This document shows, in pieces, positions 1 to 64,000 of a stretch of 64,000 bases of DNA. The DNA comes from Agaribacterium sp. ZY112. GTDB lineage: Bacteria > Pseudomonadota > Gammaproteobacteria > Pseudomonadales > Cellvibrionaceae. The stretch spans positions 186,001 to 250,000 of the forward strand of contig NZ_CP166840.1 in NCBI RefSeq assembly GCF_041346925.1, in the 5' to 3' direction. The notes under the pieces were generated by a model, which saw nothing but the letters and a program-made list of their open reading frames with translations, was not told the DNA's origin and made no database searches. The position numbers and the translations under genes are program-made. The first letter of the stretch is position 1. The number at the start of each line of letters is the position of its first letter.

Positions 1-633
1 CGACTCTATACCAGTTTCTTTGGCTAAACGCCCACGGTCTGGGTAGTTCATCGAATCAACATAGGCGTTCACAACGTGATACTCAGCACCGTACATATCG
101 GCAACTTCTTTACCCCAGTGCAAAATACTTTTATTCAGCTCTCGCTGAGCATCATCAAGGGCTTGAATATTAACCGCCGCCAAGATCACTTTACGCTGCT
201 CTGTCGCTTGTGGCTGAATTAGAACCACAGGGCATTCTGCCGTTTTTAATAGATCCCACTTAGACTCACTAAATGAGTAGCGAGAGCTATTGTTTGTTCT
301 CTCGTGCACCGGCAAATAGATACGATCAGTACCAAACTGCTTTGAGCTCATCAAAATACTTTTTTGCCACTCGCTCGACCAGCTAATTTCAATGCTGTAC
401 TCAACGCCAACTTCTTCTAAAGGCTCACGAATTTCCGATATAAACCAGCTCTGGTCACGACATAAATTATCGTTAATCGCTCGAGTATCAACCGCCTCAC
501 TATCAACGATGACAAATACTTTGACGACCGGAAGAGTTGGGCGCAACTTAGCAGTGCGAATAACTCGCTCTAATGCCGGGTGGGAATTACTTGAAGGGTC
601 TACCACCACAAACATGCGTTCAGCTTTAGCCAT
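1..633 (-). CDS. UspA-family universal stress protein (3' end cut by window edge)
   Basis: The frame is open from an ATG at 633 to the first base of the window (211 codons, no stop), so the C-terminus is missing. The N-terminus MAKAERMFVVVDPSS begins a Usp fold, and a second half appears to start near residue 147 (RKVILAAVNIQ). Two tandem Usp halves would suggest an UspE-like protein. UspE-type proteins are cytoplasmic stress or motility factors, and their ligand cannot be told from this fragment. It sits upstream of panD in the same direction with a 121-bp gap that includes a weak hairpin, so it is probably a separate transcript. The family call is good; the subtype is inferred. Confidence 0.8.
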   Translation of the reverse strand, partial: MAKAERMFVVVDPSSNSHPALERVIRTAKLRPTLPVVKVFVIVDSEAVDTRAINDNLCRDQSWFISEIREPLEEVGVEYSIEISWSSEWQKSILMSSKQFGTDRIYLPVHERTNNSSRYSFSESKWDLLKTAECPVVLIQPQATEQRKVILAAVNIQALDDAQRELNKSILHWGKEVADMYGAEYHVVNAYVDSMNYPDRGRLAKETGIES

Positions 634-746
634 ATCGGATTCCTTTACTTAAAGTCAGTTGCTAATTGCGTTGTTACCAGCCTTTAAGCCTAATAACAAA
701 ACTGCGCCTCAACAAGAAGCGCCGCGATTTCTTCATTTAAACACAA

Positions 747-763
747 TGTGCCAATTAGGCACA
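747..763 (-). terminator. Weak hairpin at the end of panD
   Basis: TGTGCC and GGCACA pair around a 5-base loop that contains the panD stop codon. Reading the minus strand, it is followed by a T-rich stretch (TTGTGTTT). It could be a modest intrinsic terminator for panC-panD. The short stem and interrupted T tract make this uncertain. Confidence 0.35.
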
Positions 764-1135
764 CTGCACGGCAATGGTATTGCTTGTACGTTCTACTTGG
801 TTATTTTCGCCAAGATAAACCAGCTTAGGATCAAAGCTATCGGCTTCAGCTTCGCTCATTTGAGCGTAAGCGGCGATAATGACTCGATCCCCGACCTGCA
901 CCTTACGTGCAGCTGCACCATTCATTGAAATCGTACCAGAACCGGCCTCGGCAAGAATGACATAGGTCGTAAAACGCTCGCCATTGTCGACATTGTAGAT
1001 ATCAATGCGCTCAAATTCTCTTAAACCTGCGAGCTTTACAAGATTTTCATCAATAGCGCAGGAACCGTCATACCAAAGCTCAGCTTGGGTAACGCGGGCC
1101 ATGTGGAGTTTGCCTTTCAGCATACTAATATCCAT
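755..1135 (-). CDS. panD: Aspartate 1-decarboxylase PanD
   Basis: It decarboxylates L-aspartate to beta-alanine for pantothenate and CoA synthesis in the cytoplasm. The 126-residue length equals that of the E. coli enzyme. The N-terminus [11 protein letters not shown] aligns with E. coli MIRTMLQGKLH. The self-cleavage site G24-S25 (DGSCAID) that generates the catalytic pyruvoyl group is intact. I chose the ATG at 1135 because AGGA lies just upstream and the start matches the family; the reading frame extends further upstream without homology. It lies 7 bp downstream of panC, so the two are co-transcribed. panB is not adjacent. Identification is firm. Confidence 0.96.
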
Positions 1136-1142
1136 AGCTTTC

Positions 1143-2012
1143 CTATTGGGTTGGGGCCATCTGTTTACGTGTGAACGACACATTATCGATCAAACGTGCG
1201 GCCTGAGTATACATTGCACCGAGCACACAAATCTCGGCATCGTCATCGGCAGCCAACTCGAGGCTGTGCGCTTCGCAGATTTTAAAATAATCCACGCGAA
1301 ATCCCTCGCTAGCTAGACGCTCTGCTGCCTGTTTTTCCAATTCTCGAAAAGCGCTCGAACCACCTTCCACCTGCTGTTTTATCCACAGCAGGGTTTTATA
1401 CAATACGGTTACTTTGGGGCGTTCAGCTTGGCTTATGTAACGATTACGCGAACTGCGCGCCAAGCCATCTTCTTCGCGTGCAATCGGTGCCGCATGTAGC
1501 TCTATTGGCATGCATAAATCTTCCACCATGCGCCGAATAACTGCTAACTGTTGAAAATCTTTTAAACCGAATACAGCTATATCAGGCTGTACAATATTAA
1601 ACAACTTGCTAACAACGGTTGTCACACCTTCAAAATGTCCTGGTCGTGAAGCTCCACAAAGCACATCGGTCATCGTTGGCACAACCACACGGGTCTGCTC
1701 CCCCATGCCATTGGGGTAAATCTCATGCTCATCTGGGCAAAACAACATGTCACAGTCGACCGCCTCAAGCCTAGCTATATCTTGCTCTAGGGTACGCGGG
1801 TACTTATCCCAGTCTTCATTCAAGCCAAACTGCAAACGATTAACAAAGATACTGACAATAACAATGTCAGCTTCTGCTTGCGCCTGCTTAACAAGGGCCA
1901 AATGGCCATCATGAAGATTACCCATTGTGGGCACAAAGGCGATACGCTGTTTACTTTGGCGAGCTTTGGCCAAAGCCTTGCGCACCGAGTCTACGTGGTG
2001 AAATACATGCAT
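1143..2012 (-). CDS. panC: Pantothenate synthetase PanC
   Basis: It condenses pantoate with beta-alanine using ATP, the last step of pantothenate synthesis. The 289 residues fit the family. The nucleotide-binding signature [12 protein letters not shown] is near residue 30, and the [12 protein letters not shown] and SSRNRY motifs follow, as expected for this HIGH/KMSKS-like adenylating family. It precedes panD, which supplies the beta-alanine. The usual upstream partner panB is absent; the next gene upstream is a divergent glutathione transferase. The start at 2012 has only a weak ribosome binding site. Confidence 0.96.
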
Positions 2013-2147
2013 AGGCGAAGCACTAAAGAAATAATGGCGCGGAGTTTATCCTTACCTGAGCTTTGCTTCAATATTAGCCAGCCATTGGCTTGATCTAAGT
2101 AGGCCCTGAATAGCTAATTCTTCAGTTGCTGAGCACATATTCTAGAA

Positions 2148-2176
2148 ACACTACTGACATTAGGTGTCAGTAGTGT
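2148..2176. promoter_or_regulatory. Perfect 12-bp inverted repeat between divergent genes
   Basis: ACACTACTGACA and TGTCAGTAGTGT flank the 5-base spacer TTAGG. No T tract follows on either strand, and it lies between the divergent starts of panC and the glutathione transferase gene, about 50 bp upstream of the latter's start. A dimeric operator, possibly for the WYL regulator encoded downstream, is the simplest reading. A leader hairpin of the GST transcript is the alternative. The symmetry is seen directly; the role is inferred. Confidence 0.5.
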
Positions 2177-2228
2177 GCTGTTAAGCTTGTGAGCAAGGAA
2201 GCAACAACACCGGCCTAAGGAGAACAAG

Positions 2229-2843
2229 ATGTACACCTTACACAACTTCCCCTATTCACAGCACGCTCGTAGAGTATTTGTATTACTTGAACAAGCCCAG
2301 CTCCATTACAACATCGCACCTATTAGGCAAGTAGAAGACCCGCAGCTAAGGCCTGAATTACAAGCCCTAAATCCCAAGCATCAATTAATAACGCTGGAGA
2401 CAGCATCACAGCTCTTAAGCGAATCTCATTCTATCTTGCGCCTTATCTGCTCAGAACATCAACTGAACGACTGGTACCCAGAAGACCATCAGCTTCGCGC
2501 CACGATAGACCAGTGGTTAGACTGGAACCAGTGCCAACTATCTCCTTTGGTATCAGAGCTTCTCTGGCAACAACTTTTAACACCTAGTGCCAAGCAAAGG
2601 CTTACTGTAAGCTCAATAAGAGCTAAGCTCGAACCGTTTATAGAGCATCTAACCGAACAACTCTGGCATCAAAGCTATGTCGCAGGTAAGAGTATGAGCA
2701 TTGCCGACTTAAGCATTGCTACCAATGTCCATCAACTACTTATTGCCGGTGAGTTAAAGCCATCCGCCCCATTACAAGTCTGGTATGAGAAGGTGAGCCA
2801 GCTACCGGGCTTTCAAAGAACACTGAAACCACTAGCCAGCTAA
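2229..2843 (+). CDS. Glutathione S-transferase family protein
   Basis: The 204-residue protein has an N-terminal thioredoxin-fold domain (residues 1-80). Its start YTLHNFPYSQHARRV resembles the first strand and helix of GSTs, and SESHSILRLI fits the usual E-S glutathione-binding pair. An all-helical C-terminal domain follows, with GKSMSIADLSIAT as the conserved N-capping box region. AAGGAG lies 7 bases before the ATG. The substrate is unknown; such enzymes usually conjugate or reduce electrophiles with glutathione. It is followed after 6 bp by a WYL regulator, so the two probably form an operon. Confidence 0.85.
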   Translation: MYTLHNFPYSQHARRVFVLLEQAQLHYNIAPIRQVEDPQLRPELQALNPKHQLITLETASQLLSESHSILRLICSEHQLNDWYPEDHQLRATIDQWLDWNQCQLSPLVSELLWQQLLTPSAKQRLTVSSIRAKLEPFIEHLTEQLWHQSYVAGKSMSIADLSIATNVHQLLIAGELKPSAPLQVWYEKVSQLPGFQRTLKPLAS

Positions 2844-2849
2844 GTATCT

Positions 2850-3536
2850 ATGCGTCCTACCCACCGCCTATTTAATATTATTCAAGCATTAAGAAGCGCC
2901 AAACAACCTGTACTAGCGAAGCAGCTCGCCGAGCAATTTGAGGTATCGGTACGCACCATTTATCGAGATATTGCCGAACTGCAAAACCAACATGTTCCTA
3001 TTGCAGGTGAACCGGGTATTGGCTATGTACTCAAAAGCGGCTTTGAACTACCACCGCTGATGCTAACCCCAGACGAATTAGATGCTATTTTACTAGGCGT
3101 AAACTGGGTTTCGAAACGAGGCGACTCAAGCCTAAACAAAGCCTCACTGAGCCTTATTCAAAAACTTCAAAAAGTCGTACCAGAAAACCTTCAAACCAAT
3201 ATTCTCAACGAGCAAAACGTAGCGCCAAGCTATAACGAAGTCTTACAAGACCAGCTCGATATGAGTAAATTGCGTGATGCCATCCGAAATAGGCAAAAAA
3301 TCAGAATCGACTATCTCAATGCAAAAAACGAAAAAAGCCAACGCACAATATGGCCATTTATGATTGCTTATTTTGATATATCGAGAATTATCTGCGCTTG
3401 GTGTGAGCTTAAAAGTGATTTTCGACACTTCCGTAGTGATCGGGTTAATCACATTAACTACCTAAACGAACATTATGATATCAGTGCCGAAGAGCTAAAA
3501 ACTGAATGGCAAAAGCAACAACAAAGCTGCTCTTAA
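2850..3536 (+). CDS. YafY-type transcriptional regulator (HTH plus WYL domain)
   Basis: The 228-residue protein has an N-terminal winged helix-turn-helix (residues 5-60; AEQFEVSVRTIYRDI is the recognition region), a linker with DELDAILLG, and a C-terminal WYL domain (about 120-210) in which KIRIDYLNAK and the IAYFDISRII segment are recognisable. WYL domains bind small ligands or nucleic acid and control the attached HTH. It lies 6 bp after the GST gene and likely regulates that gene and itself; the perfect palindrome at 2148-2176 is a candidate site. The ligand is unknown. Confidence 0.85.
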   Translation: MRPTHRLFNIIQALRSAKQPVLAKQLAEQFEVSVRTIYRDIAELQNQHVPIAGEPGIGYVLKSGFELPPLMLTPDELDAILLGVNWVSKRGDSSLNKASLSLIQKLQKVVPENLQTNILNEQNVAPSYNEVLQDQLDMSKLRDAIRNRQKIRIDYLNAKNEKSQRTIWPFMIAYFDISRIICAWCELKSDFRHFRSDRVNHINYLNEHYDISAEELKTEWQKQQQSCS

Positions 3537-3553
3537 TCACTCATAACAGCATT

Positions 3554-4258
3554 TTAAGCAAAAGTAATAAAGAAGTTAGCAGTTAAACGCCCTTCAACTG
3601 GAGAGCTATTCACATCACGACTTGGGTTTTTAATATAAGCCGAATGCAATACATTAGATGGGTATATCACTAATCTATTTTGCTTATAGGGAACCACATC
3701 CAATAGCTCAAAGTGCTCACTAGAATCCGTAAAATACTTTTTCTCTGGCTCACCGTTTTCACCTAGAAAATTCCCCAAAGTCTCTTCAAATATGCTGACA
3801 CGCGATTCTGAGACTCGCTCATAGCCAGAAGGCTTATGACGGTAAAAAGCTGTACCACCAAACTCCCCCTCGTTTAAATAATGCAAAACTGCAAATGCAT
3901 TCTCACTAGGCCGATCAAAATGAGGGAGACGTTGACGCGTCCTCAAGTCTTCTTGCTGAGTAGTGATTAAAGAGAAAATACCATCAACAGGGTATAAAGT
4001 AAGGCCTCGAGGTACATTAAACTCTTCTCGGTGAAAAATCGGAGCTATCGCCCTCAATAAAGCATTACCATATGCACCATCCACGGGAGAGGTTAGCCCC
4101 GGGTAAAACAAGCCCCTAGGCGGAGTGGCATAACTTGCTTGTAAAGCTTGATTACGTACACTTTCGAGGCTTGTCATAAAATCATCTATAACGATAACTG
4201 GCGTCTTTTCACTACCCACACTCAAAAGAGACATTGTTAAACGAGGGTTTATTTCCAT
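3554..4258 (-). CDS. DUF6445-family protein, putative 2-oxoglutarate/Fe(II) oxygenase fold
   Basis: The 234-residue protein resembles the DUF6445 family. Motifs that would suit a double-stranded beta-helix iron site are visible: PHFDRPSE (an HxD pair) near residue 133, GGTAFYRH, and a late SNVLHSAYI histidine followed by an arginine in GRLTANFF. These match the H-x-D...H...R layout of prolyl-hydroxylase-like enzymes, but the activity is not established. Relatives often sit beside tryptophan halogenase or SapC-like genes in marine bacteria; here it stands alone, convergent with the GST/WYL pair. The start is the ATG at 4258. Confidence 0.65.
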   Translation of the reverse strand: MEINPRLTMSLLSVGSEKTPVIVIDDFMTSLESVRNQALQASYATPPRGLFYPGLTSPVDGAYGNALLRAIAPIFHREEFNVPRGLTLYPVDGIFSLITTQQEDLRTRQRLPHFDRPSENAFAVLHYLNEGEFGGTAFYRHKPSGYERVSESRVSIFEETLGNFLGENGEPEKKYFTDSSEHFELLDVVPYKQNRLVIYPSNVLHSAYIKNPSRDVNSSPVEGRLTANFFITFA

Positions 4259-4378
4259 ACAAGACCAGACAACACCAACATGCCAATAAATACAATCAAT
4301 TTGATCTTTCGAGCTTACTGAGGTTTTCTTGTACTTGCAAACACCTCTTATACTAATTAATGCAGCAGCCCCTCAGGC

Positions 4379-5785
4379 TTAAGGCTCCATGCCCTGATAG
4401 TCCAAGCTAAGGTTTTCAAAACGAGTATATTTACCCACCCACGCAGCTTTAACCGTTCCCGTTTCACCATTACGCTGCTTACCGATAATCACCTCAGCAA
4501 TGCCTTTATCAGGGCTGTCTTCGTTATAATATTCATCGCGATAAATAAACATAATCACGTCGGCATCCTGCTCAATCGCTCCTGATTCTCGCAAGTCTGA
4601 ACTCATAGGACGCTTATTGGGCCGCTGCTCCACACCACGATTTAACTGGGATAGACAAATAACGGGGCATTTAAAATCTCGCGCCAAGGCTTTCATCGCA
4701 CGTGATATCTCAGAGATTTCCTGAGTACGACCTTCGGTAAAACCGCTGATACTCATCAACTGCAAGTAATCGACCATGATCATCGCAGGGTTGCCATGCT
4801 CACGCGCAATACGGCGTGTACGCGCCTTCATTTCTCCAGGGCTTAAGCCCGGCGTATCATCAATAAAGAGTTTTTTATCTTTTAATTTTCGTACCGCTAA
4901 ATCGAGCTTAGGCCAATCGTCTTCATTCAACTTACCTGAGCGCATGCCACCTTGGTCAATACGACCGATGGCACTCATCATCCGCATCACCAACGAATCC
5001 GCAGGCATTTCTAGACTAAAGATAAGCACAGGCTGCTCTTGAGTCATCAAGGCTGCTTCAACAAAATTCAAAGCCAGTGCTGTTTTACCCATAGAAGGTC
5101 GCGCAGCAAGAATAATTAATTCACCAGGCTGCCAACCCGAGGTTTTGTCATTTAGCGCATCAATACCTGTCGCAAGGCCGGTTATGTTGCCCTGATTTTT
5201 CGTACGCTCATCAATTTTCTGTAAGGATTCTTTAAGTAGCTCGTTTACGAATAAGAAACCACCTTCTTTTGGCCGCCCCTCACTTACCTCTAAAAAGCGA
5301 CGCTCGGCTAAAGCCAATAAATCTTCTGAGCTAAGGCCTGCAGGGTTAAAGCTCGCGCGCGTAATTTCAGTAGAAGTAGTAATGATCTGCCTGAAGGTCG
5401 CGTTTTCACGCACAATGCTGGCGTAGGCTACGACGTTTTCACTGACGGGCACATTTGTCGCCAAGTCACTGAGATAAGCCATGCCTCCAACGAGCTCAAG
5501 CTCCTCACGCTGACTTAAAGCCTCGGAGATAGTAATGACGTCTAAGGGCTGCTCGGCCTCAATCAGATGCAGCATACAGGCAAAAATAAGGCGATGGGGC
5601 TGCTTAAAGAAGTCCTCTTCGCTCAGTACCTCAGCTACCGAGTCAAAATGCGTTGCATCACGCATCAAACCACCAAGCACGCTCTGCTCAGCCTCTAGAG
5701 AATAAGGCAGCTTGGTTTCCGTATCCTGAGGCGCTTCGGCCTCTGGTAGGTCTAGATATTCTGTATCTGGCGGGCTATCAGGCAT
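4379..5785 (-). CDS. dnaB: Replicative DNA helicase DnaB
   Basis: This is the hexameric 5'-3' helicase that unwinds the replication fork and recruits primase. The 468 residues are standard. The N-terminal domain begins at SLEAEQSVLGG (near residue 30), and the RecA-like domain carries the Walker A motif ARPSMGKTALALN, Walker B MIMVDYLQLM, and the SDLRESGAIEQDADV arginine-finger region. It follows rplI in the same direction, but tandem hairpins in between suggest partial termination and its own promoter. No intein or insertion is seen. Confidence 0.97.
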   Translation of the reverse strand: MPDSPPDTEYLDLPEAEAPQDTETKLPYSLEAEQSVLGGLMRDATHFDSVAEVLSEEDFFKQPHRLIFACMLHLIEAEQPLDVITISEALSQREELELVGGMAYLSDLATNVPVSENVVAYASIVRENATFRQIITTSTEITRASFNPAGLSSEDLLALAERRFLEVSEGRPKEGGFLFVNELLKESLQKIDERTKNQGNITGLATGIDALNDKTSGWQPGELIILAARPSMGKTALALNFVEAALMTQEQPVLIFSLEMPADSLVMRMMSAIGRIDQGGMRSGKLNEDDWPKLDLAVRKLKDKKLFIDDTPGLSPGEMKARTRRIAREHGNPAMIMVDYLQLMSISGFTEGRTQEISEISRAMKALARDFKCPVICLSQLNRGVEQRPNKRPMSSDLRESGAIEQDADVIMFIYRDEYYNEDSPDKGIAEVIIGKQRNGETGTVKAAWVGKYTRFENLSLDYQGMEP

Positions 5786-5843
5786 AGGTTATATTTAGGC
5801 ATAAGTGCCGCAATCCATTGGTTTACACATTGATTGATCCCAG

Positions 5844-5939
5844 CAAAAAATAAGGCGCTGGCCGCACTGGCAATGCCAGGCAACAAGCGCCTTATTCTAA
5901 CGAGTTGAGTATAAAGCGCCAGCTAGCTAGCGCCTTATA
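5844..5939 (-). terminator. Tandem terminator hairpins after rplI
   Basis: Reading the minus strand from the rplI stop, a first hairpin (5939-5910, 10-bp stem TATAAGGCGC with one G-U pair) is followed by a larger one (5896-5849). The larger stem has 11 pairs (AATAAGGCGCT with AGCGCCTTATT), an inner CTGGC/GCCAG hairpin and a run of T residues. The second is a typical rho-independent terminator; the first may help or act as a processing site. Both hairpins share the string ATAAGGCGCT. They separate the ribosomal operon from dnaB. Confidence 0.8.
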
Positions 5940-5940
5940 C

Positions 5941-6387
5941 TTACTCTGCCTCTACAACAAGCTTAACAACTTGAGTCACTTCAACGTGTAGCTGTACGTT
6001 AATATCGTACTCGCCCACTTCACGTAAAGTACCTTCAGGTAGCTTAACTTCAGCTTTGGCCACTTCAACGCCAGCAGCAGTAATTGCTTCAGCGATGTCA
6101 CGAGCACCAATAGAACCGAATAGCTTGCCTTCATCACCTGCGTTAGCTGCGATAACAACGTTAAGCTCTGCAAGTTGAGCTGCACGACCTTGAGCGGCAA
6201 CCAACTTATCAGAAGCAGCTGCTTCTAGTTCAGCGCGACGTGTTTCGAACTCAGCAACGTTTGCTGTAGTTGCAGGAATAGCTTTACCCTGAGGGATAAG
6301 AAAGTTTCGACCAAAACCAGCTTTTACGCTTACTTTGTCGCCAACTGTTCCCAGCTTACCAACTTTATCTAAAAGAATAACTTCCAT
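5941..6387 (-). CDS. rplI: 50S ribosomal protein L9
   Basis: The 148-residue protein has the L9 N-terminal signature [13 protein letters not shown] and [13 protein letters not shown], a long connecting helix (about 42-75) and the C-terminal 23S-binding domain. It binds domain V/I of 23S rRNA at the base of the L1 stalk region and supports reading-frame maintenance. A GGAG-type site precedes the ATG. It is the last gene of rpsF-rpsR-DUF2232-rplI and is followed by terminator hairpins. Confidence 0.98.
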
Positions 6388-6413
6388 AGGAGTTTCCTCT
6401 AATTAACCAAGAC

Positions 6414-7283
6414 CTAAGAGGCTTGATTAGTATTTAACTTATTTCTTAAATCCAACACTGCATCAAGCAGTGCCAGCAGCATCAACAACAGAGCGCTTAA
6501 GGGGATCAATATTAGGGCCATGTATAAGCCCACCAACACACCTGTATTCCAGCCTTTTTTTGCAACAAACCAGTGCACAAATCCCAGCCCCGCAAATAGC
6601 AAAGGCAGAGAGCACAAACCACTCCAAAACTGAAGCTGGGCTCCTCCTGCAGTCATGGCAACCGTTAACACAACAAACAACAGCGCAAACTGAGGGTTGA
6701 GGCGCAAACCGTGAAACTCCTGCTGAAAACCACCGGGGTTAAACAACAGGGCCTGCCACCAGCGAGCAAGCAAAACACCCAAAAGTGTACTCACCGCTAT
6801 CCAGTAAGCAATTAAGCCACTGGCGCTGATTTGACTCCAACCATCCGTTAGAGCCTGAAGCTCCGGAGTTAACTGAGTATCATCGCTCTCGAGCAAGGTC
6901 GAGAAAAAAGCGCTGACATCCGCCGCTAGCGTTGGTTGCATTGCCGTAATCAGCACTGCAGCAAGCCCACTTAACAGTAAGCTTGCAGCCAAGGTTAACG
7001 GCCAGTTAATACTCTGGCGCAACACTAAACAAACCATAAAACCGACAAAAAAGACGGCGATGCTTGCTAGTGCCATAGGTGCAGCCACTTGACCTAGCCA
7101 TAAAGCAATAAATGCTGGCAGACTAGCCCAAAGGCTAATTATTAATCCTTCTTGCCACCCCTTTCTGAGAGTGACCAAACCAAGTACCGCCTGGGAAACA
7201 AAAGGAATCCAGCTTCCAATTAAGGCAATGACTATGGCCTGAATGCGGCCCCGCATTACAAATGCGGCTAAGGCCTTGAACAT
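6414..7283 (-). CDS. DUF2232-like polytopic membrane protein
   Basis: The 289-residue protein is hydrophobic throughout, with about seven or eight predicted membrane segments (for example residues 16-35, 48-66, 72-92, 95-117, 155-178, 200-222 and 250-275). Pseudomonads carry a comparable unnamed membrane protein in the same place between rpsR and rplI. No catalytic motif is visible. The position inside a ribosomal operon suggests a function coupled to growth, but none is established. The start is the ATG at 7283. Confidence 0.75.
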   Translation of the reverse strand: MFKALAAFVMRGRIQAIVIALIGSWIPFVSQAVLGLVTLRKGWQEGLIISLWASLPAFIALWLGQVAAPMALASIAVFFVGFMVCLVLRQSINWPLTLAASLLLSGLAAVLITAMQPTLAADVSAFFSTLLESDDTQLTPELQALTDGWSQISASGLIAYWIAVSTLLGVLLARWWQALLFNPGGFQQEFHGLRLNPQFALLFVVLTVAMTAGGAQLQFWSGLCSLPLLFAGLGFVHWFVAKKGWNTGVLVGLYMALILIPLSALLLMLLALLDAVLDLRNKLNTNQAS

Positions 7284-7315
7284 AGTTCTACGCTCTTGTT
7301 CTGCTTACGTGCCGA

Positions 7316-7546
7316 TTACCGGTCGTGGCTATCGGTGTAAGGCAGCAAAGCAACGTAACGAGCGCGCTTGATCGCAGTAGCGAGCTGACGCTGATACTTA
7401 GCTTTGGTTCCAGTGATACGGCTAGGAACGATTTTGCCCGTCTCTGAGATATAAGCTTTCAGAGTATCTAGGTCTTTAAAGTCGATCTGCTTAACACCTT
7501 CAGCGGAGAAGCGGCAGAACTTACGACGACGGAAAAAACGAGCCAT
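7316..7546 (-). CDS. rpsR: 30S ribosomal protein S18
   Basis: The 76-residue length and the motifs [30 protein letters not shown] and [13 protein letters not shown] are those of bacterial S18. It binds the 30S platform as a heterodimer with S6, encoded just upstream (4-bp gap). No priB lies between rpsF and rpsR, unlike in enterics. S18 with S6 probably represses its own operon through the leader described upstream. Confidence 0.98.
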
Positions 7547-7549
7547 GTC

Positions 7550-7975
7550 TTATTCTCCTTCAGTGCTTTCAGTTGATTCGGCAGGTGCTGGTGCAGGAGC
7601 CTTATCAGACTCTTGTGCACGTTGCTCTGCACGTACTTTACGCTCACGGCTTTCTTTTTCCGACTTCATGATTGGCGACTCTTCAGTAATCGCTTCATCA
7701 GTACGGATAACCAAGTGACGTAATACAGCATCGTTATAACGGAAGTTGGTAGTTAACTCTTCCAACGCTTCGTTATTAGTTTCACAGTTGATAAGCACGT
7801 AGTGAGCTTTGTGAATCTTGTTGATGCTATAAGCTAGGTGACGACGACCCCAGTCTTCAAGACGGTGGATCTTACCACCATCTTTAGTGATGGTCTCAGA
7901 GTAGCGCTCGATCATACCGGGCACTTGCTCGCTCTGGTCTGGATGGACCAGAAATAGAACTTCATAATGACGCAT
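7550..7975 (-). CDS. rpsF: 30S ribosomal protein S6
   Basis: The 141-residue protein begins [15 protein letters not shown] and has the S6 fold with [17 protein letters not shown]. The C-terminal tail after residue 110 is charged and rich in Glu, Ala and Pro ([10 protein letters not shown]), longer than the core. Gammaproteobacterial S6 is modified by RimK-added glutamates at its tail, and the acidic end here (STEGE) would suit that. It is the first gene of the operon, with AAGGAGAG upstream and a clear promoter further up. Confidence 0.97.
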
Positions 7976-7997
7976 AAACTCTCCTTTCGGATAACGA

Positions 7998-8020
7998 GCT
8001 TCCCGTGCGTGCGGTGAAGC
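7998..8020 (-). promoter_or_regulatory. Candidate S6:S18-binding leader hairpin of rpsF
   Basis: On the minus strand a GCTTC/GAAGC stem encloses CCG and CGG strings around a CACGCA loop, located about 10 bases before the rpsF Shine-Dalgarno. Many bacteria carry an rpsF leader hairpin in which a CCG trinucleotide is bound by the S6:S18 complex for autorepression. The placement and CCG content fit, but the exact consensus was not checked. A second hairpin (GCCCCTT/AAGGGGC, 8039-8056) lies nearer the transcript start. Confidence 0.45.
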
Positions 8021-8062
8021 AAGGAGTGAATGAATGTAGCCCCTTAGAAAAAGGGGCGGCGT

Positions 8063-8091
8063 ACTATAGGGCTGAGGCGATCAAAATGCAA
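8063..8091 (-). promoter_or_regulatory. Sigma-70 promoter of the rpsF operon
   Basis: On the minus strand TTGCAT (8091-8086) and TATAGT (8068-8063) are separated by exactly 17 bases. A G/C-rich start region (ACGCCGCC) follows, as in ribosomal protein promoters. The predicted leader is about 80 bases before the rpsF ATG. Confidence 0.7.
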
Positions 8092-8119
8092 GCAGATAGT
8101 GCTAACACAGATAAACAAG

Positions 8120-9106
8120 CTACAAGCTAACGGTATTCTTTTCCGGCAAACAGCCTTTGGCAAACGCATCAATGTTAGCAAGCGTGGTTTGAGCGATGGT
8201 TTCCAATGCCTCATTACTAAAAAAGGCCTGATGACCAGTGACAACCACATTAGGGAAGGTTAAAAGCCGCGCAAACACATCGTCGGTTAGTATGCGGTTA
8301 CTGTAGTTTTCAAAAAACAAACCCGCCTCTTCTTCATACACATCCAAGCCCAACCAACCTATCTTGCCGCTTTTCAAACCCTCAATAACCGCTGGCGTAT
8401 CAACAAGACCACCTCGACTGGTGTTGATTAACATGACACGGTCTTTCATTAACGGAATACTATTAACATTGACCAAATGATAGGTTGAGGCAACCAGAGG
8501 GCAGTGCAAGCTAATGATGTCACTTTGCGCCCACAACTGCTCAAGCTCAACATAGTCCCCCACACTCTTAAACCTATCATTTTGCTGGGGGTCATAGGCA
8601 ATCACCTTGCAACCAAAGCCCTTCATGATTCGCGCAAAAGTATAACCAATCGTGCCTGTACCAATAACCCCAACTGTTTTGCCATTAACCTCAAAACCTT
8701 GCAGCCCTTGCAAGCTATAGTCATTCTCTCGAATACGATTAAACGCGCGATGGATATTGCGATTGAGATCCAGAATTAAAGCAACGGCATGCTCAGCAAC
8801 CGTGTTGGGGCTATATTCAGGCACGCGACACACCAATAATCCGCAGCGCTTAGCAGCCTCTAGATCGACATTATTAAAACCCGCACAACGCAGAGCAATT
8901 AATTTCACCCCCAGCTCAGCCAAGCCCTCGATGACAGCCGCATTAACTCTGTCATTCACAAAGCAACAGACCACATCAAAACCCGCCGCCATAGGCAGGG
9001 TATCCTCGCTTAGGCCTGGGCTAAAGAAACTTAAAAGATGCTCGGTGTGATGTCTCTTAAAGCTTTCTTTGTCATAGGGTTTCGAATTAAATACTGCGAC
9101 CTTCAT
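8120..9106 (-). CDS. ldhA: Fermentative D-lactate dehydrogenase (LdhA type)
   Basis: It is an NADH-dependent enzyme reducing pyruvate to D-lactate in the cytoplasm. The 328 residues match LdhA (329 in E. coli). It has the Rossmann motif GVIGTGTIG near residue 150, the arginine-containing NTSRGGLVDT, the DVYEEEAGLFF segment and the catalytic histidine in VTGHQAFFS. AAGGAGAGG lies 5 bases before the ATG at 9106. It stands alone between the rpsF promoter and rlmB. Another 2-hydroxyacid specificity is possible, but the similarity to LdhA is strong along the full length. Confidence 0.9.
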   Translation of the reverse strand: MKVAVFNSKPYDKESFKRHHTEHLLSFFSPGLSEDTLPMAAGFDVVCCFVNDRVNAAVIEGLAELGVKLIALRCAGFNNVDLEAAKRCGLLVCRVPEYSPNTVAEHAVALILDLNRNIHRAFNRIRENDYSLQGLQGFEVNGKTVGVIGTGTIGYTFARIMKGFGCKVIAYDPQQNDRFKSVGDYVELEQLWAQSDIISLHCPLVASTYHLVNVNSIPLMKDRVMLINTSRGGLVDTPAVIEGLKSGKIGWLGLDVYEEEAGLFFENYSNRILTDDVFARLLTFPNVVVTGHQAFFSNEALETIAQTTLANIDAFAKGCLPEKNTVSL

Positions 9107-9163
9107 ACCGACCTCTCCTTGGGCGAACCGAAAACACTAAAATAAAATTGAGCCGAAAAACAG

Positions 9164-9904
9164 TTAGAGTACTTTCCGCTGACGCACCAGCTCAAAAAGA
9201 ATCACACCAGTAGCAACACTGACATTTAAGCTACTGACCTCTCCGGCCATGGGGATTTTAACTAAGCTATCACAACACTCACGCGTTAAGCGACGCATGC
9301 CTTTACCTTCAGCCCCCATTACTACCACACGAGAACCACTTAGATCAGCCTGATACAACTCTTCACTTGCCTCACCTGCCGTACCAGTTATCCACATACC
9401 CAATTCTTGTAACTTTTTAAGACAACGAGCCAAGTTGGTGACCGACACCAAAGGCACTGTATCTGCGGCGCCGCTGGCCACCTTTCTTGCGACCTCTGTT
9501 AAACCTGCGCTGTTATCTTTAGGCACAACAACCGCATCCACACCTGCCGCATCGGCAGTTCGCAAACAGGCACCCAAGTTATGAGGGTCGGTAACACCAT
9601 CTAAGACAAGTACCGTCGCTGGGCCACCCAAACCCTCGATTAATTTATAGAGATCTTTCTCTCCGTAACTTCTACCGGGCTTGAGTTCAGCAAAAACGCC
9701 CTGGTGGCGACCATCACACAAACGATCTAATTCATCTTTTTCTAACCAGCGCGGCCTGATACCGACCTTCTCACAAGCGGCAAGTAACTTCTGCATACGC
9801 TGATCTTGGCGCCCCTGCGCAGCGTATAGTTGCTTAATGCGCTCTGGGGCGGTTTTTACAATGACTTGTAAGGCATGAAAGCCAAATGCAGTTTCAGTTG
9901 TCAT
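9164..9904 (-). CDS. rlmB: 23S rRNA (guanosine-2'-O)-methyltransferase RlmB
   Basis: This SPOUT-class methyltransferase modifies G2251 in the peptidyl-transferase P loop using SAM. The 246 residues include an N-terminal L30e-like substrate-binding domain (1-75) and the knotted catalytic domain with motifs NLGACLRTADAAG, VMGAEGKGMRRL and SLNVSVATGV. It lies 2 bp after rnr, the same pair and order as in E. coli, so the two are translated together. Confidence 0.96.
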   Translation of the reverse strand: MTTETAFGFHALQVIVKTAPERIKQLYAAQGRQDQRMQKLLAACEKVGIRPRWLEKDELDRLCDGRHQGVFAELKPGRSYGEKDLYKLIEGLGGPATVLVLDGVTDPHNLGACLRTADAAGVDAVVVPKDNSAGLTEVARKVASGAADTVPLVSVTNLARCLKKLQELGMWITGTAGEASEELYQADLSGSRVVVMGAEGKGMRRLTRECCDSLVKIPMAGEVSSLNVSVATGVILFELVRQRKVL

Positions 9905-9906
9905 AC

Positions 9907-12429
9907 TTAATTCTTTTTAGGTTTAGGCTTAGCGCCACTTTTTTTAACTTTTTGCGAATGCTTTTTCTTCGCTTTTTTAGGCCCAGCATTATTCTTGCTA
10001 GCACCTTGATCTGGCGCCGCGCTCTTTTTCGCGGTCGCACTTTTTCTCTTTTTCGCTTTAGGCTTACGTTTTGTTTTTTCTTCTAGCTTCGGTTTAGTGT
10101 TATCCGCTGCGGCCCGCTTTCTTGGCATTCTCTTTTCTGCAGGCTCCACCACCTGCTTAGCTGAAACGCCTTTAGGCTTAGCGCCTCTCCCCTTTTTTCT
10201 ACTCTTGCCAACTTCGACAAGATCAAAATCAATTTTTCGATCATCCAAGTTCACCCTAGCAACCTGCACACGAAGCTCTCCACCCAAGTGAAAAGTGCGC
10301 CCTGTGCGCTCCCCCGTTAAACGGTGCTGAACCGCACTGTGGTGATAATAATCTTGCGGTAAAGCCGTAATATGAATTAAACCTTCAACATAAAGATCTT
10401 TTAATTCCACAAACAGGCCAAAAGCCGTCACTGCGGTGATGACCCCATCAAAATGCTCACCAACTCGCTCTTGAAGATACTCACACTTAAGCCAGCTAAC
10501 TACATCTCGTGTCGCATCATCTGCCCGACGTTCGCAGGTTGAACACTGCTCACCCAAAGCATCCATGGCCGCGTCATCATAAGGGTATATTTTTTGCGTT
10601 TTTAAATGCGTGGCCGTATCAACTCTGCGCACATAACGACTTTCTCGCTGTGAGCGGATCACACTGCGAATCGCTCTGTGCACTAATAAATCAGGGTAGC
10701 GCCGGATAGGTGAGGTAAAGTGAGCATATGCTTTATAGGCCAAACCAAAATGACCTAAATTATCCGGTTGATATACGGCTTGATTCATTGAGCGCAGCAT
10801 AACCGTTTGAATTAAATGGGCATCACTGCGACCTTTGGCCTGCTGCATAACGTCTTGGTAATCTGCTGGCTGCACAACCCTACGTGCCGGCATAGACAAA
10901 CCAAGCTCAGCCAAATAACTGTGCAGTAATTCTAATTTTTCCGCCTTGGGCGGCTCGTGAACTCGGTACAAAGCCGGCAGCTTATGCTGCTCTAAAAACT
11001 TTGCCGCACAGACATTGGCGGCTAGCATGCATTCTTCAATTAGGCGATGAGCATCATTCCTGTGAACTGGAACAATCTGTTTGATTTTTCGCTCTTCATC
11101 AAATTCGATACGAGTCTCGACTGTTTCAAACTCAATCGCTCCACGCTGCGCACGCGCCCCATGCAAACATAAATAAAGATCATGCAGGCAATCTAAGCCT
11201 GGCAATAAAGCCTTCAACTTTGTTCGCGTAGGAGTACCACCAGCCTTACCAGCGCGCTCCTCCAGTACTTTGCCAACCTCGGTATAAGTGAGGCGAGCCT
11301 TACTGTGCATAAGCGCTTCATAAAACTTATAACCGCTCACTCGACCAGAAGCACTAATAGTCATCTCACAGACCATACACAAACGATCGACCAAAGGATT
11401 TAACGAGCATAGGCCATTACTAAGTAGCTCAGGCAACATTGGCACAACTTGGCGAGGAAAGTAGACGGAGGTCGCACGCTTTTGCGCTTCCTCATCTAAC
11501 GCTGAGCCTAATTCAACATAATGACTAACATCGGCAATTGCTACATAAAGACGCCAACCACCTGACGACTTTGTCTCACAATAAACGGCGTCATCAAAAT
11601 CACGAGCATCTTCGCCATCAATCGTCACAAAGGACAGATCACGCAGGTCGACTCGATTTGCTTTATCAGCTTCTTTAACTTCAGCACTCATGCTCTCAAG
11701 CTGTTTATCCACCGCTTGTGGCCAAATATGCGGAATGCCATGAGAACGAATGGCAACATCAATTTCCATGCCTGGCGCCAAATGATTCCCCAGTACCTCT
11801 TTTACTCGCGCCAAGGGCCGCTGGTGCTTACCCGGTTGCTGCACCAATTCAGCAACAACAATCTGCCCAGGTTTTGCACCACCATCATCCTCTAGCATGA
11901 TGTCATTTGAAATTTTGGGATTATCTGGCACTAAAAAGGCATAAGCACCATCAAGCATCAACTGCCCAACAAGCTCCGTCGTATTGCGTACCAAGACCTC
12001 AACAATATGCCCTTCGACCTGCCCGCGGAAATTAGTCTGCCCCTTGCGTATTAACACCTCATCGCCATCAAATACTTTGCGCATTTGGCGATTGGTCAGG
12101 TACACATCGGGGCCACCATCAGCAGGGCGCACAAAGCCATAACCATCTCGGTGAGCAAGCACTCGACCTTTGGCTAAATCCATTTTATCAACGCGACCAA
12201 AGGCACCTTTGCGGTCGCTGATTAACTGACCATCTCGAACCATGGCAATTAGACGCCGGCGTAAAGCCTCAATCGCGGTGTCATCATCAAGCTTCAAAAT
12301 CGAACATAGCTTTTTATGGCTTAAAGGCCCCTCGGAGCTCTCTAAGACATCAAGAATAAATTCACGACTTGGAATGGGGTTATCGTATTTTTGCGCTTCG
12401 CGCTCTGCAAAACGGTCTTGTTTTGTCAT
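9907..12429 (-). CDS. rnr: Ribonuclease R
   Basis: It is a processive 3'-5' exoribonuclease that degrades structured RNA, including rRNA and trans-translation targets. The 840 residues carry an N-terminal winged helix, two cold-shock domains, the RNB catalytic core (DGEDARDFDDAVYCE with its aspartates near residue 280) and an S1 domain (about 640-730). A strongly basic tail of roughly 100 residues follows, made of Lys/Arg/Ala/Pro strings. This tail is long even for RNase R, where it aids helicase and ribosome binding. It is the first gene before rlmB. Confidence 0.96.
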   Translation of the reverse strand: MTKQDRFAEREAQKYDNPIPSREFILDVLESSEGPLSHKKLCSILKLDDDTAIEALRRRLIAMVRDGQLISDRKGAFGRVDKMDLAKGRVLAHRDGYGFVRPADGGPDVYLTNRQMRKVFDGDEVLIRKGQTNFRGQVEGHIVEVLVRNTTELVGQLMLDGAYAFLVPDNPKISNDIMLEDDGGAKPGQIVVAELVQQPGKHQRPLARVKEVLGNHLAPGMEIDVAIRSHGIPHIWPQAVDKQLESMSAEVKEADKANRVDLRDLSFVTIDGEDARDFDDAVYCETKSSGGWRLYVAIADVSHYVELGSALDEEAQKRATSVYFPRQVVPMLPELLSNGLCSLNPLVDRLCMVCEMTISASGRVSGYKFYEALMHSKARLTYTEVGKVLEERAGKAGGTPTRTKLKALLPGLDCLHDLYLCLHGARAQRGAIEFETVETRIEFDEERKIKQIVPVHRNDAHRLIEECMLAANVCAAKFLEQHKLPALYRVHEPPKAEKLELLHSYLAELGLSMPARRVVQPADYQDVMQQAKGRSDAHLIQTVMLRSMNQAVYQPDNLGHFGLAYKAYAHFTSPIRRYPDLLVHRAIRSVIRSQRESRYVRRVDTATHLKTQKIYPYDDAAMDALGEQCSTCERRADDATRDVVSWLKCEYLQERVGEHFDGVITAVTAFGLFVELKDLYVEGLIHITALPQDYYHHSAVQHRLTGERTGRTFHLGGELRVQVARVNLDDRKIDFDLVEVGKSRKKGRGAKPKGVSAKQVVEPAEKRMPRKRAAADNTKPKLEEKTKRKPKAKKRKSATAKKSAAPDQGASKNNAGPKKAKKKHSQKVKKSGAKPKPKKN

Positions 12430-12573
12430 TAAGTGTGCACATCCTATTGGGCGGCTTTAAGCACATTGTAAGGGATTTCTAAGCAATAAGTGCCTAGAGT
12501 GTAGAATTTGATCAAAAATACCTAAATGCCAGCATATTAATTTATACGCCTAGGCCAATGTGAGCAGCAAGAA

Positions 12574-12582
12574 TGCTAGAAT
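12574..12582 (+). promoter_or_regulatory. Extended -10 promoter before the YfaZ-like gene
   Basis: TGCTAGAAT matches the extended -10 form TGnTATAAT with one substitution in the hexamer, 50 bases before the chosen ATG. No good -35 is seen at 17 bases, which is tolerated for extended -10 promoters. The rest of the 202-bp gap between rnr and this gene holds nothing else I can support. Confidence 0.4.
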
Positions 12583-12631
12583 GCGCGGCAAAACAATAAG
12601 CCACGCTGAGAACACGACCCTAGGAGCACAT

Positions 12632-13183
12632 ATGTTCAAACACGCACTTATTTTATGCTCAGGATTAGTAGCTGCTAGCCAAGCCGCTGCTAACGACCTA
12701 TACATCGACTTGAGCAACGATACCTTTCACGCTCGCTTTGACGCCACTCACGCCAGTAACAACATTCGCTATTCGGCAGAAACCCTCATTACCGAAGATC
12801 AAGGTTATGTTGTGGATGCCGGCATGTGGACTTACGGAGATATAGGCAGCAATAAGGCAATTCAAGGCGGTCTAGGCGGCAAGATTTATTACGGTGATAC
12901 TGACAACGATGCCATCACTGCACTCGCCCTAGGCGGAACCATTAACATTGCAATCCCCGGGGTAGATGGCCTTAGCATCAGCAGTGATTTATTCTTTGCT
13001 CCATCCATTACTGTTAACAACGACTTTAAAAACTTAAGTGATTTTAATTTACGCGTGAACTGGGCTTTATTTGAAAATGCCGCAATATACGGCGGCCTTC
13101 GCCAGCTTGAAGCAGACTATAAACACAGTGGCTCTCATGAATTTGATGAAGGCTTACATGCCGGTATAAAAATGAGTTTTTAA
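12632..13183 (+). CDS. YfaZ-like outer-membrane protein
   Basis: The 183-residue protein has a cleavable signal peptide (MFKHALILCSGLVAASQAAA, cut around residue 20). It is followed by alternating hydrophobic strands typical of a small beta-barrel and ends in F (KMSF), the usual outer-membrane assembly signal. I chose the ATG at 12632 because TAGGAG precedes it and the signal peptide begins there; the frame extends 24 codons upstream without good features. Relatives are YfaZ-family proteins of unknown role. It is monocistronic and closed by a bidirectional terminator. Confidence 0.75.
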   Translation: MFKHALILCSGLVAASQAAANDLYIDLSNDTFHARFDATHASNNIRYSAETLITEDQGYVVDAGMWTYGDIGSNKAIQGGLGGKIYYGDTDNDAITALALGGTINIAIPGVDGLSISSDLFFAPSITVNNDFKNLSDFNLRVNWALFENAAIYGGLRQLEADYKHSGSHEFDEGLHAGIKMSF

Positions 13184-13200
13184 AACCACTGCACACAAAT

Positions 13201-13227
13201 AAAAAAGCCCGCTTTGCGGGCTTTTTT
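13201..13227. terminator. Bidirectional intrinsic terminator
   Basis: The 12-bp arms AAAAAAGCCCGC and GCGGGCTTTTTT enclose a TTT loop. The A run on one side and T run on the other let it serve both the YfaZ-like gene (plus) and the convergent small heat-shock gene (minus). Confidence 0.93.
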
Positions 13228-13231
13228 ATTA

Positions 13232-13660
13232 TTAATTAATACTGTTTATTTTAATTTTCTTAGGCTTCATTGCTTCAGGAATTTCCCGAGTAAGAAAAAT
13301 AGTTAATAAGCCATTTTTCAAATCAGCGCCATCAACTTTGACGTGATCGGCTAGGTTAAACTTTCTTTCAAAAGAGCGCTCTGCAATCCCCTGATACAGG
13401 TATTGACGCCCCTCTTCCAGCTTTTGCTTTTTACCAGAAACACTTAAGTTTCCATTCTCAACATTAATATCAATTTCAGCTTCAACAAAACCCGCGACAG
13501 CGATAGTGATTGCATAGGCATTCTCACCCGTCACCTCAATATTATAAGGCGGATAGCCTGTTGAGCTAGGGCTTGTTCTAAGCGCCGAGTCTAGGATATT
13601 AGCAACACGATCAAAACCAACAGTGCTGCGATATAAAGGTGTTAAATCAATAGCATTCAT
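13232..13660 (-). CDS. Small heat-shock protein, Hsp20/IbpA type
   Basis: The 142-residue protein has an IbpA-like N-terminus (MNAIDLTPLYRSTVGFDR), an alpha-crystallin domain (about 35-125; the AITIAVAGF, GNLSVSGKKQ and ERSFERKFNLAD strands) and a C-terminal REIPEA tail where I-x-I-type anchoring is expected. It acts as an ATP-independent holdase on aggregating proteins. The ATG at 13660 has GGAG 6 bases upstream; that site lies inside a small hairpin that may be a thermometer. It is likely heat induced. Confidence 0.93.
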   Translation of the reverse strand: MNAIDLTPLYRSTVGFDRVANILDSALRTSPSSTGYPPYNIEVTGENAYAITIAVAGFVEAEIDINVENGNLSVSGKKQKLEEGRQYLYQGIAERSFERKFNLADHVKVDGADLKNGLLTIFLTREIPEAMKPKKIKINSIN

Positions 13661-13665
13661 ACATA

Positions 13666-13681
13666 TTCTCCAAAGAAGCAA
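13666..13681 (-). promoter_or_regulatory. Candidate ROSE-like RNA thermometer over the hsp20 ribosome binding site
   Basis: In the minus-strand transcript UUGCUUC pairs with GGAGAA, leaving one unpaired G opposite the Shine-Dalgarno strand and a short UUU loop, immediately before the start codon. This is the pattern of the ROSE 3' hairpin, where a U(U/C)GCU string masks the ribosome binding site of ibpA-type genes. A CTTGAAA string (13757-13751) upstream could be a -35 element of either sigma-70 or sigma-32 type. Confidence 0.5.
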
Positions 13682-13771
13682 TACGATTAAAATTACCCGC
13701 CATACTTAGATGCCCGGGCCGTAATATATAAATAAGATTGAATTGAAGGTTTTCAAGGGCGGAAGGAAAAA

Positions 13772-14116
13772 TTAACCGAGGCTATTTAGAAGTTCCTGCA
13801 ATACATTATTAAATAAGTGTGCATGCTCACGACCGATCTCAGTAAATCTAAGACCAAGCTTAGCGCTATTATCTTCAAGAAGAGCATGGTGAGCGACACA
13901 AGTTTTAGCTCTTATTGCATGCATCTCACCTCGATAGGGCATCAATATTTCTATATTTACCTGCGAGTTTAAGGGCAGCATATTGGGAAAACGAATAGAA
14001 ACGCCGCCCTTACTCACATCATTTACGGGCACAGCATAGATGGAGCGATCCATCAACATAACTCTCGCCTGCCATTTTATCGCGAAGCGCTGGTGACGCC
14101 GCCGTTCCGCACCCAT
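13772..14116 (-). CDS. PilZ-domain protein (predicted c-di-GMP binding)
   Basis: The 114-residue protein consists almost entirely of one PilZ domain. The N-terminal arginine motif ERRRHQRF and the following NDVSKGGVSIRF (D-x-S-x-x-G) are the two elements that bind cyclic di-GMP, and both are intact. The ATG at 14116 follows GGAG by 5 bases and puts the arginine motif right at the N-terminus. It is a single-domain receptor whose partner is unknown. It lies upstream of hsp20 on the same strand, with 111 bp between them. Confidence 0.88.
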   Translation of the reverse strand: MGAERRRHQRFAIKWQARVMLMDRSIYAVPVNDVSKGGVSIRFPNMLPLNSQVNIEILMPYRGEMHAIRAKTCVAHHALLEDNSAKLGLRFTEIGREHAHLFNNVLQELLNSLG

Positions 14117-14199
14117 ATTGACTCCAAAGCACCAGTACAAATACTACACCTAGCTTCAGTGTAGGCGCTCAGGGCCTGTATAACTAAAAATCCTCCTAT

Positions 14200-14230
14200 A
14201 AAAACAAAAAAACCCGCATTAAGCGGGTTT
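14200..14230 (-). terminator. Intrinsic terminator of the purA operon
   Basis: On the minus strand AAACCCGC and GCGGGTTT form an 8-bp stem with a 5-base loop, followed by TTTTTTGTTTTT. It lies 18 bp after the purA stop. Confidence 0.92.
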
Positions 14231-14247
14231 CTAGCAAGGTTTAAGGT

Positions 14248-15555
<1,308 letters not shown>

Positions 15556-16746
15556 TTAAGAAAGTTCTAACAATGTCACGCAAAAGCCAGTATCGGACTT
15601 TTGCAAAATTCGATTACAGTTTTGATGAGCGCTAGGCTCAAGCTGACCGCCCAGCCCACACACGACACGCTCACCAGAAGCACGCAAAGCTTGCACCTCA
15701 GCCCAGTACTCAGAGGCATCAAACTGTGGAGCAAAAATACCTGTGACTTGCTCAGCGGCAGCGTCAACCTGCTGGCGAACAACGGTTAAATCTACCGCAA
15801 AACCAGTAGCAGGTCGTGAACGCCCAAAGACTTCACCAATACTGTCGTAGCGACCGCCATTAGCAATGGATGCACCAACACCCGGCGCAGATGCGCCAAA
15901 AACGATACCGGTAAGATAGTGATAACCACGCAATTCACTTAGATCGAAGTAGAGCTTGGCATCAGGGAAGCGCTGCTGCAGGGCGTCGGCAACGACTTTT
16001 AATTCATTCACTGCACTAAGCACGGCTGCCGGAGCATGCGCAAAACACGCCAGAGCCTCATCAAGAACTGAACTATCACCGGCTAAGCTGGGTAATTTAA
16101 GGAACCACTGACGCTGAGTTTCATCGGCGACTTCGATCTCAAGCCAGCGTTCAATTTCACTAAGCGCCTTCACCTGCATCAACTCAAACAGTGCGCCCTC
16201 TTGCTCACAGCTCAAGCCTGCATGCTCAGCTAAGGCTCGGAAGACACCCACATGGCCAAGATCAACGTACTGCTCAGGCAAACCGGCTTCTTCTAGAGTG
16301 GCAATCAGCAAACCGATCACTTCTATATCTGCATCGGCGCCAGCCTCACCAAACAGCTCCACCCCCACTTGAATAGGTGTGCGTGAAACCAGAGGCCCTT
16401 TAGGGCGAGTGTGGAAAACATGACCGGCATAACATAAGCGATTGATGCCTTCACGCTTTAAGCTATGCGCATCCATACGAGCGACCTGCGGGGTGATATC
16501 AGCACGCAAACCCAACATCTTGCCACTTAACTGGTCGGTCAGTTTGAACGTTAGCAGCTCGACATCGTCGTCGGAGCCGGCAAGCAAGGAATCGGTAAAT
16601 TCGAGCATGGGAGGAATAACATAGTCATAACCCCAAGCTTTAAATAAGTTCACCAGACGGCGGCGCAGGGCTTCAACCTGAGAGGCCTGTTCTGGCAGCA
16701 TTTCTTCGATGGCATCTGGCAATAGCCAGCGATCTACTTTTTTCAT
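15556..16746 (-). CDS. hisZ: ATP phosphoribosyltransferase regulatory subunit HisZ
   Basis: It is a HisRS-like paralog that forms a hetero-octamer with short-form HisG and confers histidine feedback control. The 396 residues resemble the HisRS catalytic core (ADITPQVARMDAH near residue 85, and ANGGRYDSIGEVFG near 285) but lack the C-terminal anticodon-binding domain. I chose the ATG at 16746 (MKKVDRWLLPD). It predicts that the genome uses a short HisG. It lies between the DUF2065 gene and purA, as in pseudomonads. Confidence 0.94.
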   Translation of the reverse strand: MKKVDRWLLPDAIEEMLPEQASQVEALRRRLVNLFKAWGYDYVIPPMLEFTDSLLAGSDDDVELLTFKLTDQLSGKMLGLRADITPQVARMDAHSLKREGINRLCYAGHVFHTRPKGPLVSRTPIQVGVELFGEAGADADIEVIGLLIATLEEAGLPEQYVDLGHVGVFRALAEHAGLSCEQEGALFELMQVKALSEIERWLEIEVADETQRQWFLKLPSLAGDSSVLDEALACFAHAPAAVLSAVNELKVVADALQQRFPDAKLYFDLSELRGYHYLTGIVFGASAPGVGASIANGGRYDSIGEVFGRSRPATGFAVDLTVVRQQVDAAAEQVTGIFAPQFDASEYWAEVQALRASGERVVCGLGGQLEPSAHQNCNRILQKSDTGFCVTLLELS

Positions 16747-16766
16747 GAAGGTAAAAACCAACGCAA

Positions 16767-16952
16767 TTAGCGAATAATCATCAGTACTGCCACACCTAGC
16801 AGCATACTGATCAGACCAATAATACGGATTTGGCGATCATCCATGCCAGCCAACTGAGCAACCAAGGAACGCCAGCGCTGAGGGTAGAGGAAGGGAATAA
16901 TGCCTTCAACCACCAATACCAAACAAAAAGCGCTAGCCAGTTCTATCCACAT
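16767..16952 (-). CDS. DUF2065 (YjeT-like) small inner-membrane protein
   Basis: The 61-residue protein has two predicted membrane helices (about 3-22 and 42-60) joined by a loop containing PQRWRSLVAQLAG. It matches the YjeT/DUF2065 family, which is found between hflC and purA in many gammaproteobacteria. Its function is unknown. It lies 20 bp upstream of hisZ and downstream of the hflC terminator, so it probably begins the DUF2065-hisZ-purA transcript. Confidence 0.88.
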   Translation of the reverse strand: MWIELASAFCLVLVVEGIIPFLYPQRWRSLVAQLAGMDDRQIRIIGLISMLLGVAVLMIIR

Positions 16953-17056
16953 ACGAGTCTAATTTTTAGGGGCTTAAGCCCTATTGTGCTGGCTCAATTA
17001 AGCACAGCTAAGCTGAAAGCAAGTACGATTGAACCATGCCTCTGACATTCAAGGCA

Positions 17057-17085
17057 CAAAAAAACCGGCCCATGTGAGCCGGTTT
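17057..17085 (-). terminator. Intrinsic terminator of the hfq-hflX-hflK-hflC run
   Basis: On the minus strand AAACCGGC and GCCGGTTT form an 8-bp stem with an 8-base loop, followed by a T run (TTTTTTT including the stem end). It lies about 55 bp after the hflC stop and separates it from the DUF2065 gene. Confidence 0.9.
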
Positions 17086-17138
17086 CCTTATTCTATCACG
17101 CTTTAAGAGCTTGAACACTAAAAGAGCAAACCTTCGCC

Positions 17139-18011
17139 CTACTTACCTGTCGCGTTATTCAAGTAGCGGAAGAAATCACTTTTAGGGTCAACCAACATAA
17201 CGTCTTCTTTCGAGCTAAACGAGTTGCGATATGCAGTCAAACTACGCTGAAAGGCATAAAACTCTGGGTCTTTGTTATAGGCGTCTGCATAAATAGCCGT
17301 CGCTTTTGCATCGCCCTCACCTCGAAGCAGCTCTGCATCTCGATAAGCTTGAGCTTCAAGCACCGCTTTTTGACGATCTGCATCAGCACGAATGATTTCA
17401 GCCTGCTCCTTGCCTTTAGAGCGATGATCACGAGCCTCACGCTCACGCTCTGCGCGCATACGACGGAATACCGCTTCACTCAACTCATCAGGCAAATCAA
17501 TTTTCTTAACACGCACATCGATAATTTCAGCCCCCAAAGAAGTCTTGGTGAATTCATTTAACTGCTCAACCAAGTCGGTCATCAACAGGTCACGCTCACC
17601 ACCCACCACTTCTTGCAAAGTGCGCTGTGCAAACTGGTTGCGAAGCCCCTCATTAACTCGCTGGCTTAATAGACGCTGAGCTCGATCTTCTTCACCGTTT
17701 GTGGCGGTGTAGTATTTGCCCACATCAAGAATGCGCCACTTAGTGAAAGAGTCCACTTCAACGCTTTTCTTCTCAACCGTTAAGAAACGCTCAGGGCGTG
17801 AATCAACAGTCAAAATACGCGCATCAAAGATTCGCACCTGATCAATAACAGGAATCTTCACATGCAGGCCAGGCTGAATATCGGCATTGTTCAATTTACC
17901 TAAACGTAAAAGAACACCACGCTGATATTCACTGACAATATAGAGAGAGTTAGAACCAATAACGGCAACAATAACCAATAAAATTACAAAACCTAAACTC
18001 TTGCCTTGCAT
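17139..18011 (-). CDS. hflC: HflC, SPFH-domain regulator of FtsH
   Basis: The 290-residue protein has an N-terminal membrane anchor (residues 5-25) and a periplasmic SPFH/band-7 domain (about 20-190; SEYQRGVLLRLGK), then a long charged coiled coil (VFRRMRAERER...). With HflK it forms the large cage around FtsH that modulates proteolysis of membrane proteins. I placed the start at the ATG at 18011, which has AGGAG 9 bases upstream and starts 1 base after the hflK stop; the frame runs 30 codons further upstream inside hflK. Confidence 0.95.
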   Translation of the reverse strand: MQGKSLGFVILLVIVAVIGSNSLYIVSEYQRGVLLRLGKLNNADIQPGLHVKIPVIDQVRIFDARILTVDSRPERFLTVEKKSVEVDSFTKWRILDVGKYYTATNGEEDRAQRLLSQRVNEGLRNQFAQRTLQEVVGGERDLLMTDLVEQLNEFTKTSLGAEIIDVRVKKIDLPDELSEAVFRRMRAEREREARDHRSKGKEQAEIIRADADRQKAVLEAQAYRDAELLRGEGDAKATAIYADAYNKDPEFYAFQRSLTAYRNSFSSKEDVMLVDPKSDFFRYLNNATGK

Positions 18012-18012
18012 C

Positions 18013-19182
18013 TTAACGAACTCCTCGTGAACTTGAACGACGTGAGGTACTAAGCACACCACGATCAATAAGATCTTGAACCACCTGATCAGCCAAATCA
18101 CTTACATTGGCTTCACTCATTGCAGGGCCAGACGCCGCTTTAGGCGCGCTATTAACGATCTTATCTAAAGGCAGGTACAACATATTGTTACCACCTTCAA
18201 CATCAACAAGTACCTTGGAACTGTTCTGCATAACCTCCTGTACCGCATCAAGGTATAAACGCTCACGAGTTACCTTTGGTGCTTTTTTGTATTCAGTTAG
18301 CAAGTATTCAAAGCGCTTAGCCTCACCTTCAGCCTGAGCAACAACCTTTTCTTTATAACCAGTTGCTTCTTCAATCATGCGCTGAGCTTGACCACGAGCC
18401 TCTGGAATGATGCCATTTGAATAGGCTTGAGCTTCGTTTTTGTAACGTTCCTCATCTTCTCGAGCCTTAATAACATCATCAAAAGCGGCTTGAACCTCAG
18501 CAGGCGGGCGGCTCTCTTCGATGTTGACAGTCACAATCTGAATACCGGTTTGGTAATTATCCAAATAGGCTTGAAGACGTTGATGCACTTCTGATGCAAC
18601 CGCTTCACGACCTTCAGTTAAGATCTCGTGCATTGCAGTGGAACCCGCAACATGGCGCAGAGCCGAGTTGGTCGCTTGACGCAAACTGCTATCGGGATCG
18701 CGGACATTCAAGACATAATCACGCGCATCACTAATAACGTATTGGGTCGAGATATTAATATCTACGATATTTAAGTCATGGGTTAGCATTTGTTCAGTGG
18801 TACTCCACTGCTCAACCTTGGTCACATTGACCTCAAACACCTGATCGATACCACGAGGATTCCAGCGGAAACCTGGGCCTTTTGTCTCTTTATACTCACC
18901 TAGGCGCAAGACAACAGCTCGCTCCTGCTCATTCACCACACTGGCACCTGCGTAAAGGTAAATAAGACCAAAAGCAATTAACACAATGGTGATAATTAAC
19001 TTATTACTGCCACCACCAACAGGGCCGCTACTGGAGCCATTACCCGAGCCACCGCCAAAAATAGAACTTACTTTATCTTGAAGGTTTTTTAGCACCTCAT
19101 CGAGATCCGGCGGGCCATCATTGCCACGATTGCCACCACCCCAGGGGTCCTTATTGTTTCCACCCGGCTCATTCCAAGCCAT
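18013..19182 (-). CDS. hflK: HflK, SPFH-domain regulator of FtsH
   Basis: The 389-residue protein starts with a Gly/Asn-rich cytoplasmic segment (NNKDPWGGGNRGNDG), then has a membrane helix near residues 70-90 and an SPFH domain beginning VVNEQERAVVLRLGEY, followed by a coiled coil. It is the partner of HflC in the FtsH-HflKC complex. The ATG at 19182 is preceded by GGAG at 9 bases. Gene order hflX-hflK-hflC is conserved with E. coli. Confidence 0.95.
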   Translation of the reverse strand: MAWNEPGGNNKDPWGGGNRGNDGPPDLDEVLKNLQDKVSSIFGGGSGNGSSSGPVGGGSNKLIITIVLIAFGLIYLYAGASVVNEQERAVVLRLGEYKETKGPGFRWNPRGIDQVFEVNVTKVEQWSTTEQMLTHDLNIVDINISTQYVISDARDYVLNVRDPDSSLRQATNSALRHVAGSTAMHEILTEGREAVASEVHQRLQAYLDNYQTGIQIVTVNIEESRPPAEVQAAFDDVIKAREDEERYKNEAQAYSNGIIPEARGQAQRMIEEATGYKEKVVAQAEGEAKRFEYLLTEYKKAPKVTRERLYLDAVQEVMQNSSKVLVDVEGGNNMLYLPLDKIVNSAPKAASGPAMSEANVSDLADQVVQDLIDRGVLSTSRRSSSRGVR

Positions 19183-19271
19183 ATGCTTCATCTCCAATTT
19201 ATTTAAGTTAGCTATATTTGGTCACTAACCAGAGTTTCAAGTCAGGTAAGAACAATACCCAACACCTTTTA

Positions 19272-20612
19272 TTAAAAACTTTCTTCTTGATCCAGCTTAG
19301 CGAGTTTGGCCATTAGCGAGGCTTCCGCAAACTGTAGCTCACTTGCCTTCATATTTTCCGACGCCAGTATACGGTTTAAGTCAGCTAAAGGAATCTGCAC
19401 TTCTAAAGCAGAACTACCATCATCCAGATAATCCTCATTTAAGACAGAGTTATTTTCAAATAACTTTGCTCTAAAACGAGCCAGCTGGGGCTTTAAAGAA
19501 AGCTTGCCATGAATAACATCTTCAGCAAGTAAGTCGCTGATCGCTTCAAGCAACAAATCAACGCCACGCCCTTCCTGAGCAGACAGCCATACCGCGGCTG
19601 GTTTACCCTGAGCATTTCGCTCTAGTTTGGGCTTAAACCCCTCAACCAAATCAATCTTATTGTAAATAATCAACTGCGGAAGATCGCCAGCACCAATTTC
19701 TTCGAGCACCTCGCTAACTTGCTCCATATTTCTTAGGCGCTCGTCATCAACGTAATCAACAACATGCAAAAGCAAGTCTGCATTAGCAGCCTCTTCCAAG
19801 GTTGCCCTAAAGCTCTCAACCAACTTATGTGGCAAGTTACTAACAAAACCAACCGTATCGGCAAGTACCGCAGCCCCCACTTGGGCAACAGCAATTCTAC
19901 GCATGGTCGGGTCAAGCGTCGCAAACAACTGATCTTCAGCGTAAACAGCCGCATCCGTTATACGATTAAACAGGGTACTCTTACCAGCATTGGTATATCC
20001 CACTAGTGATAGTGTCGGAATTTCGGCCCTCGAGCGAGCCCGGCGCCCTTGCTCTCGCTGCTTGCGTACCTTATCCAAACGTTTATGGATAGACTTGATA
20101 CGTACCCGCAGTAAACGCCGATCGGTTTCCAGCTGAGTTTCACCCGGGCCACGCATACCAATGCCGCCTTTTTGGCGCTCTAAGTGTGTCCAGCCGCGAA
20201 TAAGGCGCGTACTCATATGGTCAAGTTGAGCAAGCTCGACTTGCAGCTTACCCTCATGGGTACGCGCGCGCTGAGCAAAAATATCGAGGATCAACCCCGT
20301 GCGGTCTAATACGCGACAGCCTAGGGCTTTTTCAAGGTTGCGCTCTTGGCTTGGGCTTAATTCATGATTAAAGATAACCACTTCAGCTTCGTGTTGAATA
20401 ACCGCTTGCTGTAATTCTTCAAGCTTGCCGGTTCCAACAAAAAACTTAGGGTGGGGATTGGCTCGTTGGCCAGAAATAAAGTCAGCGGGGTCTCCGCCAG
20501 CAGATAAAACGAGCTCTTCAAACTCTCTCGGATCATTATTGAGTGCGGTTTGACTAAGCTCCAGGTGAACTAGCACCGCTAGCTCACCTGAATCGGGTCT
20601 ATCAAAAAACAA
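19272..20612 (-). CDS. hflX: Ribosome-associated GTPase HflX (TTG start)
   Basis: It is a GTPase that binds and splits stalled 70S ribosomes. The 446 residues include the N-terminal HflX subdomains (up to about 190, with the family string GGIGMRGPGETQLE) and a G domain with G1 GYTNAGKSTLFN, G3 DTVGF and G4 NKIDL. The start aligning with E. coli MFDRYDAGE is a TTG at 20612; no upstream ATG exists in frame. The nearest Shine-Dalgarno (GGAGG) lies inside the last codons of hfq, 15 bases away, so translation may be coupled to hfq. Confidence 0.94.
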   Translation of the reverse strand: MFFDRPDSGELAVLVHLELSQTALNNDPREFEELVLSAGGDPADFISGQRANPHPKFFVGTGKLEELQQAVIQHEAEVVIFNHELSPSQERNLEKALGCRVLDRTGLILDIFAQRARTHEGKLQVELAQLDHMSTRLIRGWTHLERQKGGIGMRGPGETQLETDRRLLRVRIKSIHKRLDKVRKQREQGRRARSRAEIPTLSLVGYTNAGKSTLFNRITDAAVYAEDQLFATLDPTMRRIAVAQVGAAVLADTVGFVSNLPHKLVESFRATLEEAANADLLLHVVDYVDDERLRNMEQVSEVLEEIGAGDLPQLIIYNKIDLVEGFKPKLERNAQGKPAAVWLSAQEGRGVDLLLEAISDLLAEDVIHGKLSLKPQLARFRAKLFENNSVLNEDYLDDGSSALEVQIPLADLNRILASENMKASELQFAEASLMAKLAKLDQEESF

Positions 20613-20623
20613 GGCTTTTCTGC

Positions 20624-20881
20624 TTAGCCTCCGACTTCTTCGTCTACGCCACCTTCAGGGTTCAGCATAGGCACTCGAACAGGGCGAGAAGGGACTACCG
20701 TAGAAATGGCGTGCTTATAAACCATTTGACTAACGGTGTTTTTCAAAAGAACGACAAACTGATCAAAGCTCTCAACCTGGCCCTGCAGCTTGATACCATT
20801 AACCAAGTAAATAGAAACAGGGATGCGCTCTTTACGCAGCACATTGAGATAAGGGTCTTGTAGCGAGTGCCCTTTTGACAT
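20624..20881 (-). CDS. hfq: RNA chaperone Hfq
   Basis: The 85-residue protein has the Sm1 motif ([17 protein letters not shown]) and the Sm2 motif YKHAIS that form the hexameric ring binding sRNAs and A-rich mRNA tails. The C-terminal tail after residue 66 is short and acidic (VDEEVGG), as in Pseudomonas rather than E. coli. It sits between miaA and hflX, the conserved place. A hairpin (CGGTCA/TGACCG) lies in the 121-bp gap upstream. Confidence 0.98.
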
Positions 20882-21002
20882 GATTATTCTCCTTATGGGA
20901 AATCAAAAAATGAAGAGCGCTACAACAACCAAAATACTGGTAGAGAGGCCTTCCAATAAAAACAACATAGCAGCCGGTCAGAAAAAGTGACCGATAAATA
21001 CA

Positions 21003-21980
21003 TTATAAGGTGCTTTTAGCGTAAATAGACAGACTAAGGCGTACAATTTCATCAATTGTGCGCATTTCGCCGTTTTCGGCTTGTGTATCAAGCCAATTAA
21101 CGGCTGGCCAACCTCTAAGCCACGTTAGTTGGCGCTTGGCTAATTGCCGAGTTGCAACCAGCGCCTTATCTAGCATCTGCTCGTAAGTGTAGTCGCCATC
21201 TAAATACATCCAAGCCTGCCTGTAACCCACCGCTCGCATAGAGGGCAGATCGAGATGCAGATCCTCCCGCTGATGCAGCTGCTGCACCTCCTCCATAAAA
21301 CCCTGCTCAAACATAAGCTGTAAACGCAGCTTAATGCGCTGATGCAAAACAGCCCTATCACCAGGGGCAATAGCAATTTGCACACATCTTTGCTCGTCTA
21401 GCAGACCGTGGCCATCAGCTTTTTGCCACTCGCTTAAGGCTTTGCCGCTTGAACGCCATACCTCGAGGGCTCGACTTATACGCTGACTATGATTTGGGTG
21501 CAAACGAGCCGCCGTTTCTGGATCTACCTCAGCCAGCTCAGCATGCATAGCTGGCCAGCCCCGTTCAGCCGCCTGTTTTTCAATCTCGGCACGCCGCTCA
21601 AGATCAGCCGCAGGCATTTTGGAAAGCCCTTCAAGTAAGGCCTTGAAATATAGCATGGTACCACCGGCCAAGATTGGCACTTTGCCTCGCGTCTGAATAT
21701 CATCAATACACGCTCGTGCATCAGCGCTAAAATCAGCTGCGCTGTACTGTTCATGAGGCTCACGAATATCAATGAGGTGGTGAACAACACCTTGGCGCTC
21801 TTGTGCATCGGGTTTAGCGGCACCAATATCTAAGCCACGATAAACCAAGGCACTATCAACACTAATTATCTCCCCATCAAGCTGCTTAGCCAACTCAACT
21901 GCAAGCGCTGTCTTACCAGAGGCTGTTGGCCCCATAAGGATCAAAACAGGCTTTTGCAATGGCTTAGCTGACGACGCCAT
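21003..21980 (-). CDS. miaA: tRNA dimethylallyltransferase MiaA
   Basis: It prenylates A37 of tRNAs reading UNN codons. The 325 residues carry the P-loop [16 protein letters not shown] at the N-terminus, the [16 protein letters not shown] motif and [16 protein letters not shown]. The start ATG overlaps the mutL stop by one base (TAATG), so translation is coupled. Its neighbours mutL upstream and hfq downstream are as in E. coli. Confidence 0.97.
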
Positions 21981-23866
21981 TATTGCCCTCGCATAAATAA
22001 TTTATCGAGATCGCTTAGTGACATCGCCGCCCAAGTTGGCCGCCCATGGTTGCACTGACCACTGCGCTCCGTCGCTTCCATATCTCGCAGCAGGGCATTC
22101 ATTTCAGCCATACTCAAACGACGGTTTGCACGGACAGAACCATGGCAAGCCATCGTACCCAAGAGCTCATTGATATGCTCACGAATACGTCGACTATTGC
22201 CGTATTCACACAGGTCGCTCAGCACATCTCGAATGAGAGTCTCAACATCGGCCTGATTCAATATCACAGGCAGCTGACGAACAACCAACGTTTCGGGCCC
22301 TGCTCGCTCAACAACAAAACCCAGCTCTGAAAAAACAGTGCTATTCTCCTCGGCACAATCAGCTTCTTTTTCACTGACGGCAATACTTTGTGGCACTAAT
22401 AAAGGCTGACTCTGCACAGTTTGCTCATCAAACGCTCGCTTCATTTTTTCGTATGTAATACGCTCATGGGCTGCATGCATATCAACCACAATCAAACCCT
22501 GAGCATTTTCAGCCAAAATATAAATACCTTTTAACTGAGCAATAGCAAATCCTAGCGGAGGCACTTCATTTTCTTTTTCGGGCTCTTCGAAGTTCGCGCG
22601 CAAAGCACTAGCCTCAGTTTCTACAAAAGGAGCGCTTGCCTCACTATTTAATAAGGTGCGATAGGCGTTAACTTGCTCTGCAACGGCAGCGGTAGAATAA
22701 GAATTAACTGGAATTTGCGGTTGTGACGAAGAGGCCCCAACATTAACCCCTGACTCACTTTGAGTTTGTAGCTGCCGAAACGCAATCGAGCCCTGCTGAG
22801 GAATATTTTCCAGGGCCATAGCAGGCGATGTCGATTCAGCCTCAGAACTTGTATCGGGGCGCACATCTGCCAGCACCTTGTGTAAAGAACGAAACAAAAA
22901 GTCATGAACTAAACGGCTATCTCGAAAACGCACCTCATGTTTTGTTGGGTGCACATTGACATCAACAACCGAGGCATCAAGCTCCAAATATAAAACAAAA
23001 GCTGGGTGCCTACCGTGGTACAAAACATCCTGATAAGCCTGACGAATAGCATGGCTCACCAATTTATCTTTAATAGCGCGACCATTCACAAAAAAGTGTT
23101 GTAAGTCTGCTTGAGAGCGAGAAAAAGTCGGCAAGGCAACCCAGCCCCACAGACGTAAACCTGTATGCTCTATGTCTACATGTAATGAATTTTCGATAAA
23201 GGTCTTACCGCAAATCTGAGCAACGCGCTTTTCTTGCTCTGCACGTGCAGAAGCTGGTCGCCAGTTATGCACCACCTTCTGATTGTTCTTTAAGGAGAAG
23301 CCTAAATCAAAACGAGATAAGGCCTGCTTTTTCAGAATATCTTCAATGCGATTATATTCCGTTTTTTCTGTACGTAAGAACTTTCGGCGAGCGGGAGTAT
23401 TAAAAAACAAATCCCTTACTTCGACACTTGTTCCTTGCGGGTGCGCAGCTGGGCTCACCTCGGCCTCCATATCTCGACCTTCGGCACGCGCACACCAAGC
23501 GCTATCCTCCTCACCATTATTCGAGGTCAGTACCAGTCGAGCAACTGAAGAAATTGACGCTAAAGCCTCGCCACGAAAACCCAAAGATGCAACCGCTTCT
23601 AACTCATCTAAAATATGAATTTTACTGGTAGCGTGCCGACTAAGAGCAAGCGGCAAGTCTTCTTTAGCAACACCACTGCCATTATCACGTACACGCATTA
23701 ACTTCGTACCACCGGCCTCAATTTCGATATCGATCTGAGACGCTTGAGCATCAATGCTGTTTTCAACTAATTCTTTAATAACGGAAGCTGGGCGCTCAAC
23801 AACCTCTCCAGCCGCGATCTGGTTTGCCAGTCGCGGGCTCAATTTTTTAATACGTCTAAGACTCAT
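21980..23866 (-). CDS. mutL: DNA mismatch repair protein MutL
   Basis: The 628-residue protein has the GHKL ATPase N-terminal domain: I motif ELVENSIDA near residue 35, DNGSGV, and the [10 protein letters not shown] lid. A variable linker (about 340-430) and a C-terminal dimerisation domain ending in LFMRGQ follow. The DQHAAHE-like region reads [10 protein letters not shown], and the DxHAxxExxx endonuclease motif seen in MutH-less bacteria is not present, so a MutH-dependent or ATPase-only type is suggested. It overlaps the amidase gene by 4 bp (ATGA) and miaA by 1 bp. Confidence 0.96.
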
Positions 23867-25182
23867 AAGGCAGGAATAGAAAGTGTTTGACCAACTCGAA
23901 TGCTCGAGTCTGAAAGCTTATTGGCTTTTTTAATGGAGGCGACACTGACATTGTAGCGTTTAGCAATAGCGCTCAATGTATCGCCGCTTGCGATTTTATA
24001 GGTAGTGGAGCTATTCCCCCCTTTTTTCCATGCGAGATAACTTCCCGCTGGGGGCCGACTTTGAAAATAGCTATTGATGCCCTTAAAAATCGACTTACTT
24101 AATTTAGTTCGATGATTTAAGGAGTTAAGGTTTCGCGCCTCGGTTGGGTTCGTTATAAAACCAGTTTCAACCAAGATAGAAGGTACATCGGCCGATTTAA
24201 GTACAGCAAAGCCTGCACTCTCCACGCGTTTTGAATGCAAATGGGTTACCTTGCCCATTTCTTTTAAGACTCGAGAGCCAACATCCATACTCGCCTCAAG
24301 CGAGCTGGTCATACTTAAATCCACTAAGATTTTTTTTAGCTGCTCTTCTTTATCACCAAGTTTAATTCGATCGACACCACCAATTAAGTCAGACTTATTT
24401 TCCTTCGATGCCAAGATACTAGCCATCTTACTTGAGGCACCTCGCCTACTTAAGGTAAAAACCGAAGCACCACGAGCTTTAGGATTATCAAAACCATCAG
24501 CATGAATAGAGACAAACAAGTCTGCATGCACTTCTCGTGCTTTTTCCGCCCTACGGTGAAGGGGAAGAAAGTAGTCACCGCTACGTACGAGCACTGCTTT
24601 ATAACCAGGTTCTTTATTAATAACATTAGCTAAGTTTTTAGCGACTTTAAGCACTACGTGTTTTTCGTAGAGTTTTTTCGGGCCGATGGCTCCAGGATCT
24701 TCGCCCCCATGCCCCGCATCAATAGCAATAACAACATCACGACGACTTTTAGACTTTTCACTCGGCAAAATAGCATCAACACTTTTCCCTTTATGCCTTT
24801 TAACCGGATAAAGGTCGACAACCAAACGATCAGGTTTATCGCCTACTCGCTTTAGTGAGAAACTACGAGGCTTAACGTCTTCTTTTAAATCCAAGACAAT
24901 ACGTAAATCCCCCCCGTTTTGGGCTCCGTAGCGCATGCGCTGAACAGGGGTTCCCTCTAGTTTGAGGTCTTTTGTTTTAGCGTCAAACTGACCACGCTTA
25001 ATATCAATAACTAAACGCTTAGGATTATTCAGCTTGAAAATATTATGATCGGCACGAGCATCAAGATCGAAAACAAGGCGCGTAGACTCAGGGGAGCGCC
25101 ACAGACGCACACCATCAACCGTTGCGGCATAGAGCTCAGCCGAGCAGAAGCAGGCAAGAATGCACAACCACTGTAGGCGCAT
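23863..25182 (-). CDS. Periplasmic N-acetylmuramoyl-L-alanine amidase with AMIN and LysM domains (AmiB/AmiC type)
   Basis: It cleaves the stem peptide from MurNAc at the division septum. From the ATG at 25182 the 439 residues comprise a signal peptide ([19 protein letters not shown]), an AMIN domain (about 20-120), an Amidase_3 catalytic domain whose zinc ligands sit in [19 protein letters not shown] and VSIHADGF, with the glutamate in VETGFITN, and one C-terminal LysM ([17 protein letters not shown]). A GTG at 25212 is an equally usable start. The position between tsaE and mutL is that of E. coli amiB, while the AMIN plus LysM layout also fits. Confidence 0.93.
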
Positions 25183-25231
25183 CACCACTCTTTGTCTTAA
25201 AGCCCTGTTCACGTTGCTCTCATCGTTGCTA

Positions 25232-25711
25232 TTAGGTGCCCAGCTGTTCAAGTAGCTGAGCGCCACTTTCTGAATTGGCCTGTATAGTAACAGTACGTCC
25301 CGGCAGCTGCACGACCAAGTCAATAAGAAGGTCGGCCTCAGGCAGCACCCCCTCTCCTCGCTGCGCCCACTCAATCAAGCGCAAACTTGGTAAATCAAAA
25401 TAATCCCGAATCCCCATGTATTCAAGCTCTTCGGCATCAGCCATACGATATAAATCGAAGTGATAAACCGATAAGTCTGAAAATTCATAGGGTTCAACGA
25501 GAGTATAAGTTGGGCTTTTAACAGCCCCTTTATGCCCCAAGCCCTGCAACACCCCTCGGCTTAGTGTGGTTTTACCTGCACCGAGCGTACCGTTTAGGTA
25601 TACGGTCAAACCTTGAGCCCGCTGCTTTATAGTCTTATATAAAGCGCTCGCTAAACGCTCTGCAAAAGCTAGGGTCGCTTGCTCATTATCCAAATAACTA
25701 GAGAAGTTCAT
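25232..25711 (-). CDS. tsaE: tRNA threonylcarbamoyladenosine biosynthesis ATPase TsaE
   Basis: The 159-residue protein has the Walker A motif GTLGAGKTTLSRG near residue 43, SPTYTLVEPY and the YHFDLYR motif that define YjeE/TsaE. It works with TsaB and TsaD to make t6A37 in tRNAs decoding ANN. It overlaps the end of nnr by 14 bp and precedes the amidase gene by about 50 bp, the same order as in E. coli. Confidence 0.96.
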   Translation of the reverse strand: MNFSSYLDNEQATLAFAERLASALYKTIKQRAQGLTVYLNGTLGAGKTTLSRGVLQGLGHKGAVKSPTYTLVEPYEFSDLSVYHFDLYRMADAEELEYMGIRDYFDLPSLRLIEWAQRGEGVLPEADLLIDLVVQLPGRTVTIQANSESGAQLLEQLGT

Positions 25712-27242
25712 TTACCATCTTTCTAATAATGCCGGGTAGTTCACCGGCTTTAAGCCCTATTACACCAACTTGCCCTTCAAAGTACTTAGCCGCACTAGCA
25801 TGCAACCACACCCCTAAACGAGCAGCCTCTTCAGCCTCTAAGCCTTGAGCCAAGAGGGCCGCAATGACACCACTTAGTACATCACCGGCACCACCTATCG
25901 CTAACGAAGGGCAAACCAAAGGGCAAAGCCAAATCTTATCGGAACAGGCAACTAAAGTACCGGCCCCTTTTAATACAACAACCGCATCATAACGTGCAAC
26001 CAAAGCTCGAGCAGCTGCAAAACGATCTGCTTGAATGACTTGCACTGTCGTAGCTAATAGCCTCGCAGCTTCCGCAGGATGAGGCGTTATAACACAGCTC
26101 TTACCAGCTCGCCCTAGCTTTACAGGTGCGCCAGCAAGAAGATTAAGCGCATCAGCATCAAGCAGCAATGGAAGCGATGCCGACAAAGCAAGCTTAAATG
26201 CATGACGAGCCCACTCATCTTGCCCTAAGCCCGGTCCCACCACGAGGACATTGCAGCGCTTAAAATACTCGCCCTTTGGATCAGGCTCAAAATCGATTAT
26301 GTGGCTCATACATTCAGGTAAGCGCTGTCTGGCCGCTTGCAGAGTTTCTTCTTGACTGTACAGACTCACTAAGCCACTACCTGCATGCAATGCAGCATCA
26401 GCTGCCAACAGAGCAGCCCCACTCATACCTGAGCCACCACCCACAACAGCAATGTGACCAAAACGTCCTTTATGACATACAGGCGCTCGCTTTAAAGCCC
26501 CAGCGTCAACTCTATTCATTAAATAATGACACTGAGCCTGGCTTTGAGTTTCAGCCTCAATCACATAATCAGCAACACCAAGCTGTTCAAAATGAAGCTC
26601 CGTGCAGTAATTGGGTGCATCTGCGGTATATAGACCTTGCTTACGACCAATAAAACTTAGACAGAGATCGGCTTTAACAGCTAACTCTTTGCACTCTCCC
26701 GTCGTTGCGTTTATCCCCGAAGGAAGATCAACACTCAACACTTTCACATCATCACCAGCACTATTTGCACTGATCGCGCACAAATTCAGCCAAGCAATCG
26801 CCGACTTATAGCGCTCCGATAAAAGCCCGTTTATACCAATACCCAATAAGGCATCAACTAAAACAAGCTCTTTTGTATTTTCTAAGTTAAGACTTGAATC
26901 AAATTCACGAGCATCAACGCCCTTGCCCAAAGCAAAATCCGCCGCATCTTTTGCCTCAGCAGTTAACTCTTCTGGCGGTTTCAAATAATAAAGCTGAACC
27001 TGAAAGCCCTGAACATGAGCCAAAGCAGCAAAGAGCCAACCATCGCCACCGTTATTACCGGCGCCACACAAAACAACAAACTGCTTATGAGCCGGCCACT
27101 GCTTACACGCTAAATCAAACAGTGCCTGCCCCGCCCTCTTCATCAACACAAAGCCTGGCGTACCTAAACGAATTGCTTCCGCATCTAAACGCTTCACTTG
27201 CTCTGCGCTAAATAAAGGAAAATTCACTTCTAGTGGCAACAC
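25698..27242 (-). CDS. nnr: Bifunctional NAD(P)H-hydrate epimerase / ADP-dependent dehydratase
   Basis: It repairs hydrated NADH and NADPH: the N-terminal YjeF_N domain (about 1-225; CGAGNNGGDGW, DLPSGINATTG) epimerises, and the C-terminal ribokinase-like domain (about 235-510; GGGSGMSGAA, VITPHPAEAARL, and GGAGDVLSG) dehydrates. The 514-residue start is a GTG at 27242 with AGGGAG six bases upstream. It is divergent from queG across 73 bp and leads the tsaE-amidase-mutL-miaA-hfq-hflX series. Confidence 0.96.
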   Translation of the reverse strand: MLPLEVNFPLFSAEQVKRLDAEAIRLGTPGFVLMKRAGQALFDLACKQWPAHKQFVVLCGAGNNGGDGWLFAALAHVQGFQVQLYYLKPPEELTAEAKDAADFALGKGVDAREFDSSLNLENTKELVLVDALLGIGINGLLSERYKSAIAWLNLCAISANSAGDDVKVLSVDLPSGINATTGECKELAVKADLCLSFIGRKQGLYTADAPNYCTELHFEQLGVADYVIEAETQSQAQCHYLMNRVDAGALKRAPVCHKGRFGHIAVVGGGSGMSGAALLAADAALHAGSGLVSLYSQEETLQAARQRLPECMSHIIDFEPDPKGEYFKRCNVLVVGPGLGQDEWARHAFKLALSASLPLLLDADALNLLAGAPVKLGRAGKSCVITPHPAEAARLLATTVQVIQADRFAAARALVARYDAVVVLKGAGTLVACSDKIWLCPLVCPSLAIGGAGDVLSGVIAALLAQGLEAEEAARLGVWLHASAAKYFEGQVGVIGLKAGELPGIIRKMVNELL

Positions 27243-27315
27243 AGTTTTCTCCCTTTCTGCTAGACATTAAGTATCATACACAGCCTATCATCAGCCCCAA
27301 AGTCGTTTGGCAACT

Positions 27316-28482
27316 ATGCAGCTTAGCCCTAAACTCTATGATAATTTGCTACAACAAATCCATCTTTGGTGCAAAGAGCTCGGCTTTAATCAGTGCGGTG
27401 TCTGTGATCTTGATTTAAGCAGTGAAAAACACGCTTTTGAGCGCTGGCTGTCAAGAAACTACCACGGTGAAATGGCTTGGCTGGCAGAGAACCAAGACAA
27501 ACGCTTAGACCCACCTCAGCTTGTACCTGGTAGCTGCAGAGTAATTAGCGTACGTCTAAACTACCTGCCGGCAGATACCCAGCCTATCGACAACCTTAAA
27601 AACAGCAAGCAAGCATATATAAGCCGTTACGCCCTTGGCCGTGATTACCATAAATTGATGCGCAAGCGCTTAGCCAAACTGGCTAAAAATATCGAGCATT
27701 ATGTAGAAGAACATGCCGAGCCAGATCTAGCTCAAGGCCGAGCCTTTGTTGACAGTGCGCCGGTGCTAGAACGGCCTTTGGCGCAAAAAGCAGGCCTTGG
27801 CTGGACAGGCAAGCACAGCCTTCTACTCAATAAAGACGATGGCAGTTGGTTCTTTCTGGGAGAGCTGTTTACCAATATTCCCCTGCCTATTAACGAGCAT
27901 GAAGCCAAGAATCAATGCGGTGACTGTGAAGCGTGTTTAAAGGTATGCCCAACCGATGCGTTTATTAAACCTTGGGTACTTGATGCAAGACGCTGTATTT
28001 CATATTTAAGCATTGAACACGACGGCCCCATTCCCGAGGAATTACGACAAGCCTTTGGGAATCGCATCTATGGCTGCGATGACTGCCAGCTTATTTGCCC
28101 ATGGAACAAAGATGCAGCCACCACCAAAGAGAGTGATTTCCAACCTCGAAGCAATTTATTTGCTCAAGAGCTATTAGAGCTCTTTAACTGGACGGAAGCT
28201 GAATTCTTGAAAAATACCGAAGGATCGGCCATTCGCCGCGCAGGCTATGAGAAATGGCAAAGGAATATTGCTGTTGCTCTTGGTAATGCCGAGCCCGACC
28301 TTCGTATCGATGAAGCACTTAAGCAGGCTCTCGGTAAAGTAAGCCCACTTGTTGCCGAACATATAAACTGGGCGCTAGAGCGCCAAGCAAGCGGCAAAAG
28401 GCGCAAGCGCAAAGCCCGCAACAGCAATAAAATAGAAGAGATGGCCTACTGGCCCGATCGGCCCACTAATGCCGAAGAATAA
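27316..28482 (+). CDS. queG: Epoxyqueuosine reductase QueG
   Basis: It performs the last step of queuosine synthesis in tRNA with cobalamin and two [4Fe-4S] clusters. The 388 residues include the DUF1730 domain (1-170; RYALGRDYHKLMRKRL, DSAPVLER) and the cluster motifs CGDCEACLKVCPTDAF and CDDCQLICPWN. The ATG at 27316 was chosen over a TTG three codons upstream; neither has a strong ribosome binding site. It is divergent from nnr as in E. coli. Its 3' end overlaps the convergent small gene by 17 bp. Confidence 0.96.
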   Translation: MQLSPKLYDNLLQQIHLWCKELGFNQCGVCDLDLSSEKHAFERWLSRNYHGEMAWLAENQDKRLDPPQLVPGSCRVISVRLNYLPADTQPIDNLKNSKQAYISRYALGRDYHKLMRKRLAKLAKNIEHYVEEHAEPDLAQGRAFVDSAPVLERPLAQKAGLGWTGKHSLLLNKDDGSWFFLGELFTNIPLPINEHEAKNQCGDCEACLKVCPTDAFIKPWVLDARRCISYLSIEHDGPIPEELRQAFGNRIYGCDDCQLICPWNKDAATTKESDFQPRSNLFAQELLELFNWTEAEFLKNTEGSAIRRAGYEKWQRNIAVALGNAEPDLRIDEALKQALGKVSPLVAEHINWALERQASGKRRKRKARNSNKIEEMAYWPDRPTNAEE

Positions 28483-28711
28483 TATCGGGCTGTTCCAGTA
28501 AGGTGCCATCCACTTCCAGCATACTAAAATCATCTGAATCAGGATTGCGCACTATCACCATTGGCTTTTGAAACAGAGGGCGCCGTATAAAAGCGAGCGA
28601 CCAACCAAAGCCCTCTAAATAGCTTAAAGTTTGCCGCTGCTCATCGTTTAAAAATTGCCCCAAATTAAGAGGAATAGCTGCACTGCCTTTGCGACGCTCA
28701 CTGGTGGTCAT
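28466..28711 (-). CDS. Conserved small hypothetical protein
   Basis: The 81-residue protein has no signal peptide or membrane segment. The central part (LNDEQRQTLSYLEGFGWSL) looks helical, and the second half (FIRRPLFQKPMVIVRN, then DFSMLEVDG) looks like short strands. Comparable unnamed proteins lie between orn and queG in pseudomonads as I recall, so it is probably a real gene. Its function is unknown. It overlaps queG tail to tail by 17 bp. A small AATAAAGA/TCTTTATT hairpin lies just upstream (28728-28747). Confidence 0.65.
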   Translation of the reverse strand: MTTSERRKGSAAIPLNLGQFLNDEQRQTLSYLEGFGWSLAFIRRPLFQKPMVIVRNPDSDDFSMLEVDGTLLEQPDIILRH

Positions 28712-28827
28712 AACACGGCACTCCCAAAATAAAGAACTCTCTTTATTAGCTTGGACCAGTTTTGAGCACAGTCAAAAACGACTTAGGAATATAAAGTGGC
28801 GCGTAATATAACTTATGCGAAACGCCA

Positions 28828-29376
28828 TTAAGCGAGATTCAATAAATGCTCACGATAGTGTTTGAGCTCAGCAATGCTCTCTTTGATATCGTCCATGGCC
28901 AAATGAGTGCCTTGCTTTTTAAAACCCGTCGCTACGTCAGGTGCCCAGAGCTGAGCAAGGATTTTCAAGGAACTCACATCTAAATTGCGGTAGTGAAAAT
29001 ACGACTCTAGATCGGGCATCCAACGCGCTAAGAAGCGCCTATCCTGACAAATGGAATTGCCACAAATTGGGCTTTTACCCGCTGGCACCCACTTTTCTAA
29101 GAAAGCAATCGTCTCCTGCTCTGCTTGTTGGCAGCTTATTTTACTGTCACGCACACGCTGAGTCAGACCCGATTTACCGTGCTGAGTGGTGTTCCACTCA
29201 TCCATTGCAGCCAGCGCCTGCTCACTCTGATTAACAGCAATGACAGGGCCTTCAGCCAAAACATTTAAATCTTTATCGGTAACAATCGTTGCTATTTCGA
29301 TGATTCGATCTCGCTCTGGCAACAACCCGGTCATTTCAAGGTCTATCCAAATTAGGTTTGTATCACTAAGGGCCAT
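28828..29376 (-). CDS. orn: Oligoribonuclease Orn
   Basis: It is a DEDDh 3'-5' exonuclease that clears 2-5-nt RNAs, especially pGpG from cyclic di-GMP breakdown. The 182 residues show WIDLEMTGL (first D and E), the [12 protein letters not shown] segment and the [10 protein letters not shown] end motif (catalytic H and D). A weak hairpin (28800 region) may end its transcript. It is divergent from rsgA, as in E. coli. Confidence 0.97.
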
Positions 29377-29398
29377 AACGAAAGCTTACTCCATTGGG

Positions 29399-29404
29399 TA
29401 TAAT
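29399..29404 (+). promoter_or_regulatory. Consensus -10 box for rsgA
   Basis: A perfect TATAAT lies 111 bases before the rsgA ATG in the orn/rsgA divergent gap. No convincing -35 is seen at 16-18 bases, so it is a candidate only. Confidence 0.4.
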
Positions 29405-29514
29405 GCGGTATTCCACCACTGCAATAGTAACAAGTATGCCTCCTATCTTCACGAGCACAAGCGCTACACCCGCGAATAAGCCGCAAATTCATGCTCTTGG
29501 AGTCAACAACACTC

Positions 29515-30531
29515 ATGGCTAAACGTAAATTAAGCTTGCAACAGCGCAGACGTATAGCCGAGCAGCGAGCAGAAAAAAAACTTAAAAACGTCGTTTTACC
29601 TGAGGATGGTGAACTTGGCCCCCTGCAAGAAGGCCGCGTAACCGCAAACTTCGGTACCCAAGTTTTGGTTCAGGGCAAACAAACGATCCAACGCTGTTAT
29701 TTGCGCGCGAACCTCGATCCTGTTACCGGCGATACCGTTACTTGGCGCGAAGGCAAAGAAACGGGAGTATTAGAGAGCATTCACACGCGCTTAAGTGAGC
29801 TACAGCGACCGGACAGCTACGGCAAATTGCGCACCGTTGCCGCCAATGTCAGCCAGCTGGTCATCTGCATTGCTGTTGAACCTGAAGCTCACAGTTCTTT
29901 AATCGATCGCTATTTAGTAGCCGCCAAACTGCACCAGCTGCAGCCACTCCTTTTACTAAACAAATGTGAATTATTAGATGAGCAGCAAGACAAACTGAAA
30001 CAGCTTATTTCTCGCTATAAGCATCTAGGTGTTGATTGCATCGAAGTCTCGGCTGAAACAGGTCAAGACCTAAGCTTGCTGACGGATAAACTAAAAGAAC
30101 ACACCAGTATTTTTGTTGGACAGAGTGGCGTGGGGAAAAGCTCACTTATTAAAGCCCTACTACCAAAAGAAAAAGAAATACGTATAGGCAAGCTCAGTGA
30201 AGCGGCTGCTAAAGGTCGCCATACAACAACCCACAGCCAACTTTATCAATTTGCCGATGGCGGTGAATTAATCGACTCACCAGGTATTCGAGAGTTTGGA
30301 CTCTGGCACGCCAACGCCTCACAAATCTTAGACGCCTTTTCTGAAATTGCTGATGCGGCTCAACACTGCCGCTTTCGAGACTGCAAACACAAAGGTGAGC
30401 CCGGCTGTGCCGTACAAGAATCACTGGATGAGGGTAAAATTAATAGCGAACGCTACGCAAATTACCAACTTATCCTGCAACAGCTAAATGATGTAACCAT
30501 TAAAACTCAAAGTGGAATCAAAAATCGATGA
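29515..30531 (+). CDS. rsgA: Ribosome small-subunit biogenesis GTPase RsgA
   Basis: It is a circularly permuted GTPase that releases RbfA late in 30S maturation. The 338 residues have an OB-fold (about 40-105), a G domain with motifs in permuted order (G4 LLLNKCEL, G1 GQSGVGKSSL, G3 DSPGIREFG) and a zinc finger CRFRDCKHKGEPGC. The ATG at 29515 matches the E. coli N-terminus style (M-x-K-x-KLS). The stop overlaps the next gene (ATGA), so it is coupled to it. Confidence 0.96.
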   Translation: MAKRKLSLQQRRRIAEQRAEKKLKNVVLPEDGELGPLQEGRVTANFGTQVLVQGKQTIQRCYLRANLDPVTGDTVTWREGKETGVLESIHTRLSELQRPDSYGKLRTVAANVSQLVICIAVEPEAHSSLIDRYLVAAKLHQLQPLLLLNKCELLDEQQDKLKQLISRYKHLGVDCIEVSAETGQDLSLLTDKLKEHTSIFVGQSGVGKSSLIKALLPKEKEIRIGKLSEAAAKGRHTTTHSQLYQFADGGELIDSPGIREFGLWHANASQILDAFSEIADAAQHCRFRDCKHKGEPGCAVQESLDEGKINSERYANYQLILQQLNDVTIKTQSGIKNR

Positions 30532-31340
30532 GCGCTTCAGACATTCTTATTAGCGTTGAAGAACTACAACGCCAAATCGAACAAGGCCTTGCATCCAATA
30601 TATGCATAGTAGATTTAAGTAGCCGTGAAAATTACCTAAACGGCCACGTACCTGGGGCGGTATTCTTACCTTTTCAGGCCCTACTTTGGGGACAGCCTCC
30701 TATTCCAGGGAAAATTGCCGCCAAAGAACAACTCGAGCAAGTATTTTCAATGCTTGGCCTAGACTCAGACACTCAATTTATTGTCTATGACGATGAAGGA
30801 GGCGGTTGGGCCGGGCGTTTTATATGGACGCTTGATGTCATCGGTCACAGCAACTATCGCTACCTAAACGGCGGGCTACACGCTTGGAACAAAGCAGGTT
30901 TCGCACTTGAGACCGATATCAATCAACGCCCAGAAAAAGCAGTTAGTATCGACGTCAATCAAGACCTATTAATTGAAATCCCTAATATTTTACAGGGGCT
31001 AGAGAAACAAAACATCTGTATTTGGGATGCTCGCAGCCCTTCAGAATATGATGGTTCACGAGCCCTTGCCGCGAAAGCAGGACATATGCCCGGCGCAATT
31101 AACTGCGAATGGACTGAGCTTATGGATAGCAATAATGGCCTCATTATTCGCAAAGACGCTAAAGAATACTTAGCCTCTTTAGGCATTGACGGCAGCAAAA
31201 CAATTATCACCCACTGCCAAGGTCATCATCGCTCAGGTTTTACTTACTTAGTAGGTAAAACACTTGGTTTAACAATTGAAGCCTATCACGGCGCTTGGAA
31301 TGAATGGGGTAACCATCCCGACACACCGGTGGAACAATAA
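30528..31340 (+). CDS. RhdA-type thiosulfate sulfurtransferase (tandem rhodanese)
   Basis: The 270 residues form two rhodanese domains. The N-terminal one (about 8-130) lacks a catalytic Cys, and the C-terminal one (about 145-268) has the active loop HCQGHHRSG. Azotobacter and Pseudomonas RhdA carry CQTHHR at this place, and the gene also lies between rsgA and psd there. It moves sulfane sulfur from thiosulfate to thiol or cyanide acceptors in the cytoplasm. It overlaps rsgA by 4 bp and psd by 1 bp. Confidence 0.9.
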   Translation: MSASDILISVEELQRQIEQGLASNICIVDLSSRENYLNGHVPGAVFLPFQALLWGQPPIPGKIAAKEQLEQVFSMLGLDSDTQFIVYDDEGGGWAGRFIWTLDVIGHSNYRYLNGGLHAWNKAGFALETDINQRPEKAVSIDVNQDLLIEIPNILQGLEKQNICIWDARSPSEYDGSRALAAKAGHMPGAINCEWTELMDSNNGLIIRKDAKEYLASLGIDGSKTIITHCQGHHRSGFTYLVGKTLGLTIEAYHGAWNEWGNHPDTPVEQ

Positions 31341-32182
31341 TGACAAACTTTTTTATCGCTCTGCAGTATTTACTGCCGCAGCACTTTGTATCTCGAGTCG
31401 TAGGCAAACTTGCAGCCAGCGAAATCGGTTTTATTAAAAGCACGTTTATTAATATATTTAAATGGAAGTTTGGTATCAGCCTCGCACAAGCAGAACGTAA
31501 AAATACTCAAGACTATACAAGCTTTAACGATTTCTTTTGTCGTGCACTTGATACCGACGCTCGCCCAATTGCAGAAGAAAAGCAAAAGGTCACAAGCCCT
31601 GCCGATGGCGCTTTCAGCCAATTAGGCCCTATTAAAGAAGGGCGAATTTTTCAAGCCAAAGGCCAAACCTATTCCTGCGAAGAGTTGTTAGCCTGCGACT
31701 CAGATGCTGAAACCTATAAAGAGGGAGAGTTTGCGACCATCTACTTATCTCCCAAAGACTACCACCGCCTGCATATGCCAGTAGATGGCAAGCTAAGAAA
31801 AATGACTTTTATCCCTGGTGATTTATTCTCGGTTAACCAAATCACAGCTGAAAATGTACCGCGCGTGTTTTCAAGAAATGAGCGCTTAGTCTGCCATTTT
31901 GATACAGAAAAAGGCCCTATGGTTATGGTCTTAGTCGGAGCAATGATTGTTGCCTCGATAGAAACTGTTTGGGCCGGTACGATAGCCCCATCAAAGTCAG
32001 GAGTGAGCCACAAAAGCTACGACGATGGCATTGAACTTAAGAAAGGCGAAGAAATGGGGCGCTTTAAACTTGGCTCAACCGTGATTTTATTATACCCAGA
32101 AAAGACACTTAATTGGGAAGCAGATCTTAAGGCATCCAGCCCGATTAAAATGGGCGAGGCCATTGCGACTCTCGCAGAATAA
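31340..32182 (+). CDS. psd: Phosphatidylserine decarboxylase
   Basis: It forms phosphatidylethanolamine at the inner membrane. The 280 residues contain the autocatalytic LGST site (GRFKLGSTVILLYP), whose serine becomes the pyruvoyl group, and the SPKDYHRLHMP histidine motif near residue 140. The start overlaps the sulfurtransferase stop (TAATG). It is the last gene of rsgA-rhdA-psd, convergent with the HD-GYP gene; I see no strong terminator in the 27-bp gap. Confidence 0.96.
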   Translation: MTNFFIALQYLLPQHFVSRVVGKLAASEIGFIKSTFINIFKWKFGISLAQAERKNTQDYTSFNDFFCRALDTDARPIAEEKQKVTSPADGAFSQLGPIKEGRIFQAKGQTYSCEELLACDSDAETYKEGEFATIYLSPKDYHRLHMPVDGKLRKMTFIPGDLFSVNQITAENVPRVFSRNERLVCHFDTEKGPMVMVLVGAMIVASIETVWAGTIAPSKSGVSHKSYDDGIELKKGEEMGRFKLGSTVILLYPEKTLNWEADLKASSPIKMGEAIATLAE

Positions 32183-32209
32183 AACCACCAACCTAAGGTA
32201 GCGACTTTA

Positions 32210-33574
32210 CTAAAAAAGTTTTTCCTTTAGCCGTGCAAGTAAGCCTTTAGCTTGGGTGCTTTCAATATATTCATCACGAATATTAGTGATATCAATATTG
32301 TAAGTGCCCGGCTTTAAATCTTGAGATATTTCAACATACTCAATTTCACCTGCCACATATTTACCACTGTCTATCATTGCCCTTTTTTGCTTTTCATCTT
32401 CAGACAAATCGATTAAACGTGGAGTAGATAACTCTTGCTTAGTTGCATCTAATACAACCATCACCCTTGGCTTTAAACGCCGCTCAAAATTTTGCTCAAC
32501 CACAACACCAACTTCACCCGTATTAAGCTCAACGAGGGTGCCCGTTGGATACAAACCTATAGCTCGAATAAACTCTACGACTAAATCATCTTGAAAGCCT
32601 GTTCCACGAGCTTCGTATAACATGGATACAGCTTTAGATGGCGACAGGGGATTCTTATTCCGAGGGTTGGTTGTTTCATCGTAAAAAGTCACAATGCCTG
32701 CAATCTTCCCCAAAAGAGGCACCTTGTCACCACGCAAGTGAGAAGGAAAGCCACTGCCATTAACACGTTCACAATGCGTTTTTACAACGGAGATAACACG
32801 AGGTTTAACTTCTGGTAATTTCTTGAGAATATCAAGACCATAAACAACAAACTGTTCATACTCTCGCTGTTCTTCTGCTGTACGCTCCGTTGCCTCGATA
32901 AGCTTTCGAGGTAAACGAGTTTTACCGATATCTTTTAACAATACTCCCATAGCCAATACATCAAGCTCCGGCTTGGGTAAACCTATGTGACGACCAAATA
33001 GAAGCGCCCATACCGCGGAACGAACGGCATGACTATAGGTGTGCTCGTCCTTCTCTCTTACTTTTGCTAACCACGTAAAAGCATCGGGATTTCGCACAAT
33101 GCTATCAACCATGGCCGAAGCCGCCCGCTTAGTTTCTTTAATGGGTACCTGCTGGTTGTCCACATTAACTTGGCTAAGCACAGTACCTACTGCGCGGTAA
33201 ACCTGCTGATGCAAGGCTTTGGCTTCACCAATTTCCCGGCCGATAGGAGTAATTTCGGTGTAGACATCATCGCGAACGCGAATAGGGCTCGCACTAACAG
33301 CAGTGGCTGAGCTCTCTGCTCGCAAATTTTTCTTAGATTTAACCCCCATGTTCGAAAGCTTTCGCAAATCGGTTTTAACGGGGGCAGAGCCTTTAAGTAC
33401 ATCGATATAAACATAATTACAATGCACTTTAAGCTGTTTGATCTCTTCGCGATCGCGAATATAAAAGCCCTGAAGTGGGAACGGCGTCTGGGTCCAAGGC
33501 CTGTCGAGGCCAGATACATACATACCAATAGTTAGCTCATTGGTATCAATTTTTATCTGCTTTACTGCTTTCAA
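32210..33574 (-). CDS. DUF3391 plus degenerate HD-GYP domain protein
   Basis: From a TTG at 33574 (GAGG six bases upstream) the protein has 454 residues: a DUF3391 domain (about 5-115), an HD-GYP-like domain (about 160-340) and a 100-residue tail. HD-GYP enzymes hydrolyse cyclic di-GMP. Here the HD pair reads K-D (LLKDIGK, 214-215), the HHE motif reads HCER, GYP is GFP, and the later metal-binding Asp is Thr (IVTFYDE). The catalytic site is probably dead, and a sensor or scaffold role is inferred. Confidence 0.85.
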   Translation of the reverse strand: MKAVKQIKIDTNELTIGMYVSGLDRPWTQTPFPLQGFYIRDREEIKQLKVHCNYVYIDVLKGSAPVKTDLRKLSNMGVKSKKNLRAESSATAVSASPIRVRDDVYTEITPIGREIGEAKALHQQVYRAVGTVLSQVNVDNQQVPIKETKRAASAMVDSIVRNPDAFTWLAKVREKDEHTYSHAVRSAVWALLFGRHIGLPKPELDVLAMGVLLKDIGKTRLPRKLIEATERTAEEQREYEQFVVYGLDILKKLPEVKPRVISVVKTHCERVNGSGFPSHLRGDKVPLLGKIAGIVTFYDETTNPRNKNPLSPSKAVSMLYEARGTGFQDDLVVEFIRAIGLYPTGTLVELNTGEVGVVVEQNFERRLKPRVMVVLDATKQELSTPRLIDLSEDEKQKRAMIDSGKYVAGEIEYVEISQDLKPGTYNIDITNIRDEYIESTQAKGLLARLKEKLF

Positions 33575-33710
33575 AACCCACCTCAGTCTTAACAAGGAGG
33601 CGCTAAAGAGGCAATAAAGCCCCAGAAACACATCCTCTTAGCCTTCTTCCAGCCGAATCGTTTATTATAATGCCAGTAAGCCTTCTGTCGAGCTGGCTTT
33701 AGCCTATTTT

Positions 33711-34778
33711 TTATACAGTGTGATATAGTTCGGACATTTCAGCAACAGCATTAAAAAAGGCGCCCGCATTCTCTGGTTTTACATCGGGCGTGATTCCATG
33801 CCCTAAATTAAAGACATGGCCTGTACCTTGACCATAAGCTTTTAAAATACGCTCAACTTCAGCTCTAATGGCTTCTGGGCTCGCATACAATACCGCTGGA
33901 TCCATATTGCCCTGTAAAGCCACTTTATCGCCAACACGCTGACGTGCCAATGCTATATCTGTCGTCCAATCCAAACCAAGAGCATCCGCACCGCCATCAG
34001 CCATGCTCTCCAACCATTGTCCACCACCTTTGGTAAACATGATAACTGGTACTTTTCGACCTTCATTTTCGTGTTTTAACCCTGCAATAATTTTCTTCAT
34101 GGGCTTTAAAGAAAAGCGCTGATAAGCATCGTGAGCCAAAGCCCCACCCCAACTATCAAAAATCTGCACCGCTTGCGCGCCAGCATCAATTTGAGCATTC
34201 AGATAATCAATAACCGAATCGGCCAGCTTATCTAATAACAGCTCTGCTAATTCAGGCTGATCATAGAGCATGCCTTTAGCTCGGCGGAAATCTTTACTTG
34301 AGCCGCCTTCGATCATATACGTAGCTAAAGTCCAAGGACTGCCGCTAAAACCAATTAGTGGCACTGAACCATTTAGCTCTTTGCGAATCATGCTAACCGC
34401 ATCAGTGACGTAACTTAGGTCTTTAGCCGTTTTAATCACTTCGAGCTTTTCGATATCCTCAGCGCTACGCAAAGGTTTTTTAAACTTTGGCCCCTCACCT
34501 GTTTCAAAATACAAACCTAAACCCATTGCATCGGGAATCGTGAGAATATCTGAGAACAGAATCGCCGCATCAATCGGGTATCGACGCAGAGGCTGCAAGG
34601 TCACTTCACAGGCGAGCTCGGTATTTTTACACAGGCTCATAAAATCACCCGCTTGAGCACGAGTTGCGCGATACTCAGGCAAATAACGCCCAGCCTGGCG
34701 CATCATCCATACAGGAGTTCGGTCTACTGGCTCACGCAGCAGAGCTTTTAAGAAACGATCATTTTTTAATTCAGTCAT
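33711..34778 (-). CDS. hemE: Uroporphyrinogen decarboxylase HemE
   Basis: It converts uroporphyrinogen III to coproporphyrinogen III in haem synthesis. The 355 residues contain the N-terminal signature [30 protein letters not shown] with the catalytic aspartate, and [17 protein letters not shown]. It stands apart from gltD by a 409-bp gap that contains the two palindromic elements. Confidence 0.97.
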
Positions 34779-34825
34779 TGCTATCCAACAGCCAGTTGCT
34801 CAGGAAGTGTACATTCCGGCGCTGC

Positions 34826-34919
34826 AGTGATATTACTTTTCTTGGCTCGCCGTAAACCCATCCTTGGGGGCTCAACCGCGTCATCTATGACGCAGATGGC
34901 CAGTCAAAGCAATATCACT
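34826..34919 (-). repeat. Palindromic element copy A (structured intergenic repeat)
   Basis: Outer arms AGTGATATT (34826-34834) and AATATCACT (34911-34919) are perfect inverse complements, and pairing extends inward through CTTT/AAAG and TGGC/GCCA with a small internal loop. Inside on the minus strand is a 7-bp hairpin GCGTCAT/ATGACGC (34893-34878), followed by a conserved string with GAGCCCCC and GGGTTTACGGCG. The core (34836-34896) aligns with the core of copy B read on the other strand. I do not recognise it as REP, ERIC or BOX. Confidence 0.75.
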
Positions 34920-35006
34920 ACAACACCTACCTATGTGCCAAAACAAAATGCAACACAGTCGAAACAATAGAGCGAACTATCGATGCTGCAAATCGGCACA
35001 AAACTA

Positions 35007-35116
35007 GGTCGGGCGAAGACAAGAGCTTGAACGGGTGTCTGTGGCATGGATGCCACGGCCAAGCCCCCATGGACGGGTTCACGGCGTCCCGAGAAAGCCC
35101 TTGCCTTCACCCGACC
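35007..35116 (+). repeat. Palindromic element copy B (structured intergenic repeat)
   Basis: Outer arms of 22 bases (35007-35028 and 35095-35116) match at 19 positions as inverse complements; the three exceptions become G-U pairs if the minus strand is transcribed. Inside are a perfect 7-bp hairpin GTGGCAT/ATGCCAC (35041-35056), the string AAGCCCCCATGGACGGGTTC, and a GGACG/CGTCC stem (35071-35089). The core 35038-35097 is homologous to copy A but reads on the opposite strand. Confidence 0.78.
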
Positions 35117-35142
35117 GAAATACCGTTATCAAATAACTCATA

Positions 35143-35166
35143 CAAAAACGCCCCTCGAAAGGGGCG
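35143..35166 (-). terminator. Intrinsic terminator of gltB-gltD
   Basis: On the minus strand CGCCCC and GGGGCG flank a 6-base loop and are followed by TTTTTGT. It starts 21 bp after the gltD stop. Confidence 0.88.
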
Positions 35167-35187
35167 CTTAGAAAATCAAATCAGGGA

Positions 35188-36633
<1,446 letters not shown>

Positions 36634-36651
36634 TTAGCTGGCAAGCAGTGC

Positions 36652-39600
36652 TTATTCGCCGCGCTGCTTAACGCTTTCTAGCAAAGTTCCCAAGTTAGCG
36701 GCCTTGGGTTTGACCAACCAGAACTTACCGATAAAGTTATCAAAATCATCAAGAATACTCTGCCCATAAGCAGAGCCAGTCTCGCTGACAAACTCTTCAA
36801 TAACTGAACGCAAATGATTGCGGTGCGCTTCCAGCGCTTCAGTATTGATACGAGTAATTTCCACCAACTCGTGGTTATAACGATCGACAAAACCATTATC
36901 TTCATCAAGTACGTAAGCAAAACCACCGGTCATGCCCGCACCAAAGTTCACACCAGTTGAACCCAGTACAGTCACCATACCGCCAGTCATATATTCGCAA
37001 CAGTGATCACCCGCGCCTTCAACAACAACGTGAGCCCCCGAGTTACGAACACCACAGCGCTCACCTGCTCGACCGGCCGCAAACAACTTACCGCCTGTAG
37101 CTCCGTAGAGACAAGTATTACCAATAATGCTGGTTTCGTTAGTTTTAAAGCTTGAACACTGTGGAGGACTCAAAACAATCTTACCGCCAGCCATGCCTTT
37201 ACCAACATAGTCGTTAGCATCACCTTCAAGGTAAATATCCAAACCACCGGCATTCCACACGCCCAAGCTTTGACCTGCAACACCCTTAAGCTTCAACTTA
37301 ATAGGCGTAGAAGCCATACCTTGGTTACCGTGACGCTTGGCAATCTCACCGCTTAATCGAGCACCGATACTTCGGTCACAGTTATTTACTGTAAATTCGA
37401 ACTCGCCACCAGCCTTATTTTCAATTGCAGACAAACAGGTTTCAACCATGTGCTCGGCAGTTAACCCTTGATCAAATGGGTCATTTTGAGGCTGCTCACA
37501 AGTCTGAGGCTTACTATCAAGTAATTCATCGGTGTAGAGCATAGGGCTTAGGTCTAAGCGCTGATGCTTAGCAGTATTACCTTCAACCTGCTCAAGCAGA
37601 TCAACACGACCAACAAGCTCATCAATAGAGCGCACACCCAATTTAGCCATCCACTCACGGGCCTCTTCTGCTACAAAGCGGAAGAAGTTCATGGCCATCT
37701 CAACAGTTCCTTTATAGTGCTCTTCACGCAGCTTGTCGTTTTGAGTAGCAACACCTGTCGCACAGTTATTCAAGTGACAAATACGCAAGAATTTACAACC
37801 TAAGGCAACCATCGGTGCTGTACCAAAGCCGAAGCTTTCCGCACCAAGCATAGCGGCTTTAACAACGTCATAACCCGTTTTCAAACCACCATCCGTCTGC
37901 ACACGCACTTTGCCGCGCAAATCATTAGCACGTAAAGTCTGATGCGTTTCCGCAAGACCAAGCTCCCATGGAGAGCCTGCGTAACGAATCGAGGTAAGTG
38001 GGCTCGCAGCCGTACCACCGTCATAACCACTGATCGTGATTAAGTCAGCATACGCTTTTGCAACACCTGCCGCGATCGTACCTACACCTGGGCGACTTAC
38101 GAGCTTCACACTAACTAGAGCGCTAGGGTTCACCTGCTTAAGGTCATAAATCAACTGAGCCAAATCTTCGATAGAATAAATATCGTGATGTGGAGGCGGT
38201 GAAATGAGCGTCACGCCAGGTACGCTATAGCGTAAGGTTGCGATTAATTCATTTACCTTCTGCCCTGGTAGCTGACCGCCTTCTCCAGGCTTAGCACCTT
38301 GAGCAACTTTAATCTGCAACACTTCTGCATTGCTTAAATAATGAGGCGTAACACCAAAACGACCAGAAGCGATCTGCTTGATCTTACTCATTTTGTTGGT
38401 ACCAAAACGAGCAGGGTCTTCACCACCCTCACCACTGTTTGAGCGGCCACCTAGCGTATTCATCGCTTCCGCTAACGCTTCATGGGCTTCAGGACTTAAA
38501 GCACCCAAGCTCATTGCTGCGGAGTCAAAGCGGCGAACAATAGACTCTGCAGACTCAACCTCTTCAAGAGGGATGGCTTTAACTTCACTGCGGAACTTTA
38601 ACAAATCACGCAACGTAGCTACGGGGCGGTCATTGACCAAACCAGCATAATCACGCCATGCGGCATAATCACCGCTCTGCACTGCTTTTTGTAAAGCTTG
38701 AACAACATCTGGGTTAAAAGCGTGATACTCCTGACCGTGTACATACTTAAGCAGCCCCCCAGGGCTAATGGCTTTACGCTTCTTCCAGGCATCTTTTGCC
38801 AAGGCTTTTTGATCAGCCTCTAACAACTCAAAGCTAGCACCACTAACTCGGCTAGCCGTGCCAGAAAAACAAGTGTCAATCACATCATCATTAAGGCCTA
38901 CCGCTTCAAATAATTGAGCACCACGATAGGATGCAACGGTAGAGATCCCCATCTTAGAAAGAATCTTCAATAAGCCCTTATCGATACCTTTTTTGTAGTT
39001 GTTATAAGCCGTACCGGCATCAATCAAAAGCTCACCACTTTCGATCAAGCGATTGAAAACGTAATAACTCAAATACGGGTAAACTGCAGTAGCACCAAAG
39101 CCGATAAGCGCTGCAACATGGTGAGAGTCTCGAGCTGTGCCCGTCTCAACCACAATATTGGCGTCACAACGTAAACCTTCTTTAATGAGGTGGTGATGAA
39201 CAGCACCACAAGCCATTAACGCTGGAATAGGTAGCAAGCCTGAATCAGGATTTGCGTCACTAAGCACAACAATGCTTGTACCATTTTTAACACTTTCAGC
39301 AACAGTCTCAAGCAATAGCTCGATCGCCTGCTTTAACTTCAACTTGCTAGCGTCATAGTGCAGACTAAAGCTCTCTGACTTATAACCCTTGCGATCTAGA
39401 GTGGTTAATGCACGATATTTAGCTGGCGTTAGTACTGGACTTGTTAAGATCACTCGATCAGCATGCTCTGCTGTCTCATCAAAGACACTCAACTCCGGCC
39501 CAACACAGGTCTCAAGACTCATCACGATAGCTTCACGTAATGGGTCAATTGGCGGGTTAGTCACCTGAGCAAACTGCTGGCGGAAGTAATCAAAGATCGA

Positions 39601-41118
39601 ACGTTGCTTTTTAGAAAGTACGGCCATAGGAGTGTCATCCCCCATTGAACCGGTCGCTTCTTGGCCCGCTTCGGCAAGAGGACGTAATACCTGATCACAC
39701 TCCTCAAAGCTAATCTGATAAAGCTTCATTGCTGATTCGACTTCATCTTCAGTCAAACCGTTCTCAGACGCATCGGCCTCAAGATGATTCTCTAAGCGTA
39801 AAGCTCGCTCTGCCAACCACTTACGATAAGGCTTACTTTCTTTAAGCTGACGATCAACATCATCGGTGTGGTGCAGCTCTCCTGTTTCAGTATCAACGGA
39901 GAGAATTTGGCCAGGCCCTAAACGACCTTTAGCCACAACATCTTCAGGCTTGTAGTCGTAAACACCAATTTCAGATGCAACGGTAATGATGTCATCGTTA
40001 GTGATAACCCAACGAGAAGGGCGTAAACCATTGCGATCAAGCGTACAAACCGCGTAACGACCATCTGTCATTACAAGGCCTGCAGGGCCATCCCACGGTT
40101 CAACATGCATCGAGTTATATTCAAAGAACGCTTTAAGGTCAGCATCCATATTCTCAACATTCTGCCAAGCAGGGGGCACTAACATACGAATTGCTCGATG
40201 TAGATCCATACCACCAATCATTAACAGTTCAAGCATGTTATCTAAGCTAGAACTATCTGAACCTGTACGATTCACTAAAGGTGTTATTTCGTGCAGGTTC
40301 GGTAGGATATCTGTCTGGAATTTTGCTGTACGAGCCACGGACCAGTTACGATTGCCCATAATGGTATTAATTTCACCATTGTGCGCAATTAAGCGAAACG
40401 GCTGAGCCAGAGGCCACTTAGGCAAGGTATTGGTAGAGAAACGCTGGTGGAATACACAAATAGCGGTTTCCAAGCGCTCATCGGCAAGGTCCGTATAGAA
40501 CTTAGGTAAGTCCACCGGCATCATCAAGCCTTTGTAGCTTAACGTCGTTGCGCTGAGGCTAGCGATATAAAAGTTATCGTCCTGCGCAAGACGAATCTCT
40601 ATCTTACGGCGCGCGACAAACAACTTAGCGTTAAGGTCTTTTAGCTCAAAATCTTTCGCATTGATAAAGACGTGGAAAAAATCGGGCAAGCTTTCTAGGG
40701 CAATAGGCCCCAAACAGCTGTCATCCGTTGGCACAGTACGCCAATGAACATCAGCCAAACCAGCCGTTGCCAGCTCTTCAGCAATCACTTTTTTAGCAAG
40801 CTCAGCAGCAACTGGGTCTTTGGGCAGCATAAACGCACCTAGACCGTAGTTAGGGCTTAGTTCAAGACCCAGCTCATCTTTTGCGACTCTGCGCATAAAG
40901 CTATCGGGAATTTTAATAAGCAAGCCACAGCCATCACCGGTCTTACCGTCTGCTGCGATACCGCCACGATGAGTCATACATGTTAATGACTCAATACCTT
41001 TAGCTAATAGATCGTGGCTAGGCTTGCCTTTTAAATGGGCAATCAAACCAAAACCGCAGTTATCTTTGAATTCATCTAACCGGTATAAACCAGTTTTATT
41101 TTCAGTTGCTTTCATCAT
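36652..41118 (-). CDS. gltB: Glutamate synthase (NADPH) large subunit
   Basis: The 1488 residues have the full GOGAT layout: a short propeptide ending before C21 ([10 protein letters not shown]), a class II glutamine amidotransferase domain (to about 430), a central domain, an FMN-binding synthase domain (about 800-1200; the [13 protein letters not shown] region and the [13 protein letters not shown] iron-sulfur loop) and a C-terminal GXGXG beta-helix. The propeptide is 20 residues, shorter than in E. coli. Two ATGs in tandem begin the frame. The Shine-Dalgarno is weak. It is transcribed with gltD. Confidence 0.98.
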
Positions 41119-41144
41119 AGGGAACGCGCACTACTTGGACACCG

Positions 41145-41191
41145 TGCATTGCGGACAATGCAGCTCTAACTATATTACCGGAACCTTCCGG
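41145..41191 (-). promoter_or_regulatory. Two hairpins in the gltB leader
   Basis: TGCATTG/CAATGCA with a 4-base loop (41145-41162) and the perfect palindrome CCGGAACCTTCCGG (41178-41191) lie 27-73 bases before the gltB ATG. On the minus strand neither is followed by a T tract. They could be an operator or a leader structure controlling glutamate synthase. No known family was recognised. Confidence 0.4.
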
Positions 41192-41201
41192 CCCACCAAG
41201 A

Positions 41202-41228
41202 CAAAAAAGCCCCAGAGAAGAGGGGCTA
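41202..41228 (-). terminator. Intrinsic terminator after the DamX-like gene
   Basis: On the minus strand AGCCCC and GGGGCT form a 6-bp stem with an 8-base loop, followed by TTTTTTGT. It lies about 100 bp past the DamX-like stop and closes the pilM...damX transcript ahead of gltB. Confidence 0.85.
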
Positions 41229-41330
41229 GTGTAAAAATGGCGCTGAATATTAACCGCAAGTGGGAATTTTGGCAAGATAAGCGCGCCAGAAGCAGGGCCA
41301 CCAATGATGCACCAAAAGCTCCGAAATAGG

Positions 41331-42719
41331 CTACAAGCCAGAGAAATCGGTAATCTCTCGCTGTACGAGATCAACCTTTTTAGGCCATGCGCCAGACTGC
41401 CGAAAGTGTTCAGGCAGCAATTTTAGAGCGGATTTTGCTTTTGTTAAATCCTCATAAGGGCCTATAACCACAATATTCAAAGGGGCTTTTCCAGACCTTT
41501 TACGCCTATAGCTTAAGACATTAGGTGTCTTCGCCTTCGCCAAAAAACGCCTCAGATTGGCCAGCTCACCCGCAGCAAACACCTGTAAAACATAAGAATT
41601 ACCATCCAAGGACAAAAGTAACTGCTCATCATCACTCAAAGTCATTGTGGGCTGAGAGTCTGAGACGAACTCCAACACAGCCTGCTCTGGAAGCTGCTCC
41701 GCAGATGGACTCATGTCAGTAGGAATCTGACTTAAACTAGGCTCCGGCGAAGGCTTTAATTCCACAAGCACAAGCTCAGGACTTACTTGCTCTGCCGAAT
41801 CATTCACCACCTCAGGGCTTGGGGACACCAATAAACGCGCTGGCGATTCAAGTTCAAACTGCCCTGGTGACATCTCAATCTCTACTGACCCCTCTTCTTT
41901 TTGGGCGCCTCGATATAAAAACAGGAGCAACAACAATGCAACCAATAGCGAAAGAGCGACAATATGAATCAACGGCAAAAAGCCTCTCTTACCGCCTGCC
42001 CCAGCAAGCTCCACCTGTAGATTTTCAAGCTCTTTTTTTGCCACACACAAAGCCACACCGGGAAGCCCCTTTGAATGCGACCAAAGTGTCGAAATCGAAG
42101 ACAATTTCGTCTTATCTGCAACATCTGAAAAACTAGGTAAGCTAAAGTCTAGAAAGCGCTGTAATTCATCAACAGAAAAACTCGGCAAATGGAAATCATA
42201 GGCCTGAAGATCCAACTGAATGAACTCGTCTATTCTACGAGAGAACTTAGGCTCGGCAAACAGCACAAAGCGCAAACCATAGGCTGCTGTACTACTTTGC
42301 AATACACCAAGCAAAGCGCTGAGCACCTCATCAGACAACAGGTGAGCATCATCCACCAAGATGACAACTAGCCTCTGCTCACTCAATATACTCTGAATAA
42401 AGGAGCGCAAGAACTGTAAGCCCTGCCCTGCACTCTGAGCTTTAGGCAAACCTAACAAATCCAGCAACTCAAAAACAACATGCTCAAGCTCAAGCCCAGC
42501 CACAGCGGACCAGCAGGCGAGAGTCAGTACCGCTTCAGAGTCCTGCGACTGTAACTGCCTTGAAAGCTCCTGCTTAAGCGCCGTTTTTCCTGAAAAAGTG
42601 GGGCCTTCGACAAGAAGAACGTCTGAACCAAAAAAACAGAGATGTTTTAATTGCTGTAAAACCCCCGCGAGCGCAGGGGTTGAGAAGTATTCGACAGTTT
42701 GTTCATGCCCGCCGGTCAT
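41331..42719 (-). CDS. DamX-like AAA and SPOR-domain cell-envelope protein
   Basis: The 462-residue protein has an N-terminal ATPase domain (Walker A GPTFSGKT near 42, Walker B VVILVDDAH near 120), a transmembrane helix (about 245-268; VALSLLVALLLLLFLYRG), a low-complexity Pro/Ser/Glu periplasmic linker and a C-terminal SPOR domain (about 375-450; YVLQVFAAGELANL...) that binds denuded septal glycan. This is the usual product downstream of aroB in Pseudomonas, and DamX in E. coli acts at the septum. ATG 42719 lies 5 bp after aroB. Confidence 0.85.
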   Translation of the reverse strand: MTGGHEQTVEYFSTPALAGVLQQLKHLCFFGSDVLLVEGPTFSGKTALKQELSRQLQSQDSEAVLTLACWSAVAGLELEHVVFELLDLLGLPKAQSAGQGLQFLRSFIQSILSEQRLVVILVDDAHLLSDEVLSALLGVLQSSTAAYGLRFVLFAEPKFSRRIDEFIQLDLQAYDFHLPSFSVDELQRFLDFSLPSFSDVADKTKLSSISTLWSHSKGLPGVALCVAKKELENLQVELAGAGGKRGFLPLIHIVALSLLVALLLLLFLYRGAQKEEGSVEIEMSPGQFELESPARLLVSPSPEVVNDSAEQVSPELVLVELKPSPEPSLSQIPTDMSPSAEQLPEQAVLEFVSDSQPTMTLSDDEQLLLSLDGNSYVLQVFAAGELANLRRFLAKAKTPNVLSYRRKRSGKAPLNIVVIGPYEDLTKAKSALKLLPEHFRQSGAWPKKVDLVQREITDFSGL

Positions 42720-42724
42720 GATCT

Positions 42725-43816
42725 TTACACTTCCGTGCAAAAGCTATTTAAGCACGCCAACAGCTTGTCATGATCAAAATCTTCTGTCACCAAAGCCTTA
42801 CCAAGCTCACTCAGCAGCACTAAACGCAGCTTCTTATCCAAGACCTTTTTATCAACAGCCATATAGCCAAGGTAATCATCTGGGCTCATGTTACTGGGAC
42901 CATCAACAGGCAGATTCGCCGCCTCATTTAAAGCCCTAGCACGTACCAGCACAGCCCTTTCAATCCAGCCTAGACGTACGCTTAAATCAAGCGCCATCAA
43001 CATGCCAACCGCAACAGCCTCACCATGCAACCATTTACCGTAACCTTGATGCGCCTCGATAGCATGCCCAAATGTATGCCCTAAATTGAGAATCGCCCTA
43101 AGCCCCCCTTCACGCTCATCTTGCGCAACAACCCGAGCCTTAATCGCACAACTTTCTTCAATTGCATATTCCAAGGCAGTCTTATCCAAAGCAATCAGCT
43201 TCGGCATGTTAACCTCAAGCCACTCAAAAAAAGACTCATCATAGATAAGCCCATATTTAATCACTTCCGCCAAGCCTGCAGACAACTCGCGAGATGGCAA
43301 AGAATCAAGCACATCCAAATCAATCAGAACCGCTTGCGGCTGATAAAATGCCCCAATCATGTTCTTGCCCAGCGGGTGATTAACCCCTGTCTTCCCACCA
43401 ACAGAGGAATCTACTTGAGATAAAACCGTAGTAGGAACCTGAACAAAATTGACACCGCGCTGATAACAAGCTGCAGCAAAGCCACACATATCACCAACTA
43501 CTCCGCCCCCCAGGGCAAGTAGTGTCGCATTGCGATTAAAGCGAAGCTCGAGCAGACGATCGAAGATCAAACTTAAGGTATCGAGGTTCTTATAGCTTTC
43601 ACCGTCAGGCAAGGCCAATAATTCGACCGTCAAATCAGACCTAGTAGCTAGGGCGACCCTCAAACCCTCCCCATAAAGAGGGGCGACAGTCTCATTAGTA
43701 ACAATAAGTATTTGCTTGCTTAGATAGCTAGCCAATAAATCGGTATTAGCTAATAAACCAGACTGAATAAAAATAGGGTAACTGCGATCACCAAGATCGA
43801 CACGCAACTCTCTCAT
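42725..43816 (-). CDS. aroB: 3-Dehydroquinate synthase AroB
   Basis: It closes DAHP to 3-dehydroquinate using NAD+ and a metal ion. The 363 residues include the [16 protein letters not shown] motif (near 100), [19 protein letters not shown] and the metal ligands in [13 protein letters not shown] and WLHGEAVA. The N-terminus [15 protein letters not shown] aligns with E. coli, setting the start at 43816. It follows aroK by 9 bp. Confidence 0.97.
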
Positions 43817-43825
43817 GAGGCACAA

Positions 43826-44338
43826 CTATGCTTGAAGTAATTTTAAAATAGCTTGAACTGTAGCGCGTGGGCCGCTGCCATCAGTATCTACACTGTAGTC
43901 TGCCACACTTTCATATAAAGGGGCACGCTCTTCCAACAAAGAGACTATTTTCGCTCTCGGGTCATCCACCTGCAGCAGAGGACGCTTCTTATCTTTAGCA
44001 GTTCGAGCAAGTAGCTGCTCAACACTTGCCTTCAAATAAACGACAACATCAGCGGCAGAGATAAGCGCTCGATTATCCTCACGACAAACAATACCGCCAC
44101 CAGTTGCAAGTACAGTTTGTGGTCGAGACACCAACTCAGCTAAACACTGGTTTTCCCGCTCACGAAAGCCCTGCTCACCTTCCACATCAAAAATCCAAGC
44201 TATATCAGCGCCAGTTTTATCCTCAATAACATGGTCTGTATCTAGGAATTCATAAGACAACTTGGCCGCTAATAAGCGGCCAATGGTTGATTTGCCGGCC
44301 CCCATAGGGCCGACTAATAAAACAGTTCGAGCTTTCAC
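43826..44338 (-). CDS. aroK: Shikimate kinase AroK
   Basis: The 170-residue kinase has the P-loop GPMGAGKSTIGRLLA, the shikimate-binding DTDHVIE and GGGIV motifs, and the lid KDKKRPLL. It phosphorylates shikimate in the chorismate pathway. Translation starts at a GTG whose G is the last base of the pilQ stop (TAGTG), so it depends on pilQ translation. It is followed by aroB, the next-but-three earlier enzyme in the pathway. Confidence 0.97.
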   Translation of the reverse strand: MKARTVLLVGPMGAGKSTIGRLLAAKLSYEFLDTDHVIEDKTGADIAWIFDVEGEQGFRERENQCLAELVSRPQTVLATGGGIVCREDNRALISAADVVVYLKASVEQLLARTAKDKKRPLLQVDDPRAKIVSLLEERAPLYESVADYSVDTDGSGPRATVQAILKLLQA

Positions 44339-46527
44339 TATTGCACGTAATCGTTAGACATGATTTTAGGAGTAATAAAGATAAGAATCTCTCGCTTCTG
44401 CTCACGACGGATATCATGGCGGAACAACACACCCAAGAAAGGAATATCTCCCAACAAAGGCACTTTCTCCTGCCCCTCAATGTTCTCAGTCGTATATATA
44501 CCACCCAAAACAACGGTGTCGCCATCACTTACCAAGACTTGCGTTTCAAGCTGAGTTTTATCGAGCACGGGCACACCACTGGCAGTATCAATCTCACTGA
44601 TACTATCCTGATTAATCACCAAATCCAAAATAACCCGGTCATCAGGTGTTACCTGAGGCGTTACATCGAGCTTCAACACCGCATCCTTAAACGCAGTTGT
44701 TGTACCACCACTCGCACTCTCTTCCTGATAAGGCACCTCAGTACCAGACTCAATAGAAGCTTGCTGCTTATCGCCTGTAATGACTTTAGGCTGAGAAACA
44801 ATCTCGGCAAAACCACTATTCTGCAAAGCACTCAACTCTAAACCTAATAAGAAATTTGAGCTAATAACATTAGCGGTAAAAGCGCCGGTCGGATTAAACA
44901 CCCCAAGGTCAACTAAGTTCGATGTAAGTGTATTTCGCTCATCATCAGTAATACCATCGCCATCGCTATCAATAAAATTACACTCAGGACCACAACCATC
45001 AGCATTGGTCAAACCCTCCATGCGACCAGTAAATTCATATTTATGACTACCAGTACTTGAGGTCTCAACAGAGTCCCCCGACATCCGAACACCTAGCTCA
45101 CGACGAAAATCCGTATTTGCAATCACAATACGCGCCTCAATCATGACCTGCTGAATAGGGATATCAACTCGATCAATCAACGACTTAAAGGCTAAAATTT
45201 TATCTTCCGTATCGGTCAGAATAATTGAGTTGGTTCGCTCATCAACAATAGCCTGTCCGCGCTCTGACAGAATACTACCCGTAGTATTTTGATCACCACC
45301 AGATGAACCACCAGAACTGCCACCGCCCTCAGAACCAACAAACAAACGGAACAACTCGCGAGCGTTTGCATAACGAATACGAATATATTCAGTTCTTAAT
45401 GGAGCCAACTCCTCCAACTGCTTTTGAGTCTCAATTTCCTGACGCTCACGCTCTGCGATTTCTGCTGCAGGCGCAACCATTAAGACATTCCCTATTAAGC
45501 GCTTATCCAAGCCCTTACTCTTAAGGACGATATCGAGGGCTTGATCCCAAGGAACATTCTCCAAGCGAAGAGTAATGCTTCCCGCAACTGTGTCCGAAGC
45601 CACCAAGTTTAGCTCAGTAAAATCGGCAATTAACTGCAACACAGACCTGACTTCAATATCCTGAAAGTTTAGAGAGAGACGCTCACCTGTATAAGCAAAT
45701 GCTTTTTCCTTCTCCTCTTGCTCACGACGGGTTAGAGGCTTAACGCTAACCACATATTCATCATCTGCCTGATAAGCCAAATAATCATAGTCACCTGAAA
45801 CCTCAATAAGAACAACAGAATCCCGTCCATCCTGAGAGGAAGCAAGTGTGCTTACCGGCGTTGCAAAATCAAGGACATCCAATTTGCGACGCAATTCCAT
45901 CGGCATAGCCATATTAGAGAATCGCACCTCGACCCCACTAGCAACCTCTTCAATATCTACGCCAACATTAGAATCAGAAAGAGAAATAATGACCTTACCT
46001 TCACCCTGATCACCACGCCGAAAGTCCAAATTACGAACCGCTTTACCTGCAGAGGAAACGGCCGAAACCGACTCCGTAGAGCCAGTTTCTGTAGAATTAC
46101 TTTCTGCAGACTTATTCATAGAGGGCGCAACTGCAGATGCCACTACAACAGCATCATTATTAGCGCCAACATCAAGAATCAAGTTGTTTCCCGAAATACG
46201 TGTAGTATAGGGAGCAACAGTATCTAAATTTACAATTAAGCGAGTTCTCCCACCACCTGCAACAACAACCGCACTGCTAACACCACCAACATCTACCGGG
46301 AATTTCTTTTGAGAAAGAGCATTAGTTACATCGGCAAAATCAAGCACAATTCGAGCGGGCTGATTAATAGAGAAACCCTTAGGGCTTGAAGGGGCCTCAT
46401 CAAAGACCATAATAATCTCAGCCTTACCTCCGGGAAGCTCCGCAAACTGAATATCTTTAAGCTCACTCGCACATAGCACAGAAGCCAAAAGCCAAAGGGC
46501 GCATACTTTGACAATAAATTTAAACAT
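44338..46527 (-). CDS. pilQ: Type IV pilus secretin PilQ with a calcium-loop insertion
   Basis: It is the outer-membrane channel through which the pilus passes. The 729 residues comprise a signal peptide (to about 20), two AMIN-type domains, a secretin/TonB short N-terminal domain (about 285-340), an N1 domain and the secretin core ending VPLLGDIPFLGVLFR. The region near 520 has DSDGDGITDDE preceded by CGPEC, which looks like a calcium-binding loop and is unusual for PilQ. A Gly/Ser run lies near 400. It is last in pilMNOPQ, with aroK overlapping it. Confidence 0.95.
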   Translation of the reverse strand: MFKFIVKVCALWLLASVLCASELKDIQFAELPGGKAEIIMVFDEAPSSPKGFSINQPARIVLDFADVTNALSQKKFPVDVGGVSSAVVVAGGGRTRLIVNLDTVAPYTTRISGNNLILDVGANNDAVVVASAVAPSMNKSAESNSTETGSTESVSAVSSAGKAVRNLDFRRGDQGEGKVIISLSDSNVGVDIEEVASGVEVRFSNMAMPMELRRKLDVLDFATPVSTLASSQDGRDSVVLIEVSGDYDYLAYQADDEYVVSVKPLTRREQEEKEKAFAYTGERLSLNFQDIEVRSVLQLIADFTELNLVASDTVAGSITLRLENVPWDQALDIVLKSKGLDKRLIGNVLMVAPAAEIAERERQEIETQKQLEELAPLRTEYIRIRYANARELFRLFVGSEGGGSSGGSSGGDQNTTGSILSERGQAIVDERTNSIILTDTEDKILAFKSLIDRVDIPIQQVMIEARIVIANTDFRRELGVRMSGDSVETSSTGSHKYEFTGRMEGLTNADGCGPECNFIDSDGDGITDDERNTLTSNLVDLGVFNPTGAFTANVISSNFLLGLELSALQNSGFAEIVSQPKVITGDKQQASIESGTEVPYQEESASGGTTTAFKDAVLKLDVTPQVTPDDRVILDLVINQDSISEIDTASGVPVLDKTQLETQVLVSDGDTVVLGGIYTTENIEGQEKVPLLGDIPFLGVLFRHDIRREQKREILIFITPKIMSNDYVQ

Positions 46528-46531
46528 ATTG

Positions 46532-47053
46532 TTAGTCCTTCTCCGCTAAAGATAGTATCCGAGGACGCTCAACCCAACCGCTAAGACCATCAGACACCAC
46601 CTCAATCAATTCTATTTTTGTTTTATCAACTTCTACAACCTTACCGTGATTCAAACCCAGGTAATCCCCCTTATCAACTCGGTGAATCCCCCCTGAAGAA
46701 TCCTTAACCAAGGCCCAAAAATTATCACCCTGCTGCAATGTCCCAACCATACTTAAACTGGCCACATCAAAACCCTCAAGAAATTCTTTTTTGCGATTTA
46801 AGTCAGGGCTTACATCCGCAGCAGATAAGCGATAAACCCTCTTAAGTATATCCACAGGCTTATCAAAAGGGCTGCGTAATGCTGCCGATGCATAAATAAA
46901 GCTCTCATAAGGTGGATATGTTGGAATAGGCTCGATTCGACCCGCTGGTTTTGCCTTAACCTGCGCGATGTAACCTCTCAAATCTGAGTCTCCCCCCCCA
47001 GAATCACAACCAGACAACGCGGCAAATAATATAAAAAGGAATGCAGTTCTCAT
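46532..47053 (-). CDS. pilP: Type IV pilus lipoprotein PilP
   Basis: The 173-residue protein has a lipoprotein signal with lipobox LSGC (C16), a proline-rich segment that binds the PilN/PilO dimer (PTYPPYESFIY) and a C-terminal beta domain that touches PilQ (VGTLQQGDNFWALV). It links the inner-membrane complex to the secretin. It lies 4 bp from pilQ and 3 bp from pilO. Confidence 0.94.
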   Translation of the reverse strand: MRTAFLFILFAALSGCDSGGGDSDLRGYIAQVKAKPAGRIEPIPTYPPYESFIYASAALRSPFDKPVDILKRVYRLSAADVSPDLNRKKEFLEGFDVASLSMVGTLQQGDNFWALVKDSSGGIHRVDKGDYLGLNHGKVVEVDKTKIELIEVVSDGLSGWVERPRILSLAEKD

Positions 47054-47056
47054 AAC

Positions 47057-47674
47057 CTACTCCTCTCCTTTGTAGCGATATGTTTTAGCCTGAAGCTGCA
47101 TTTTTAACAAACCGGCCTTATCTTTGGTCGCAGGCTCAATTAAAAAATCATGAAGAGTAACAATCCTAGGCATACCAGCAATACCACTCACAAAAGCACC
47201 AAACTCATGAAAGCCACCTTCAACCTCAATTCGAATGGGCAGTTCAACATGAATATCGGAAACAACCTCTTCCTGAAGAGCAATGCGATTAATCTCCAAA
47301 CGGCTCTCGACCCCCTTGTCATCGATATCTTCTAACAGGCCTGGAACCTCAGTCTTAGTGGGTAGGCGCGCTATCAAGGCGCCAAACCCCTCTTCCATCT
47401 TGACCATCTGAGCCCTGTAAGTATCTAAATTCACAGCCTCATGCGCCTTGGCTTCAAAATCCGAACGCAAACCTCGCTCCTGAGAGGAGACGGTCTCGAG
47501 GCGTAACTGCTTATCTTTAACCACAAGAAAATAACAAGCGGATACCAACGCCAGAGATGCCAGCACACAAAGAAATATTCTGCCAGCCAAGGGCCAGACG
47601 CCCACCCTATTAAAATCAAGGTCGTTTACATCAAACTCTTGTAACTGCTCGATAAACTTAGCGACATCAGTCAT
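47057..47674 (-). CDS. pilO: Type IV pilus assembly protein PilO
   Basis: The 205-residue protein has one membrane helix (about 30-50), a coiled coil (about 55-95) and a ferredoxin-like periplasmic domain (GGFHEFGAFVSGIAGMPRIVTLHDF). It forms heterodimers with PilN. Its start overlaps pilN by 4 bp. Confidence 0.94.
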   Translation of the reverse strand: MTDVAKFIEQLQEFDVNDLDFNRVGVWPLAGRIFLCVLASLALVSACYFLVVKDKQLRLETVSSQERGLRSDFEAKAHEAVNLDTYRAQMVKMEEGFGALIARLPTKTEVPGLLEDIDDKGVESRLEINRIALQEEVVSDIHVELPIRIEVEGGFHEFGAFVSGIAGMPRIVTLHDFLIEPATKDKAGLLKMQLQAKTYRYKGEE

Positions 47675-48234
47675 TTCTCACCCCCTTTTGTACTAGGCAA
47701 GCTGGCCTCAAGCTCCATTTCAAAAAAACCAACTTGAGCTCCCAGCTCAGGGCGCGCAACTACCGACTTTAAATTAGGGCTCGAAAAATAATCAGACTCA
47801 TCAAGGCTTCGCATTAGAGCCGATATCCGCTGATTCGACTCACTCACTCCAAAAACAAAAAACTTCCCGCCACTGCGCTGTAATTTAGTGAAATAAACGC
47901 CATCAGGAATACGTCGCGCCAACTCATCAAAATGATGAACAATAATAGAGCGCTTACCTTCAAGGTCTTGAATCACTCTCATACGCGCTTCTAACTCAGA
48001 TTTTTTCTTCTTGAGCTCTTTAATCTCTTCAACTTGTTTTTCTAAACCAGCAATTTCATCTTTAAGCATTTTATTGCGGGCTTCCTGCCCTTGAATAGCA
48101 CCGTCAACAGTTTGCACCCAAAGAAAACAAGCCAGTGCCACAAAGATGCAAACCCCAACCAGCTGGGTAAGAAATTCTTTCTTTTTCTCTTGGCGTAGCT
48201 CTTCACGCCAAGGTAATAAATTAATACGCGCCAT
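47671..48234 (-). CDS. pilN: Type IV pilus assembly protein PilN
   Basis: The 187-residue protein begins with the conserved INLLPWRE cytoplasmic motif that binds PilM, has one membrane helix (about 20-45), a coiled coil (about 50-95) and a periplasmic domain. It is followed by pilO with a 4-bp overlap and preceded by pilM by 2 bp. Confidence 0.95.
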   Translation of the reverse strand: MARINLLPWREELRQEKKKEFLTQLVGVCIFVALACFLWVQTVDGAIQGQEARNKMLKDEIAGLEKQVEEIKELKKKKSELEARMRVIQDLEGKRSIIVHHFDELARRIPDGVYFTKLQRSGGKFFVFGVSESNQRISALMRSLDESDYFSSPNLKSVVARPELGAQVGFFEMELEASLPSTKGGEK

Positions 48235-48236
48235 CG

Positions 48237-49313
<1,077 letters not shown>

Positions 49314-49443
49314 CTATTTCGGATACTTAGCTTATGTTCATGTTATAGCACTTTAACTCTTGGCTGCAACGGCAGCACAGTTAAATAATGCACAAAAAAA
49401 GCTTTATAATGAGCAGTCTCTCTCACTTTGGCCCTTAAGGCAC

Positions 49444-51942
49444 ATGAACTCCAACTACAAAAAATTGCTTACAACCCTTGCAACCCTTGCCTTACTGGCC
49501 TCCACCGCTTGTGTATTAGGTCTCGCGGCCATCTACCTTTACCTTAGCCCTGGCTTACCCAGTGTCGAGTCAATTCGAGACGTCCGCCTGCAAACTCCGA
49601 TGCAAATATACTCGTCTGACGGTGCACTTATCGGCGAATTCGGCGAAAAAAGACGAACGCCCGTCACACTTAATGAAGTTCCTCAGCCATTTATCGATGC
49701 TCTCTTAGCCGCTGAAGATGCCGATTTTTACTCCCACAACGGCGTCAGCTTCCGAGGCCTTGCCCGTGCAGTAACCGAGCTACTACTGACCGGAGAAAGA
49801 GGTAGCGGCGGCAGTACCTTGACCATGCAGCTTACTCGCAATGTATTTCTTTCTCTCGACAGAAACTTCATTCGTAAATTCAACGAGATCTTACTTTCAC
49901 TCAAACTTGAGCGCGAACTCAGTAAAGACGAAATCCTAGAACTCTATGTCAACTACATGTTCTTGGGAAAACGCGCCTACGGTATACAAGCCGCCGCAGA
50001 AGTTTATTACGGCAAAAGCCTTAGCGACCTAAGTTTAGCCCAACTAGCCATGATTGCTGGACTGTTTCAAGGGCCTTCAACACAAAACCCCATTGTTAAC
50101 CCTACACGCGCAGTTGAACGAAGAAACTGGATACTTCGACGCATGCTCGAATTAAATAAAATCGACAAAGACGCTTATCAGCTTGCAACCACTGAGCTTG
50201 TTACAGCGAAATATCACGGCAGCCAACTAGACGCTCGAGCCCCTTATGTCGCAGAAATGGCAAGAGATCGAGCTGTTCGCTCATATGGAAGAAAAGCCTA
50301 TACCGAAGGCTACAAAGTCTACACAACCATTAATGCATCCATGCAAGTTGCCGCACAAAAGGCCGTAAGCAAGGGCCTTCTCGCTTATGACAAGCGCCAC
50401 GGCTGGAGAGGAGCGGAGCAAAACTTAAACAACAAAGACGACACTCAACTCCCACCCGAGAAACGCAATGCCCAATGGCTTGAGCAACTGCAAGAAATAA
50501 GTGACTTTGTGGGATTATTGCCAGCTGTTGTCACCGATATCAACGAACAGCAAGTAGAACTGTTAAACAAAAAGGGGGAGACAGTTCAACTCGTATGGGA
50601 GCAAGGTTTAAATAAGCTACGCCCCTACATTACCGAAAGCACCACAGGCCCAGCCTTTAAAACAATTTATGAATTATTTGAAATAGGCGATGTTGTAAGA
50701 ATTCAACAACAGAAAGACAAGAGCTGGCAGTTGAGCCAGGTACCGGAAGCACAAGCGGCTTTAGTTGCACTCAAACCCAATGATGGAAGTATATTGGCCA
50801 TAGTAGGCGGACTCTCATTCTATCAAAGCAACTTCAATCGAGCGACACAAGCTAACCGCCAACCGGGCTCGAATTTCAAACCTTTTATTTATGCCGCCGC
50901 GCTAGAGAGCGGAATGACAGCAGCCACATTAATCAATGATAGCCCCATCGTTTTCGATGACCAGCAGCTTGAAGGCGCGTGGCGCCCGAAAAATGATGGC
51001 AATAAATTTCTTGGCGATATTCGCTTGCGTAAAGCGCTCTATCTATCCCGTAACTTAGTAAGTATTCGCATACTCAAACAACTAGGAATCAATAAAGCCA
51101 TCAAAACCGTATCCCGCTTCGGCTTTGATGCCAAAGCGCTACCTAGAGATCTCAGCCTTGCCCTAGGAACACACGCGGTACCACCCATTGATATGGCAAC
51201 TGCCTGGGCAGGGCTCGCCAATGGTGGCTTTAAAGTTAACGCTCACATGATTGATCGCATAACCGATACCGATGGCACGATCATTTATGAAGCCTTACCA
51301 CAAGTTGTGTGCAGAGAATGCAGTAGTGCACCACATGAAGAGCAAGCAAGTAAAGAAAGCCCAACCGAAGCTGAAGAATGGCACGACTGGCTCGACCTAC
51401 CTGTCGAACTCAAACGAAGCCTAGGCTGGCTCGAAACATCTGATTATCCAGAAGCCCCTCGAATCCTCGATCCCCAAGTGGCATTTATCCTCGACGACAT
51501 GCTCAAAGACGTCATTAGACGAGGTACTGGGCGCAGGGCAAGAGCCTTAGAGCGTAATGACCTAGCAGGTAAAACCGGCACAACTAACGGCCCTACCGAT
51601 GCCTGGTTCAGCGGCTACAACCCCGATGTCATCACAACAGCTTGGGTTGGCTTTGACAATAACAGTCCTTTAGGGAACCGAGAGTACGGCGGCAGTGCGG
51701 CACTTCCCATCTGGATGGATTTTATGCGCGTAGCACTACAAGGGAGCCCTGATAAAGCCCGCAAACAACCTACAGGTATTGTAACGGTGAGAATAGACCC
51801 AGAAACTGGGAAGCGTGCACGGACAGGAGATCCCGATGCGATCTTCGAATTCTTTAGAGCAGAAAACGTACCCGAATTCGGCGAAGATAACCAAGAAACG
51901 CCAGAAGCAGCGTTAGAAACATTTACAGAAGAGTTGTTCTAG
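49444..51942 (+). CDS. Penicillin-binding protein 1A (bifunctional)
   Basis: The 832 residues comprise a membrane anchor (about 8-32), a glycosyltransferase domain (EDADFYSHNGVSFRGLARA and GGSTLTMQLTRN) and a transpeptidase domain with SxxK in PGSNFKPF, SRN in YLSRNLVS and KTG in AGKTGTTNGPTDAW. An OB-like insert lies between. It polymerises and cross-links peptidoglycan. I used the ATG at 49444, which puts the membrane helix near the N-terminus; the frame is open 28 codons further. Its divergence from pilM matches Pseudomonas ponA (mrcA). Confidence 0.95.
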   Translation: MNSNYKKLLTTLATLALLASTACVLGLAAIYLYLSPGLPSVESIRDVRLQTPMQIYSSDGALIGEFGEKRRTPVTLNEVPQPFIDALLAAEDADFYSHNGVSFRGLARAVTELLLTGERGSGGSTLTMQLTRNVFLSLDRNFIRKFNEILLSLKLERELSKDEILELYVNYMFLGKRAYGIQAAAEVYYGKSLSDLSLAQLAMIAGLFQGPSTQNPIVNPTRAVERRNWILRRMLELNKIDKDAYQLATTELVTAKYHGSQLDARAPYVAEMARDRAVRSYGRKAYTEGYKVYTTINASMQVAAQKAVSKGLLAYDKRHGWRGAEQNLNNKDDTQLPPEKRNAQWLEQLQEISDFVGLLPAVVTDINEQQVELLNKKGETVQLVWEQGLNKLRPYITESTTGPAFKTIYELFEIGDVVRIQQQKDKSWQLSQVPEAQAALVALKPNDGSILAIVGGLSFYQSNFNRATQANRQPGSNFKPFIYAAALESGMTAATLINDSPIVFDDQQLEGAWRPKNDGNKFLGDIRLRKALYLSRNLVSIRILKQLGINKAIKTVSRFGFDAKALPRDLSLALGTHAVPPIDMATAWAGLANGGFKVNAHMIDRITDTDGTIIYEALPQVVCRECSSAPHEEQASKESPTEAEEWHDWLDLPVELKRSLGWLETSDYPEAPRILDPQVAFILDDMLKDVIRRGTGRRARALERNDLAGKTGTTNGPTDAWFSGYNPDVITTAWVGFDNNSPLGNREYGGSAALPIWMDFMRVALQGSPDKARKQPTGIVTVRIDPETGKRARTGDPDAIFEFFRAENVPEFGEDNQETPEAALETFTEELF

Positions 51943-51956
51943 AAGAGAGGTAACAA

Positions 51957-51982
51957 AAGCTGCCGAAGGAATTCGGCAGCTT
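51957..51982 (-). terminator. Intrinsic terminator for rpmE
   Basis: AAGCTGCCGAA and TTCGGCAGCTT pair over 11 bp with a 4-base loop. On the minus strand the stem ends in TTTTGTT. It lies between the convergent ponA and rpmE stops and may also slow ponA transcripts. Confidence 0.85.
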
Positions 51983-51994
51983 GACAAGCAGATC

Positions 51995-52207
51995 TTATTT
52001 CGCCGAAAGACGACCAAAACGCTTGTTGAACTTGTCGATACGACCGCCCTTATCAGCAACTTTCTGCTTACCGGTATAGAAAGGGTGACACTTTGAACAT
52101 ACATCAATGTGAATGTCTTTTGCCAAAGTCGAACGAGTTTGAACGGTGTTACCACAGCTACAAGTTGCTGTCATTTCACCGTAGCTTGGTTGAATATCTG
52201 CTTGCAT
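51995..52207 (-). CDS. rpmE: 50S ribosomal protein L31 (zinc-binding type)
   Basis: The 70-residue form starting [16 protein letters not shown] has the C-x-C and C-x-x-C zinc ligands ([19 protein letters not shown]). This is the zinc-containing type, usually replaced by a cysteine-free paralog under zinc limitation. The ATG at 52207 fits the family; the frame is open 16 codons upstream. It lies between ponA and priA in opposite orientation, as in Pseudomonas. Confidence 0.97.
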
Positions 52208-52291
52208 AATACGCCCCACGATTTGTACGCCGCCACCCAAGCTCAAGTTGGGCACCGCGCAACTACTGGTTACGGGTTAAAAGGAGCGCGG

Positions 52292-52319
52292 ATAGTACCA
52301 GAAATAAACCGCAAGTAAA
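52292..52319 (-). promoter_or_regulatory. Promoter of rpmE
   Basis: On the minus strand TTTACT (52319-52314) and TACTAT (52297-52292) are 16 bases apart, followed by a GC-rich start region (CCGCGCTCC), as in growth-rate-controlled ribosomal promoters. It leaves an 80-base leader before rpmE. The -35 box ends 10 bp before the divergent priA start. Confidence 0.5.
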
Positions 52320-52328
52320 TAGGCCAAA

Positions 52329-54533
52329 ATGCAGTCAATTGCCCCAACCAATGTCGTCGAGATTGCACTGCCAGTGCCCCTACGCCAAAGTTTTAGTTAC
52401 CTCGCCCCCAAAGGCCAAGCCGCCCCCACAACTGGTCAGTTAGTACTCGCTCCTTTTGGGAGTCGAGATTTGGTAGGAGTTGTTATCCCGAAGACAGATA
52501 AAAACAACTACGACCACACTAAACTCAAAGAACTTAAAAGCTGCTACAACACTGAACTGGCCATACCTGAGGAATTACTCAGATTGTGCTTATGGCTGAC
52601 ACATTACTATCAACACCCTCTAGGTGAAGTACTGCAAAGCAGTATTCCCCCACAATTAAGACAAGGTAAAACACCAACAGCGAGCCAACAATGGCAACTC
52701 ACCACAGAAGGTAAAGGCCTGCCCGAAACAGCGCTAAAGCGCAGCCCCAAGCAACAAGAAATCCTCCTATATCTACAAAAGCACCACTATTTTTTAGATG
52801 AGCAGCGCTCAGAAATCGGCTTCAACACCAGCACTCTTAAAGCATTGACAGACAAAAAACTGATAGAAAAATGCGAAGCACAAGCAAGGGCCGTAAATAG
52901 CAGCACGCTCTTAAAAGAACCACACCTAAAGCTAAATAGCGAGCAAGAAGCAGCCGTCAAAGCTGTTCGATTCAAGCAAGCAACGGCCTCTTTATTACAT
53001 GGCGCTACCGGTAGCGGAAAAACCGAAGTGTATTTGCAACTGTGCGCGCAAGCACTCGAAGCAGATAAGCAGGTACTTATCCTCGTACCCGAAATCGGCC
53101 TAAGCCCACAAACCGTTGGCCGCTTTCGCAGCCGCTTTAACAGCCCACTTGTGGAATTACACAGCGGTATTAGTGAAGCTCAACGCGCGCGTAACTGGCT
53201 CGACGCAAAAAACGGCCATGCCCGTATTATTATCGGCACACGCTTAGCTGCGCTCAGCCCAGTGAAAGAACTTGGATTGATTATTGTTGATGAGGAACAC
53301 GATAACTCTTACAAGCAGCAAGACGGCCTGCGCTATTCAGCGCGAGACCTTTGCGTTTATAGAGCTCACAAGCTAAACATCCCTATCGTATTGGGCAGCG
53401 CAACACCGAGCTTAGAAACACTCAAGCAAACACTAAACAAACACTACCAGCATATCGTTCTAAAACAGCGAGCCGCCGGCACTCAAGCACCAGAGTTACG
53501 CTGCCTAGACTTAAAAGACCAACCTCAACAAGCGGGGCTTTGCGCACAAAGCTTAACCGCGATAAAACAAACACTCGGCCAAGGTAAACAAGTTCTCGTT
53601 TTTCAGAATCGTCGAGGGTATGCCGCCGTACAGCTTTGTCACCACTGCGGCTGGATGAGTGAATGCCCTCGATGCTCAGCCAGCATGACTCTACACAGCA
53701 GGCCAGCCCGGCTGCATTGTCACCACTGCGATTGGCGCACTAGGCCCGCACAACAGTGCCCAAATTGCCAACACGATCAACTTGAAAGTCGCGGCATAGG
53801 TACAGAACAAATAGAGCAGGAGCTGAATCGCCTCTTTGAAGATAGTGACGTTATTCGAATAGACAGAGACAGCAGCCGCTCTAAAAAAGCCTTTACCGCA
53901 AACCTAGAACGTATTCACAGCGGCAAACCCTGTATTTTAGTGGGCACACAAATGCTCGCCAAAGGCCACCATTTCAAAAACCTTGCCTTGGTCATTATCA
54001 CCGACGCCGACCAAGGCTTCCTCAGCCCAGATTTTCGTGGCATGGAAAAAATGGGGCAGCTTTTAATGCAAGTTGCCGGCAGAGCTGGGCGAGAACAAGA
54101 GCGCGGCCTAGTATTATTGCAAAGTCACAGGCCCGAACACCCGCTTTTACAATTACTCTGCCAGCGAGGCTATTACAACTTTGCCAGGCAATTACTGGCT
54201 GAGCGTCAACACAACCGCATGCCCCCCTATAGCCACTTAGCACTATTTAAAGCGGAGTGTAAACGACCTGAAAATGCCACTGCGCTACTAGAGCACATCG
54301 CCGCCTTATACCAACGCAATAATCCCCCCTCGGCGGAGCACAGCCTACTTGGCCCCATGCCCTGCGCAATGGAGCGCATACAAGACCGATATCGCTTTCA
54401 ACTGCTTATCAAGAGTCAGAGTCGCACTCAGCTCAGACAAATTACCAGCCCTTTGGTAGAAGCCATTGAAAACAACGCTTTAAGTAAAAGAGTGCGCTGG
54501 AGCCTAGATATAGACCCCCAAGAATCGAACTAA
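52329..54533 (+). CDS. priA: Primosomal replication protein PriA
   Basis: It is a 3'-5' helicase that reloads DnaB at stalled forks. The 734 residues have an N-terminal 3'-DNA-binding domain, the helicase core with GATGSGKTEVYLQL (near 230) and VDEEHDNSYKQ, and a zinc-binding domain with paired cysteines (CHHCGWMSECPRC, CHHCDW, CPNC). It is divergent from rpmE. In pseudomonads argS follows; here the next gene is the SPOR protein. Confidence 0.96.
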   Translation: MQSIAPTNVVEIALPVPLRQSFSYLAPKGQAAPTTGQLVLAPFGSRDLVGVVIPKTDKNNYDHTKLKELKSCYNTELAIPEELLRLCLWLTHYYQHPLGEVLQSSIPPQLRQGKTPTASQQWQLTTEGKGLPETALKRSPKQQEILLYLQKHHYFLDEQRSEIGFNTSTLKALTDKKLIEKCEAQARAVNSSTLLKEPHLKLNSEQEAAVKAVRFKQATASLLHGATGSGKTEVYLQLCAQALEADKQVLILVPEIGLSPQTVGRFRSRFNSPLVELHSGISEAQRARNWLDAKNGHARIIIGTRLAALSPVKELGLIIVDEEHDNSYKQQDGLRYSARDLCVYRAHKLNIPIVLGSATPSLETLKQTLNKHYQHIVLKQRAAGTQAPELRCLDLKDQPQQAGLCAQSLTAIKQTLGQGKQVLVFQNRRGYAAVQLCHHCGWMSECPRCSASMTLHSRPARLHCHHCDWRTRPAQQCPNCQHDQLESRGIGTEQIEQELNRLFEDSDVIRIDRDSSRSKKAFTANLERIHSGKPCILVGTQMLAKGHHFKNLALVIITDADQGFLSPDFRGMEKMGQLLMQVAGRAGREQERGLVLLQSHRPEHPLLQLLCQRGYYNFARQLLAERQHNRMPPYSHLALFKAECKRPENATALLEHIAALYQRNNPPSAEHSLLGPMPCAMERIQDRYRFQLLIKSQSRTQLRQITSPLVEAIENNALSKRVRWSLDIDPQESN

Positions 54534-54647
54534 ACAGAAACCAACCTAGTTTTTGAGTAAAGTGTCGTTCACAAGCTGAAGCACATAGGCTAGCATGCCG
54601 AGCCATTGCAATACGCCAGCAAAAAGTTAGCACAGGCCCTTCAAAAC

Positions 54648-55202
54648 ATGACTAAAAAACGTACTAGCCACGCCAAGCGCAACACACAAAAAAGCCAAAA
54701 ACCCTCATGGTTTTGGTTTTTGGCAGGCCTTATCTCGGGCATGTTTATTATGTTTCTAGTTCAGCTCAATGGCTTTAAAAGTCAGGACATCACCGAAAAG
54801 CTACCTGAGGCCACAAAAAAAATAAGCAAACCAATAGAAAACATCAAAGATGACGTCAGCGAGCCCGTATTTGAGTTTTACGACCGCCTAAAAGAGCAAC
54901 AAGTAGAAGTACCAGAGTACCAAGCACCAACTGAAGCTGAAATAAGCAAAGCAGCCACCCACGAGTATTTTTTACAGGTCGCCTCCTTCCGCAAAGAAAG
55001 TGATGCCGATAAGTTACGCGCCAAGCTTATTCTCATGAATATGGATGCTGTTATTGAAACCAGCAAACTTAAAAGTGGTGAAGCACGCTACCGAGTTGTT
55101 GTCGGCCCTTATCGTAATAAAAGCAAGCTCGCCAAGGCCCGCCAAACCCTAGTTGATAACCGCCTTGATTACCTCACTCTAAAACGTGAGATAAAAAAAT
55201 AG
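54648..55202 (+). CDS. SPOR-domain, FtsN-like membrane protein
   Basis: The 184-residue protein has a basic cytoplasmic head (TKKRTSHAKRNTQK), one membrane helix (about 20-40; WFWFLAGLISGMFIMFLV), a charged helical linker and a C-terminal SPOR domain (about 105-180; YFLQVASFRKESDADKLRAK). This is the FtsN layout: the head contacts FtsA and SPOR binds septal glycan. I used the ATG at 54648. It lies upstream of hslV as in Pseudomonas; FtsN itself in E. coli is also beside hslVU. Confidence 0.87.
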   Translation: MTKKRTSHAKRNTQKSQKPSWFWFLAGLISGMFIMFLVQLNGFKSQDITEKLPEATKKISKPIENIKDDVSEPVFEFYDRLKEQQVEVPEYQAPTEAEISKAATHEYFLQVASFRKESDADKLRAKLILMNMDAVIETSKLKSGEARYRVVVGPYRNKSKLAKARQTLVDNRLDYLTLKREIKK

Positions 55203-55288
55203 CGCTCGATAAAGCTTGAAAAATAAAACCGGGCCCCCACTTCTGCAGCAAGATCACAAACTAGAATCACTTTTGAAAGGGCCCTGCA

Positions 55289-55828
55289 GTGCAGCAATAT
55301 CGCGGTACCACCATTCTTTCCATACGCCGAGGCAACAAAGTTGTCATCGGCGGCGACGGCCAGGTCAGCCTCGGCAATACCATTATGAAAGGCAATGCAC
55401 GCAAAGTGCGCCGCCTATACAGAGATAAAGTTATCGCAGGTTTTGCCGGTGGTACCGCCGACGCCTTCACCCTATTTGAACGTTTTGAAGCAAAACTTGA
55501 AGCCCACGGCGGCCAATTAGTTCGCGCAGCGGTAGAACTCGCCAAAGAGTGGCGCAGCGACAGAGCCCTGCGCAAACTCGAAGCCCTGCTTTGTGTCGCC
55601 GATGCCGAAGCCTCACTTATTATCAGTGGTAATGGCGACGTCATTCAGCCCGAAGACGACTTAATGGCCATCGGCTCCGGTGGCACCTTTGCCCAAAGTG
55701 CCGCGCGCGCCCTATATGACAACACCGACTTAGACCCTCGCGACATCGTTGAAAAAGGCCTGACCATAGCCGGCGATATTTGCGTCTATACCAATCACAA
55801 CTTCACCATTGAAGAACTCGAATACTAG
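55289..55828 (+). CDS. hslV: HslV (ClpQ) protease subunit
   Basis: It is the threonine protease ring of the HslUV complex. The 179 residues are encoded from a GTG and start with a short propeptide (MQQYRG) before the catalytic Thr of [24 protein letters not shown] and [16 protein letters not shown] are family strings. A six-residue propeptide of this kind is common in betaproteobacterial HslV, whereas the E. coli enzyme starts directly MTTIV. hslU follows by 12 bp. Confidence 0.96.
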
Positions 55829-55840
55829 GCAGAGCATTAC

Positions 55841-57154
55841 ATGAGCCAGATGACTCCAAGTGAAATTGTTCACGAACTCGACCGTTATATCGTTGGCCAG
55901 AACAGCGCCAAAAAAGCCGTAGCCATTGCCCTGCGCAATCGCTGGCGCCGCATGCAGCTCGAGCCAAGCTTACGCGCTGAAGTCACCCCTAAAAATATTT
56001 TAATGATTGGCCCGACCGGCGTTGGTAAAACTGAAATCGCCCGCCGCTTAGCGAAGCTTGCCAACGCCCCATTTATCAAAGTAGAAGCGACCAAATTCAC
56101 CGAAGTGGGTTATGTTGGTCGCGATGTTGAAAGCATCGTGCGCGATCTTGTCGATGGCTCCATTAAAATGCTGCGCGAACAAGAAATAAACAAGGTAGAA
56201 TTCCGTGCTCAAGAAGCTGCTGAAGAACGTATTCTTGACGCCCTCCTACCTCCTGCTCGCGGCACAGAAGCTGAAAGCGATAACAGCACCCGTCAACTTT
56301 TCCGTAAAAAACTGCGTGAAGGCCAACTCGACGATAAAGAAATCGAGATCGAACTTAGCGCCACCCCCGTTGGCGTAGAGATCATGGCCCCTCCGGGCAT
56401 GGAAGACATGACCAGCCAATTGCAAAATATGTTTAGCAATATGGGTAAAGGCAAAACTCAAAAGTCAAAAATGAGTGTCGCCAAAGCCTTTAAAAAAGTC
56501 AGCGAAGAAGAAGCCGCCAAACTCGTTAATGAAGACGATATTAAAGCGCGTGCGATTGAATCAGCAGAACAAAACGGCATCGTCTTTCTCGACGAAATCG
56601 ACAAGGTCTGTAAACGCGAAAGTGGCTCTGGCGCCGATGTAAGCCGCGAAGGTGTACAGCGCGACCTACTCCCCCTTATTGAAGGCTGCACCGTTTCAAC
56701 CAAACACGGCATGATAAAAACAGATCATATTTTGTTTATTGCCTCGGGCGCGTTCCACCTTGCCAAACCTTCCGACCTCATCCCTGAGCTTCAGGGGCGC
56801 CTACCAATTCGCGTTGAACTAGAAGCCCTCAGCCCAGATGATTTTGAGCGCATCCTAACCGAACCTAAAGCGGCTCTAACTACCCAACACCAGAGCCTAC
56901 TTAAAACCGAAGGTATTGAGCTTGAATTTAGCCAAGACGGCATTCGCAAAATTGCTGAAATTGCTTTTGAAGTAAACGAAAGCACTGAAAACATCGGTGC
57001 ACGTCGCTTGCACACCGTCATGGAAAAACTGCTCGAAGACATTAGCTTTGAATGTAAGGCAGGTGATGAAACAATCATCATCGATGCAGCAAAAGTTGAA
57101 AGCCAACTACAGGTACTCGCCAAAAACGAAGACCTAAGCCGCTTTATTCTTTAG
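55841..57154 (+). CDS. hslU: HslU (ClpY) ATPase subunit
   Basis: It is the AAA+ unfoldase of HslUV. The 437 residues have Walker [17 protein letters not shown] near residue 57, an I domain (about 110-240), Walker [12 protein letters not shown] and the C-terminal tail SRFIL that docks into HslV. The pore motif GYVGRDV is intact. It forms an operon with hslV and likely with the DUF971 gene 13 bp downstream. Confidence 0.97.
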
Positions 57155-57167
57155 GGCACAAACTCTG

Positions 57168-57539
57168 ATGAAACCCACTAAGCTGACCTTACACTCTAAA
57201 CGCGCCGAGCTTGAATTAAGCTATGGCGCCGAGAGTTATTGTCTAAGCGCCGAACTTTTGCGGGTATTAAGCCCATCCGCAGAAGTTCAGGGGCATGGCC
57301 CGGGACAAAAAAAAGTGCCTCTCGACAAGCACGAAGTCAATATTTCCGATATCGAACGGCAAGGGAATTATGCCCTGCGCCTGATTTTTGATGATGGCCA
57401 TGACAGTGGCATTTACAGCTGGGCTTATTTGCGCAAACTTTGCTTAGAGCAAGAACCGCTATGGCGCGATTATCTAGTCGAAGCCGAAGAGCGCCGCCAA
57501 GAACTAAGCGGAGTGCAAGTCATTAAGTTTCAGCCATAA
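57168..57539 (+). CDS. DUF971 protein (gamma-butyrobetaine-hydroxylase-like N-terminal domain)
   Basis: The 123-residue protein is a single DUF971 domain: the LRLIFDDGHDSGIYSWAYLRKL motif region is typical. This fold is the small N-terminal domain of gamma-butyrobetaine hydroxylases and also occurs alone beside hslVU in many proteobacteria. No cysteine-rich metal site is seen. The role of the stand-alone form is unsettled; links to iron-sulfur metabolism have been suggested for related proteins. Confidence 0.85.
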   Translation: MKPTKLTLHSKRAELELSYGAESYCLSAELLRVLSPSAEVQGHGPGQKKVPLDKHEVNISDIERQGNYALRLIFDDGHDSGIYSWAYLRKLCLEQEPLWRDYLVEAEERRQELSGVQVIKFQP

Positions 57540-57658
57540 GCCAAACACCACCGCCCTCCCAAAGCACCAACAAAGCGGGCCTGAATCAAAGCCAAGCCTG
57601 TACCAAAGTGTTCTAGACGAATAAACTAGCGCCTCTAGAAATTTACTTGGGCAACAGC

Positions 57659-58408
57659 ATGAAAGATCAAGAAAAAACCCACTTTGGCTTCGAGACCGTC
57701 AACGCAGGCGAGAAAGCCGCTAAAGTGGCCGACGTCTTTCACAGCGTTGCAGCTAAATACGACATCATGAATGATTTGATGTCGGGTGGTGTACACCGAC
57801 TATGGAAAATGTTTACCGTTGAAAGCTCTGCTCTACGCCCCGGCCAAAAAGTACTTGATATAGCTGGCGGCACAGGCGACCTAAGTGCGAAGTTCAGCCG
57901 TATAGTTGGACCGAAAGGCCAAGTGGTTTTGGCCGACATTAATGAATCCATGCTTAAGGTTGGCCGTGACAAGCTTATTAATAAAGGGCTTGTTGGCAAT
58001 CTATCCTATGTACAGGCAGACGCCCAATACCTACCCTTCCCAGACAATTATTTTGACTGTATTAGTATCGCTTTTGGCCTTCGTAATGTCACAGACAAAG
58101 AACTGGCAATGCGCTCAATGTTACGTATTTTAAAACCCGGCGGCCGACTACTCGTACTCGAATTCTCCAAGCCAGAAAACAAAGCCTTAGAAAAAATTTA
58201 CGACACTTACAGCTTCCGCCTTCTGCCTATGATGGGTAAATTGGTTGCCAACGATGCAGAAAGCTATCAATACCTCGCTGAAAGTATTCGCATGCACCCC
58301 GATCAAGAGACACTCAAACAAATGCTACTCGACTCAGGCTTTAATAGTTGTAGCTACCACAATATGACCGGCGGTATCGTCGCCCTACACAAGGCTATTA
58401 AAGCGTGA
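57659..58408 (+). CDS. ubiE: Ubiquinone/menaquinone C-methyltransferase UbiE
   Basis: This SAM-dependent enzyme methylates the quinone ring. The 249 residues contain [17 protein letters not shown], the SAM motif [15 protein letters not shown] (near 70), [11 protein letters not shown] and [15 protein letters not shown]. The ATG at 57659 agrees with the family N-terminus (THFGFETV). Its stop overlaps ubiJ by 4 bp. Order ubiE-ubiJ-ubiB is conserved with E. coli. Confidence 0.96.
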
Positions 58409-59073
58409 GCGTAAAAGCGGGCCTATTAGACCCGAGTATTTTGGCGCTGGCAGCCAAAATAATAGAAAAAGCGATAAACGAATGTTTACGTTACGATCCG
58501 GCCAGCCTTAAACGTCTAGAGCAACTTAAACACAAGCGCTGCTGTTTAGTAATTAGTGATCAGCAGCTTATTATCAGCCTGCGAATATCTGAATCCTACT
58601 GCGAGCTTGCCCTCCTACCTGACAACGAAGACTTTCTTGAACAGGCAGACCTGTGTTTAAAGGGTGAATTAAAGCAATTCCAGAAGCTTGCCAGCGAAGC
58701 TAAACACAGTTTAGCGGGCAGTGGCGTTCATGCCCAAGGTGATATCGCCCTACTGCAAGCCTTTGCCGATCTAGTAAGCGATATAGACATCGACTGGCAA
58801 GATGCAGCCTCTGACAAACTAGGCCCAGAATTAAGCTCTGCGTTAAGCATTGCCTTAAAAACACTTAAGCAAGTACTACCAAGTTTTAAGCTAGTAGAGA
58901 CTCAGGCTCACTTTGCCCAATTACTTCATACCGAGTGGCAGCTTGTACCTCATCCAGAAGAAGTGCTGTACTTCCAAAGCCAAGTTAATGAACTGCGCCG
59001 TGATGCCGAACGCTTAGAAGCACGTTTACACCAGCTAACCAGCCAATTGGCTAACCACAATAAAAAGGACTAA
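58405..59073 (+). CDS. ubiJ: Ubiquinone biosynthesis accessory factor UbiJ
   Basis: The 222-residue protein has an SCP2-like lipid-binding domain (about 20-125) and a C-terminal coiled coil (about 185-215; [16 protein letters not shown]). UbiJ with UbiK scaffolds the soluble Ubi metabolon and binds the hydrophobic intermediates. Translation starts at a GTG overlapping the ubiE stop (GTGA). It is diverged in sequence, as usual for UbiJ, so position is part of the evidence. Confidence 0.9.
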
Positions 59074-59075
59074 CT

Positions 59076-60701
59076 GTGCGCAGTTTTAGCCGCTCTATTC
59101 GTATTGCCCATACGATAGGGAAATACCGACTTTTTGATTTAATTCCTCAGCCGAATAAATTGCGCTGGCGCCTACTGACTTTACCTTTAAAGTTCTACCC
59201 AAAACCCAAACACAATCGCGCAGTTTGTTTACGCTTAGCGCTTGAAGAACTCGGCCCTATTTTTATTAAATTTGGCCAGTTACTCTCGACTCGCCCCGAC
59301 CTATTGCCGCACGACTTAGTTAAAGAATTAAGTCGTTTACAAGATCAAGTACCCCCCTTCGACCAAGAGCAATTTAAGCGGCTAGTAGAACAAGCGCTCG
59401 GAGCAAAAGTTGAAGAAATATTTGATGACTACCAGCACGAAGTACTTGCCTCGGCATCCATCGCACAAGTGCATGAAGCAAAATTAAAAGACGGGCAAGC
59501 CGTTGTTATCAAAGTCGTGCGCCCCGGTATAGAACAAACCATTGCCAGAGACACCGAGCTTTTAGCCAATATTGCCCAATGGCTAGAAAAGTTAAGTAAA
59601 GATGCCCGTAGGTTACGCCCCGTAGACGTAGTCGCAGATTACAGGCTCACCATACTTGATGAACTCGACTTAATGAAAGAAGCGGCCAATGCCTCACAGC
59701 TACGCCGTAACTTTGAAGACGACGACACTCTTTATATTCCTGAGGTTTACTGGCCTTGGTGTCGAAATAATGTCTTGGTCATGGAGCGTATCAACGGTAT
59801 TCCCGTTAATGATATTGAGCAAATAAAAGCCCAAAAAACCGATTTGAAAATGCTGGCCGAACGCGGAGTAGAAGTATTTTTCACACAAGTTTTTGACCAT
59901 AACTTTTTCCATGCGGACATGCACCCAGGTAATGTGTTTGTCTCTCGCGAGAATGCACAACAAAGTCCTAGTTATATTGGTATAGATTGCGCTATTTGTG
60001 GTTCATTAAGTCGTGAAGATCAGTACTATCTAGCGCGCAATTTAATTGCCATGTTCCGACGAGATTACCGCCAAGTAGCCGAACTACATATTAGTAGCGG
60101 ATGGGTACCCTCTCATACTTCAGCAGGAGCATTTGAAAGCGCAATACGTTCTGTGTGTGAACCTATTTTTCAAAAACCACTTAAAGAAATTAGCTTTGGC
60201 GAGGCATTAATTAGCCTATTTAAAACAGCCCAACGCTTTGAAATGCCTGTGCAACCCCAACTAGTACTACTGCAAAAAACCCTGCTGAATATTGAAGGTC
60301 TAGGGCGCCAGCTTTATCCTGAGCTTGACCTATGGGCCACAGCTCACCCCTTTTTAGAAAGATGGATTAAGCAACGATACAGTGTTAAAAACTTATACAA
60401 AGAGCTGAAGTACAACGCACCAGAATGGTTAGAGAAGGCTCCGGCTATTCCCGCCATGCTTGTGCAAAGTTTAGAACAAGGGCAAGAGCTCACACGTATA
60501 GCACCGGAACTTAAAGCAGCAAGCCAAGCCTTTAACAAGCAGCAAAAAAGGATGAGATTTAAGAAAAAGCTACTCGCAAGCCTTGTCCTTAGCGCTGCAG
60601 CCATTTGCCATTACACCCTGCCTGGCGACCTTTCCATTGACACCAGTGCGATTACAGCCATTCTTGTCGCGATTGCGGCCTTAACGTTTATTCAAGCTTA
60701 A
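59076..60701 (+). CDS. ubiB: Ubiquinone biosynthesis kinase-like ATPase UbiB
   Basis: It is an atypical ADCK/COQ8-type kinase at the inner membrane. The 541 residues include the KxGQ motif IKFGQLLSTRPDLLP, the alanine-rich loop SASIAQVHEA, HADMHPGNVF and two C-terminal membrane helices (about 500-540). The metal-binding DFG triplet is D-C-A (GIDCAICGSL, residue about 308); the Asp is kept. Pseudomonas has D-C-G there as I recall. It starts at GTG with AAAGGAC upstream, 2 bp after ubiJ. Confidence 0.95.
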   Translation: MRSFSRSIRIAHTIGKYRLFDLIPQPNKLRWRLLTLPLKFYPKPKHNRAVCLRLALEELGPIFIKFGQLLSTRPDLLPHDLVKELSRLQDQVPPFDQEQFKRLVEQALGAKVEEIFDDYQHEVLASASIAQVHEAKLKDGQAVVIKVVRPGIEQTIARDTELLANIAQWLEKLSKDARRLRPVDVVADYRLTILDELDLMKEAANASQLRRNFEDDDTLYIPEVYWPWCRNNVLVMERINGIPVNDIEQIKAQKTDLKMLAERGVEVFFTQVFDHNFFHADMHPGNVFVSRENAQQSPSYIGIDCAICGSLSREDQYYLARNLIAMFRRDYRQVAELHISSGWVPSHTSAGAFESAIRSVCEPIFQKPLKEISFGEALISLFKTAQRFEMPVQPQLVLLQKTLLNIEGLGRQLYPELDLWATAHPFLERWIKQRYSVKNLYKELKYNAPEWLEKAPAIPAMLVQSLEQGQELTRIAPELKAASQAFNKQQKRMRFKKKLLASLVLSAAAICHYTLPGDLSIDTSAITAILVAIAALTFIQA

Positions 60702-61071
60702 TAGGTTCAACAATAAGCAGGTCGCTGTTTTTAAATATACGACGACTTGCTTTGCCTTTACTTCCCCCCCACCCTCATTCTGCTTTCTGATTATTCTTAG
60801 CAAGCCTTACACTAACCATAAAGTACTAAATTTAAAGCCTGTATTTATAAGTACCAAGAACCCATAAGAGGAATCTGTGATTAGACTCACGAAGCCTTCA
60901 CGTTCACGTGGGATCGTATGCTTAAGTAGATTATGCTGGCAACTTAGCTGTGCTCCAAAATAGCCTATTAAAATATAAAGACTGCTACTTAGAGCCCTAG
61001 AAGTAGCTAAGCATCCATTCTTGGATACATCTCATTACTTTATTAAAAACAATAAATAGTAGGGAATTACC
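60702..61071. other. 370-bp gap between ubiB and the GH16 gene
   Basis: I see no coding frame. It holds a 7-bp hairpin GCTACTT/AAGTAGC (60984-61007) without a T tract, a CACG/CGTG dyad near 60900-60911 and A/T-rich stretches near 60965-60980 that could serve as a promoter for the GH16 gene. None is strong enough to call. It marks the end of the conserved housekeeping block. Confidence 0.6.
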
Positions 61072-62511
61072 ATGAAATATCTAATATCGGTACTCGTATT
61101 ACTTATAAGCCATAGCGCGCTCAGCTTGCCTCAAGCCCCCAACGGAAAACAGTGGCAAACGGTTAACAATCTATCCGATGACTTTAATCACTTTGACAAT
61201 AATAAGTGGCAAAAAAAACACCCTTATTGGAACGGCAGACAGCCCAGTCAGTACAACAGCAATAATGTCTCTGTAGCCAATGGCCACTTACAATTAAAAA
61301 TGACGGTTAAAAACTCAAACCAACAAGGCAACTGGATTTGGGCGCCTGTTGTCACCTCAAAAACAAAAGCCTTTAAAAAAGGCATGTATTCTGAGGCAAG
61401 AGTTAAAATTGCAAATCTATCTGCTGTCACTGCGTTTTGGATGCAAGAGCCGACATACAGTGAAATTGATGTCATTGAAAATTACGGTACCGTAAAAAAT
61501 GACCGCTGGCGTTATCTTGATTACACCATGATGAGCAATACCCATTACTTCACTAATAACTGGGCAACAGACGAAGTCACCCCTGGCCACTACACCAATC
61601 CTAATAAAGCACGCAATGCAGACAGCTACTTCACCTATGGTGTGTGGTGGAAAGACGCGCAGACCGTTATTTTCTATCGCGATGGCGTAGAGGCAGGCCG
61701 AGTTACACCTAAGGCCAACTTTAACGACAACATGTACGTGTTTTTTGATATGGAACCGTTTACTTGGGGCCCGGGTCTACCCACAGTCGCCGACTTAAAT
61801 AACAACAGCATTAATACCTCTTATTTTGATTTTATTAAAACCTACGAGCTAATAGATAAAAATTCCGATGGCTCGGACGGTTCTGATGGGTCAGATGGCA
61901 CTAACGGAGGATCTACGCCACTAGTCGATCAATGTAATACTACCGCCCAATGTAAAGCCACTTATGGCAACTTAGCCAACGATTGTAAAAACAGTGCAAG
62001 TGCAAATAGTATTTGTATGTGTGGTACAAGCCCTTGTGATAACGGCTCAGATGATGACACTTCTGACGACTCCAATGGAGGCGACTCTAATCTCGTAAGT
62101 CTAAGAAAAGGAAACAGCAGCAACTACGCCCTTGATGCAGGAAATGGTGGTAGCAACGGCCAAAACATTGCTCTTTGGAATTACAGCGCCAATAACATTA
62201 ACCAGCAGTGGCTAGAAATAGACCGTGGCAATGGCTATTACAGCTACCAAAAAAACAGCACCAATTATTGTATCGATGGAGGCAATGGCGGTTCTAATCT
62301 TGCAAACCTATATCTATGGACCTGCAATAATAACAACCATAACCAACACTGGAAAAAGATAGCCCTAGGCAATAACAAATATAGATTAGAAAAACGTAAC
62401 GCCAGTGCCTACTCGATAGATGGCAATAACGGTGGCGCTGCGGGCCAGAATGTCTATTTATGGTCATCGAATAGCGGTAACGGCAACCAACAGTGGATTA
62501 TTAGTAACTAA
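61072..62511 (+). CDS. Secreted GH16 glycoside hydrolase (agarase-like) with Cys-rich module and CBM13
   Basis: The 479-residue protein has a signal peptide (MKYLISVLVLLISHSALS), a GH16 catalytic domain (about 25-263) with the nucleophile/acid-base motif SEIDVIENYG, a (SDG)n linker, a Cys-rich segment (about 285-325; CNTTAQCKATYG, NSICMCGTSPCD) and a ricin-type CBM13 with three QxW repeats (NQQW, NQHW, NQQW). The DMEPFTWGPGLPT...NNSINTSYFDF end resembles beta-agarases and porphyranases, but the exact substrate is uncertain. AGGG precedes the ATG. It is the only clear polysaccharidase in the window. Confidence 0.9.
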   Translation: MKYLISVLVLLISHSALSLPQAPNGKQWQTVNNLSDDFNHFDNNKWQKKHPYWNGRQPSQYNSNNVSVANGHLQLKMTVKNSNQQGNWIWAPVVTSKTKAFKKGMYSEARVKIANLSAVTAFWMQEPTYSEIDVIENYGTVKNDRWRYLDYTMMSNTHYFTNNWATDEVTPGHYTNPNKARNADSYFTYGVWWKDAQTVIFYRDGVEAGRVTPKANFNDNMYVFFDMEPFTWGPGLPTVADLNNNSINTSYFDFIKTYELIDKNSDGSDGSDGSDGTNGGSTPLVDQCNTTAQCKATYGNLANDCKNSASANSICMCGTSPCDNGSDDDTSDDSNGGDSNLVSLRKGNSSNYALDAGNGGSNGQNIALWNYSANNINQQWLEIDRGNGYYSYQKNSTNYCIDGGNGGSNLANLYLWTCNNNNHNQHWKKIALGNNKYRLEKRNASAYSIDGNNGGAAGQNVYLWSSNSGNGNQQWIISN

Positions 62512-62516
62512 CCTGT

Positions 62517-62553
62517 TTAGCTTGGTTTAAGCGCAGCATTTAAACCAAGCTAA
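62517..62553 (+). terminator. Long-stem terminator after the GH16 gene
   Basis: TTAGCTTGGTTTAA and TTAAACCAAGCTAA form a perfect 14-bp stem with a 9-base loop, 5 bp after the stop codon; it is followed by TTCTT. The stem is strong and the T tract short, so termination is probable rather than certain. Confidence 0.7.
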
Positions 62554-62577
62554 TTCTTAAGACAAAGTACAAATAAG

Positions 62578-62645
62578 CGGCAGCCTAAAAACTGATTAGA
62601 ACGGTGGCTAAACAACCGTTCATAATAAGCTGTTTCTAGCTGCCG
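62578..62645. repeat. 68-bp palindromic element between GH16 and the next gene
   Basis: Outer arms CGGCAGC/GCTGCCG and inner arms GAACGGT/ACCGTTC are perfect inverse complements at matching distances, and the sequence between them pairs imperfectly (CTAAAAACTG with a CTGTTTCTAG side). The whole forms one long hairpin with bulges. It is not a normal terminator and starts 24 bp after one. Promoter-proximal leader, processing site or miniature repeat are all possible. Confidence 0.6.
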
Positions 62646-62689
62646 ATTTAGCCCTACTTTTTTTATACCCATCAACCTTAAAAACATGT

Positions 62690-64000
62690 ATGAACACAGT
62701 AAGATCACTCAATATTAAAACATGGAAACTAGGCATTTTGACCCTGGCCTGCTTCACACTGGGGTTTTTATGTCACGCAACCTTGTTTTCAAAAAATAGT
62801 GATCTAATCCCCAATGGAAAAATATCGTTTGCACAATCCAAAATCAACAACACAACAAGTGATCAGCGCACAAACAGTTACAACAAAAGTTTACAAGAAT
62901 CTAGCGGCCTAACAATTAAAGCCCACCATCAACCCGTATTTAAAAGTGCCAAACAAATAAAAAAACAGATAACTCAACTAAACAAGGCACCGAACAACAG
63001 CTTAAACGACTCCATACTAAACATCTCTATTGCTGAGTGGGCACAAGTATCCCCAGAAGAAGCCCTACAACACCTACTCACTTTAAACAATCAAGAACAG
63101 CAAAAACTAATACCTGTACTTATGGCTGTGGCAGGCCAAAATAAAAATAACTTTATAGAGAACTGGCTTCAACAGAACAAACAACACAAGCAGCACGCTT
63201 ATTGGGCACAAGCTTATTATCATAGCTATGCCCACAGCGCCCCAGAAGCAGCACTACAGAGTTTAAATGAACATTACAGTGCGGATGAACGAGGAGACCT
63301 ACTAAGCAGCATCATTGATGCTTGGGCCAAACTAAATATTGACGCCACACTTAACTGGTTAGATCAACAACAAACCAATACGCTTACACAAGAGCTATAT
63401 AATCGGGCCATAAACCAATATATTCAGCAAGATCCAAGTAGTGCGGCATTGCTCGTGACAAAACTTAATGCAAGCGATAACAAAAACCAACTCATTTCTG
63501 CTACTGCAAATGCTTTAGCACAACAAGATATCTATGGCGCCCTAGACTGGGCAGAAACACTTCAAGGGAATGAGCGCGCGATTGCACTCTCAACAGTGAT
63601 GAACGACTGGGCTTCGCAAGGCATTCCAGAAGCGGCTCTAGACTATGTTTTAGCAGATAACAACCTTCAATCTAACAGCGATGTTTTAGTTGCTACAGTG
63701 AGTAATATTGCCAACCACGATCACTATTTATTAATCGAGCGACTATCTGAATTTAATGAATCAAACAAAGTTATCGTCGTACAAGAAATAGCTAACGCTT
63801 TTATGCGCCAAGATCATGTTAATGACTTTGAACTTTGGTATCAAAATCTTAGCAATGGTGCACAAAGGGAAGCCGCAAGCGTAGCTGCTATTAACGCTAA
63901 CTTACGTAAGCGGCCACAGCTGGCCTTTAAATATGCTGAGAACGTCATATCTTCTCAAAGCAGGAAAAACTATTTAGCGCAAGCGGCCAAATCTTGGGCG
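62690..64000 (+). CDS. Membrane-anchored helical-repeat protein of unknown function (3' end cut by window edge)
   Basis: The frame is open for 437 codons from an ATG at 62690 to the last base, with no stop, so it is truncated by the window. Residues 12-33 form one hydrophobic segment (LGILTLACFTLGFLCHATLF), an uncleaved anchor or signal. From about residue 110 the protein consists of repeated alpha-helical units of roughly 30-36 residues with a W-A...P/D..AL.W pattern (for example IAEWAQVSPEEALQHL, DIYGALDWAETL, MNDWASQGIPEAALDYV), as in uncharacterised repeat proteins of marine bacteria. I do not recognise a function. No Shine-Dalgarno is strong. Confidence 0.7.
   Translation, partial: MNTVRSLNIKTWKLGILTLACFTLGFLCHATLFSKNSDLIPNGKISFAQSKINNTTSDQRTNSYNKSLQESSGLTIKAHHQPVFKSAKQIKKQITQLNKAPNNSLNDSILNISIAEWAQVSPEEALQHLLTLNNQEQQKLIPVLMAVAGQNKNNFIENWLQQNKQHKQHAYWAQAYYHSYAHSAPEAALQSLNEHYSADERGDLLSSIIDAWAKLNIDATLNWLDQQQTNTLTQELYNRAINQYIQQDPSSAALLVTKLNASDNKNQLISATANALAQQDIYGALDWAETLQGNERAIALSTVMNDWASQGIPEAALDYVLADNNLQSNSDVLVATVSNIANHDHYLLIERLSEFNESNKVIVVQEIANAFMRQDHVNDFELWYQNLSNGAQREAASVAAINANLRKRPQLAFKYAENVISSQSRKNYLAQAAKSWA

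Follow-up and report, generated by a model that had tools for sequence, protein, structure and literature searches.

Two divergent hairpin elements between hemE and gltD of Agaribacterium sp. ZY112 belong to a dispersed repeat family with putative CsrA sites

Our main finding is that two hairpin elements on opposite strands of the hemE-gltD gap of Agaribacterium sp. ZY112, here called W1 and W2, belong to a family of repeats scattered over this genome and a number of others. We consider it somewhat better than an even bet, with a probability of roughly 0.55, that this family is a dispersed and partly mobile group of structured RNAs of the TwoAYGGAY type that carry putative CsrA sites. The repeat family, its structure, its covariation and its strand-specific wobble pattern are established by computation, and so is the fact that two relatives have recently copied the unit. 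CsrA binding is the function that fits best, and we infer it from the loops together with published specificity; transcription and function are likewise inferred. What is new here is the mostly divergent pairing of the copies, their copy-specific outer stems and their multiplication inside unrelated MITE-like repeats in two relatives.

Results

The two copies in the window

The window is a stretch of 64,000 nucleotides (186001-250000) of a genome that forms a single contig of 4.28 Mb. Both genes flanking the gap lie on the minus strand, with Pfam matches to URO-D (hemE) and to glutamate-synthase small-subunit-type domains; the second we take to be gltD. A terminator-like hairpin (35146-35169) adjoins gltD in the same gap as both elements. 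The top match of the window's hemE in the named genome collection is that of Cellvibrionaceae bacterium AOL6 (87%), and the gap is about 412 bp here versus 112 bp in AOL6 (locus L107). These lengths fit an insertion of the 299-bp pair, and the AOL6 gap was considered as an empty site; we dropped this candidate, as inspection by eye shows no alignment of the two gaps past the terminator.

An earlier note, made from the letters of this DNA alone, had described two homologous copies of one structured element on opposite strands of the gap. This is borne out, with 110 nt for each copy: W1 occupies 34818-34927 on the minus strand (5' end at 34927) and W2 occupies 35007-35116 on the plus strand. The repeat is longer than the note had claimed, and the outer stem, the ANGGAN loops and the TTYAC bulge were absent from its description. 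Each copy consists of a 22-column outer stem, a short inner helix, hairpin 1 and hairpin 2 with a 5-nt bulge. The outer stem is perfect in W1, where the 5' arm at 34906-34927 pairs with the 3' arm at 34818-34839, and interrupted by mismatches in W2 (5' arm 35007-35028, 3' arm 35095-35116). Hairpin 1 of W2 (35039-35058) has the hexaloop ATGGAT at 35046-35051, while that of W1 (34876-34895) has lost its GGA and has the loop ATAGAT at 34883-34888. Hairpin 2 of W1 (34849-34871) carries the hexaloop AAGGAT at 34860-34865 and a TTTAC bulge at 34852-34856. In W2 hairpin 2 (35063-35085; hexaloop ATGGAC at 35069-35074, TTCAC bulge) was located via the family alignment; when W2 is folded by itself, the minimum-energy structure includes only the CCC/GGG part of this hairpin, and the family fold is less stable by 1.3 kcal/mol.

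The cores of the two copies (W1 minus-strand 34896-34836, 61 nt; W2 plus-strand 35038-35097, 60 nt) agree at 46 positions, in keeping with the earlier hand count of about 46 of 60, and the best of 19,834 random 60-mers from the window reached 43 identities with the first core. The two compensated pairs that had been noticed in hairpin 1 are present in the alignment (C-G/T-A and T-A/G-C). Over the whole W1 fold, 17 pairs are changed on both sides and paired in both copies; four others fail in one copy, two of them changed on both sides and two on one. When the elements are compared with their orthologues in the relative G003, nine doubly compensated pairs are seen for W1 and one for W2, and five changed pairs of W1 are unpaired in one of the two orthologues. 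Folding z-scores for the GGA strand, relative to dinucleotide shuffles, are -8.28 for W1 and -4.55 for W2. For W2 the opposite strand scores -7.14, and the better-folding strand for both elements is the minus strand, that of gltD and hemE.

Size and distribution of the family

Further copies came to light in a covariance-model search of the kind that the earlier note had proposed. The model was built from seven copies of the own genome, which match by construction, and it finds 27 matches there at E<=0.01 (these seven included) and 31 at E<=10. When the 31 are compared the arms differ from copy to copy and mainly the core is common, apart from about 93-94% identity over at least 100 bp within locus L191; no near-identical copy of either window element is among them. 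In the search of relatives 16 of 29 genomes, the own one included, have a match at E<=0.01, with a highest count of 65 reached by one congeneric genome, and 13 have none. Across the class the distribution is patchy: 34 of 232 genomes (own included) have a match at E<=0.001 and 198 have none, the copy counts being lower bounds as no more than 16 candidates per genome were scored.

Among 80 named hemE loci, 17 have matches at E<=0.01 (31 in total) and nine have a divergent pair. Microbulbifer sp. HZ11 has such a pair, 89 bp apart, in its own gltD-hemE gap. At eight hemE loci, seven titled Marinobacter and one a Halomonas MAG, the divergent pairs are spaced 514-629 bp; wide pairs downstream of hemE are those of L166 (5113-5885), L182, L164, L178, L172, L155, L167 and L185. 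The space between the elements holds a PilZ-domain gene in L166 and a similar ORF in L182. By eye, the arms of these wide pairs vary by species at the site.

Other routes to the family gave little. A pattern search with the core and two mismatches was nearly useless (170+159 matches versus 157+132 in the reversed control), and the W1/W2 pair was unmatched in phage records. Searches of the open-licence literature on the repeat itself, and on CsrA in connection with either repeats or transposable elements, brought up no description, the available portion of PMC9788540 included.

Covariation and the folding strand

Covariation was assessed on 129 matches at E<=0.05, drawn from the window together with 75 regions chosen for their hits to the model. 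Hairpin 2 has the consensus AGCC-NNN-[ANGGAN]-NNN-TTYAC-GGCGT, and its pairs were counted on the 97 rows with a core of exactly 28 nt (73 distinct; the remaining 32 rows excluded). In the 73 distinct sequences 96.1% of cells are paired; none of 500 shuffles exceeds 84.2%, and sliding the hairpin by one or two columns gives 23-51%. Doubly changed cells number 63, versus at most 28 in the shuffles. Since the model that found the copies itself contains the structure, some lean toward pairing is possible in these numbers. A set of 42 rows gives 97.6% paired versus a shuffled mean of 79.0% and 49 double changes versus 16.2 expected, with no shuffle reaching either measure; two further measures are weaker and were equalled by 8 and 126 of the 500 shuffles. 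The outcome that the earlier note had named as refuting, neither further copies nor covariation beyond these two, did not occur: covariation of hairpin 2 is far above both the shuffled and the slid controls, and the note's claim that a folded form is kept holds.

The wobble pairs of the arms can help to tell which molecule folds; the arms were aligned at the DNA level, with one and the same penalty for every mismatch. On the GGA strand we count 172 G.U versus 52 A.C (128 of the 129 elements). A structure-free 28-nt model, blind to the arms, was also run on ten genomes, and 27 of its 29 loci were used (those with a listed strand). Palindromic arms (score of at least 10) are present in all but one of these 27 core-selected copies versus 40 of 1424 random places, and the copies show 33 G.U and 9 A.C (p=2.7e-4). 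The counts are 29 and 13 in own-genome copies outside the training set (n=20, one tandem copy excluded) and 12 and 9 in the elements at named hemE loci (n=31). The arms of W2, with no G.U and three A.C, run contrary to the family trend. Grouped by flanking genes, the G.U:A.C ratio is 38:15 for elements sense to both neighbours (n=34), 58:23 for those antisense to both (n=45), 27:7 for those overlapping a predicted ORF (n=23), 29:5 between convergent genes (n=15) and 21:5 between divergent genes (n=12). Since the bias is alike in sense and antisense elements, read-through from neighbouring genes does not explain it.

The excess of G.U over A.C, seen also in copies selected without regard to their arms, indicates that one strand folds, in an RNA or in a single-stranded DNA stage. 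A folded single strand, most likely RNA, is thus probably what is kept rather than the extruded double-stranded DNA that the earlier note had offered beside RNA, though a single-stranded DNA stage would produce the identical bias.

Loops

The hairpin-2 loop is close to invariant outside its two free positions (A 71, N, G 71, G 72, A 72, N in the 73 distinct sequences). Hairpins with an ANGGAN hexaloop occur twice in 82 of the 129 elements, three times in two, once in 38 and not at all in seven; thus 84 have at least two and 45 fall short by the rule used. No such hairpin occurs in the 129 reverse complements, and at least one is present in 19 of 645 shuffles. The median distance between loop starts is 23 nt (n=84). 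Both hairpins of W2 have such a loop, while in W1 only hairpin 2 does. According to the available parts of two reports, the loop specificity of RsmN/RsmA and RsmE is ANGGAN (PMC3791407, PMC7652899).

A csrA match was found in 28 of the 29 genomes of the relatives search, the own one included; being near-universal, its presence is little informative. The relative G006, which has a high-copy 136-bp repeat, has nine csrA matches, and G023, with 37 hits to the family model, has one.

Layout and copying

Neighbouring copies less than 1 kb apart are divergent in 33 of 39 cases (gaps of 23-154 bp), convergent in four and tandem in two, a divergent excess with p=8e-15 against a one-in-four expectation; 77 of the 129 elements are in such pairs. 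The spacer of the W1/W2 pair (34928-35006, 79 bp) contains an inverted GTGCCA (34935-34940) and CGGCAC (34994-34999), and inverted GTGCCA...TGGCAC-like boxes lie in the spacers of several pairs, a few nt before the hairpin start. A reading of the TGGCAC box as a sigma-54 promoter was rejected on inspection by eye, since its -12 part does not fit the consensus and 26 of the 129 5' flanks have the box in exact form.

In G006 the whole hairpin is contained in a 136-bp unit, and 40 matches at 88-99% identity, 37 of them end to end, came from scoring 40 of 93 candidates. The flanks are unrelated in all 20 copies fetched out of 53 core hits. By eye, TA stands at the left end in 27 of 28 copies and at the right end in 27 of 28; no target-site duplication of at least 3 bp was seen in the 28, and a TA duplication is possible. 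In G003 the core lies inside a different repeat whose copies are, by eye, often in terminator loops with direct repeats of about 9-10 bp. At least six shorter copies there are without the 102-bp segment that holds the core, and the two forms are compatible with a 102-bp insertion or deletion between AAGCT repeats. Near-identical, sharp-ended copies at unrelated sites, as expected of a MITE, are thus present in both G006 and G003, and since the surrounding repeats differ the module has at least two sets of ends. A mobilising gene was not evident among the translations at five own-genome loci, and nine genes that neighbour elements have ordinary Pfam matches. Nesting of elements of similar type is seen at four loci (L227 5166-5323, L307, L299 and L201 5655-5806), where the GGA loop of a larger element harbours an insert of about 48 nt with two GGA hairpins of its own.

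Discussion

Known relatives of the family

The earlier note had not recognised the element and had proposed a search of Rfam. At gathering scores the window has no hits; below them W2 resembles two families, TwoAYGGAY (RF01731) on the plus strand (23.1 bits, E=0.41, cut-off 43) and Ysr224 (RF02770) on the minus strand (27.2 bits, E=4.6e-4, cut-off 70), while W1 matches neither at E<=10. The element can therefore be placed near named families, if not within either by score. The best own-genome copy reaches 40.3 bits with TwoAYGGAY, and the cut-off of 43 is passed in 4 of the 29 genomes of the relatives search, in G023 (43.5 bits) at a site that our model also matches. Ysr224 is above its cut-off in none of the 29, and neither family has a match in 14 control genomes. 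Another relative, G007, has 12 TwoAYGGAY matches and no hit to our model, and may represent a further subtype within the family.

Like TwoAYGGAY, the window family has in many copies two hairpins with AYGGAY-type loops, and it shares a long and poorly conserved outer stem, a similar string 3' of hairpin 2 and G.A mismatches in the outer stem. W2 has both loops (ATGGAT, ATGGAC), and W1 has one, AAGGAT in hairpin 2, with ATAGAT in hairpin 1. The family differs in that hairpin 2 is short with a TTYAC bulge, and the available passages of the TwoAYGGAY accounts say nothing of a high copy number, of paired copies or of a MITE setting. TwoAYGGAY was earlier proposed as CsrA-binding, in the accessible text of one report (PMC4333381). 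Two ANGGAN hairpins and the string AGCC-TAC-ATGGAT-GTA-TTTAC-GGCGTC appear when the Ysr224 consensus is reverse-complemented. The Rfam model describes the other strand, and the reverse-complemented consensus, folded alone, has a different minimum-energy structure. A stretch resembling part of this reverse complement is found in 26 plasmid records, between annotated genes in the two of two that were inspected. Ysr224 stands fourth among the 20 most prevalent sRNAs in one table of a survey, as far as its available part goes (PMC9029176).

The CsrB/CsrC/RsmX/Y/Z sRNAs are similar in having GGA hairpin loops that could titrate CsrA, but there one sRNA gene has many sites and here short two-site units are dispersed. 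By their general descriptions, REP/BIME and ERIC would be set apart from the window family, which is a far longer double hairpin with copy-specific stems; REPIN we presume to belong with REP/BIME among the short alternating palindromic repeats. The available text of one paper describes REP/BIME as short palindromic repeats in alternating orientation (PMC2817692). The YPAL / RU-2 repeats of Yersinia, set beside the window family by description, are likewise intergenic, folded and mobile, and their targets are said in part of another paper to span or adjoin dyad symmetry (PMC2229807).

Weighing the explanations

Under the CsrA reading, the long copy-specific outer stem would close the junction of two hairpins whose hexaloops are typically ANGGAN, and the GGA strand, when transcribed, would fold and offer two CsrA/RsmA sites about 23 nt apart that a single CsrA dimer could bridge. 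Against this reading count the lost GGA of W1, the better fold of W2 on its other strand and its arms free of G.U, a wobble bias that is alike whatever the direction of the genes, the 12:9 ratio at the named hemE loci, the 45 elements with fewer than two ANGGAN hairpins, the five changed pairs of W1 and its orthologue that are unpaired in one of them, and the patchy distribution. The family may instead be a MITE-like palindrome whose hairpin, as single-stranded DNA or RNA, serves its own movement, with the loops as recognition sites of a mobilising enzyme and unrelated to CsrA. The full-length expansion in G006 with TA by eye at each end in 27 of 28 copies, the G003 unit in terminator loops with its direct repeats of about 9-10 bp (by eye), the wobble bias that is independent of gene direction and the divergent pairing in 33 of 39 cases would all suit such an element. 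A recognition site for movement does not readily account for a core that has different ends in different genomes, for the freedom of both N positions of the ANGGAN loop or for the corresponding positions downstream of hemE in several Marinobacter species, and we regard this explanation as rather unlikely.

We hold it to be less probable still that the elements are mRNA stability or termination hairpins in which the folded stem alone matters. Long stable stems do lie between co-directional genes, for S-adenosylmethionine synthetase and adenosylhomocysteinase in one case and for methionyl-tRNA synthetase and Rnf-Nqr in another, and there is precedent in palindromic repeats reported as mRNA stability determinants in Neisseriae and Yersiniae, to go by the available part of that report (PMC2267715). 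However, a stem that acts by its stability leaves unexplained the near-invariant A-GGA loop and the TTYAC bulge, as well as the copies that are antisense to both neighbours (45 of 129). The arm covariation could also come from template-switch correction in a DNA cruciform or quasi-palindrome, without selection on a folded single strand, and the arms are indeed copy-specific and some near perfect. This we find very improbable, as a process in double-stranded DNA has no reason to favour G.U over A.C on one strand and hairpin 2 covaries as well.

What the finding would mean

Individual copies, if they do bind CsrA, would be local CsrA sites in transcripts and collectively a distributed CsrA sink; in their spread they may have been carried by small MITE-like repeats or have acted as such repeats themselves. 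A broader form of this reading, which we put forward only tentatively, is that in the Gammaproteobacteria several small mobile repeats, unrelated to one another, have come to carry the two-site CsrA/RsmA module, and that dozens of scattered and often divergently paired sites may make up a distributed, evolvable CsrA sponge in a genome; Ysr224 would then be this module seen from its other strand. Should CsrA indeed bind the elements, mobile repeats bring ready-made sites for a global regulator, and dozens of these could be gained or lost as the repeats transpose. Two Rfam families would also be given a possible role, with the other strand as the relevant one in one of them, and this would help to explain the frequent annotation of Ysr224 in the genome survey, as its available part presents it (PMC9029176).
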